Source: Minisyncoccota bacterium (GTDB taxonomy: Bacteria > Patescibacteriota > Minisyncoccia > Phycocordibacterales > CAIZLB01). From it: a stretch of DNA of 37,244 nucleotides. The stretch is taken from contig JAGOSK010000005.1 in the NCBI GenBank assembly GCA_018062305.1, forward strand, positions 3,917 through 41,160, read 5' to 3'. The position numbers were made by a program, and so were the translations under genes. Below the pieces are notes generated by a model, which saw only the letters and a program-made list of their open reading frames with translations, made no database searches and was not told the DNA's origin. Positions 1 through 37,244 of the stretch are shown here, in pieces (within the stretch, counting starts at the first letter, position 1; each line of letters opens with the position of its first letter).

Positions 1-38
1 CGCCCATCGAGGCTGTACATCGAGTAAGATTCCCCCAT
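1..38 (-). CDS. Start of an unidentified CDS, cut by the window edge
   Basis: The stop codon of the VTT-domain gene overlaps an ATG in the arrangement TAATG (36-40). The new frame stays open to the window edge and reads MGESYSMYSLDG. The stop-start overlap suggests translational coupling and one operon with the VTT gene. Only twelve codons are visible, so no family can be named, and the frame could be chance. Confidence 0.4.
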   Translation of the reverse strand, partial: MGESYSMYSLDG

Positions 39-751
39 TACTTCCTCCAATATTTATTCCACAAACCAATCACCACCAACAAAAATACAAATATACCTGC
101 CATTATGAAAATGAGGTGTTTATTGAAGCCAATAAATTCACCTAGACTAACAAGTACCAATGAGCCTAGTATAGAAAGAGGCATCAGGATTGCTATAAAA
201 TATTTGTAAGGGAGTCGACTCAATCCTCCACCGTACGCGAGCAATTCGGGCACTGGAAAAAATAAGAAGCACGCCGTAAAAAATCCTTTTGGAGTTCCGA
301 CAATACTGACAATTTTATGCAATGTGCCCGCCTCAGATTGTTCAAAAAAACTTTCAACTTTTTTCCGACCAAGTGTGCGACTAATAAAGAAGGCTGTGGA
401 ATACCCGATGAAATCAGCTATAGCAACATAGAGCAGCCCTGTTTTTGTACCAAACAATATTCCAGCCAACGGATAAATAAATGCGCCAGATAAAGGAGCT
501 ATAATGATTGTCGAAACTTTTGCCAACATAAAAACAATGGGCGCCCACACTCCACTGTTCACAATAAACTCTTTAAGTGTTTCTTCTTTGATCGCCGTAG
601 TCATATACACCAATAGAACGACTGTGAAGAGCGCGAACAATACTACCTTCATTCGCTCATATGTTACAAACTCTTTTGCAGATCGAATGTGTTCGAGCTT
701 AAGCCTTGGACTCAATCTAAATACTTTTGAGAAAATATCTTTAATTTTCAT
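38..751 (-). CDS. VTT-domain (TVP38/TMEM64, DedA-like) membrane protein
   Basis: A 237-residue protein with a basic cytoplasmic N-terminus followed by about six hydrophobic segments (roughly residues 36-54, 68-100, 104-122, 153-175, 186-203, 213-233). The stretch around residues 85-130 (SGAFIYPLAGILFG, then FIGYSTAFFISRTLGRKK) matches the VTT/SNARE-associated fold, in which re-entrant loops and a conserved Arg/Gly region sit in the inner membrane. Family members act in envelope lipid or small-molecule handling; the substrate here is unknown. The start overlaps the 3' end of the DUF5652 gene by 11 bp and the stop overlaps the next start, so it is the middle gene of an operon read leftward. Confidence 0.8.
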   Translation of the reverse strand: MKIKDIFSKVFRLSPRLKLEHIRSAKEFVTYERMKVVLFALFTVVLLVYMTTAIKEETLKEFIVNSGVWAPIVFMLAKVSTIIIAPLSGAFIYPLAGILFGTKTGLLYVAIADFIGYSTAFFISRTLGRKKVESFFEQSEAGTLHKIVSIVGTPKGFFTACFLFFPVPELLAYGGGLSRLPYKYFIAILMPLSILGSLVLVSLGEFIGFNKHLIFIMAGIFVFLLVVIGLWNKYWRK

Positions 752-1130
752 CTATATGTATTTTCTTTTCATCAACAGACTGGGCTGTGGTACCAGAATG
801 TATATTCTTCTTTTCTTTGCCACCCCAAAGCTTTGCTACAAAAAAAAGATACGCTATTTCTAAAATTCCAAATGTATTCACCACCAAGAGTGCGATGAAC
901 CACCACTTTTCGCCACGCTTTGCGGCATGCCAGAGAGCATATCCCTTGATCGCAATAGTCCAGAGTAATGCTAATAAAAATAATACTGAAAAAATTGAAA
1001 TTGTAACAAGTGACATCGGCCCAAACATATCAAAATCACCACCTGCTCCACCCATATGGTTTGACCACATACCCCCACGATACCCACCTCTTCCAATACC
1101 ATCCATCATCCATGTTCCTGCGTGCATCAT
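741..1130 (-). CDS. DUF5652-type small membrane protein with Gly/Met/His-rich N-terminus
   Basis: 129 residues. The first 40 are rich in Gly, Met, His and Trp (MMHAGTWMMDG, then GMWSNHMGG), a composition seen in metal-binding tails. Two hydrophobic helices follow, with the connecting segment ALWHAAKRGEKWWFIALL and the ending FGILEIAYLFFVAKLW, which I recognise as the DUF5652 pattern common in Patescibacteria. The C-terminus is charged and short. The function is unknown. It is the first gene of the operon with the VTT protein. Metal binding by the tail is inference from composition only. Confidence 0.75.
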   Translation of the reverse strand: MMHAGTWMMDGIGRGGYRGGMWSNHMGGAGGDFDMFGPMSLVTISIFSVLFLLALLWTIAIKGYALWHAAKRGEKWWFIALLVVNTFGILEIAYLFFVAKLWGGKEKKNIHSGTTAQSVDEKKIHIDEN

Positions 1131-1220
1131 AATTTTGAGAAGCTTCTAGAGCTTTGTTAGTTACTTACTGGTTATTTGAATAACATACTTTTATTATACA
1201 CCTTGAGTTTCGACATTCAA

Positions 1221-1613
1221 TCAGAGACCAAGAAAGAACATCTGACAAAATATTGTGACCAAAACTGAGAGGACGTGCCACGAACCATGTGTCCCTGGAA
1301 ATCTTGCCTCTGTGTACAACAATACTAGTGATAAGGAGGCGGTTCCTAGAGCCACCCAAAACCACCAATGGTGATTTTGGCGGACCAAACCATCAATCAA
1401 CAGAACAGAGTTAACAGCTATAAGAGCAATGGCTGCCATCTTATCTTCGAGAATGAAAGATTGACCACTGTGAAGATGATACAGAAATGAAAAAATCATC
1501 GTAGCTGTAATAAATATTGCATGCAACCATAACCTGTTCGAGATAGCAATATAAACTGGTATTACAAAAAGAATATTAGTCCAAAATGTCCAGAAATATA
1601 CAAGACTTATCAT
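1221..1613 (-). CDS. Small multi-pass membrane protein with a CREST-like (SxxxH / D / HxxxH) motif
   Basis: 130 residues with four to five hydrophobic segments. It contains SFLYH near residue 43, an acidic LEDK about ten residues later, and HGSWH near residue 109. The order SxxxH - D - HxxxH is the metal-site signature of the CREST superfamily (alkaline ceramidase, PAQR, TMEM8/DUF3522), whose members are membrane hydrolases. The protein is much shorter than most of these families. A TATTAT box ends 6 nt before the ATG, so the mRNA is probably leaderless. The superfamily call rests on this motif and topology only. Confidence 0.55.
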   Translation of the reverse strand: MISLVYFWTFWTNILFVIPVYIAISNRLWLHAIFITATMIFSFLYHLHSGQSFILEDKMAAIALIAVNSVLLIDGLVRQNHHWWFWVALGTASLSLVLLYTEARFPGTHGSWHVLSVLVTIFCQMFFLGL

Positions 1614-1647
1614 CTAGTAATAATATCACAATTTAAATGAGCAACTA

Positions 1648-2703
1648 CTAAAACCCAAAAATCTCAACCAATTCCCCAGAATAGTAAAACTCATACGCCA
1701 ATCGCCCAAAAGTATATGTCTCACCACCCACAGAAACCTCTGCTCCAGCTACCTTTGGATTAGGTTTTGGCACTGATTTTTCAAATCCTAGATTAAACAA
1801 TGTAGCTAGTATCTCTGGGCGATACGACAAGTCATATCCCTCCTTTTTCCATTGTTCCATAACCTGCCGAGCAAAGAGTGCAGTGTACAAATATGAATAG
1901 TAATGATCTTTTGAATCCGTGAGTCTTAAAAACCGCGTCGAGCTGGTGCCGGTATTTTCTCCTGTGTTAGACTGAGCCTCCCCTACAGACACATCGAGCA
2001 AATGCTCATACGCTGAACCAATATAGTATGGGGAATTTTTATCTTTCAAATTTCTTTCAATAACTTCTGCAGTATCCTGCTTCACTCCACTCACCCCTAG
2101 TGAAAATTCTGACAAAGTTCCCAAAATCTTTAATGGTTCAAAAAACTTTTTAAAGGATTCTCGATCAGAGGTAAAAAATCGGAGCTGCTCAGCGATAACA
2201 ATACTCACAAGTACTCGAGGTGATATCCCAGCACCATACGCTGCCTTACGAATTGTCTCTCTATCTTTTGTAAGCGCAGAAGCAAGAGTCTTCCATTCTT
2301 CACTTTCTGACCACGCAAATGAGATGTCTGGAAAGACTTTCTTTCGAGCAGAACTGATTCCACCCTTTAGAGCAAATTGCATTTCAGAAATGGCTTTTAT
2401 TGAATCATCTTTTGAAAGCCCATCTCCGTTTGACCTGGCATTTGAAGTATTTTTAAAAAATTCGTTACGCTGGTCGATGGAACCACGAACAGTAAAGAGG
2501 TCGAGCTTCATCCCAAAAAATACAACAATAAAAAGCACTCCTATAGCAGCTGACAACGAAACCCCCACTTCAAATATAAATGAGAATCGATTCTCTTGGA
2601 GTGTTCTATAGACTCGCGTTCGAACGTGCGAGTATAGATATGATATTTTGTGAAAAAGTTGAAACATACAGATTGGTCGCGTGGATGTTTTCGCGGCAAA
2701 CAC
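1648..2703 (-). CDS. Membrane-anchored lysozyme-like (lytic transglycosylase/DUF1402-like) protein
   Basis: About 351 residues from a GTG start, or 339 from the ATG at 2667. The GTG is preferred because a TATACT box ends 6 nt before it. A single transmembrane segment lies near residues 45-65, followed by a long extracytoplasmic part. The block YGAGISPRVLVSIVIAEQLR carries a Glu placed like the catalytic Glu of lysozyme-fold transglycosylases, followed by SLGVSGVKQDTA and, later, tyrosine-rich segments such as DHYYSYLYTALFARQ. This pattern fits a peptidoglycan-cleaving enzyme held in the membrane and resembles what I recall of DUF1402. Neither activity nor family is certain. It diverges from the phosphatase gene through a shared promoter. 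Confidence 0.55.
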   Translation of the reverse strand: MFAAKTSTRPICMFQLFHKISYLYSHVRTRVYRTLQENRFSFIFEVGVSLSAAIGVLFIVVFFGMKLDLFTVRGSIDQRNEFFKNTSNARSNGDGLSKDDSIKAISEMQFALKGGISSARKKVFPDISFAWSESEEWKTLASALTKDRETIRKAAYGAGISPRVLVSIVIAEQLRFFTSDRESFKKFFEPLKILGTLSEFSLGVSGVKQDTAEVIERNLKDKNSPYYIGSAYEHLLDVSVGEAQSNTGENTGTSSTRFLRLTDSKDHYYSYLYTALFARQVMEQWKKEGYDLSYRPEILATLFNLGFEKSVPKPNPKVAGAEVSVGGETYTFGRLAYEFYYSGELVEIFGF

Positions 2704-2728
2704 CAATATAGTATACTGGAAACATATG
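2701..2728. promoter_or_regulatory. Bidirectional promoter with a palindromic -10 (AGTATACT)
   Basis: AGTATACT (2710-2717) is self-complementary and gives a TATACT hexamer on both strands. On the plus strand it ends 8 nt before the phosphatase ATG at 2726. On the minus strand it ends 6 nt before a GTG at 2703 in frame with the lysozyme-like protein. Both transcripts would start at or next to their start codons. The -35 regions are weak (TTTTCG at 2688-2693 for the plus strand). Confidence 0.6.
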
Positions 2729-3406
2729 GCGCGCAAAATATTCTACATGATTCGACACGGAGAAAGCATCTTGAATGCGGAACATATTCGCCAGGGATGG
2801 GAAGGTAGCCTCAGTCCAAGGGGTGTCGAACAAGCCATTGCTACGGGGAAAAGGCTCGCTAAACAGCGGTTTGGGGCGGTGCTTGTCAGTCCATACATAC
2901 GAACAAAAGAAACAGCGGAAGCAATTTGCGCACAGATCAAAAAACGTGTGCCACCCATGGAATTTGTAGACTTACTTACAGAACGACGCAATCCTACAGA
3001 CATAGTTGGTCAGTCAGCGGACGACCCGAAGGTGCATCAAATAGTAGATCTGATGGATAAAAGTTTTCATCAGGACAATTATCGATATTCTGATGAAGAA
3101 AACTTTGAAGACCTCCGAGACAGAGCCCGACAATTACTTATCTATCTCGCGCATAGAAAAGAAAAAAATATACTTGTCGTCACTCATAGTATTTTTCTCA
3201 AGATGGTTGCTTCATACATTCTATATCGAGAAAATCTTACAGCCACAAAATACAATCTCTTGAGTTATCACAATGCATCAAATAACGCGTCGATCAGTAT
3301 ATTTGAATACAATAGTGGATGGCTTGGCGACGGATGGCTTGGTAGAAAGTTCTTCCCTATCGAAAAAAGATGGAGGATACTAGCGTGGGACGATTTTAGC
3401 GTTTAG
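2726..3406 (+). CDS. Histidine phosphatase (phosphoglycerate mutase-like) family protein
   Basis: 226 residues. The phosphohistidine motif RHGE is at residues 10-13, a second Arg at 59 (SPYIRTKETA), a catalytic acid candidate at E86 (LLTERR) and the second His at 154 (VVTHSIFLK), all in the order of the histidine phosphatase superfamily. Such enzymes remove phosphate from sugars, nucleotides or proteins in the cytoplasm. The extended C-terminus with NASISIFEYNSG is common in the family. Whether it acts as a true phosphoglycerate mutase cannot be told. The ATG at 2726 is chosen over an upstream GTG because the TATACT box sits 8 nt before it. Confidence 0.85.
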   Translation: MARKIFYMIRHGESILNAEHIRQGWEGSLSPRGVEQAIATGKRLAKQRFGAVLVSPYIRTKETAEAICAQIKKRVPPMEFVDLLTERRNPTDIVGQSADDPKVHQIVDLMDKSFHQDNYRYSDEENFEDLRDRARQLLIYLAHRKEKNILVVTHSIFLKMVASYILYRENLTATKYNLLSYHNASNNASISIFEYNSGWLGDGWLGRKFFPIEKRWRILAWDDFSV

Positions 3407-3424
3407 CACCGACGGGTGGAGTGC

Positions 3425-4153
3425 TTAGTGAGAAATGAATGTCGTCATCAAAAATACAAACACTGCGCCGAGGATAGTCATAAAAATAGTTTTGTATGAA
3501 GAATCGTGACTATGAGCTTCTGGAAGAATATCTGATGCACCTATATAGAGTAAAAATCCAGCAAAGAAACCGAGATACAGTACGAGGGCTACAGGTGAGA
3601 ATACAAAGAAGAACGTTGAAAGACCTCCAAGTACTGGAGCAAGAGCATTAATAAACAAAAATCTTAATGTATTTTTGAGCGAATTTTTATGTGCCAACAT
3701 GAGTGACACAGTATTGAGTCCATCGGTAAAGTTGTGAGCAAGTACTGCAAAGGCCATCGCTACTCCGAGAGTGTTTGAAACCTGAAAACCAAAACCGATA
3801 GCGGCACCATCCAAGAATGCATGTGCTGATAATGCCAGCGCTGACATAACACCAACAGTCGGATGTCTATGATGACCATACTGGTCTTCGTGCGCATGGT
3901 GGATCAAGAACACCTTTTCAGCAATATGAAAGAGAAGGAACCCAGCGACTAGGGCAATCATTGGAAACTGGAGGTTCATACCTGTTTCCGCAGTCAACTC
4001 AAAAAGCTCAGGCAGTAGGTCAAATGCCACCACAGCGATAAGTACCCCAGCGGTGAAGCCTAGGGTGAGATGCATCTTGTCTCGCCATTTGATACCAATA
4101 AATCCTCCTATACAGGCAGATACAAAGGTAAGTGCAATAAATATGAAAGCCAT
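3425..4153 (-). CDS. ZIP-family divalent metal transporter
   Basis: 242 residues with about eight hydrophobic helices. The transport-site motifs are visible as HAFLDG (residues 111-116) and HNFTDG (140-145). A His-rich cytoplasmic loop, HHAHEDQYGHHRH (85-97), lies between helices three and four, as in ZIP importers of zinc, iron or manganese. The start at 4153 is preferred over an in-frame ATG 39 nt upstream because TATAAC ends 6 nt before it and the extra residues are not ZIP-like. The gene diverges from the PLD gene and converges on the phosphatase gene with an 18-bp gap. Metal specificity cannot be predicted. Confidence 0.87.
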   Translation of the reverse strand: MAFIFIALTFVSACIGGFIGIKWRDKMHLTLGFTAGVLIAVVAFDLLPELFELTAETGMNLQFPMIALVAGFLLFHIAEKVFLIHHAHEDQYGHHRHPTVGVMSALALSAHAFLDGAAIGFGFQVSNTLGVAMAFAVLAHNFTDGLNTVSLMLAHKNSLKNTLRFLFINALAPVLGGLSTFFFVFSPVALVLYLGFFAGFLLYIGASDILPEAHSHDSSYKTIFMTILGAVFVFLMTTFISH

Positions 4154-4230
4154 ATAGATGTTATAGTAGTATATAAGGGCACAATTAGGCAAGGTGCAAC
4201 ACTTGTTCAGAGAACAACGCCAAAAACATT

Positions 4231-5394
4231 ATGCGAAAGTGGTACCAAAAACATTCGAACAAACACCTAGGTGTGCATCCAAATGAAAAACTAGAAGCAG
4301 TAGCTGAGTATGAATTTGATTCCCCTACTCTCTGGAGTTTCGCCACCTCAACTAAAGAGGCTTGGCAATCTATTTTGCAGACCTGTGAGAATGCTCGAGA
4401 ATCTCTATACATCGAACAATTTCTTTTTACGCCGGATCAGATTGGCCAGCAATTTCTTGAACTCTTTATCAAAAAAGCTCGTGAAGGTGTACACGTAAAA
4501 ATCATCGTTGATTCGGTTGGAAGTTTTGGACTTGGAAGATCAGCATATCTCGACGCATTAGTTGAAGCTGGTGTAAAAATAAAATTCTTCAACTGGATGC
4601 TTCCTTTTTCAAAAAACAGCAAAACACTTTGGTATTTTAGAAATCACCGAAGACTTATCATCGCAGATCGCGAGGTGATGATTACAGGAGGAACCTGTAT
4701 TGGAAAACGCATGGAAGATTGGAGAGAAACACAGATCAAGCTTGAAGGTCCAGTAGTACAGCAAGCGGTAAAAGTATTTGATCAAACGTGGAAAAAAGTA
4801 TACAAGAAGCATACTCATAGTCTTGGTACACAGTACAAGAGCGGGCTTGATAGTTTTTCATACATTACTCAAGCGCCGTTACTTCGAGAACGACATGTAT
4901 ATTATCGTCTCATCGATGCTATACGACAGGCGCGTAAGCATGTCTATTTGACCACACCATATTTTCTTCCTGACCATAGATTACAACGAGTGCTAGTACT
5001 TGCAGCAAAACGCGGTGTGGATGTGCGAATTTTGATACCAGCTCAGGGCGACCACAACGTTGTCGAGATTGGATCGGAGTCTTATTTTGAATTCTTGTTA
5101 AGTAAAGGAATACAGATTTTCAGATATCTGCCATCTATGATTCACTCAAAGACTGCTGTTATCGACAATGACTGGGCGATGGTCGGAACTATGAACTTGG
5201 ATAATATAAGCCTCCGATACAACTTTGAATCTGCGATTATTACGGGCAACTCGCTTTGTGTCGACGAACTTCGAGGGCATTTTATGCACGACTTAAAAGT
5301 TTCAAAAGAAGTACACCTCCACGAATGGAAGAAGCGTTCTCGCCTGCGAAAATTTAAGGAGTTGCTTGTGTGGCCTATTAGGAAGTTTTTGTAA
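4231..5394 (+). CDS. Phospholipase D / cardiolipin synthase-like protein with a variant first HKD motif
   Basis: 387 residues with two PLD domains. The second motif is canonical, H305-S-K307-T-A-V-I-D312 followed by GTMNLDNISL. The first reads H139-R-R141-L-I-I-A-D146, with Arg in place of the usual Lys, followed by GGTCIG. Layout and length resemble bacterial cardiolipin synthases of the ClsB type, which join phosphatidylglycerol head groups at the membrane. No N-terminal transmembrane helices are present, and the tail is basic (WKKRSRLRKFKELL), possibly for membrane contact. Other PLD activities are possible. Confidence 0.82.
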   Translation: MRKWYQKHSNKHLGVHPNEKLEAVAEYEFDSPTLWSFATSTKEAWQSILQTCENARESLYIEQFLFTPDQIGQQFLELFIKKAREGVHVKIIVDSVGSFGLGRSAYLDALVEAGVKIKFFNWMLPFSKNSKTLWYFRNHRRLIIADREVMITGGTCIGKRMEDWRETQIKLEGPVVQQAVKVFDQTWKKVYKKHTHSLGTQYKSGLDSFSYITQAPLLRERHVYYRLIDAIRQARKHVYLTTPYFLPDHRLQRVLVLAAKRGVDVRILIPAQGDHNVVEIGSESYFEFLLSKGIQIFRYLPSMIHSKTAVIDNDWAMVGTMNLDNISLRYNFESAIITGNSLCVDELRGHFMHDLKVSKEVHLHEWKKRSRLRKFKELLVWPIRKFL

Positions 5395-5439
5395 ATTCCA
5401 AGGAGTTGTGAATTAATAGGTTAGAACCACTGCTATTAT

Positions 5440-5703
5440 TTAATAGACTCCGTCATGATCACCTACCAGCAAGAGATTCGCAGTATTTTTTTCTTTTCCA
5501 TATTCAAATACGATTCTAATCTTGTAATTTACCGTGAATGAAAAAGTATCCTCCAAAGTCCCTCCCAACTTGTGAACTTTTAGTGCCTTATGATTATCCT
5601 CATGTCTAAATTGCTCAATTTTTTCCTTCACCTCATCTTTAAGATGAGGATTAAGTTTTTTATATCTTCTGATGAAGCCTGGGGCATATATAATATCAAT
5701 CAT
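5440..5703 (-). CDS. RelE/ParE-superfamily type II toxin
   Basis: 87 residues with the compact RelE fold pattern: MIDIIYAPGFIRRYKKL at the start, a Lys-rich helix, KVHKLGGTLEDTFSFTV in the centre, YKIRIVFEY, and LLLVGDHDGVY at the end. The family cleaves mRNA on the ribosome (RelE/YafQ) or poisons gyrase (ParE). The final DHDxVY resembles the mRNA-interferase branch, but this does not settle the target. It lies 43 bp downstream of the ribbon-helix-helix gene on the same strand, the usual antitoxin-then-toxin order. Confidence 0.82.
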   Translation of the reverse strand: MIDIIYAPGFIRRYKKLNPHLKDEVKEKIEQFRHEDNHKALKVHKLGGTLEDTFSFTVNYKIRIVFEYGKEKNTANLLLVGDHDGVY

Positions 5704-5746
5704 GCGTTTTGGTATAAGTCTGAAATATTAAGTGCAGAAAGTTAAA

Positions 5747-5965
5747 TTAGAAACCTTTGGCAAGCATATCCAAGTCACCCTTTAGACCCTTCCCATCACG
5801 AATTTCCTGCTTAGCAGAAAGGATATGCTGTACAAACTGATCTTCTTTATATTTTTGTATAGCCTTTCGTACGAGCTCAGCCTTGCTCGCTACGTGCCCA
5901 AGCTTCACCTCATGATCAATAAAGTCATTTAAATTAGCGTCAAGTGGAATAGTAATTGTAGTCAT
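5747..5965 (-). CDS. Ribbon-helix-helix antitoxin of the RelE-type module
   Basis: 72 residues. The N-terminal strand MTTITIPLDANLNDFIDHEV and the helix with SKAELVRKAIQKYKED fit the ParD/RelB-like ribbon-helix-helix fold that dimerises on operator DNA. The C-terminal part (QEIRDGKGLKGDLDMLAKGF) would wrap the toxin. A TAATAT box ends 6 nt before the ATG, and inverted repeats lie just upstream at 5991-6017, consistent with autoregulation by the toxin-antitoxin complex. Confidence 0.8.
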   Translation of the reverse strand: MTTITIPLDANLNDFIDHEVKLGHVASKAELVRKAIQKYKEDQFVQHILSAKQEIRDGKGLKGDLDMLAKGF

Positions 5966-5990
5966 ATTTTTATATTAACTCTGATTATAT

Positions 5991-6017
5991 ACTAATTAAT
6001 AGTACTATATTATAGTA
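5991..6017. promoter_or_regulatory. Inverted repeats, likely operator of the toxin-antitoxin pair
   Basis: TACTATATTATAGTA (6003-6017) is a palindrome with a single central base. It is adjoined by a second partial palindrome, ACTAATTAATAGT (5991-6003), sharing the ACTA/TAGT half-sites. Repeated short half-sites upstream of an RHH antitoxin are the usual operator form. Binding itself is inferred. Confidence 0.55.
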
Positions 6018-6109
6018 GACGTAAAGCTCTGTCAATGATTACAATCGAGTATCAATTATGTAAGCACCTGCTGAAATGGTTACGTATGTGGTGTCAGATT
6101 AAGAAATAC

Positions 6110-6154
6110 TTGACATATATAGACATATATTGTATCGTTATATACAGAAAGGAG
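6110..6154 (+). promoter_or_regulatory. Promoter and Shine-Dalgarno-like leader for the 6229 gene
   Basis: A perfect TTGACA (6110-6115) is followed after 17 bp by TATCGT (6133-6138, four of six consensus bases). The leader then carries AGAAAGGAG (6147-6154), one of the few Shine-Dalgarno-like sequences in the window. It is 75 nt from the ATG at 6229; nearer to it are a short frame 6170-6208 (MVHRNRLRSISP) and a 7-bp hairpin AATAGAC/GTCTATT (6182-6199). A leader-peptide arrangement is possible but unproven. Confidence 0.45.
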
Positions 6155-6228
6155 TTTGCTTGGCTGGATATGGTTCATAGGAATAGACTGCGGTCTATTT
6201 CGCCATAAATACCTAGTAAATTACGATC

Positions 6229-6513
6229 ATGACAATACACTCACAACTCTTGTTCTTCATCATTGGCGTCAGCTCACTTCTCTGGATCCAAGTCGGCATT
6301 CTGGGGGTCTATCTGTCCACCTGGAACACCCCGACTCACACTGAGCGCTGGCAGCTCATCTGCAAGCACCAGTTCAGCACCCCGGGCGAGACCTTCAAGT
6401 TTCTCACCTTCGGCCTGCTTTTGAGCCTTCTCGGTCCGGTCATTCTGATCATGTCCATGATCAGTTTCGCCAAGTATCGAAACAACCACCATGGCCGTTT
6501 CGTTACAGCCTGA
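6229..6513 (+). CDS. Small two-helix membrane protein of unlike base composition
   Basis: 94 residues with hydrophobic segments near 6-28 and 57-80, separated by a polar stretch rich in His, Thr and Trp (YLSTWNTPTHTERWQLICKH). I do not recognise a family. The coding sequence is visibly GC-richer than its surroundings and prefers CTG, CTC, ATC and GGC codons, unlike the adjacent infC operon. It has its own promoter and a strong GC-rich terminator directly after the stop, so it is a self-contained unit and probably acquired. No Shine-Dalgarno precedes the ATG closely. Confidence 0.6.
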   Translation: MTIHSQLLFFIIGVSSLLWIQVGILGVYLSTWNTPTHTERWQLICKHQFSTPGETFKFLTFGLLLSLLGPVILIMSMISFAKYRNNHHGRFVTA

Positions 6514-6527
6514 GCAGTACCAGCCGT

Positions 6528-6576
6528 AAGTCCCCGCCCCCTCACCAAGAGGACACTGGCGGGGGCTTTTTTTTAA
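6528..6576 (+). terminator. Intrinsic terminator after the 6229 gene
   Basis: Arms AAGTCCCCGCC (6528-6538) and GGCGGGGGCTT (6558-6568) pair over 11 bp with one T-G wobble and a 19-nt loop. A run of eight T follows, starting at 6567. It is the most GC-rich hairpin in the window. Confidence 0.85.
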
Positions 6577-6719
6577 TTTGTGAAATATAAGAATTTTTAA
6601 CTATACACAAAATCGCATCATTAAAGGAATTTATGTTTTTAAAAAACTGCATTTTGCGTGCATTTTCCCAAAAATGTGTTACTATATCACGTATTATATA
6701 GATAAGTTAAATTTACTAG

Positions 6720-7268
6720 TTGCACGGGGCACCGTACACACAACTACCCACTACATTGGCGATACCATCAGTTAGAATAAACAACCAAATACGAGGAACA
6801 GAACTCCGAATTATCGGGCCTAAAGGTGAAAATCTCGGGGTGATGTCTGTTGCCGAGGCTCTCAAAATTGCCAAGGAAAACTCATTAGACCTAATAGAAA
6901 TCTCACCAAAAGCCCTTCCCCCTGTTGCAAAAATAGCAGATTATGGTAAATTTCAGTACGACGAAAACAAGAAGCAAAAGGTTGCAAAAGCCAATGCTAA
7001 AACTTATGAAGTCAAAAGTCTCCAAGTAAAGATAGGTACAGGAGAGCACGATCTTATTCTAAAAGCTAAAAAAGCTTCAGAATGGCTCGGGGAGGGTCAT
7101 CGAATCAAGATGGACCTCTTTCTCCCAGGACGTACCAAGTACCTCGATGAGAACTTTCTCAAAGATCGTATGGAAAGACTACTTCGTTTGGTGAGTGTCG
7201 ATTTCAAAATCGCCGAACCAGCAAAGAAGAGTCCTAAAGGTATGACTGTAGTTATCGAGAAGAAGTAG
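6720..7268 (+). CDS. infC: Translation initiation factor IF-3
   Basis: Up to 182 residues. The IF-3 N-domain begins VRINNQIRGTELRIIGPKGENLGVMS and continues with DLIEISPKALPPVAKIADYGKFQYD; the C-domain has EVKSLQVKIGTGEHDL and a basic end with GMTVVIEKK. The factor binds the 30S subunit and proofreads start-codon choice. No ATG fits the N-terminus: candidates are TTG at 6720 and TTG at 6756. TAAATT ends 6 nt before the former, as in other genes here, while the latter gives the more typical N-terminus. A non-ATG start is normal for infC because of IF-3 autoregulation. It leads the infC-rpmI-rplT operon. Confidence 0.95.
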   Translation: MHGAPYTQLPTTLAIPSVRINNQIRGTELRIIGPKGENLGVMSVAEALKIAKENSLDLIEISPKALPPVAKIADYGKFQYDENKKQKVAKANAKTYEVKSLQVKIGTGEHDLILKAKKASEWLGEGHRIKMDLFLPGRTKYLDENFLKDRMERLLRLVSVDFKIAEPAKKSPKGMTVVIEKK

Positions 7269-7363
7269 CTGAATGGGTTGGCAGTGCTGGAATTTTTCCA
7301 TCATTACCCCCTCTAAGCGAACTTTCGTGGAGCAATTTATTAGACAACAAGGCACTATAAGCT

Positions 7364-7379
7364 CTATGCTTACGCATAG
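7364..7379 (+). promoter_or_regulatory. Hairpin in the rpmI leader, possible L20 autoregulatory site
   Basis: CTATGC (7364-7369) and GCATAG (7374-7379) form a perfect 6-bp stem with loop TTAC, 31 nt before the rpmI ATG, inside the 142-nt infC-rpmI spacer. In many bacteria ribosomal protein L20 represses rpmI-rplT by binding a structured leader at this place. Sequence similarity to those leaders was not tested. Confidence 0.4.
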
Positions 7380-7410
7380 GCGCCTCGCGTTAACAAGCAA
7401 ATCAAATAAG

Positions 7411-7602
7411 ATGAAAACAAACAAATCTTTTTCGAAGCGAATTAAGGTTACTAAAAACGGTAAACTTATGGCTCGAAAAGCAGGACACAACCACTTCAAC
7501 GCCAAAGAAAGTGGACGAACACAAATGGCAAAGCGTCGATCTTCACCAATCGTAATGACACAGCGAGACAAGCGACGATATTTCGCACAGTCTTCAATCT
7601 AG
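7411..7602 (+). CDS. rpmI: Ribosomal protein bL35
   Basis: 63 residues, highly basic: MKTNKSFSKRIKVTKNGKL, then RKAGHNHFNAKES and a C-terminal RRYFAQSSI, the usual L35 layout and length. A longer in-frame reading from 7273 is rejected because its extra 46 residues are not L35-like. Seven of eight arginines are CGA. It lies between infC and rplT and has no Shine-Dalgarno (CAAATCAAATAAG before ATG). Confidence 0.95.
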   Translation: MKTNKSFSKRIKVTKNGKLMARKAGHNHFNAKESGRTQMAKRRSSPIVMTQRDKRRYFAQSSI

Positions 7603-7638
7603 TCATTATCCCCTTATCTAATCTAACTACATAAAAAC

Positions 7639-7986
7639 ATGGTACGAGTAAAAAAAGGTGTTAATGCACTAAAAACAAGACGAAATATTTTAAAAGCCGC
7701 TAAAGGTTTCCGAGGTCCACGAAGTACAAAGGAAAAACTAGCTTACGAACAACTCGCTCACTCATACGCAGCAGCATTTGCTCACCGACGAGACAAGAAG
7801 GGTGACTTCCGACGACTATGGAATGTTCGAATCAACGCAGCACTTCGACCTCTTGGACAGACTTACAGTAAGTTTATCGGAGCTATGAAGAAGAAAGGAA
7901 TGGAAGTTGATCGAAAGACTCTTTCAGACCTCGCGCAGAACTCTCCAGCTTCATTCGAACGATTAGTAAAGCAGGTTACGGCTTAA
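7639..7986 (+). CDS. rplT: Ribosomal protein bL20
   Basis: 115 residues, normal L20 length, with RVKKGVNALKTRRNILKAAKG, the YAAAFAHRRDKKGDFRRLW core and INAALRPLGQTYSKFI. L20 is an early assembly protein of the 50S subunit and in many bacteria represses its own operon. It ends the infC-rpmI-rplT operon, 36 nt before a terminator. Twelve of its thirteen arginines are CGA. Confidence 0.97.
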   Translation: MVRVKKGVNALKTRRNILKAAKGFRGPRSTKEKLAYEQLAHSYAAAFAHRRDKKGDFRRLWNVRINAALRPLGQTYSKFIGAMKKKGMEVDRKTLSDLAQNSPASFERLVKQVTA

Positions 7987-8022
7987 GCAACCAGGTTTCA
8001 ACAATATAAGAAAGACGAAAGA

Positions 8023-8047
8023 TCCGCTCGAAAGGGCGGGTTTTTCT
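8023..8047 (+). terminator. Intrinsic terminator of the infC-rpmI-rplT operon
   Basis: TCCGCTC (8023-8029), GAAA loop, GGGCGGG (8034-8040), then TTTTT. The stem has two wobble pairs. Confidence 0.8.
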
Positions 8048-8151
8048 ATTTGACAATACGGGTTTAAGGAGTAATCTTGCGTCTAGCACAAGAAGTCGTA
8101 TTCTACGATTTTCAACAGTGTCATTGACATCACCCATAGAAAAACAAAATC

Positions 8152-8619
8152 ATGAAGCCATTTTCAGATACAAGGATTATTCTTATCGAGACGAGGCCTT
8201 CCCTTCCCAAATCGTCCAACGCTGGACTCTGGGCTATAACCATGGATCATCCTCGACTCTTCCATGAAGAATTCGATGAGAGCTCCGATGAGGCCATCGC
8301 CAGAGCGCTTGGAAACCTACTCGCCAGCATGAGCTCGGAGAATCCAAAGGACAAACTAACATTAGTCATCTGCAACCCTGATCACTTTTACCCACTGATC
8401 ATGGAACACAAATGGATGATTAAGCATCATTGCATTTGCTTCGTAAGTTACGCCTCAGCACTGATGGGAGTTGATCCTTGGGAGGCTCGTAAAAGGTTTC
8501 TACCACCCGTCGAAGACAGAAACATAATGGATAGACTTCGAGACAACGCCGAAGTCTTCAGGAAGCTTCTCAAGGCATCGGAGTCACTCCGTAGCCTTCA
8601 TTTGCTTGCGAACCAGTAG
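8152..8619 (+). CDS. Unrecognised soluble protein with foreign codon style
   Basis: 155 residues. It opens with a strand-like IILIETRPSLP, has an acidic centre (EEFDESSDEAIARAL), a hydrophobic LTLVICN strand followed by DHFYPL, an HHCICFVSYAS segment, and a charged helical C-terminus. An alternating alpha/beta pattern is likely, but no family is recognised. Of eleven arginines, four are AGG, three AGA, two CGT and two CGA, in contrast to near-exclusive CGA in the ribosomal operon upstream. With its own terminator it forms a free-standing unit. A TATTCT at about 8099 may be the -10. Confidence 0.65.
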   Translation: MKPFSDTRIILIETRPSLPKSSNAGLWAITMDHPRLFHEEFDESSDEAIARALGNLLASMSSENPKDKLTLVICNPDHFYPLIMEHKWMIKHHCICFVSYASALMGVDPWEARKRFLPPVEDRNIMDRLRDNAEVFRKLLKASESLRSLHLLANQ

Positions 8620-8643
8620 TTTGCTTCGAGAAAAGAATGAGTC

Positions 8644-8675
8644 AAAGACCCACCAGCAATGGTGGGTCTTTCTAT
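8644..8675 (+). terminator. Intrinsic terminator after the 8152 gene
   Basis: AAAGACCCACCA (8644-8655) and TGGTGGGTCTTT (8660-8671) form a perfect 12-bp stem with GCAA loop, followed by a T-rich tract. Because the arms end in A/T runs it could also act leftward on the 8715 gene. Confidence 0.88.
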
Positions 8676-8714
8676 TTCTATTTCTATTTTTCAGTCGAAG
8701 GAGTACTCAGCCGA

Positions 8715-9365
8715 CTAAAACACCGTATTCTCCTTCGCACTATCCACCCCATCATAGTTTTTGTACCCACGCACGAGCTTTCGGTCTTCAGCAACAAGCT
8801 GTAACAGCTTTGCTACAAGTCTCTGTGGATTATCATCGAACACAATTTTCTTGTTTGGTCGATGACTTTTTTCAATCATTAATTTAATGATTTCGTCAGT
8901 TTCCCATTTACCATCTCCCATGAGGATTCCAATAGGCTTCTGATCTTCGAATGAAATAGTGAATTCGTGGTATGTACCAATACGTCCTGGACCAATAATG
9001 ATTGCATCGCATGAACGAGTGAAAAGAAGGTCTCGTCCACTATAGCCGAACCCTGTATAGGTAATAAAATCCATATTTTCAAGTGGAAGTCGGTATACCT
9101 CTGTGTGTTCACGTACTGATGCAGCAGGAGAAAGACCTACTGATACTCCACACATTTCTTTACATCCAACTGCCGCCCAATATGGAAAACCTGTAGTCGC
9201 GCCAGACATCATAATGGAACCTTGCCGTGCAATTTCTCGTCCAATCTCTTTCGCAATCTCATATGACTCTTCTCCTAAAAATCCCATGTCAGCAGCACCA
9301 GACACTCCAATCTTTGGAATGAGATAATTTCTTGTGTTATTAGTATTTAAACAAACTGGACCCAT
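8715..9365 (-). CDS. LOG-like / SLOG Rossmann-fold protein
   Basis: 216 residues. The early IGVSGAADMG resembles the nucleotide-binding turn of the LOG/SLOG fold. The segment IIIGPGRIGTYHEF (about 122-135) is a variant of the PGGxGTxxE motif that binds nucleotide phosphate, with Arg in place of the second Gly. LOG enzymes hydrolyse nucleoside monophosphates to a free base and ribose phosphate. Because the motif is altered, catalysis is uncertain and nucleotide binding alone is possible. The C-terminal 30 residues extend beyond the usual fold. Its -10 is unclear (CATAAT 10 nt upstream, or TATAAT further out). Confidence 0.65.
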   Translation of the reverse strand: MGPVCLNTNNTRNYLIPKIGVSGAADMGFLGEESYEIAKEIGREIARQGSIMMSGATTGFPYWAAVGCKEMCGVSVGLSPAASVREHTEVYRLPLENMDFITYTGFGYSGRDLLFTRSCDAIIIGPGRIGTYHEFTISFEDQKPIGILMGDGKWETDEIIKLMIEKSHRPNKKIVFDDNPQRLVAKLLQLVAEDRKLVRGYKNYDGVDSAKENTVF

Positions 9366-9421
9366 AGATATTTTAATTATGTTAGCGTAACAATGTTTTT
9401 ATTATATCAGATAATTTAAAT

Positions 9422-10411
9422 TTATTGTTGAACTTTTCCTTTTGGAACCCTACCCTCGAATACATCAATGATATTTTGCGCGGCAAGCACGGCCATTTCA
9501 TCGCGTGCACTTGTTCGCGCCGATGCAATATGTGGAGTTAGGACAACGTTTGGAAGCTTTGCGAGGCCCTTAGCGAGCTTTGGCTCAAATTCATATACAT
9601 CAATTCCCGCACCCGCAATAGTTCCCTTTTTGAGCGCTTCTACTAATGCTACTTCATCTACCACAGGACCTCTTGAAGTGTTTATGAGAATGGCAGATGG
9701 TTTCATCATCTTGAGTGTCTTCTCATTAATCATGTGTTTTGTAGACGGAAGAAGTGGCACATGGAGACTGACGATGTCAGCCTTTTGATAAATCTCTTCA
9801 GGTGTAGCGCAGAACACAGCACCGTATTCTTTTTCTAGAGTCTCATTTCGCTTTACGTCATAATATAAAACAGGCATATCAAATCCTTTTCCAAGATGCT
9901 TCGCCACTCGCTCTCCAATATGCCCCGCACCGAGGATTCCAATAGTCTTTCCACATAGATCAGAACCAATAAAAATCATTGGATCCCAACCTTTATATTT
10001 TCCAGCACGCACATACGCATCAGCCTCAACGAGTCTTGTTGTAAGAGCAAAGATCATCGCGACTGTATGTTCAGCAATGCAATCACTAAAAGCTCCCGGA
10101 GTATTTGTTACTTCAACGCCTCGCTTTTTTGCCTCAGCAATATCAATATTGTTATATCCCACAGCATAATTTGAAACTATTTGAAGTTGAGGTCCCATAG
10201 CATCGAGCAATGCACCATCTACAGGGTCAGTGAGGAGTGTAAGGACAGCATCGTATGAGATACCATGCTTCGCCTGTTTCTTAAAAAAGGAGACGAGTTC
10301 TTTGTTTGTTGGAGGAACCTTGTACTTCCCCATCTCGACTACATACCCCTTGTCGTTAAGCATCTTAAAAGCGATTTCTGGAATTCTTCGTGTTACAAAT
10401 ATTTTTTTCAT
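9422..10411 (-). CDS. D-2-hydroxyacid dehydrogenase (glyoxylate/hydroxypyruvate reductase-like)
   Basis: 329 residues, full length for the family. The NAD(P)-binding turn is GILGAGHIGERV (158-169). The catalytic set is R247 in NTSRGPVVDE, E276 in DVYEFEP and H294 in LTPHIASAR, in the order of formate/glycerate dehydrogenases. These cytoplasmic enzymes interconvert 2-oxo acids and D-2-hydroxy acids. The best fit by overall layout is glyoxylate/hydroxypyruvate reductase, but D-lactate dehydrogenase cannot be excluded. It is 25 bp downstream of the anchored protein on the same strand. Confidence 0.9.
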   Translation of the reverse strand: MKKIFVTRRIPEIAFKMLNDKGYVVEMGKYKVPPTNKELVSFFKKQAKHGISYDAVLTLLTDPVDGALLDAMGPQLQIVSNYAVGYNNIDIAEAKKRGVEVTNTPGAFSDCIAEHTVAMIFALTTRLVEADAYVRAGKYKGWDPMIFIGSDLCGKTIGILGAGHIGERVAKHLGKGFDMPVLYYDVKRNETLEKEYGAVFCATPEEIYQKADIVSLHVPLLPSTKHMINEKTLKMMKPSAILINTSRGPVVDEVALVEALKKGTIAGAGIDVYEFEPKLAKGLAKLPNVVLTPHIASARTSARDEMAVLAAQNIIDVFEGRVPKGKVQQ

Positions 10412-10436
10412 TTGATTCTGTGTTTTAGTTAATATA

Positions 10437-11147
10437 CTACGGTACCCAAACTTCTTCTATTGATACAACTTCGGCGCCAACAACATTGCCAGTATCATCT
10501 TCAACCGCTCGAATATTAATCGTCATAACAGGAGACCATCTATATGTATCATCGCCGTCATATGAAAGAATCCTATTATAAGAAGCTGCCAAAGTCGAAA
10601 GTGTTGTCGATGCCGTTGTGCTCGGCGAAAGAGTGAAGGCATATATTTTATTGTTCCTAACATTGAGAATCCTAGGCTTTAGTCCAATTTTCGTGCCGTC
10701 ATTGTAATATACAGCTATACCTGCTTTTTCAGACAATGGCATTGCAATAGTTGTAGTACTCATATTCCATCTTGTGTTTCCATTTGGAGCTTCACACTCC
10801 CTTGAAACACCAGCGTCGTATGATTTAAACACACACTCAAGCGTCGATACTAAGTCAGCAGGATCAATATTTACCCATAGCCTTCCATCTCTTTCATATA
10901 TATTCTGAACGATACCTTTTACTTCTCCCTCGAGCACACTATTACCAATATTAATCTTCGGTGCAGTAGCTTCAATTTTTTTAGCAAAAACAAAAGGGTT
11001 TTGCGACTGCATAGCGCCCTGACCTGATTGTGTATCTACTGTAAGTTGATACTGTGTTCCAATGTAAAAAGTAAGTACTGGCAATACAGCAATAAAGAAA
11101 ATTATCGAGAGAAGTTTTGAATACCAAGTTACTACATTGAATTGCAT
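10437..11147 (-). CDS. Membrane-anchored extracytoplasmic protein, unknown function
   Basis: 236 residues from the ATG at 11147, chosen because TATACT ends 8 nt before it. One transmembrane helix near residues 14-31 (LLSIIFFIAVLPVLTFYIG) acts as signal anchor. The rest is Thr/Ser-rich and beta-predicted, with a Cys pair (STLECVFKS and SRECEAP) that could form a disulphide outside the cell. I recognise no family. The T/S-rich ASTTLSTLA stretch may be a linker. Confidence 0.7.
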   Translation of the reverse strand: MQFNVVTWYSKLLSIIFFIAVLPVLTFYIGTQYQLTVDTQSGQGAMQSQNPFVFAKKIEATAPKINIGNSVLEGEVKGIVQNIYERDGRLWVNIDPADLVSTLECVFKSYDAGVSRECEAPNGNTRWNMSTTTIAMPLSEKAGIAVYYNDGTKIGLKPRILNVRNNKIYAFTLSPSTTASTTLSTLAASYNRILSYDGDDTYRWSPVMTINIRAVEDDTGNVVGAEVVSIEEVWVP

Positions 11148-11216
11148 ATAAATATAGTATACCAAAAAACATAAATTTTTTATTCCAATCTAAGCGAGGA
11201 GGAATCTTTCTGTGGA

Positions 11217-12020
11217 TTACTTCTTAACTATCATAATCAATCCGTCCCATGCTGGAACAAACGAAGCGGTAAACCATTTATTGTTACCATATTCTTTAAA
11301 CACCCACGAATTAAAATCTCTCATATGCATCGCACTATTATCGTGAGGCTTTTCATATTGAACCAACCCCTTCCATAATGTATTGTCTATCAGAATTGTA
11401 CCTCCTGGTTTCAAAAGACGAAGTGCTTCAGTCACGTAGTGTTTGTAGTTTTCCTTATCTGCATCGATAAAAATAGCATCAAAAAAGTTTAGAGAAGGCA
11501 CATCAGAAGTAAGCTTTTCGAGTACTTTTTTAGCTTCACCAAATTCAAAATGAATCTTTTCTTCTATACCCATAGCTTGCCAAAACCGTCGTGCGGCTGG
11601 CATTGGGCGAGAATCTTCATCACAAGAAAAGACCAATCCCCCTTCTGGAAGTCCTCGAGCAATGAATGCTGTGCTAAATCCCTTGAACGTTCCAATCTCT
11701 AGTACATGTTTAGCCTTAATTGATCTCATAAATACCTCCAAAAATCGAGCTTGAGTAAGAGGAACACTAAGATACGATCGTTCACCCTTTTGTGATGCAC
11801 GTATAATAAAGTTTGTCTCAGCCGTCTCAGACAATCTAATCAAAGAATCAATATATTCTTTTACGCTACCCTTTATATGCACATGTCCATCATTTGAGCG
11901 CGAAATCATATATTTAAAATCTCGACGTATTGCATTTGGATGTAATCGTTTGTATAGACGCACAATCTTAACCTTAGACACAAAAAACATATGTTTAACT
12001 TTCTTTAGGAATTTCTGCAT
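11217..12020 (-). CDS. Class I SAM-dependent O-methyltransferase (caffeoyl-CoA OMT type)
   Basis: 267 residues. Motif I is VLEIGTFKGFS (106-116), the acidic ribose-binding area is FSCDEDSRP, and FIDADKENYKHY (184-195) carries the metal-binding Asp residues of cation-dependent O-methyltransferases. LLKPGGTILIDNTLW follows as the next core motif. Family members methylate catechol-type or other hydroxyl groups. The substrate is unknown. The basic N-terminus of about 40 residues is an extension of the usual 220-residue enzyme. It lies 54 bp after the beta-CASP gene on the same strand. Confidence 0.85.
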   Translation of the reverse strand: MQKFLKKVKHMFFVSKVKIVRLYKRLHPNAIRRDFKYMISRSNDGHVHIKGSVKEYIDSLIRLSETAETNFIIRASQKGERSYLSVPLTQARFLEVFMRSIKAKHVLEIGTFKGFSTAFIARGLPEGGLVFSCDEDSRPMPAARRFWQAMGIEEKIHFEFGEAKKVLEKLTSDVPSLNFFDAIFIDADKENYKHYVTEALRLLKPGGTILIDNTLWKGLVQYEKPHDNSAMHMRDFNSWVFKEYGNNKWFTASFVPAWDGLIMIVKK

Positions 12021-12074
12021 AGGATGATATTGGGATTTGGATTAAGAATTTGAGAGATTAGAATAGTAACATAA

Positions 12075-13520
12075 CTACTCCAAAACTACAGTTTCACCTT
12101 CTTCAGGATGAACAGCATTGATTCCTAGATAGTCACGAATACGCTGAGCAAGAAACAAAGATGACTTTGTCTCACCCATTACCACAAATACTTTTCGGAG
12201 TGTCTCTGCTGATTGCTCTACAAATTCAACAAGGTGGTCCGAATCTTTATGTGAAGAATATCCATCTATTTTTTCAAGCTTAGCCCGGACAGGCACTCGA
12301 TTACCCATTATTTCAACTTCTGATGCACCCTCTTGAATCAATCTGCCTAGAGTCCCTACAGCCTGATATCCAATAAACACAATTGTATTTCGTGGATCAC
12401 TAAGATAATTGAGCTCATGATGTTGGATTCTACCTCCATTAGACATACCCGAGCCTGCCATAATAATTTTTGAACCTTGCTCTCGAACAATATTTTTTGA
12501 CTCTTCAGAGTTTTGTATTACATGAAGTCCTGGAAATGAAAAAATATCATGGTGGTGACCCCTGTGTGCATCAGCTTGCACTGATTGATTAAAATCCGTA
12601 ATCATCGTCCTATATATGTCAGTGAGTTTAATAGCTAAAGGTGAATCTAGATATACATTTGTGCGAGGAAGTTTGTGTTCGTCAAATAACTTATGTATTT
12701 CAAAGAGAATTTCTTGAGCTTTCTCAAGTGAAAATATAGGCATAAGGAGCACGCCACCTTTCTCATGATTTTCTTTTATAACTGTCGCGAGTTTATCGAG
12801 ACGATGCTGTCGATCCTCATGATTTTTATCACCATACACACTTTCCATGAGAATATAATCTGCATCTGTAATAGGTTCAGTATCCTTGAGAAGTGGAGTT
12901 GGACTATTTCCAAGGTCTCCAGTAAATACAATCTTTCTCTTCTTGTCCTCACCTTCTGCTGTATAGGTAAGCTCAAACATACATGATCCGAGAACATGCC
13001 CAGAATCTTTTAGATACACCGAATATCCTGGTGAAAGCATGTGATCTTGATGATACGGAATGGTCTGCCAAAGCTTGAAAGCCTGCACCACATCTTCTTC
13101 TTCATATAAAGCTGGCAATCCATTTCGTAGAGCCGCTTGTGTCGTAAGTTTGAGAGCATCGGCAAGCATTACTACTGCAAGCTTTCTCGTTTCGGGGGTT
13201 GAATATATTACTCCTTTGAATCCGTCTCGAACGAGCTTCGGAACTCTACCGATATGATCCATGTGTGCATGAGTAATGAGAAGAACTTCAGCATTCACAG
13301 GGTTATATAAAAAGTCTTTATGATTGTTTGTATCTGCTTCATGAGTACCCTGCTCTAGTCCACAATCAACTAGTGCAGAGAAATTCTTTTTCTCGTCACT
13401 CATGAGTGGTCCCGTAAGCAAAAAGTTTGCTCCCGTCACAGATCCTACTCCACCGCAAAAAGTTAGCTTGAGTTTCTCGATCTTAGATTTGTCTACTTTT
13501 GATTTGGTATTTTTTTCCAT
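12075..13520 (-). CDS. Beta-CASP metallo-beta-lactamase ribonuclease
   Basis: 481 residues. The lactamase core has HAHMDH (84-89) and FTGDLGN. The beta-CASP insert is followed by the RNA-specificity region with AGSGMSNGGRIQHHEL and FIGYQAVGTLGR, ending in SSHKDSDHLVEF. This is the layout of CPSF73/YSH1-like bacterial nucleases, which cleave RNA in the cytoplasm and take part in mRNA decay or processing. No KH domain is visible, so it is not the archaeal KH-CPSF type. Its first 28 bp overlap the upstream membrane-protein gene, which suggests coupled translation. Confidence 0.88.
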   Translation of the reverse strand: MEKNTKSKVDKSKIEKLKLTFCGGVGSVTGANFLLTGPLMSDEKKNFSALVDCGLEQGTHEADTNNHKDFLYNPVNAEVLLITHAHMDHIGRVPKLVRDGFKGVIYSTPETRKLAVVMLADALKLTTQAALRNGLPALYEEEDVVQAFKLWQTIPYHQDHMLSPGYSVYLKDSGHVLGSCMFELTYTAEGEDKKRKIVFTGDLGNSPTPLLKDTEPITDADYILMESVYGDKNHEDRQHRLDKLATVIKENHEKGGVLLMPIFSLEKAQEILFEIHKLFDEHKLPRTNVYLDSPLAIKLTDIYRTMITDFNQSVQADAHRGHHHDIFSFPGLHVIQNSEESKNIVREQGSKIIMAGSGMSNGGRIQHHELNYLSDPRNTIVFIGYQAVGTLGRLIQEGASEVEIMGNRVPVRAKLEKIDGYSSHKDSDHLVEFVEQSAETLRKVFVVMGETKSSLFLAQRIRDYLGINAVHPEEGETVVLE

Positions 13521-13867
13521 ATGTATATTGATATAAGTCCTCCTATTGTATCGTCTAATAAATCTTTAGTGGTATCTATCCAGTATCTAAAACTCAATGT
13601 ATCTACTTTATAAAATATTTCTAAAATCTCCCAGCCGACCCCGACTATAAGCACACCCAGTATCAGATTTCGAGTACTTTCAGCGAGACGTGTAATTCTT
13701 AAAAATACAAAAGTAAAAAGACCTGCCATTATTCCACCCAGTATATGCATAGGAATATCTACCCATCGGTATGTCCAATATAGGTATAATTCATGAGCTA
13801 TTTTGTGCAAAATTATTACAAAACCCGCAAAAGTGAGGGCAAGGTAAAAGCGTTGTCTACTACTCAT
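13493..13867 (-). CDS. Small membrane protein, YjdF/DUF2238-like
   Basis: 124 residues with three to four hydrophobic helices. Polar residues in the membrane recur in the order DIPMHILGG, VGWEILE and YWIDTTKDLLDDTIGG, which resembles the YjdF/DUF2238 (VanZ-like) pattern of conserved Asp, His, Glu and Asp. The role of these families is poorly known. TATAAT ends exactly 6 nt before the ATG, so it has its own start although it follows the ATPase gene by 14 bp. It shares a transcript with the overlapping beta-CASP gene. Confidence 0.6.
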   Translation of the reverse strand: MSSRQRFYLALTFAGFVIILHKIAHELYLYWTYRWVDIPMHILGGIMAGLFTFVFLRITRLAESTRNLILGVLIVGVGWEILEIFYKVDTLSFRYWIDTTKDLLDDTIGGLISIYIWKKIPNQK

Positions 13868-13881
13868 AGGAACATTATACC

Positions 13882-16299
13882 CTATTTGGAAAATCTCCGA
13901 GATATATACTTGTAGGTTTCATTTGTGGTCAAATACAAGAATAGAATGGTCACTATGATTGCTATTGAAGAAGGCGTCAATCGAACTAAATGAAATGTTT
14001 TTGCGATAACAGGAATGAACGGGAGAGATACAGCCACAAACGCACAGCCAACGAGTGCTATTGCAAGCTGCTTTGATATCCTTTGAGCTGACCATATTGA
14101 ACTTGAGCTTCGAAGTGACAAAACTAAGATAAGCTCACAGAGTACACTGAACACAAACCAGCCTGTTCTTAGCACAGATAGGTCTTGATCTTTGAAAACA
14201 AAGAAGTAAATCATATCGAATACCGTACTGATAAGTGCAAACATAGTAACCTGTCTGAAAAACTCCTTAGCAGAATGATCAATCGGTTTTTGATAATCAA
14301 TTTTAGACAGTCGGTCTGTAACAAGAAGCAACAATGGCACATCAGTAAGCAAATTATTTAAAAGAATTTGAACAGGAAGCATCGGTATATCAGTCCAAAG
14401 TAGTGCCACAGCAGTTAATGAGAAGAGTGTCCCCAAATTTCCCGCGAGTGTACAAAGCAAATACGTGTAAATATGCGCATACACCCTTCTGCTCATTTGT
14501 ATCGCATGGATAATGGGGTTCAAGCTTTTCTCCATGAGAAGCACATCTGCTGACTGGCGCGCAACATCACTGGCATTATATACAACCATTCCCACATCAG
14601 CCCTCTTCAATGCCAGAGCATCATTTATTCCCTCTCCCAGAAATCCCACAGGGCCATGCTTTTCATGCATATCTATTAGTGCAAGTTTGTGATCAGGATG
14701 ACATCGAGCATATATTGTATCCTGATTAAAATCTTCTTCAGTCAACTTATTAATATCCACCTCATCGAGTGAACACACTTGATGAGGTTCTATACTTCGA
14801 TCCAATTCTTTTCCAACATATAGGGCAACACGAGGTGAGTCTCCCGTCAGTACCTTAACCGAGATACCCATTCCGAGAGCTGCATGATACGAGTGTGAAG
14901 CATCAGGTTTAAGTGGATCTTCGAAAATATATAGGCCTTCAAACACATATTCTTCTGCATTTTCAAGATCGTTGGCGACTTTTTTCTTTGAGGCAAATGC
15001 AATAACTCGGAGACCTTGATTCTCGTATGAGGCATGTATATCTTCATATTTTTGAATATCACCTATTGTAAGTCCCTTGCATTCATTTCGGACCGAAGTG
15101 AATTGTCCTCTGATGACATCGACATCATCAAATGAAAAAACTGCATAACCAAGACTAGATTTGAACGGAGTGACATCTGGCTTTGCGATTAGACTAGAAT
15201 TTGCCGTATTGTTTTTTTCCTTTGAGGCCTCAGTTTTCCCTTGTGTTTCATTTGCTTTCGCTAAAATTGCTGTATCAAAAGAACCATCCATTGGTGTACG
15301 CTCGTATTCAGCTCGGGCAATCATCTGTGCACACAATTCAACATTTTTGATATTAACAATATCACTGACACGTATATTATTTTCAGTTAAAGTACCTGTC
15401 TTATCAGTAAGTAGATATTTTATAGAACCAAGCTGTTGCAATGATGAGAGGTTCTTCACAATCACTTTCTCTTTCGCCAAACTGAGGGCTTCACGAGTAA
15501 GCATCAAAGTGATGATGAGTGGTAATGATTCTGGAACCACACCTACAAGCATGGCGATTGCATACAATACAAATTCAGCAACACCATACTTCCCCTCTAT
15601 CAAAACACCGAACACTCCAACCAAAAGAATACTAAGGAGTGTCACTAATAATATATTAATGCTCACATTAGAAATAAAACGAACAAAACTATTATTTTTC
15701 TTAATAGAATCAAGTTTTTCTGAATATTTTCGTAAAGAGTTTTCGGCGCTCGCCGCAATCACTTGACCAACAAGCCTTCCTGACGAAAGACTACACCCAG
15801 AAAGAACTTTTTCACCAACACGAGCTTCTATAGGTAAGCTCTCTCCAGTCAAAACTGACATATCAACATACGCGTCGTACACTTCTCTATTCACGATATC
15901 CGCAACAAGCACATCACCTGGGCCAAGAAGCAGAATGTCACCCACCACCACATCCTCACTTTTTATCTGTTGAAGTGTTCCATCTCTGATGATTGATGCA
16001 TTGTGCTCAATCATACTTTCAAGAAGCTGACTTGCTTTTGACGCCCGAAACTCTTGAATGAAACCAAGAATCACATTTGCAAGGTTGATGATGATAAAAA
16101 TCCATCCATCGATACTTGAGCTAAATATAAAGGATAATATTGCTGAAACTAAGAGAAGGACAAAGAATATTGATGCAATTTGACTGTATAAAACAGAAAA
16201 AATCAGTGAAATGTTCTTATTTGTATGACCTCTCTTCTTTGATAAATGCTTTTGGACATATGAGGCGCTCAAACCTGTCTTGGTATCAGTAAGTTCCAT
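13882..16299 (-). CDS. P-type (E1-E2) cation-transporting ATPase with unusual N- and P-domain motifs
   Basis: 805 residues. TGES is at 151-154, the membrane motif PESLP at 256-260, and the phosphorylated Asp at 299 in DKTGTLT. The hinge reads GEGIND (555-560) where nearly all relatives have GDGxND. The ATP-binding KGA motif seems replaced by RGQ near residue 397, and TGDSPRVA stands for the usual TGDxxxTA. The C-terminal PVQILLNNLLTDVPLL recalls MgtA-type pumps (P3B), but the cation is not predictable. The linker near 350-372 (KANETQGKTEASKEKNN) is low-complexity. A candidate structured RNA and terminator lie upstream at 16392-16557. Confidence 0.85.
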   Translation of the reverse strand: MELTDTKTGLSASYVQKHLSKKRGHTNKNISLIFSVLYSQIASIFFVLLLVSAILSFIFSSSIDGWIFIIINLANVILGFIQEFRASKASQLLESMIEHNASIIRDGTLQQIKSEDVVVGDILLLGPGDVLVADIVNREVYDAYVDMSVLTGESLPIEARVGEKVLSGCSLSSGRLVGQVIAASAENSLRKYSEKLDSIKKNNSFVRFISNVSINILLVTLLSILLVGVFGVLIEGKYGVAEFVLYAIAMLVGVVPESLPLIITLMLTREALSLAKEKVIVKNLSSLQQLGSIKYLLTDKTGTLTENNIRVSDIVNIKNVELCAQMIARAEYERTPMDGSFDTAILAKANETQGKTEASKEKNNTANSSLIAKPDVTPFKSSLGYAVFSFDDVDVIRGQFTSVRNECKGLTIGDIQKYEDIHASYENQGLRVIAFASKKKVANDLENAEEYVFEGLYIFEDPLKPDASHSYHAALGMGISVKVLTGDSPRVALYVGKELDRSIEPHQVCSLDEVDINKLTEEDFNQDTIYARCHPDHKLALIDMHEKHGPVGFLGEGINDALALKRADVGMVVYNASDVARQSADVLLMEKSLNPIIHAIQMSRRVYAHIYTYLLCTLAGNLGTLFSLTAVALLWTDIPMLPVQILLNNLLTDVPLLLLVTDRLSKIDYQKPIDHSAKEFFRQVTMFALISTVFDMIYFFVFKDQDLSVLRTGWFVFSVLCELILVLSLRSSSSIWSAQRISKQLAIALVGCAFVAVSLPFIPVIAKTFHLVRLTPSSIAIIVTILFLYLTTNETYKYISRRFSK

Positions 16300-16391
16300 A
16301 AAAATAATATTGAGAGGCGTTTTAGTTGTTTATAGTTGCTCTTAGCTTTCTATCAAATACAGCTACAGTATAGCATCTTCATAAAATTCAC

Positions 16392-16426
16392 AAAAAAATA
16401 CCCACCGCACGTACTGTTTGGTGAGT
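16392..16426 (-). terminator. Intrinsic terminator of the 16392-16557 RNA
   Basis: On the minus strand ACTCACC (16426-16420) pairs with GGTGGGT (16406-16400), seven pairs including one T-G wobble, with a 13-nt loop. It is followed by A and a run of seven T (16398-16392). It ends about 92 nt before the ATPase start. Confidence 0.7.
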
Positions 16427-16557
16427 TTCTTTATGAGGCATCCTGCGTATCAAACCTAGACTTTAACCTAGGGTGGGTTCTCTGTGAGCGAAACCAAGGT
16501 CGCACTCAACTCGAGATCCCTGATGATATGTATTGAAGTTGATACAACAAGACACCT
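16392..16557 (-). ncRNA. Candidate structured RNA between ndk and the ATPase gene
   Basis: On the minus strand a perfect TATAAT (16564-16569) with TTGCAA 15 bp upstream (16585-16590) predicts a start near 16557. The expected transcript folds end to end: GGTGTC (16551-16556) pairs with GATGCC (16437-16442), and GTATCAA (16539-16545) pairs with TTGATAC (16447-16453), with smaller hairpins inside. A separate terminator follows at 16392-16426. It contains no credible ORF. It could be a free small RNA (6S-like in size and rod shape) or a cis-acting leader of the ATPase gene. I find no M-box, yybP-ykoY, SRP or RNase P core motif. Confidence 0.5.
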
Positions 16558-16622
16558 GAGTTCATTATATACCTATCTCAAAAATTGCAACGCTTTACAT
16601 ACTCACTCCTGCCGTTTTCTAA

Positions 16623-17258
16623 TTATTTTACCTTCCCTAAAATATCGCTCATATCAGGCGCGTAAAGAATCTTGTCTGAAACGATTGAGTAATCCACAAG
16701 TTCCTCATCAGTAAACCAATGTCGTATCTCATCTTCAGCTTCTTTAACTGAACCAGATGCGTGCACCAAATTTCGTATTGAACGATTGTCAGTTTCAGAC
16801 ATTTGATATGAATCAAGGACAAAGTCCCCTCGAATTGTTCCCACATCTGATGTAAGAGGCTCTGTTCCACCTGTTATCTTTCGTACAATTTTTACAGCAT
16901 GAGCACCTTGCCATACCATAGCTATTACTGGACCACTTGTAAGGTATGTCACCAATCTCCCAAGAATACTATGAGCTATAGCGAGAGGATCTGTCGAAGG
17001 CGGAGTTTGACCCTTATCTACAAAGCCTTTTATACTTTTCTCTCCTACCGCCTGCAGCCATCCAGCGTCGAGAGTATAGTGTTTTGAAACCATTTCCGGC
17101 GTCGGAACCATGAGTTTCATACCCACAAGCTTAAGCCCGATACGTTCATATCTACCAATAATTTCACCAATAAGTGTTCTCTGAATACCGTCGGGCTTAA
17201 TAATGACAAAAGTACGTTCGTCTTTGTGATGTGTTGGTGTTGATGCTGTATGTGTCAT
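16623..17258 (-). CDS. ndk: Nucleoside diphosphate kinase, long form
   Basis: 211 residues against about 140-150 for typical Ndk. The start ERTFVIIKPDGIQRTLIGEI and the active site NLVHASGSVKEAEDEI with H166 are canonical. The extra length lies in an insertion around residues 62-100 (GWLQAVGEKSIKGF to PLAIAHSILGR) and a C-terminal tail after HWFTDEE. The enzyme transfers phosphate from ATP to NDPs through phosphohistidine. Start 17258 is chosen over an ATG 21 nt upstream because TACACT ends 6 nt before it and the upstream residues are not Ndk-like. Confidence 0.92.
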   Translation of the reverse strand: MTHTASTPTHHKDERTFVIIKPDGIQRTLIGEIIGRYERIGLKLVGMKLMVPTPEMVSKHYTLDAGWLQAVGEKSIKGFVDKGQTPPSTDPLAIAHSILGRLVTYLTSGPVIAMVWQGAHAVKIVRKITGGTEPLTSDVGTIRGDFVLDSYQMSETDNRSIRNLVHASGSVKEAEDEIRHWFTDEELVDYSIVSDKILYAPDMSDILGKVK

Positions 17259-17262
17259 GCGA

Positions 17263-17535
17263 TTAGTGTAGCATATCACTCTTGATATTGATCCAAAGAT
17301 AATTTTCTATCATCTGTGCAAATGAATCAGATATAAAATACCCTATGCTAACGTAGAGTAAGGCTATCACTACGACAAATAATGTAAATTTAAATAAAGA
17401 CATCGCCGCTTTATAACTATCACTTTTTGACAAGAGGAACATCCAAAGCAATACAAAGATACTAAATAATACAGAGAGTCCTAAAAAGAATAGAGCGAGG
17501 TTTAGTGAACTTTCATTAAAAATTGATTCAATCAT
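17263..17535 (-). CDS. Small two-helix membrane protein, unknown
   Basis: 90 residues with hydrophobic helices near 13-35 and 47-70, joined by the polar loop SKSDSYKAAMSLFK. I recognise no family. TAATAT ends 6 nt before the ATG. It stands between the TraG-like ATPase gene (20 bp upstream) and ndk (4 bp downstream) on the same strand. The position after the translocase gene hints at, but does not show, a shared function. Confidence 0.6.
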   Translation of the reverse strand: MIESIFNESSLNLALFFLGLSVLFSIFVLLWMFLLSKSDSYKAAMSLFKFTLFVVVIALLYVSIGYFISDSFAQMIENYLWINIKSDMLH

Positions 17536-17555
17536 GTGTTGATATTACTAAAATA

Positions 17556-20500
17556 TTAAGCAGGATTTTGAGATGACGGAGAAGGTGCTGCTGGTGGTGT
17601 AAAAGTAGACCTGGCTGGTGATGTAGGTGATGAAGCACTGATTGATGCAGATGGCTCTGACGCAAAAGACGCACTGCGAAGCGGCATACTCGGAGGCACC
17701 ACAGGCTCCTTCTTATATTTTTCCATAATCAAATCTTCAACCAGAGTTCTATCTTGCCCATACTTGAGATATGAAAGTTCTTTAAGATTATCTACCACAT
17801 CAGGAGTCCCCTTGTCCGGCCAAGTGAACTCAACATTGAATGGTCGAACAGGCTTACCGCCTGAGAGCATCTTTACATAACAATTCATATTGTCGATATT
17901 CATAATGTCATTTGAAGTGAATACCGGTTCAAATTGTTTTTCCAAAAATTCAGCGTCTTCCGCACCTACTCGGAATACTCCCATGTTTCCTACGTTTCCA
18001 AATACGGCATCTTTAATATTGTCGTCGAGCTGTGCGATAAACTGATGCGCCATAGTGAGAGACAACTTGTACTTTCGAGCTTCAGAAAGAATAGTAGCAA
18101 TAGACGGTGTAGTAATGTTCTGGAACTCATCTATATATAGATAGAATGGAGGCACTTCTTTTCCAAATGAATCTACTCGAGAAAGTGCTGCCATCAAAAT
18201 CTTACCCACAAGAATAAGACCAATAAGTGATGAGTTAATGTCACCAAGTCGTCCTTTTGCAAGATTCACGAGAAGAATTTTCTTTGAATCCATTATTTCA
18301 CGGAAATTGAAGCTCGATTTTTCCTGAGCGATGATCGGTCGCATAATGTCGTTCGCCAAGAACACATCGAACTTCGAGGTGATGTATGGCACCATGTTTT
18401 GTAGTGAGCCTTCCCCTCCAGCCTTCTCAGCAATCTCTTTCCAAAACTGCACAACTACGGGGTTTTTACATCGACTAACTTTCATATCACGGAAACTTTT
18501 CACCGCCATTACTCGCGACACATCGAGAAGCGTACATCCACTATCAGGATCCTCGATTACAAGCATTGTGGCATTTCGGAAGTACTGCTCAAACATTGGA
18601 CCCATAGATTCCGGCACTCCACCATACAATTTTTGGAAAATACTAAAGAGTTCATTCACTACAAATGTTTTTTGTTCTGGATAATCTCGATTGTACTCGA
18701 GCATGTTCAAAGACATTGGTCGATCAACATGACTTGGGTCAAAATAGATGACATCTTCATATCGCTCTTTAGGAATGTGAGCGAGAATATCTTGTACATC
18801 AGAACCGTGAGGATCAATAAAACAAACACCATCGCCGTTTTTGATGTCTTGAATAATCATATTTCGAAGCATTGTAGACTTACCAGTACCTGTCTGACCG
18901 ATAACATAAAAGTGTCGAAGTCTATCCTCAGGAGTTACATATATAGGTGTATCGATGTTTCGATGTTTATTTGTACCGAGGAATAGATTTCGACGTGTTT
19001 GCTGTCCATTCCCTGCGACGCCACTTTGTGCGTCACCACCGAATCCTTTTGTTTCAGCCCCAGGCATACCAAGTGGAGCGGGGGCACTTCCAGCTTTTGA
19101 CTGTTTGAGTTGATGAGCACCTGACACAGCCTCTGTTGGGAAGTGCATAATAGTCGTGAGTTCTCGCACAGATACCGGCACAGAATGTTCTTTATCAAAC
19201 AGACGGTACGAGTAGTTGTGTGTAAGCTCTGCTAGTGCAAATTCTTTTACTCGATCGAACTTCAAACCGTTTCCCAGCGAATTCTCAAACTGTCCAAATG
19301 ATGATTCGATACTTGTGATGATATCCTCGGCACGAGAGCGATTGGCAGCTGAAGCAAGTATTCGAATATTGGTTTCAATAACAGGAGTTTGAATCTTTGC
19401 AGTTATCTGTTCAACAGTAATTGAATCAACCACTTTCGGTTCTTCTTTTTTCTCTTTATCCCCTTTTGTCACTTCTTTATATGTCTCTTTTGTAAGTTCC
19501 TTAAACCCTTTTGTAAAATTACCCCAAAGTGTATGCCGAATATCTGTGGCTTTCTTCACTGACTCGCCTTTTTGAATTTCATCAAGAGCTTCTTTGTATT
19601 GTTTATTATAATAATCTCCAGCAGGATTAAATACAATTTGAATTGCTGCACCCTCACCATCTTTTTCAATCTTGGAAAGCGCATTCAAAATTACATTAAG
19701 TGGATCATAGTCAAATTGTTCATATGTCTTTATTGGAAATATCTCTCGGCGAATTTGTTTTCCGGTAGAACCGACTGAAAAACCATCTTCATTGAAGATA
19801 TTGTAATTGTCTTTTTTCTCAGCAAGTTTGGCATTTGGGAAAATAGAGAGAAACTGCTTCTCAAATATATCTCGCTTCTGATCAGGTACCGCAACATAAA
19901 ATACGAACTCTTCCCCACCATTGGCAACTGCCAGTTCAATAGTAAACTGGTTTTCAACAAGTTCTGTTCCATATGAGGCTTTTCCACCACTTGAACCAGT
20001 ACCAGACACTGACAACATACCGGCATAGAATTGCTCCATAGATGAAATAAGTTCCTTGAGACTTTTTCTTTTCTCTTCAGCGTCCCCCTTTGATTCTGGA
20101 AGTGCTACTTCGTAGAGAGTTTGTTTGAGTGCTTTAGCCACCGGAAGTGTTTCTTTGAGGCCGTGTGATGGATATCCTTTCTTAAGATACTCCACGAGAA
20201 ATCTATGGAAGTCAGCATCTATGTGCGGGCTATTCATTCCTCTTGCCACTTGTATGGCATTCAATACACCTTTCTCCTGCATTATCTGCATAAGTCCTTC
20301 CATTCGTTTATCATGCATTTCAGGGCTTAAATCAAGGATAATTTCCCATTGTTCTTGCGCCGGCATTTTATAGTGCTCATGCAAAACTCGGTCAGCATCT
20401 TGTACACTGTAGTTTGCAATCTCGCTATCTATTATCGCCGCTCTTTCTTCTTGACGAGCTTCAGACTCTGGATGAGAAGCTAGATGCTGTTCTCTGCTTT

Positions 20501-20621
20501 GCACAACTCCACGCAAATAATCGAGTTCTTCTTGGAGAGAAGCGAACTGTTTGTTTTCGTAAACGGCAGTGGATTTTGGTTCAACCGCAATATTAGATTG
20601 CGGAAATTTTTCTTGTTGCAT
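17556..20621 (-). CDS. VirD4/TraG-like DNA-translocase ATPase (type IV secretion coupling-protein family)
   Basis: 1021 residues. Walker A, GQTGTGKST, is near residue 575, after RHFYVIG; Walker B, FYLYIDEFQN, is near 825; TMAHQFIAQLDD and the C-terminal FNVEFTWPD complete the TraD/TraG-type motor. The first 540 residues are soluble and contain charged helices and the linker GTGSSGGKAS, with no clear transmembrane anchor. The last 40 residues are Pro/Ser/Ala-rich. Relatives pump DNA or protein through membranes, and CPR bacteria often encode such ATPases with DNA-uptake or type IV-like genes. No other secretion genes are in the window. TATAAT ends 9 nt before the ATG. Confidence 0.82.
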   Translation of the reverse strand: MQQEKFPQSNIAVEPKSTAVYENKQFASLQEELDYLRGVVQSREQHLASHPESEARQEERAAIIDSEIANYSVQDADRVLHEHYKMPAQEQWEIILDLSPEMHDKRMEGLMQIMQEKGVLNAIQVARGMNSPHIDADFHRFLVEYLKKGYPSHGLKETLPVAKALKQTLYEVALPESKGDAEEKRKSLKELISSMEQFYAGMLSVSGTGSSGGKASYGTELVENQFTIELAVANGGEEFVFYVAVPDQKRDIFEKQFLSIFPNAKLAEKKDNYNIFNEDGFSVGSTGKQIRREIFPIKTYEQFDYDPLNVILNALSKIEKDGEGAAIQIVFNPAGDYYNKQYKEALDEIQKGESVKKATDIRHTLWGNFTKGFKELTKETYKEVTKGDKEKKEEPKVVDSITVEQITAKIQTPVIETNIRILASAANRSRAEDIITSIESSFGQFENSLGNGLKFDRVKEFALAELTHNYSYRLFDKEHSVPVSVRELTTIMHFPTEAVSGAHQLKQSKAGSAPAPLGMPGAETKGFGGDAQSGVAGNGQQTRRNLFLGTNKHRNIDTPIYVTPEDRLRHFYVIGQTGTGKSTMLRNMIIQDIKNGDGVCFIDPHGSDVQDILAHIPKERYEDVIYFDPSHVDRPMSLNMLEYNRDYPEQKTFVVNELFSIFQKLYGGVPESMGPMFEQYFRNATMLVIEDPDSGCTLLDVSRVMAVKSFRDMKVSRCKNPVVVQFWKEIAEKAGGEGSLQNMVPYITSKFDVFLANDIMRPIIAQEKSSFNFREIMDSKKILLVNLAKGRLGDINSSLIGLILVGKILMAALSRVDSFGKEVPPFYLYIDEFQNITTPSIATILSEARKYKLSLTMAHQFIAQLDDNIKDAVFGNVGNMGVFRVGAEDAEFLEKQFEPVFTSNDIMNIDNMNCYVKMLSGGKPVRPFNVEFTWPDKGTPDVVDNLKELSYLKYGQDRTLVEDLIMEKYKKEPVVPPSMPLRSASFASEPSASISASSPTSPARSTFTPPAAPSPSSQNPA

Positions 20622-20682
20622 ACTTCATGTATTATACCGTGAGATACGTGGAGCGTGAAGTTATTTGCGTCTAATTTTCTCT

Positions 20683-21096
20683 TTATCTTTTTGCTTTTCC
20701 TTTTTTCTTTACACTCTTATTTACGTTCTTCCTGTCAGCCTGACCCATTCCTTTATGGTTCCTAGGATACGTAGGTAAATATTCTTCAAGAAGCGCCACC
20801 TTGTCGGCAAGAGTCATTTCTTTTCGCTCAAATGCGCCGTGTTCTCGCTCGCATTTTTCCCAAGTCATATCAACTTTTTCAACTACAGTTGCAAGTCTCC
20901 ATTGATATTCACCCGCAAGGACTGACATATGACGAACTATGTCTGCATTGAATTCTTCTCTATTCTTTTTGAGTAATTTCTCATTGGACTCTTCCATATC
21001 TTGGCGAAACTGATATCGCTGGAGCTCTGACTCCTTTCTAAGCTCATCAATAAGGTTTCCAAGTTCTTTATGCAATTGTTCTTGCGTTACATTCAT
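20683..21096 (-). CDS. Coiled-coil protein, unknown
   Basis: 137 residues, almost wholly helical and charged: EQLHKELGNLIDELRKESEL and DMEESNEKLLKKNREEF give a heptad-like pattern over about 70 residues. A basic tail (NVNKSVKKKGKAKR) ends the protein. There is no signal peptide or membrane segment. I recognise no family. It lies 61 bp upstream of the TraG-like ATPase gene on the same strand and may be a partner of it. Confidence 0.65.
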   Translation of the reverse strand: MNVTQEQLHKELGNLIDELRKESELQRYQFRQDMEESNEKLLKKNREEFNADIVRHMSVLAGEYQWRLATVVEKVDMTWEKCEREHGAFERKEMTLADKVALLEEYLPTYPRNHKGMGQADRKNVNKSVKKKGKAKR

Positions 21097-21255
21097 ACCT
21101 GCATACTATCACTCCAAGATGAAGCCAAGTTCAAAAAATTCTAAAGAAACTTGTGAATAAGTCACTTCTATAGCCCTGCATAAGCTCAGAAATATACAAT
21201 AAAAATTTGTGTTGGGTAGTTGGCAAATTTTAAAACTTTAAGCCCGCTAATCATC

Positions 21256-22146
21256 CTAAACCTCCGTCAGCACTTCCGCACCCTCTGCTGTAATCACAAT
21301 AGTATGTTCAAAATGAACACTTCGCTTTCCATCTTTTGTTTTAATTGTGTAACCATCTGGTTCGAGACGAATATGTTCTTTACCTTCATTAAGAATTGGT
21401 TCAATAGCAACAACAGTTCCAGGTACGAGCGTTGGACCTTGCCCCTTTTTACCAAAGTTTGGAATAAATGGATCTTCATGGACAGAAAAACCTACTCCAT
21501 GTCCTCCAAGATATTCAGCCATATTGAATCCATACGTCTTTTTATAATACGCGTTGGCTTTCTCTATTTCAGCGCCAATGTCTCCTGTTTTAATTCCCTT
21601 TGGATATTCTGTCCGCCAATTTTTACATGCAACGAGTGCAGCATCGAGACATTCACGTCCAGCTTGCAGGAGTTTTCGTCCTCGTTCATCTGTCTTATCT
21701 TCGCCTCCGGCGCAAATAGTGATGGCACTGTCTACAATTCTTCCTTTATATGAAATACCCATATCGAGTGTCACCAGATCGCCCGGTAAAATCACCTGAA
21801 TCTTTTCATTTGGAATACCATGAACCACCACGTCATTTATAGAGAGGACCAGCGCTGCTGGAAATGGCCGATCAGCACCCTCTGGGGTATAACCAAGAAA
21901 TGCGGGAGTAGCTCCAGCCTCAGCGGTGAGTTTTCGTGCTAGGTTTTCGAGATCGAGGGAGTTAATGGTTTTTGGGTCTGCGTTTGAGCCTGAATTGGTG
22001 CCAGAGGTTGCCGCGCCACCCGAAGCCTGGTCGTGACCAGCAAAACTATCCTGTACAGCTTTTTCAAGCTCTTTTAGAATAGAGCCGAGAATCTTCCCTG
22101 CTTGTCGGAGGATCTCAATATCTTCTTTTGTCTTAGTTTGTAACAT
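21256..22146 (-). CDS. map: Methionine aminopeptidase type I with low-complexity insertion
   Basis: 296 residues from the ATG at 22146. The metal ligands are visible in order: LDMG, IVDSA, GGHGVG, AIEPI and FEHTI; the catalytic His is in VVHGIPNE. The enzyme removes the initiator Met from nascent proteins. Residues about 37-58 are a Gly/Ser/Ala/Asn-rich insertion (ASGGAATSGTNSGSNAD) between the first helix and the core, absent from typical 250-residue enzymes. TAGAGT ends 7 nt before the ATG. It follows the adenylate kinase-like gene, the usual adk-map order of spc operons, but here 7.9 kb from secY. Confidence 0.95.
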   Translation of the reverse strand: MLQTKTKEDIEILRQAGKILGSILKELEKAVQDSFAGHDQASGGAATSGTNSGSNADPKTINSLDLENLARKLTAEAGATPAFLGYTPEGADRPFPAALVLSINDVVVHGIPNEKIQVILPGDLVTLDMGISYKGRIVDSAITICAGGEDKTDERGRKLLQAGRECLDAALVACKNWRTEYPKGIKTGDIGAEIEKANAYYKKTYGFNMAEYLGGHGVGFSVHEDPFIPNFGKKGQGPTLVPGTVVAIEPILNEGKEHIRLEPDGYTIKTKDGKRSVHFEHTIVITAEGAEVLTEV

Positions 22147-22220
22147 TACCAATACTCTACACTAATATTTTGGTAATAAAAAGAGTGCCCGAGCATAGTA
22201 AAAATCTCAAAATCAAGAGC

Positions 22221-22841
22221 TTACCAACTCAACCCCTTCAAAATAGCCTGCGTCACCTGATCTATGGTCTGCTCACCACTCACATGCACAAAATCATATC
22301 CGGGATTTGTTTCAAAATATTTGAGAGCAGGCATTACATCAGTATCAAACCAGTTCAATCTTCGCTGAATTAATTCTAAACTCGCATCATCCTTTCTCCC
22401 TTCTATTTTACTCCGTGTGAAAAGATGCTTCCGTGACCACTCCGGACCTACATCAATATAGATAACAGTTGGTTTAGTCCTTTTATAAAATGAAATTGCA
22501 GAATCAAATACCAAGGCTTCATCGTATGAACGTGGCATACCATCGACGATGAGGTGTTCCTCCCCTGTCATCTCTTCTATAAGTACATGTGACCAGTTCC
22601 ATACAGCAAGAAAGTCTGGCTGACGACCACCAATATCTGCGACGTGCGCTGCGAGTTTGTTTGTGTACCCAGGTAATTTTATAAACTCTCGGAAACGCGG
22701 ACCTGTTTCAAGATACATAATTTTTCGCTTATTAGGATCCATCTTCTCAAGATGTTCACGCAAAATCTTTGCTTGAGTTCCCTTTCCACATCCTGATCGT
22801 CCTATAAAAATAAAAGTTTTTGGTTGTAGTGTAGATGGCAT
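22221..22841 (-). CDS. adk: Adenylate kinase-family nucleoside monophosphate kinase
   Basis: 206 residues. P-loop GRSGCGKGTQ (14-23), the NMP-binding region with TGPRFREF, then IVDGMPRSYDEA in place of the usual DGFPR, and a shortened LID region (RSKIEGRKDD) without zinc cysteines. The closing RRLNWFDTDVMPALKYF is Adk-like. The enzyme would balance ATP, ADP and AMP. Because the LID and NMP regions differ from standard Adk, another nucleotide specificity is possible. AATAAT ends 7 nt before the ATG. The following map gene supports the assignment. Confidence 0.7.
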   Translation of the reverse strand: MPSTLQPKTFIFIGRSGCGKGTQAKILREHLEKMDPNKRKIMYLETGPRFREFIKLPGYTNKLAAHVADIGGRQPDFLAVWNWSHVLIEEMTGEEHLIVDGMPRSYDEALVFDSAISFYKRTKPTVIYIDVGPEWSRKHLFTRSKIEGRKDDASLELIQRRLNWFDTDVMPALKYFETNPGYDFVHVSGEQTIDQVTQAILKGLSW

Positions 22842-22923
22842 GTGATTTATTATTCGTACAATACTTTTTTCAACCTATCGCGAATTTGATTAGTAAATTA
22901 TATCACAGGAACATATCTACTCC

Positions 22924-23493
22924 TTACAAAGTTTCATCTTTAATATTCAAAACAAAAATACCAATAGAGAAACTTAACAAAGACATGAGGGCGAAAATGA
23001 CCGTAAAGCCAAAGTTTTGGATTACATAACCTCCAACCAATGAAGCCACGCCAATTGAAATAGCAGTGAAACCCTCCCATCCACTCCAATCGGAAATTGA
23101 ATCCTCTTTATTTGACCACTTAGTAAAAAGACTATCAAAAGATGGATTTACCATCGCTACTGAGATACCTAGTAATATTTGTACTAGCAGCAACTCAAAG
23201 AACGTTGACACAAACATGAAGAGAAGGAATGCGAGAGAGCGAAGAAGCAGTCCAGCAGCGTACAATAATCTCTTATTTTTTATAGATGATTCAACGGATG
23301 CAAAAGTTAGAATCAGCACACCGGATACAATAGAAAACACAGCGAGTGAAGAACCCGCAGTTTCAATATCCCCTCCTATTTTTTGAATATATGTAACATA
23401 AAAAGTACTGAAAATACCAAAGATGAATGAGCCGACCGTACTGGTTGCGAGTAATATCTTAATAGCTTGGTTGTATGGTTTTTTGGTGTTCAT
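22924..23493 (-). CDS. Half-size MFS-like membrane protein
   Basis: 189 residues with six predicted helices, corresponding to one half of a 12-helix major facilitator. FYVTYIQKIGGDIETAGSSLAVFSIVSGV resembles MFS helices 1-2. The GNKR/DRxGRR loop between helices 2 and 3 is reduced to ESSIKNKRLLYAAG. The stop is followed by ordinary intergenic DNA and no second half is visible, so it is either a dimerising half-transporter or a truncated gene. No substrate can be suggested. Confidence 0.65.
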   Translation of the reverse strand: MNTKKPYNQAIKILLATSTVGSFIFGIFSTFYVTYIQKIGGDIETAGSSLAVFSIVSGVLILTFASVESSIKNKRLLYAAGLLLRSLAFLLFMFVSTFFELLLVQILLGISVAMVNPSFDSLFTKWSNKEDSISDWSGWEGFTAISIGVASLVGGYVIQNFGFTVIFALMSLLSFSIGIFVLNIKDETL

Positions 23494-23566
23494 ATTTTGT
23501 TATTAAATGTTTCATTCAGATCCTCCATTTTCTCATAGTATACAATAATGCTATAGTAAATAATAT

Positions 23567-24001
23567 ATGAACAACGAAGCCGCACCTACAACATCGCTGG
23601 TAGTACCCTCGCAGGAAGTAGTAGAGTCTGAAACTATTGATACGGCAACTGATGTATCAAATTTTGAGAGGGCTAAAAAGATGGAGGATTTGTATATCAA
23701 AAGATACATGGACGCGCACAGAACTGACCCAACGAGAGACGTGCGTGCAGAGAAGGCAAAACTCATGGACTACCTGTATGGACTTACTAATCCAGCGACT
23801 AATAGTCCCTACACGAGTGATGATTTGAATTGTATCTATCTCTATCACGTAGTTTCAGGCGACATGATTGCACATAGTCCAAGAGAAACACTTCCACCAG
23901 TGATGGAATATGATTTAAAAGATAGTGCAACTGAAGAAGGTATCATTGAAAAATTTATATTATCCCTTCCAAGACACTCCGATGAGTCTGTTTTAATATA
24001 A
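23567..24001 (+). CDS. Unrecognised soluble protein
   Basis: 144 residues, acidic, without signal peptide or membrane helix. The first 30 residues are Thr/Val/Glu-rich and look unstructured. Helical segments follow (NFERAKKMEDLYIKRYMDA, RAEKAKLMDYLYGL). I recognise no family. TATAGT ends 9 nt before the ATG, so the mRNA is probably leaderless. It converges on the IMPase-like gene across one hairpin. Confidence 0.6.
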   Translation: MNNEAAPTTSLVVPSQEVVESETIDTATDVSNFERAKKMEDLYIKRYMDAHRTDPTRDVRAEKAKLMDYLYGLTNPATNSPYTSDDLNCIYLYHVVSGDMIAHSPRETLPPVMEYDLKDSATEEGIIEKFILSLPRHSDESVLI

Positions 24002-24003
24002 AA

Positions 24004-24029
24004 GCACCGACAGATGAATCTGTCGGTGC
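24004..24029 (-). terminator. Terminator between convergent genes
   Basis: GCACCGACAGAT (24004-24015) and ATCTGTCGGTGC (24018-24029) are perfect 12-bp complements with only two bases between, so 11 pairs can form. On the minus strand TTTT follows, so it serves the IMPase-like gene (stop at 24053); action on the plus-strand gene ending at 24001 is possible. Confidence 0.8.
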
Positions 24030-24052
24030 CGTAGGTTGAGCGAAGCGGTTGC

Positions 24053-24958
24053 CTAGCGATTTTTCTCAATCCATTCGATAACCTGTGCCACTCTCGTTTC
24101 GTGAACTAGGATCTCTATATATTTTTTCCGCCTTACCTCCAATGGAAGTTCAGGGTCGAATACACAGATTTCCAAAGTTTCAGGATCAAGCTTCAAGTGC
24201 TTGATACCGAGGACGGCATTCATTCCAACGAGCGGTGTCGTATCCCATGGAGTATCGAAGCTGTTTGGTCGCATGATGATCATACCGACTTCACCCTTCC
24301 AGATACGAGCAACCGTGATACCAACACTTCCGCTCGTAACTTCCATGTCTTTGAAGACCCCTCCTTTCTCCTTTCTAATCATCTTTTGCAAGACAAGTGG
24401 AAAATTGTCAGGTGGGTTGTCCAAGAGAACATACAGTTTCCCAAGATCCTCTGTGATATTGGGCTGAAGAGGACTTTTTACTCCAAACCGAGTGCGAGTC
24501 GGTGGCATACCAGGTGCGTACTGATAGATTTCACCAGTATTGATGTCGCCAATGCAGACTGCATCAGCTTTGCCGCCAGTGACATGAGCAAGCATGCTAC
24601 TCACTCCAGTCGACTGCTTTCTGCCGTAGGCTTTGGTGCCATCAACTGGATCATCAGTGAAGTAGCGTCCGCGGGCAAAACCTACTGTGGGCTCAACTCT
24701 CAAAGCTTTTTCTTCACCGATCAAACCACCTTCCGGATCCCAGTTCCTGATTTCACGAACGTGAAATGCTTGGATTTTTAGATCCGCACTTGTCACCAAG
24801 TCATCATCCACCCCATTGTAGTGAGGCTTAGCTATCCTGCTGAAGATAGCAGCTTCCTTCTGAGCGATCTTGATTGCTCGTGTGACAATTCGGAGCATAA
24901 ACTCTCCGAGGTTTTCTTTGCGTTTGTCTTGTGTGTTTTTTTGCTTCATGGTTTTCAT
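24053..24958 (-). CDS. Inositol monophosphatase-family phosphatase
   Basis: 301 residues. The lithium-sensitive phosphatase motifs are present: LIGEE (79-83), DDPVDGT (102-108) and a late SFDTPWDTTPLVGM. The family hydrolyses phosphate from inositol, sugars, fructose bisphosphate or PAP with Mg2+; the substrate is not predictable. Codons for Arg are mixed (CGC, CGA, AGG, CGT, AGA), unlike the CGA-dominated ribosomal genes, and the gene is GC-richer. Unusually for this window, AAGGA is placed 8 nt before the ATG, after a leader with TAATAT and TATACAAT. These features suggest acquisition from another lineage. Confidence 0.8.
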   Translation of the reverse strand: MKTMKQKNTQDKRKENLGEFMLRIVTRAIKIAQKEAAIFSRIAKPHYNGVDDDLVTSADLKIQAFHVREIRNWDPEGGLIGEEKALRVEPTVGFARGRYFTDDPVDGTKAYGRKQSTGVSSMLAHVTGGKADAVCIGDINTGEIYQYAPGMPPTRTRFGVKSPLQPNITEDLGKLYVLLDNPPDNFPLVLQKMIRKEKGGVFKDMEVTSGSVGITVARIWKGEVGMIIMRPNSFDTPWDTTPLVGMNAVLGIKHLKLDPETLEICVFDPELPLEVRRKKYIEILVHETRVAQVIEWIEKNR

Positions 24959-25128
24959 GGTATTTGTCCTTTCTTCCTATTGTATATTATTGTTTTGTCT
25001 TTGTACTGTTCTGATTACACTATAGTTCCCCGTTGGCGAACGTGCTTACAAATACGATACAAATGTACACTTTATTACTTTAGTCTAGAATAGAGCTTGA
25101 TAATAAAGGATATGTAGTATATATTAAG

Positions 25129-25146
25129 TGTACTATATATAGTACA
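25129..25146. promoter_or_regulatory. 18-bp perfect palindrome over the TrmB-like gene promoter
   Basis: TGTACTATATATAGTACA is identical to its reverse complement. It contains the -10 hexamer TATAGT (25138-25143), which ends 7 nt before the ATG at 25151. A bound dimer would block RNA polymerase, so autorepression by the encoded regulator is the simplest reading. A partial copy, GTAGTATATATTA, lies just upstream (about 25115-25127). Confidence 0.65.
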
Positions 25147-25150
25147 TATT

Positions 25151-25882
25151 ATGAAAAATACACAAACAACGTCAGACTTTCTCAAGCAAGTAGGACTTTC
25201 AGAATCAGAAATACAAGTGTATATGTCCCTACTCTCAAGCGGTGAGTCATTGATAATGGATATCTCAAAGAAAACAGGATTACACAGACCCGCTGTGTAC
25301 AGAGCTGTTGAAGGTTTGAGTGAAAAAGGATTAATAAAAAATGCCTCAAAAGGAAAGCGTCTGACATATATTGCTGAATCACCAGATCACCTGGAAATAC
25401 TTTTTAAAAATATTGAGCAAACTTTTTTTAACAAAATAGAGGATCTACACAAGATGTACGAGACGAGTAAGACAAAACTCATTGTTTCAATGTCTGAAGG
25501 TGAAGATGCAATTAGGGATACATATTCCGATGTAATACATACTTTGGAGAAAGATGAAACCTACTATAGATATAGTTCAATCCACAACTTTCTAAAGAAA
25601 AAATACATCCCAAAAGACTACCAGCAAGTGCGTGACAAGAAAAGACTTGAGCGTTTAGTTATTACTGGTTCTAAGAACACATCACATACAAAGCTCCTTG
25701 GAAGAAGTATAAAAACAATTCCTGCTGATTTTGATTTATTTCAAGATGAGATAAACGTCATCATTTATAAGGATAAAGTAGCAATCATCGACTACCCTTC
25801 TAAAACAACAGTAACGATTAAACACAAAAAGTTCGCAGAGTTTCAAAAGAAATTATTTAAGTTGCTGTATTCGAAATTGTAG
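25151..25882 (+). CDS. TrmB-like transcriptional regulator
   Basis: 243 residues. An N-terminal winged helix-turn-helix (about 8-75) reads LGLSESEIQVYMSLL-type, then ISKKTGLHRPAVYRAVEGL and GLIKNASKGKRLTYIAE, the TrmB arrangement. A coiled segment follows (FFNKIEDLHKMYE) and a C-terminal effector-like domain with EDAIRDTYSDVIHTL and FDLFQDEINVIIYKDKVAIIDY. TrmB regulators respond to sugars or other small ligands. It is similar in layout to the 29762 gene product. The palindrome at 25129-25146 sits on its promoter. Confidence 0.8.
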   Translation: MKNTQTTSDFLKQVGLSESEIQVYMSLLSSGESLIMDISKKTGLHRPAVYRAVEGLSEKGLIKNASKGKRLTYIAESPDHLEILFKNIEQTFFNKIEDLHKMYETSKTKLIVSMSEGEDAIRDTYSDVIHTLEKDETYYRYSSIHNFLKKKYIPKDYQQVRDKKRLERLVITGSKNTSHTKLLGRSIKTIPADFDLFQDEINVIIYKDKVAIIDYPSKTTVTIKHKKFAEFQKKLFKLLYSKL

Positions 25883-25925
25883 AATTTTGACCAATAATGT
25901 CTGTATAGTAATATCAAATAAAAGC

Positions 25926-26201
25926 ATGTCAAAAGCTACTCACAAGAAAATAACCAGAAGTCACACCAGCGCTATAGAAAAGGCTGATGATGTAGTGTCT
26001 CTAATTCAAAAACTTCCTGAAGTGACCAAAATATCGCTTGGAATTATTAAACATATAGGAGTCGGAAAACCCGCTGTAAAATTTCATCAAATAACAGGTG
26101 GCTTTAAAGCTGTAATACGAGGAAATATATCTATTCAAGAGATATTTGTGTATACCAAAGATGAGATTGGTGTACAGAAAAAGATCAAAGGCCTGTTTTA
26201 A
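25926..26201 (+). CDS. DUF2103-like small protein
   Basis: 91 residues from the ATG at 25926. KITRSHTSAIEKADDVVSLI, LPEVTKISLGIIKHIG, AVKFHQITGGFKAVIRG and SIQEIFVYT follow the order I recall for DUF2103, a predicted metal-binding family of small proteins. It starts 44 bp after the TrmB-like gene on the same strand, so it may be in its operon; a TATAGT at about 25904 may also give it its own start. Function unknown. The family call is from memory and not verified. Confidence 0.5.
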   Translation: MSKATHKKITRSHTSAIEKADDVVSLIQKLPEVTKISLGIIKHIGVGKPAVKFHQITGGFKAVIRGNISIQEIFVYTKDEIGVQKKIKGLF

Positions 26202-26242
26202 AAACCCTCACAGTAAAGACATATACCAGTGAGAGTTTTAAA
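26200..26242 (+). terminator. Terminator of the TrmB-like/DUF2103-like operon
   Basis: AAAACCCTCAC (26201-26211) and GTGAGAGTTTT (26229-26239) pair with one mismatch across a 17-nt loop. The first A bases overlap the stop codon. Confidence 0.65.
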
Positions 26243-26354
26243 TCGGATGTGAGACTAGGAGTTACATTTGATCGATAGTTTCTTCCATATATTGCGTGTA
26301 TATACACATAATCTATATATACAACACAAAAGTTTGCATGAAAATATATTACCG

Positions 26355-26450
26355 ATGAAACAATCAGCAATTGCCGAACATCTTTTCTTTGTCATTTCCT
26401 TCATTTTTAGGATTCCTTTCTATTTTGTTTATTTTCTGCTCGAAATTTGA
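26355..26450 (+). CDS. Possible 31-residue hydrophobic peptide
   Basis: In the 338-bp gap between the terminator and ppaC, an ATG opens a frame reading MKQSAIAEHLFFVISFIFR and ending LLEI, with one transmembrane-type helix. TATATT (26345-26350) lies 4 nt before the ATG. Small membrane peptides of this kind occur as type I toxins or as membrane modulators. The region is AT-rich, with repeated TATATA tracts, so chance is a serious alternative. Nothing else is recognised in this gap. Confidence 0.25.
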   Translation: MKQSAIAEHLFFVISFIFRIPFYFVYFLLEI

Positions 26451-26513
26451 ACTATGTTCTATTTCAGAGTATATAGACCCGACATGAAGCCAGGATAAAG
26501 ATTTTCTAAATTT

Positions 26514-26556
26514 ACATACTAAGCAAGCTTCAACGCATACTAAGCGAGTTTAAGTG
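26514..26556 (-). repeat. Duplicated 3' end of ppaC
   Basis: Reading leftward, the last codons of ppaC (GCA CTT AAA CTC GCT TAG) are followed at once by TAT and then GCG TTG AAG CTT GCT TAG TAT, which again spells ALKLA-stop. All differences are synonymous. This looks like a recombination or integration scar in which a homologous gene end was replaced and the older end stayed behind. Confidence 0.6.
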
Positions 26557-27469
26557 CAGGTATAATCTGCTTCTTTCTTGAAACGATTCCAGGGAGGACT
26601 TCTGTGTCACCTTCTACAGCAACACCGAAAGATGTCGTAATCACACTCTTTAGAAAATCATTGTGAGTAAACACTGTAGCTTCTTCTTTCAAAATATCTA
26701 CAACAAAGAAGAGTACGTCGTCGATACTCGCGTCTTTTGCTTTTTCTTCCTCAATAGCAGCTACGATTCCAGCCTTTCTTGCAAGAACTGATGCAGGATC
26801 TGTAGTTTCAACAACTGAAACTCGAATATTCTTGTCACCTACTTCAAACTTCTTACTATCAAGATGCACAAGTCCTCCGTCAGTAAAATCCGAAACATCT
26901 GATTTAGCTTTAAACATTTCATTTGCATACTCAGTAATATTGAGACCAAGACGCAATGCTAGCTTTTCAGCAATCGCTTTGTCATGAGGAGTAGTCGTAG
27001 GAGATCGGAACTCGAGAGTGTCTGAAAGAATACATGAAAGCATGACACCAGCGATATCTTCTGGCATAGTCTCAGCGTGAGCACCCATAAGGTCGTGCAT
27101 AACTGTTGCAGTTGAAGCAACGGGTCGAATAGTCATTTCAATAGGTCCGCGTGTCTGGAGTCCACCTACAAGCTTGTGGTGGTCAATAATCTGTAGAATA
27201 TCAGCATCATTCACTCCAGCGAGGAGCTCTTGAGGGTTGTTTGTGTCTACGATGACGATGCGGTCTTCAGGTGTTATAGCTTCGAGGAGCGCTGGTTCTG
27301 TCTGTCCCCATCTATTGAGCACGAACTTTGTCTCTTTGTTAAGCTCGCCAAGTACATAACTCTCCGCTTTGTGAGTAGTGTGCGTGTTGAGGTACCACGC
27401 CCAGATGATAGCGCAGCTGGTAGCATCAGTGTCAGGTGAAATATGTCCAAAAACTTTGATTGTTGTCAT
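26540..27469 (-). CDS. ppaC: Manganese-dependent (family II, DHH) inorganic pyrophosphatase
   Basis: 309 residues from the internal ATG at 27469, exactly the usual length of family II enzymes. MTTIKVFGHISPDTDATSCA carries the metal-binding HxxPDTD, IVIVDTNN and IDHHKL carry further ligands, SDTLEFRSPTTTPHD lies in the core and SRKKQIIPAL near the end forms part of the substrate site. It hydrolyses pyrophosphate in the cytoplasm. TATGAT ends 9 nt before the ATG, with TTGTCA 16 bp further up, so this start has its own promoter even though the reading frame continues upstream into a toxin-like domain. Confidence 0.93.
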   Translation of the reverse strand: MTTIKVFGHISPDTDATSCAIIWAWYLNTHTTHKAESYVLGELNKETKFVLNRWGQTEPALLEAITPEDRIVIVDTNNPQELLAGVNDADILQIIDHHKLVGGLQTRGPIEMTIRPVASTATVMHDLMGAHAETMPEDIAGVMLSCILSDTLEFRSPTTTPHDKAIAEKLALRLGLNITEYANEMFKAKSDVSDFTDGGLVHLDSKKFEVGDKNIRVSVVETTDPASVLARKAGIVAAIEEEKAKDASIDDVLFFVVDILKEEATVFTHNDFLKSVITTSFGVAVEGDTEVLPGIVSRKKQIIPALKLA

Positions 27470-27976
27470 GATGGGTACATCATACAAAATATTGTGGGTT
27501 TGACAAAGTTCTTTGCTTGAATATAATTGTGGGTACAAATGACCACATTCGGTCGACCGAGAAAACCCCGAAAGGGGTTTTCGATTTTCTAGACTTAGTA
27601 TATTAACCAACTTGGATTTAATTACTCTTAATTCGGAAGTGGAAATCTTTCTTATTTTTCTAAGAAGCCTCTTTGAACTCAAAAGTCTAAGCTGGGATAA
27701 GAGTACAGTGTACACAGATCCTTCATATTGCCCATTGTGATAATAAACCCCTCTTTTATCTTGAGTACTCAATGGTAAGACCCATGCTAGTCTATAATTG
27801 AACTTCCTGAGTATGAGTACAGGGCGCTCATACATTTGATTTTTGCCATCCTGTTCATCACCCACATTTAAACCCAAAGAGCACCACCAAATTTCCTTTT
27901 CAGAAAATTCAGACTGCGGACCTCTTCTGCGTTCAACATCCGTCTTTACCTTATTCCATTCAAAAAAGTCTTTCAT
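26540..27976 (-). CDS. PemK/MazF-like domain in open frame with pyrophosphatase (run-on or fusion)
   Basis: A frame opens at 27976 and does not stop before ppaC, giving 478 codons. Residues about 1-135 form a PemK/MazF-like endoribonuclease domain: EKEIWWCSLGLNVGDEQDG, YERPVLILRKFN, LPLSTQDKRG, SQLRLLSSKRLLRKI. Residues 136-169 cross a terminator-like hairpin and are not domain-like. Residue 170 is the Met of full-length pyrophosphatase. Most likely the toxin gene lacks its stop codon or the frame is open by chance, and two proteins are made; a true fusion cannot be excluded. No antitoxin gene is adjacent. TATAAA repeats at about 28009-28025 may be its promoter. Confidence 0.7.
   Translation of the reverse strand: MKDFFEWNKVKTDVERRRGPQSEFSEKEIWWCSLGLNVGDEQDGKNQMYERPVLILRKFNYRLAWVLPLSTQDKRGVYYHNGQYEGSVYTVLLSQLRLLSSKRLLRKIRKISTSELRVIKSKLVNILSLENRKPLSGFSRSTECGHLYPQLYSSKELCQTHNILYDVPIMTTIKVFGHISPDTDATSCAIIWAWYLNTHTTHKAESYVLGELNKETKFVLNRWGQTEPALLEAITPEDRIVIVDTNNPQELLAGVNDADILQIIDHHKLVGGLQTRGPIEMTIRPVASTATVMHDLMGAHAETMPEDIAGVMLSCILSDTLEFRSPTTTPHDKAIAEKLALRLGLNITEYANEMFKAKSDVSDFTDGGLVHLDSKKFEVGDKNIRVSVVETTDPASVLARKAGIVAAIEEEKAKDASIDDVLFFVVDILKEEATVFTHNDFLKSVITTSFGVAVEGDTEVLPGIVSRKKQIIPALKLA
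27479..27506 (-). promoter_or_regulatory. ppaC promoter inside the run-on frame
   Basis: On the minus strand TTGTCA (27506-27501), a 16-bp spacer and TATGAT (27484-27479), each five of six consensus bases. The -10 ends 9 nt before the ppaC ATG. Confidence 0.65.
27561..27582. repeat. Perfect 9-bp inverted repeat inside the toxin-pyrophosphatase frame
   Basis: GAAAACCCC (27561-27569), GAAA, GGGGTTTTC (27574-27582). It resembles an intrinsic terminator hairpin with short A/T ends. It would sit just after the toxin-like domain on the minus strand, with the palindrome CGGTCGACCG (27550-27559) beside it. Confidence 0.6.
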
Positions 27977-28060
27977 TCCTACAATGTTTGCACGGAGTGG
28001 CTGAATTCTTTATAAAGATTTTATAAAGAAACAAAAAAAACGGGATGGCTGAGGTCTTGT

Positions 28061-28089
28061 TTGACAAGAAAATATTTTTAAAATAATAT
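28061..28089 (+). promoter_or_regulatory. Promoter of the 28096 small RNA
   Basis: A perfect TTGACA (28061-28066), a 17-bp spacer and TAATAT (28084-28089). This is among the best -35/-10 pairs in the window and points away from the toxin-like frame. Confidence 0.65.
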
Positions 28090-28095
28090 GTGTCT

Positions 28096-28192
28096 ACAAA
28101 TGGGTTGTGTGTGAAGAATCACAGCCGCCGGAGATAGTACCCGTAAGGACACTAATCGTATATTAAAGAGACCAGCAAAAACTGGTTTTTTT
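28096..28192 (+). ncRNA. Candidate small RNA with own promoter and terminator
   Basis: About 97 nt between a consensus promoter and an intrinsic terminator. No ORF of note lies inside. GGTTGTG (28103-28109) pairs with CACAGCC (28120-28126), or alternatively GGGT (28102-28105) with ACCC (28139-28142) enclosing TGTG/CACA. The terminator is ACCAG (28171-28175), CTGGT (28182-28186), then six T. I do not recognise a known RNA family. It is transcribed divergently from the toxin-like/ppaC frame and toward the DUF1653 gene 3' end. Confidence 0.6.
28171..28192 (+). terminator. Terminator of the 28096 small RNA
   Basis: 5-bp stem ACCAG/CTGGT, loop CAAAAA, then TTTTTT. Confidence 0.75.
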
Positions 28193-28200
28193 AATTTGCT

Positions 28201-28264
28201 TAGTAAGATTTATGTTATACACTTACTATACAGTGCCTTCGGGCTTGCCTCGTCGATGACGAGG
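28201..28264. repeat. Cluster of short inverted repeats
   Basis: TAGTAAG (28201-28207) with CTTACTA (28222-28228); GCC-TTCG-GGC (28235-28244); CCTCGTC (28248-28254) with GACGAGG (28258-28264). With the 13-bp hairpin that follows, this could be a second structured RNA on the plus strand (TATACA/TACTAT as possible -10) or the 3' processing region of the DUF1653 transcript. Confidence 0.4.
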
Positions 28265-28272
28265 AGAACTCA

Positions 28273-28307
28273 GAAAACCTATCAGTGATTAAAGCTGATA
28301 GGTTTTC
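28273..28307. terminator. Bidirectional terminator, 13-bp stem
   Basis: GAAAACCTATCAG (28273-28285) and CTGATAGGTTTTC (28295-28307) are perfect complements with a 9-nt loop. It lies 28 nt after the DUF1653 stop on the minus strand and also ends any plus-strand transcript here. The core CCTATCAG/CTGATAGG recurs in the element at 30594-30704. Confidence 0.75.
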
Positions 28308-28335
28308 TTGTAACTCATTAAATATCTGACTCCGA

Positions 28336-28575
28336 TTATTCCAAAACTTTTAGAAGTGTGAACCTCGGACCTTTGTAGTTCAACTCAGGTTTATCAACCT
28401 CTTCAAGAAACATACTTAGAGGTCTAACATAGAGAGTAAAATCTCCATAAAGCCCTCGATACACGGCGTACATTTCTTTTGTTTCAGTATGCATACCAAC
28501 TCCCAAGACTTCATAAATCATCGACTTATCCTTAAAATGTTGATAAATTCCCCGTTTCAAAGTTTCGTTATTCAT
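28336..28575 (-). CDS. DUF1653-domain protein
   Basis: 79 residues. GIYQHFKDKSMIYEVLGVG, then HTETKEMYAVYRGLYGDFTLYVRP, LSMFLEEV and PRFTLL reproduce the DUF1653 signature closely in order and length. The family is small, soluble and of unknown function. TAAAAT ends 6 nt before the ATG; the six bases between read AGGAGA, so a Shine-Dalgarno-like string is present but too close to act in the ordinary way. Confidence 0.85.
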   Translation of the reverse strand: MNNETLKRGIYQHFKDKSMIYEVLGVGMHTETKEMYAVYRGLYGDFTLYVRPLSMFLEEVDKPELNYKGPRFTLLKVLE

Positions 28576-28599
28576 TCTCCTATTTTAACATAACTAAAA

Positions 28600-28628
28600 C
28601 CGGCGACCTCCTTTTGGGAAATCGCCGG
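28600..28628 (-). terminator. Terminator after the MBL-fold gene
   Basis: CCGGCGA (28600-28606) and TCGCCGG (28622-28628) form a perfect stem with a 15-nt loop; TTTT follows on the minus strand. The loop read on the minus strand contains AAAGGAGGT, a full anti-Shine-Dalgarno complement, probably by chance. Confidence 0.65.
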
Positions 28629-28666
28629 CAATTTGGACTTTACGCGTGACTTTACGCGGTCCATGT

Positions 28667-29617
28667 TCACACAACCACACTGAACTTTGTTCCAGCTAAA
28701 GCAAGTCCGCGGAAACCTTTGGACCTGACTTTTTCTTCGGAAGCTTCGTCGTCGAAGCCGTGTGGCAGATGAGATAGCCACATCTTAGCCTTGATGTTGA
28801 TTCCAAAACTGGAAATTGCATCAAGTGACGCATGCACCGGGTCTTTCGACTTCGGCGAAGCATCGTGAATCATCATGGTTGCGCGAGGGGCATAGGCTCT
28901 GACCAGTTCGGCATCGAAGCGGGTATCGCTCGAAATCCAGATCGAGTCATTAATGAGAAGACCTGTACTCCAAGCAGAATCACTCCAGGAAGTAGCACGA
29001 GCAGGAGTATGCATTGTTCGGAAAGCCTCAACTTTGAGACCTCCCTTTTCGAACAAATACACATCTCGTTTTGCATAGGAACTTTGTCCCCATGGAAGAA
29101 CAATGTCGTACCATTCACTTGATGGTAGGGATTTCAGATTATCTGTCCCGCCATCAAGCATAGTTACATCTGAATCATGTGAAGACAAGTCGCCTGCCAA
29201 CGTGTGATTCCACAGATTTTGAGCCCAGATTCGTGGAGCCCACAATGATACTTTTTTGCCGAGAACTAAATCTCGACAATAACGATTTTGAACTAGTAGC
29301 TTGGAAAGTCCACCAGTGTGATCGCCATGAGTGTGAGTGATAAACAAATCTGAGACTGACGCAGGACTGAAACCGAAACGAGTGAGTGCTGACGGGACCG
29401 TAAATCCGCAATCAATCAGCAGTGAAGTTTTGCCAATAACAGCCAGATAGCTGGTGTTGGTTGGTGAAAGCATTGCCCCATGACCGAGACAATACAATTC
29501 AACCTTTGATCCATCGTTGGTCAGTGGAATCGAACCAAATGAGCTGATGTGGACTTTTGGTCCAACACCGACTTTAACAGAGCTCTGTGTGAGCGTAGGT
29601 TGGGGTTTTGTTGTCAT
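28667..29617 (-). CDS. Metallo-beta-lactamase-fold hydrolase (RNase Z-like)
   Basis: 316 residues. After a short polar N-terminus, CLGHGAMLSPTNTSYL and LLIDCGF lead to the zinc motif HTHGDH (95-100) and GGLSKLL. Later ligands are in IHDASPK-type and WLSHLPHGF segments, with ISSDTRFD as the bridging Asp. The layout is close to RNase Z/arylsulfatase-like members; the substrate is not known. Arg codons are mixed (CGT, CGC, CGA, AGG, AGA) and the gene is GC-richer than its neighbours. It has its own terminator. No clear Shine-Dalgarno or near -10 is seen; a small GGGC/GCCC hairpin sits in the leader. Confidence 0.78.
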   Translation of the reverse strand: MTTKPQPTLTQSSVKVGVGPKVHISSFGSIPLTNDGSKVELYCLGHGAMLSPTNTSYLAVIGKTSLLIDCGFTVPSALTRFGFSPASVSDLFITHTHGDHTGGLSKLLVQNRYCRDLVLGKKVSLWAPRIWAQNLWNHTLAGDLSSHDSDVTMLDGGTDNLKSLPSSEWYDIVLPWGQSSYAKRDVYLFEKGGLKVEAFRTMHTPARATSWSDSAWSTGLLINDSIWISSDTRFDAELVRAYAPRATMMIHDASPKSKDPVHASLDAISSFGINIKAKMWLSHLPHGFDDEASEEKVRSKGFRGLALAGTKFSVVV

Positions 29618-29727
29618 AGAACTGGTGGGCTGTTAGGCCCGGGTTGGTTTTTCCTGTATCCACCTATAATTCTAGTACTTTGCCAGTTTGATGCAATAAT
29701 TTGTGTCGAACTATTCGTCAAAAATAG

Positions 29728-29755
29728 TTGTTTTTATGCAGCCCTATTCTATACT
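29728..29755 (+). promoter_or_regulatory. Promoter of the second TrmB-like gene
   Basis: TTGTTT (29728-29733), 16 bp, TATACT (29750-29755), which ends 6 nt before the ATG at 29762. This predicts a leaderless mRNA. Confidence 0.6.
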
Positions 29756-29761
29756 GTATGT

Positions 29762-30511
29762 ATGACTGAACTTATCGAACTTATAAAAAATAGTGGACTT
29801 GGTGAGAAAGAATCAAAAATATATTTGGCAGCACTTGAACTTGGTGAAGGTACAGTTCAAGATATTTCCAAAAAATCAGGTGTAGTGCGCACTTCCTTGT
29901 ATTACATCGTCGAACGACTTGTTCGTGAGGGATTTCTAATTGAAACAAAGAGAAATAAAAAGAACTTTTACATGGCATGTCCACCGCTTGATGTAGCTAC
30001 AAAGCTACGACAAAGAATGCGAGAATTTGAAACTCACATAGATGTGTTAGAGGCTCGACGTGGAGTACTTTTCAAAAGACCACGAATGTATTTTTTGCAT
30101 GGACCAAGCGGATTTAAGGAAACTTGGAATATTATTTTTAAATCAGATCCGAAAGAATATTCTATAATTACAGAAGGTTTAAACTTTTTGGATTATGTAA
30201 AAGCCAAATATATTGTTACGGAGATAATTGCTGCAAAGAGAAAGCTAGGGGTGCGAAGTAAACAGATGATCGTTGATTCAACCTATGCACGAGAGCATAT
30301 TTTACCTAAAGATAAGTTGGAAAATCGAAAAAGTCGACTACTCCCCCAAGGTATGCGTCTCGGTTTTACTGAAATCATATGCCCAAAACTAGTGGCTTTT
30401 ATTTCTCCAAAATACAATGACAGTATATTTATAATAGAGGACGCGGTCTTTGCCGAAACACGGAAGACGCTGTTTGATCAGCTTTGGTATACATTGCCGG
30501 AGGTGCAGTAG
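29762..30511 (+). CDS. TrmB-like transcriptional regulator
   Basis: 249 residues. The winged helix-turn-helix reads LGEKESKIYLAALELG, VQDISKKSGVVRTSLYYIVE and LVREGFLIETKRNKKNFYMA. A helical linker (LRQRMREFETHIDVLEARRG) and a C-terminal domain with FIIEDAVFAE follow. Layout matches the 25151 product, so the two are likely paralogues. The longer in-frame reading from 29549 is rejected because it overlaps the MBL gene, is Cys-rich and unlike the family, and the promoter sits just before 29762. Confidence 0.8.
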   Translation: MTELIELIKNSGLGEKESKIYLAALELGEGTVQDISKKSGVVRTSLYYIVERLVREGFLIETKRNKKNFYMACPPLDVATKLRQRMREFETHIDVLEARRGVLFKRPRMYFLHGPSGFKETWNIIFKSDPKEYSIITEGLNFLDYVKAKYIVTEIIAAKRKLGVRSKQMIVDSTYAREHILPKDKLENRKSRLLPQGMRLGFTEIICPKLVAFISPKYNDSIFIIEDAVFAETRKTLFDQLWYTLPEVQ

Positions 30512-30593
30512 TAAAACTAACTACTCAACTTCTAAAGAGAATACTAAAATAAAAAAGACCTATCCCTTGCGCAGTTCCTTTATTTAAGCTGAG

Positions 30594-30704
30594 TAATAAA
30601 AAATACCTATCAGGTACTAGCGAGGCTCGACGGAGCGAGCTCAAGCGAATTGTCTAAAAAGAATTAGCTAATTCGTCCGTGTGCCTGATAGGTGTTTTTT
30701 ATTA
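30594..30704. repeat. Y-shaped inverted-repeat element downstream of secY
   Basis: A 24-bp stem (30594-30617 with 30681-30704, only wobble irregularities) encloses 63 nt that form two further hairpins: GCTCG (30625-30629) with CGAGC (30636-30640), and CGAATT (30646-30651) with AATTCG (30670-30675), the latter enclosing the palindrome GAATTAGCTAATTC. Both outer arms end in a run of six T on their 3' side, so it can terminate both secY (minus) and the TrmB-like gene (plus). It is too elaborate for a plain terminator and may be a small RNA or a miniature inserted element. Confidence 0.6.
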
Positions 30705-30712
30705 GGAGGCTT

Positions 30713-31984
30713 TTAATATTCTCTCATCGACAACTGAGCATCCACTTTCTTCACAATATCGAGAACTACTGAAACTACGATTAGAAGTCCTGTTCCTCCG
30801 ATAGTAAGGTATGAAATACCTGTAATAGCGTTTAGGACCGGCGGGAGAACTGCTACGAGGGCTAGGAAGAGGGCTCCGACAAGTGTGATACGAGTCACTA
30901 CTTTGCCTAGATATGCCTCTGTAGACTCTCCAGGACGTACTCCAGGGATAAAAGCTCCACCCTTCTGAAGGTTGTCAGAAATAGCCTTAGGATCGAAAGT
31001 AACGGCTGTATAGAAGAATGTGAAGAAGAATACCATCACAAAGTAAGCCGCAGCGTAGAACCACTGATTTGCCATTAGGGCAGTAACAAAAGCTGAGATC
31101 TCATTGATAGTTGGGTTTTGGAGGTATGTGAGGAAGTTCAACACCATCTGAGGAAGAAGCAACAGTGAAAGTGCGAAGATGATCGGGATAACGCCAGCTT
31201 GGTTGAGTCGAAGTGGAAGGTATGTAGAAGTTCCACCGTATGTCTTGCCTCCTCGGACCTGCTTTGCGTATGTAACAGGGATAGGTCGTTCTGCTTCAGT
31301 AATATATACAACGAGAAACACCATAAGGAGTGCGAGAATACCTAGACCAATATATGTAAACAAATCCTCTATCTGGAATGCGTAGAAAACCTGTGATGCT
31401 ACCTGTGGAACTACCGCAACGATACCTGCAAAGATAATCATTGAGAGACCATTACCAATACCGAACTCTGTCATGATTTCTCCAAGCCACATGAGAAATA
31501 CTGAACCAGCTACGATAACAAGTACGTTTGTGAGAAGTGCAAAAGAATCAAGCGAAGCGACAATCCCCTGTCTCTGAAGAATGATGATAAAACTAAAAGC
31601 TTGAGCAAAAGCGAGAGGAACAGAGAGAAGTCGTGAATACTGTGAGAATTTCTTTCGGCCGATAGCTCCTTCTTCTTGGTACATAGATTTCATCTTTGGT
31701 GACATCATTGTAAAAAGCTGCATGATGATAGAAGCCGTGATGTATGGTCCGACACCAAGCATTACAATAGAGAGAGTAGAAAGTCCTCCTCCAGAGAAAA
31801 TATTTAAAAGACCGAAAAATTGATTACTATCCAAAAATTGTGCCAAAGCAACTTGGTCTACACCTGGAATAGGGATAACTGAGAGAACCCGGAATACCGC
31901 GAGTGTACCCAACACAAATAAAACCTGCTTTCGTAGGCTTGAATCCTGAAACATGTGCTTTATTTTCTGTAAGAAATTTGACAT
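30713..31984 (-). CDS. secY: Preprotein translocase subunit SecY
   Basis: 423 residues with ten membrane helices. VLSVIPIPGVD, the plug-region SGGGLSTLSIVMLGVGPYI, YITEAERPIPVTYAK and GVRPGESTEAYL are all canonical. It forms the protein-conducting channel with SecE and SecG. It follows rplO by 64 bp as in all spc operons, but adk and map do not follow; a convergent regulator gene and the Y-shaped element end the operon here. Confidence 0.97.
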   Translation of the reverse strand: MSNFLQKIKHMFQDSSLRKQVLFVLGTLAVFRVLSVIPIPGVDQVALAQFLDSNQFFGLLNIFSGGGLSTLSIVMLGVGPYITASIIMQLFTMMSPKMKSMYQEEGAIGRKKFSQYSRLLSVPLAFAQAFSFIIILQRQGIVASLDSFALLTNVLVIVAGSVFLMWLGEIMTEFGIGNGLSMIIFAGIVAVVPQVASQVFYAFQIEDLFTYIGLGILALLMVFLVVYITEAERPIPVTYAKQVRGGKTYGGTSTYLPLRLNQAGVIPIIFALSLLLLPQMVLNFLTYLQNPTINEISAFVTALMANQWFYAAAYFVMVFFFTFFYTAVTFDPKAISDNLQKGGAFIPGVRPGESTEAYLGKVVTRITLVGALFLALVAVLPPVLNAITGISYLTIGGTGLLIVVSVVLDIVKKVDAQLSMREY

Positions 31985-32048
31985 ATTAAGTTATATTAAA
32001 CTGAATGTTGAACCACCCTGCTAAAACTGTAGGCCGATTAGGCTTCCA

Positions 32049-32489
32049 CTACGCTTCGATTGTTCCACCAACCTTTTCAATCTTTGCTTTTGCACCAGCT
32101 GAAACCTCACAGTCACGTACTCGTACTGCAACTGTGACTTCACCTAGTGATAGGATTTTAACACGAGGATACCGTCCGTGAACAGTAGGAAGAATTCCTT
32201 TGTCTACGATAGTTTTTGGAGAGACGATTTCATTTGCTTTGAATATTTCAAGAGATGAGAGGTTTAGAGGCACTGTATCTTTCTGAATAGACTTGTTTGA
32301 GTTCACACCACGACCTCGAAGTTTTGGAAGTCGCTTGATCATATCTCGGATTTCAGGCCGAATCTTGTGACCAGCTCGAGCTTTCTGGCCTTTTGTTCCT
32401 CTTCCAGAAGTTTTACCACGTTTGCCACCTCGGCCAACTTGGATCTTCTTCATATTTTCAGTTTTTCGTTTTAGGTTGTGAGTTTGCAT
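32049..32489 (-). CDS. rplO: Ribosomal protein uL15
   Basis: 146 residues. MQTHNLKRKTENMKKIQVGRG opens the protein, with the Gly/Arg-rich GRGGKRGKTSGRGTKGQKARAG loop, and the C-terminal domain ends VRVRDCEVSAGAKAKIEKVGG. L15 is a 50S assembly protein. Only 5 bp separate it from rpsE, with no room for rpmD. Confidence 0.96.
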   Translation of the reverse strand: MQTHNLKRKTENMKKIQVGRGGKRGKTSGRGTKGQKARAGHKIRPEIRDMIKRLPKLRGRGVNSNKSIQKDTVPLNLSSLEIFKANEIVSPKTIVDKGILPTVHGRYPRVKILSLGEVTVAVRVRDCEVSAGAKAKIEKVGGTIEA

Positions 32490-32494
32490 GGTAA

Positions 32495-33277
32495 TTATTT
32501 ACTGTGAGCTCGTGGTTTCTTGAGCATCTTGAGGGCTTCAATAGCAACTCGAGCATTGTTAAGTTTGTTCTTTGTACCAGATCGGAGTTTTGCAGTGATA
32601 TTTTTGATACCTGCGAGTTCAATAACATCTCGAACAGAACTTCCTGCTACCACACCTTTTCCAGGAGCTGGCATCATGTGTACTACAGAAGCGCCAACTT
32701 TCTTTAGAACTTCGTGAGGAATACTGTGAGTCTTTGTAAGAGAAAGAGTGATCATGTTTTTCTTTGCACTTCGTAGAGCCTTGTCTACCGCAAGTGAAGT
32801 ATCTCCACCCTTTCCTGTTCCTACTCCTACTTTACCTTTTCTATCTCCAGCAACAAGTGATACAGCAAAACTAAATCGTCGTCCTCCTGAAGCAACTCGA
32901 GTTACTCGTCGGATGTCGATAATCTTCTGGTCGTATTCAGGCTTGGCTCGTGGCTCTCGTCGTGGTCCACCTCTTCGGTCTCCACCAGCTCCAGGAGCTC
33001 CTCGTCCACCACCTCGTGAGTCTCGGCCTCCAGGTGTATTTCGTCGTGGTCCTCCGTTTGCGCCAGCAAAAGATCTAGACTGCGCAAATGGTGATGCTGC
33101 CGGCGCTGCAGGCTTTGATGCCGCAGACACAGGAGCAGTCGCTGGCGTTGCAACAACTTCCGCAGCTTCTTCAGACGCAGTTGTAGCTTCAGCAACCTCT
33201 GCCACCTCTACAGCAGCTTCAGCTATAGCTTCTTCCTTGATAACCTCTTCGTTTGTATTTTCTGTTTTATCAGTCAT
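32495..33277 (-). CDS. rpsE: Ribosomal protein uS5 with long N-terminal extension
   Basis: 260 residues against about 166 usually. The S5 core starts near residue 115 (YDQKIIDIRRVTRVASGGRR) and contains GVGTGKGGDTSLAVDKA and the late GSVRDVIELAGIKN. The first 110 residues are low-complexity: an acidic Glu/Ala part (to about 40), an Ala/Pro part (41-65) and a basic Gly/Arg part with RRGGPRREPR. The extension is encoded in frame and starts with its own ATG. It could bind rRNA or another partner near the mRNA entry channel; that is inference. Confidence 0.95.
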   Translation of the reverse strand: MTDKTENTNEEVIKEEAIAEAAVEVAEVAEATTASEEAAEVVATPATAPVSAASKPAAPAASPFAQSRSFAGANGGPRRNTPGGRDSRGGGRGAPGAGGDRRGGPRREPRAKPEYDQKIIDIRRVTRVASGGRRFSFAVSLVAGDRKGKVGVGTGKGGDTSLAVDKALRSAKKNMITLSLTKTHSIPHEVLKKVGASVVHMMPAPGKGVVAGSSVRDVIELAGIKNITAKLRSGTKNKLNNARVAIEALKMLKKPRAHSK

Positions 33278-33285
33278 ATTTGTAT

Positions 33286-33630
33286 TTAAAATTGTAGTCC
33301 CCCCTCTCGAGCACCGTCTGCAAGAGCTTTAATTCGACCTGTATAAATAAAGCCACCTCGGTCAAAGACTACTTTAGCAATATTTTTAGCTTTAGCCAAT
33401 TTTGCAATCTCAACTCCTACAGCATGAGCTGAAGTCGTCTTGTTGCCTTTGATCTCTGCTGATGAAGCGGCAGCAAGTGTAACAGCATTTTCATCATCGA
33501 TGAGCTGCGCGTAAGTTGCTGTATTTGACTTGTACACTGAAAGGCGTGGGCAAAGAGCTGTACCCGAAATTTTCGCTCGGATTCGCTTTCGTCGTCTGTC
33601 TCTTGGTGTTGAAATAATTGACTGCTTCAT
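33286..33630 (-). CDS. rplR: Ribosomal protein uL18
   Basis: 114 residues, normal length. RRKRIRAKISGTALCPRLSVYKSN and FDRGGFIYTGRIKALADGAREGG are typical. L18 binds 5S rRNA. It lies between rplF and rpsE; the ATG is preceded by CACC and no Shine-Dalgarno. Confidence 0.96.
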   Translation of the reverse strand: MKQSIISTPRDRRRKRIRAKISGTALCPRLSVYKSNTATYAQLIDDENAVTLAAASSAEIKGNKTTSAHAVGVEIAKLAKAKNIAKVVFDRGGFIYTGRIKALADGAREGGLQF

Positions 33631-33654
33631 GGTGATGAATTTAACTAAATATTA

Positions 33655-34191
33655 TTATGCTGCTTTTTTACCTTGCTTTCGCTTGATAACTTCCTTCTCA
33701 TATCGGAAACCTTTACCCTTGTATGGTTCTGGCTTCTTGAGTGCTCGGATTTGTGACGCAAACTGTGTTACCCGCTCTTTGTCAGCACCTGAAATAGATA
33801 TAAGACCCTTTTCAGATGTAACTGTAATACCAGCTGGAATCTCAACCTTTACTGGGTGAGAGAAACCAAGTGCCATATTGAGTGTTGTACCCATGACGTC
33901 TGCCTTGTATCCAATACCTTCGAGAATTAGCTTCTCTGTGTATCCTTCAGTAACACCCTTAATCATGTTTGAGATATGTGAAGAGTATGTACCCCAGAGC
34001 GCAGATGTTGCAATATCCTTCTTTTGTGGAACAAGAGTAATTTCATTACCATTAATATTGATTGCAATAACAGTCTTAAAAGCTCGCTTGAGTTCAGCTT
34101 TAGGTCCTTTGACAGTCAAAACACCATCAGAAGCGAGTGTAACTTCTGTTTTTGCTGGTATTTCGATTGTTCGTTTTCCTACTCGTGACAT
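33655..34191 (-). CDS. rplF: Ribosomal protein uL6
   Basis: 178 residues. MSRVGKRTIEIPAKTEVTL, two L6 repeats with ALWGTYSSHISNMIKGVTEG, and the signature PEPYKGKGFRYEKEVIKRKQGKKA. It binds 23S rRNA near the factor-binding site. The start is preceded by ACCAAC rather than a Shine-Dalgarno. Confidence 0.97.
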   Translation of the reverse strand: MSRVGKRTIEIPAKTEVTLASDGVLTVKGPKAELKRAFKTVIAININGNEITLVPQKKDIATSALWGTYSSHISNMIKGVTEGYTEKLILEGIGYKADVMGTTLNMALGFSHPVKVEIPAGITVTSEKGLISISGADKERVTQFASQIRALKKPEPYKGKGFRYEKEVIKRKQGKKAA

Positions 34192-34257
34192 GTTGGTTGA
34201 ATGAATTGGTTAATGGTTACTTGTACTCTGTGTTTGCTATTGCTTCAAAATTGCTGA

Positions 34258-34650
34258 TTACCAGATTTTGAAGAGTGCTTCTCCTCCAATCTTGGCCTTT
34301 CGGGCATCTTTGTCTGTCATAACTCCTTGTGGAGTAGTGAGGATAAGATATCCGTAGCCGTTTCGTACTGAGTGTACATCGTCAGCTTTAAAGTAAAGCT
34401 TTCGTGAACTCTTTGAAACAAGCTGTGTGCCTTCGATCTTCGGTGAACCATCTGCTGAATAAGCAAGTTCTACTTCTATAGTCTTGATTACTTTTTTACC
34501 TTTTTTTGTAAATGACTTAATGAAACCTTCTTTCTGCAAAACTGTGAAGATAGCTTCTCGAAACTTTGAGTGAGGAAAAACTACCATCTCTTTCTTTGCG
34601 AGATTAGAAACTTTTATGTTATTTACGAGTGATGCGATTACGTCTACCAT
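34258..34650 (-). CDS. rpsH: Ribosomal protein uS8
   Basis: 130 residues. MVDVIASLVNNIKVSNLAKK, ILTTPQGVMTDKDARKAKIGGEALFKIW at the end, the usual S8 shape. S8 binds 16S helix 21 and often represses the spc operon. Its start overlaps the rpsN stop by 7 bp, so translation is probably coupled. Confidence 0.96.
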   Translation of the reverse strand: MVDVIASLVNNIKVSNLAKKEMVVFPHSKFREAIFTVLQKEGFIKSFTKKGKKVIKTIEVELAYSADGSPKIEGTQLVSKSSRKLYFKADDVHSVRNGYGYLILTTPQGVMTDKDARKAKIGGEALFKIW

Positions 34651-34829
34651 GATGCTTTTTTAATACCTGGAATTAAACCTTCGTTTGCTGCCTCTCTGAA
34701 ACAGATACGGCACATATCGAAGTCTCTCATGTAGCCACGACCACGACCACATCTAAAACATCGTCGAGTAACTCGACTCTTGAATTTAGGTGTTTTTTTA
34801 GATCTTGCTACTGTTGATGTTTTGGCCAT
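34644..34829 (-). CDS. rpsN: Ribosomal protein uS14, zinc-binding type
   Basis: 61 residues, the short type Z form. C24-x2-C27 and C40-x2-C43 form the zinc ribbon (RCFRCGRGRGYMRDF then CRICFREAA). S14 sits in the head of the 30S subunit. The ATG is 8 nt after CCAACAAC, another of the CCAAC-type upstream sequences. Confidence 0.96.
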   Translation of the reverse strand: MAKTSTVARSKKTPKFKSRVTRRCFRCGRGRGYMRDFDMCRICFREAANEGLIPGIKKASW

Positions 34830-34856
34830 ATAAGTTGTTGGTTGATGCTAACAATT

Positions 34857-35411
34857 CTACTTCACTGTGTCAATCTTTTTGAATAGAAAACCGAGTTCCT
34901 TCATCACTTCTTCTGTTTCTGCCTTTGTTTTTGATGTAGTAACGATTGTCACTGCGAAACCAAAGACATCTTTGATATCTTCATCTGAAGTCTCTGGGAA
35001 CACAGTATGTTCTTTGATACCTAGGGTATAGTTACCCATAGCATCAATAGACTTGAGTTCGATACCTCGAAAGTCTCGAGTTCGAGGAAGTGCGATGTTT
35101 ACAAGCTTCTCAAGGAAACTCCACATTCGTTCGCCTCGAAGTGTCACCTGCCAACCTACAGGGTCGCCTTGTCGCACCTTGAAACTCGCAACTGACTTCT
35201 TTGCTGACTTTACAGTAGCCTTCTGACCTGCGATTTTGTTGATTCGGTCACCAATGAGCGCTTTTCGCTTTGGGTCTTTTACAGAACCAGTTGTAGAAGA
35301 AAGAATCACCTTCTCAATTCGAGGAGCTTGGAGCATGTTCTTGTAACCGAACTTGCCTTTCATAGCTTCAAATAGACCAGTTTGTTTTTGTTTTGCAGTG
35401 TTGTGTTTCAT
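34857..35411 (-). CDS. rplE: Ribosomal protein uL5
   Basis: 184 residues. APRIEKVILSSTTGSV, TLRGERMWSFLEKLVNIALPRTRDF and NYTLGIKEHTVFPE are L5 signatures. It binds 5S rRNA and the P-site tRNA region. ATG is preceded by TTGCC; no Shine-Dalgarno. Confidence 0.96.
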   Translation of the reverse strand: MKHNTAKQKQTGLFEAMKGKFGYKNMLQAPRIEKVILSSTTGSVKDPKRKALIGDRINKIAGQKATVKSAKKSVASFKVRQGDPVGWQVTLRGERMWSFLEKLVNIALPRTRDFRGIELKSIDAMGNYTLGIKEHTVFPETSDEDIKDVFGFAVTIVTTSKTKAETEEVMKELGFLFKKIDTVK

Positions 35412-35433
35412 GGCAATAGATTAATTATTTGAG

Positions 35434-35649
35434 CTAGATAGCTTTAACATTAGAAGCATTCATCGGGGCTGCTATCTCGATAAGCTGACCTTTCTTATCT
35501 TTTGATGTAGCCTTTTGGTGCTTCTTTCGAAGATTCAAACCTTCAACAACAACAAGATTCTCCTTAGGCATAGCCTTAAGAATTTTTCCTGTCTTGCCTT
35601 TGTCCTTTCCGGCAATCACTTTTACGTTGTCTCCTTTTTTGATCTTCAT
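35434..35649 (-). CDS. rplX: Ribosomal protein uL24, short form
   Basis: 71 residues against about 100 in E. coli. The KOW motif is clear: MKIKKGDNVKVIAGKDKGKTG, then VVVEGLNLRKKHQK. The C-terminal extension is missing, which is in line with reduced ribosomal proteins of CPR bacteria. It starts 50S assembly by binding 23S rRNA. Confidence 0.94.
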   Translation of the reverse strand: MKIKKGDNVKVIAGKDKGKTGKILKAMPKENLVVVEGLNLRKKHQKATSKDKKGQLIEIAAPMNASNVKAI

Positions 35650-35676
35650 GTTATTTTTGTTAATTTTATCTGTTAG

Positions 35677-36057
35677 TTACACAATTTCTGGTGCAAGTGA
35701 AGCGATTTTCTGATAACCAAGTTCTCCAAGTTCTCGCGGAATTGGTCCGAAGATTCGTCCAGCCAATGGTTCTGTCTTATCTTTTCCTCCCTTTGTAAGA
35801 ATAACTACTGCGTTCTCATCGAATCGAACGTATGAACCGTCTTTTCGTCGGAAAGCTTTTTTCTGTCGAACAACCACAGCAGTCAATACATCTTTCTTTT
35901 TTACCGCCTTTCGAGGCTGAGCCTTTTGTACAGAGAGAACTACGAGCTCGCCAATTTCAGCGTATCGCTTCTTTGAACTTCCAAGTACTTTAAACACTCG
36001 GCCTATTGTGGCACCTGAGTTGTCTGCTATTGATACTAGTGAGCGTGGTTGAATCAT
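35677..36057 (-). CDS. rplN: Ribosomal protein uL14
   Basis: 126 residues. MIQPRSLVSIADNSGATIGRV, RRKDGSYVRFDENAVVIL and GRIFGPIPRELGELGYQKIASLAPEIV are canonical. It lies at the subunit interface. Preceded by ACCAAC directly before ATG. Confidence 0.97.
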   Translation of the reverse strand: MIQPRSLVSIADNSGATIGRVFKVLGSSKKRYAEIGELVVLSVQKAQPRKAVKKKDVLTAVVVRQKKAFRRKDGSYVRFDENAVVILTKGGKDKTEPLAGRIFGPIPRELGELGYQKIASLAPEIV

Positions 36058-36106
36058 GTTGGTAAATTAATTATTGAATTTATTGAGTTGAAGTGTGTAT
36101 GAAAAT

Positions 36107-36388
36107 TTATGCAATTACAGTGAAGTGTTTATCCTTTGAAATTGGGGCACACTCTTCAATTGTCGCTTTGTCGCCAATCTTCTTTGTGTTACCAGGATTG
36201 TGCGCCTTGTACTTCTTTGTACGTGTTACGTACTTGTTGTACTTTGGAGCTTTGATAAATCGCTCAACTAAAACTGTAGCTGTATCCTTCATCTTGTCAG
36301 ATACAACAACACCAGTGAGCGTTCGCTTCTTTGTAGGAGTTTTCGCCTGTGTATCGGCTGTTTTAGTTGTTGTTTGTGTTTTTGTCAT
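36107..36388 (-). CDS. rpsQ: Ribosomal protein uS17
   Basis: 93 residues. The S17 core TLTGVVVSDKMKDTATVLVERF, KYVTRTKKYKAHNP and GDKATIEECAPISKDKHF follows a Thr/Lys/Gln-rich N-terminus of about 20 residues not seen in most S17. It binds 16S rRNA early in assembly. Confidence 0.95.
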   Translation of the reverse strand: MTKTQTTTKTADTQAKTPTKKRTLTGVVVSDKMKDTATVLVERFIKAPKYNKYVTRTKKYKAHNPGNTKKIGDKATIEECAPISKDKHFTVIA

Positions 36389-36408
36389 ATACGTAGCTTA
36401 TTTATACT

Positions 36409-36606
36409 TTATTTCTTCGCAGAGTCAATGATAGACATAATCTGTGCGATTTCCTTTCGAGTAGTCCGACCCTCCTTCACGTTCTTTGTCTTAGATCGTG
36501 TATTTCCGAGTCTAAAGCTCTGAAGTGAGTCTTTCTTCTCAGAGAGAAGCTTAAGCAGGTCTTTCTGTGTCTTTCCAGCTAATTTTGTGAATGATGATTC
36601 TTTCAT
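36409..36606 (-). CDS. rpmC: Ribosomal protein uL29
   Basis: 65 residues, helical: LAGKTQKDLLKLLSEKKDSL, QSFRLGNTRSKTKNV, RTTRKEIAQIMSII. It lies at the peptide exit tunnel. ATG preceded by ACCAAC. Order rplP-rpmC-rpsQ is the standard one. Confidence 0.95.
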   Translation of the reverse strand: MKESSFTKLAGKTQKDLLKLLSEKKDSLQSFRLGNTRSKTKNVKEGRTTRKEIAQIMSIIDSAKK

Positions 36607-36636
36607 GTTGGTATAATAAAATAATTAGTCTGGAAA

Positions 36637-37059
36637 TTAATGTGCTCGACTTACAACCTTTCCCTTAAGAGGAAGTTTTGTACCTGCCTTTCGAAGAGCC
36701 TCTCGTGCTTCTACTTCAGGAATACCATCTATCTCAAAGATAATTCGGCCTGGTCGAATTTCAACACAGAATCCTTGTGGATCTCCTTTTCCTTTACCCA
36801 TCGGTACTTCGGCAGCTTTTTGTGTCCAAGGTCGATCTGGGAATACTCGAATCCACACTCGACCTGTTTTACCCACTGAACGTGCAATCACCTTTCGAGC
36901 AGATTCAATCTGGTTTGAAGTGATGTGATTGTATGTGACAGCTTTAAGTCCGAAAGAACCAAAACTAAGATCTGTACCACGTGTTTCAGGTGCCAAGAAC
37001 TTTGGGTTCTGTCGATTCTTTTGCCATTTTCGGTATTTTACTTTCTTTGGGTATAACAT
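36637..37059 (-). CDS. rplP: Ribosomal protein uL16
   Basis: 140 residues. MLYPKKVKYRKWQKNRQ, SFGSFGLKAV, RKVIARSVGKTGRVWIRVFPD and MGKGKGDPQGFCVEIRPG are L16 signatures. It helps shape the A-site tRNA pocket. ATG preceded by TACC. Confidence 0.97.
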   Translation of the reverse strand: MLYPKKVKYRKWQKNRQNPKFLAPETRGTDLSFGSFGLKAVTYNHITSNQIESARKVIARSVGKTGRVWIRVFPDRPWTQKAAEVPMGKGKGDPQGFCVEIRPGRIIFEIDGIPEVEAREALRKAGTKLPLKGKVVSRAH

Positions 37060-37092
37060 GGTAGTAGGGTTATTAATTCGAAATTAAGATAC

Positions 37093-37244
37093 TTATTTAT
37101 TAAATACCTCACCTGTATAAATCCATACTTTGATACCGATGTTACCGTATGGCAAATGAGCTTCATATCGTTTGAAATCGATATTTGCTCGGAATGTCTG
37201 AAGTGGGATTCGACCTCTTTTGAGATCCTCACATCGTGCCATTT
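37093..37244 (-). CDS. rpsC: Ribosomal protein uS3, C-terminal end (cut by window edge)
   Basis: 49 codons plus stop are visible: [20 protein letters not shown], then [17 protein letters not shown], the conserved end of S3. The 5' part lies outside the window. It stands directly upstream of rplP, as in S10 operons, with a 33-bp gap. The N of GEVFNK is followed at once by the stop, so the protein has almost no C-terminal tail. Confidence 0.93.

Follow-up and report, generated by a model that had tools for sequence, protein, structure and literature searches.

A probable compact 6S RNA gene beside ndk in a Minisyncoccota bacterium, below the detection limit of Rfam

The window analysed here, a stretch of 37,244 nucleotides from a Minisyncoccota bacterium, carries on its minus strand, at about 16557-16392, an RNA gene that is confirmed as real, free-standing and conserved. 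By imitating an open promoter, the small 6S RNA blocks the bacterial RNA polymerase, and the locus is very probably its gene (ssrS) in a compact form, with a mechanism that would combine open-promoter mimicry with pRNA-driven release. At the level of sequence comparison, the RNA is shown to be homologous to the 6S RNAs of RF00013, and by the same comparison it belongs, as a compact form, to the lineage of 6S RNAs and lies below Rfam's detection limit. An earlier reading of this DNA from its letters (the sequence-only reading) had offered a 6S-like RNA as one possibility. That identification is borne out more strongly than it had been put, with homology to 6S RNA drawn from matches of RF00013 and of two covariance models, R2 and R3, described below. 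The elements of the locus and its neighbours, in the direction of transcription, are the following.

16623..17279, minus strand: ndk, nucleoside diphosphate kinase, the conserved upstream neighbour (PF00334, 1.8e-36)
16564..16569, minus strand: TATAAT, the -10 box of the RNA's promoter (from the sequence)
16392..16557, minus strand: predicted 6S RNA transcript, about 166 nt including the terminator (fold z, R3 and R2 matches)
16539..16557, minus strand: 5' strand of the closing stem, with P1 at 16556-16547 and P2 at 16545-16539 (fold and covariation)
16521..16538, minus strand: 5' side of the central bubble, 18 nt, the predicted pRNA start region (alignment and analogy)
16524..16528, minus strand: UAUCA in the distal 5' bubble, predicted collapse-helix partner of UGAUA at 16452-16448 in the 3' strand of P2
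16475..16520, minus strand: apical arm GGGAUCUC...GACCUUGGUU...GAGAACCC, with a cUUg-type tetraloop (fold and covariation)
16454..16474, minus strand: 3' side of the central bubble, with the hairpin CCUAGG-UUAAAG-UCUAGG at 16472-16455 (fold and covariation)
16433..16453, minus strand: 3' strand of the closing stem (fold and covariation)
16393..16430, minus strand: intrinsic terminator, with a stem within about 16430-16401 followed by U7 at 16399-16393
13882..16299, minus strand: P-type cation ATPase, the non-conserved downstream neighbour (PF00122, PF00689)

The structural elements that the sequence-only reading had proposed are all found on the minus strand. The TATAAT box lies at 16569-16564, in a promoter with a weak -35 hexamer and a spacing of 15, which is why a consensus promoter scanner did not list it, and the 5' end of the transcript would fall 7 nt after this box. 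Both long-range helices are present, one of them (16551-16556/16437-16442) pairing GGUGUC with GAUGCC, G-U pairs included, and the other (16539-16545/16447-16453) pairing GUAUCAA with UUGAUAC in 7 Watson-Crick pairs. Also present are an internal hairpin near 16484-16506 and, at the end, a terminator made of a hairpin and U7; the RNA contains no ORF of 80 aa or more. Folding of the minus strand reaches -57.2 kcal/mol against -39.1 +/- 4.0 for 200 shuffles (z -4.5, with 0/200 as good) and still gives a z of -4.3 when the terminator is left out, while the plus-strand fold is not far better than chance (z -1.4).

Within the genus, BLAST finds the RNA in 6/6 genomes, that of the window and five others, and in the relatives with complete flanks a -10-like box stands directly before the RNA and a terminator directly after it, both with changed sequence. 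Convincing homologues from plain BLAST are confined to the genus, and covariance models were therefore needed. The model R1, built from six sequences, finds one full-length copy in 86 of the 297 genomes of the order, and R2, built from 69 sequences, places the RNA in 147 of the 380 genomes of the phylum, as a single copy in all but one; both counts are low because these large searches use strict filters. Under lax filters R3, a model of 27 sequences that are all recognised by RF00013 and none of which comes from the window's class, but whose rows were aligned with R2 and are therefore independent in sequence and not fully so in alignment, detects the RNA in 28 of the 31 relatives searched and, over the phylum as a whole, in 20 of 39 genomes. 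Aligned with MAFFT, the Rfam-recognised members gave a poor fold, so a model-guided alignment was used. As to copy number, the apparent pair in the relative G005 was rejected: its contigs C84 and C27 both end inside the RNA and overlap, as at an assembly break. Tandem 6S-type genes, each with a TATAAT-like box and a terminator, lie on the minus strand of locus L081 (G073:C10) at 2413-2544 and 2613-2743, recalling the situation of two 6S RNAs in B. subtilis. The genome G356 has two diverged copies on different contigs (L176, 2520-2647, plus strand; L177, 2402-2534, minus strand), which could be paralogues or contamination.

The sequence-only reading had named covariation as a check on the structure, and it proves to be overwhelming. 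Across 101 sequences, standard pairs fill 91.1% of the cells of a 40-pair structure, and changes on both sides of a pair number 1,255 compared with 355 after shuffling and at most 238 when the partners are slid by 1-3 columns. The 69-sequence set gives the same picture, and the RNA structure is shown, as far as alignments speak to it, to be under strong selection. What covariation supports is the rod form of 6S RNA, with the closing stem on one flank of a central bubble and the apical arm on the other. The closing stem has about 18 pairs, every one of them with both-side changes, and the 5' bubble a median of 18 nt, while the apical arm, with a median of 47 nt, runs from a nearly invariant GGG/CCC base through 16 pairs (87-99% of cells paired per helix) to a cUUg-type loop. 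On the opposite side, the 3' bubble of 19 nt holds a CCUAG/CUAGG hairpin, paired in 94% of cells, and a conserved ACCCACCU(A/G)G.

Because the window RNA has no RF00013 match and R2 misses E. coli ssrS, membership in the 6S family rests on sequences that link them. The Rfam search that the sequence-only reading had proposed finds no family at gathering score in the whole window, with one chance-level match near the site at E<=10, and 6S homology was shown by other models. Scans of the window and 18 relatives return chance matches alone (P37 at 16.9 bits; STnc540 and Atu_C9 below the cut-off), and RF00013 has no match in the window's genome even at E<=10. Its gathering cut-off of 46.4 bits is reached in 4 of the 380 genomes of the phylum and in 0 of the 31 nearest relatives. 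The RF00013 matches in these 380 genomes nevertheless fall on the same RNA: out of 31, 28 lie exactly at strict-filter R2 matches and two more coincide with R2 matches under laxer filters, for a total of 30, and the remaining one is at chance level (E 0.77). For G010 and G013, which belong to the window's own family, the best, sub-threshold RF00013 match is again this RNA. In the window's genome, R3 has the window RNA as its single match (E 9.5e-13), at 16560-16433 of the window with 59.4 bits, the next best there being 11.2 bits, and R2 matches the RNA with 102.2 bits. The GGGA/ACCCACC core of the apical arm is common to the RF00013 consensus. A motif scan (GGGAG-N-CCTTGG-N-CACCCACCTAG) against 84,980 named species genomes returned a single place, in Anaerosolibacter carboniphilus, and this place is a 6S gene (RF00013, 84.6 bits), which is also the sole match of R2 in the 5.2-Mb genome of that species (E 1.9e-6). 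The scan returned no genome from the window's group and, since the window's genome or very near records may be missing from the scanned set, it is no measure of distribution.

Compared with the 6S RNAs of Clostridia and Bacillus, such as those of Anaerosolibacter and B. subtilis (6S-1), the window RNA shares the closing stem, a 5' bubble of 17-19 nt, the hairpin in the 3' bubble, the GGGAG/CACCCACCU base of the apical arm and the potential to form a collapse helix, and both are free-standing genes, usually in one copy, the window RNA having its own promoter and terminator. It departs from them in length, at about 128 nt before the terminator rather than about 180-200, in an apical arm that has 46-47 nt in the order and about 72 in Anaerosolibacter 6S, in the loss of the UGUUCG/ACGGCA outer closing stem common in classical 6S RNAs, and in falling below the Rfam cut-off. 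None of the 60 loci of the order, and 9 of 41 elsewhere in the phylum, have both elements of this outer stem. In the order, the position where the outer closing stem would begin is occupied by the -10 box: in 55 of the 60 loci, the distance from the end of a -10-like box to model position 1 is 2-5 nt (exactly 4 nt in 36), which places the transcription start at the base of the closing stem, while in other classes the box is mostly 12-24 nt ahead of this position, in the stretch where some of them have the outer stem. The missing outer stem and the short apical arm plausibly explain why RF00013, with its 187 positions, fails here.

With the truncated B. subtilis 6S-1 variants 6S78 and 6S82cp, the order's RNA has in common a central bubble between short arms, but those are engineered constructs, whereas the shortened arms of the order are natural and order-wide (PMC8876501). 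When B. subtilis 6S-1 is cut to the bubble and two short arms, it completes its full cycle in vitro with an affinity about tenfold lower, and these variants still template pRNA and are released (PMC8876501). Ms1 of actinobacteria is likewise 6S-like in shape and is a polymerase-binding RNA (PMC9130861), but one that binds the core enzyme, and Rfam scans of the window and its relatives give no sequence link to it. E. coli 6S RNA (ssrS) is alike in overall anatomy but has no match to the R2 model, and its release is driven by an extended 3'-bubble hairpin and not by a collapse helix (PMC8876501).

Polymerase binding and pRNA synthesis are expected of the window RNA by analogy with characterised 6S RNAs. 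It would fold as an open-promoter mimic, where the closing stem stands for the downstream duplex and the apical arm for the upstream duplex on either side of the central bubble, and would occupy the active site of a sigmaA-type RNA polymerase. When NTPs are scarce, transcription from housekeeping promoters would be damped by the RNA. Once NTPs are back, the polymerase would begin on the 5' bubble and transcribe a short pRNA that reaches into the P2 strand; the start is predicted near C16538, on the model of C40 in B. subtilis 6S-1, and the product would begin about GUUGAUACAACAAG. Through this copying the 3' strand of P2 would become available for pairing with the distal 5' bubble, the resulting helix being the central bubble collapse helix, and the complex would dissociate. 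The 6S RNAs of B. subtilis and Aquifex behave in this way: P2 is opened as the pRNA is made, and its released 3' strand anneals to the distal part of the 5' bubble (PMC8876501). Across the 101 sequences, pairing of the distal 5' bubble with the 3' strand of P2 scores 9.14 against 7.49 +/- 0.17 in composition-preserving shuffles (0/200), a control that does not remove the relatedness of the sequences, and the proximal bubble shows no excess with this strand (6.37 against 6.48 shuffled). What the proximal bubble does pair with in excess is the 3' arm of the hairpin in the 3' bubble (9.53 against 7.82 shuffled, 0/200), an arm with which the distal bubble shows no excess over shuffles. The first base of the bubble is C in 72 of the 101 sequences, which would suit a start with GTP like that at C40 in B. 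subtilis 6S-1. Possible targets of the 6S RNA are two RpoD-type sigma factors in the window's genome of 0.78 Mb (G000 C13:4311-5033 and C6:2041-2760). One of these two has a TAG inside its matched reading frame. The small size of that genome, the 0.4-2.0 Mb of members of the phylum and the gene content would fit Patescibacteria (CPR).

Directly downstream of the RNA and on the same strand lies the P-type ATPase, and the sequence-only reading had raised, beside a 6S-like RNA, a metal-sensing leader for this gene. The arrangement, with an intrinsic terminator between RNA and ATPase, would suit such a riboswitch, but it is the RNA that is conserved: the ATPase follows in 1 of 60 loci of the order, the window itself, so that a conserved link to a transporter or metal gene is missing. 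In G005, a near-identical relative with its contig break inside the RNA, the start of the ATPase likewise lies downstream. The RNA is moreover homologous to 6S and has a terminator of its own, a hairpin and U-run being found within 75 nt of the RNA in 52 of the 60 loci compared with 7% for shuffles, and a leader function, refuted by synteny, has scarcely any likelihood left. Given the RNA's own terminator, the ATPase needs a promoter of its own, for which a TATACT in the RNA-ATPase spacer of about 90 nt, kept in G005, is a candidate. The neighbour that is conserved is ndk, upstream on the same strand in 53 of the 60 loci and mostly no more than a few hundred nt away, as would be seen if the RNA were cut from the 3' UTR of ndk or formed its terminator structure. 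That origin is very improbable, however, for the RNA has its own -10 box at a fixed distance, its copies in other classes are found away from ndk, and a tandem duplicate carries its own promoter. Both the ATPase-leader and the ndk 3' UTR readings were rejected on synteny and promoter position. Beyond ndk, the minus strand of the window encodes at 17556-20621 an ATPase of 1021 aa that weakly matches HerA and the coupling proteins of type IV secretion.

Likeness to 6S RNA might also have arisen by convergence in an unrelated class of structured RNA, with a GGGA...ACCCACC core that is strongly conserved and a genome that has no RF00013 match; yet the RF00013 consensus has this same core, and RF00013 and R2 coincide on 30 loci, which makes such convergence highly unlikely. 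A 6S homologue could instead have shifted in function, for example to binding of the core polymerase as in Ms1, or to a state without pRNA-driven release. The loss of the outer stem and the shortening of the apical arm point this way; the -35-like region that contacts sigma region 4 sits in that arm (PMC8876501). Against this, the RNA still has its bubble, the hairpin on the 3' side of it and the pairing for a collapse helix, and truncated B. subtilis 6S-1, with its bubble and two short arms, cycles fully in vitro (PMC8876501). A shifted function is improbable, and a compact 6S RNA released through pRNA is the reading preferred here.

Judged by Rfam-based annotation, the phylum, with 4 positive genomes among 380, seems almost devoid of 6S RNA. 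With the improved models the count rises to at least 147 in the same 380 genomes, and the RNA is detected in 28 of 31 close relatives; a global regulator of transcription is therefore kept in some of the smallest bacterial genomes. The literature, of which part was covered, yielded no paper linking 6S RNA with the Candidate Phyla Radiation, Parcubacteria or Saccharibacteria, and the alignment is a ready extension of the Rfam 6S family. As a natural experiment, the compact form bears on the question of which parts of 6S RNA are indispensable, and it agrees with the laboratory result that a bubble and short arms suffice. The position of ndk immediately before the 6S gene, kept throughout the order, may link the supply of NTPs to release of the RNA. 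Tentatively, then, 6S RNA may be close to a core gene across the phylum and naturally minimal, without the outer stem and with a short -35-like arm, so that the polymerase might be regulated by little more than a bubble and a collapse helix; the place of the gene behind ndk, an NTP-making kinase, would tie the RNA to the supply of NTPs, which also controls its release.
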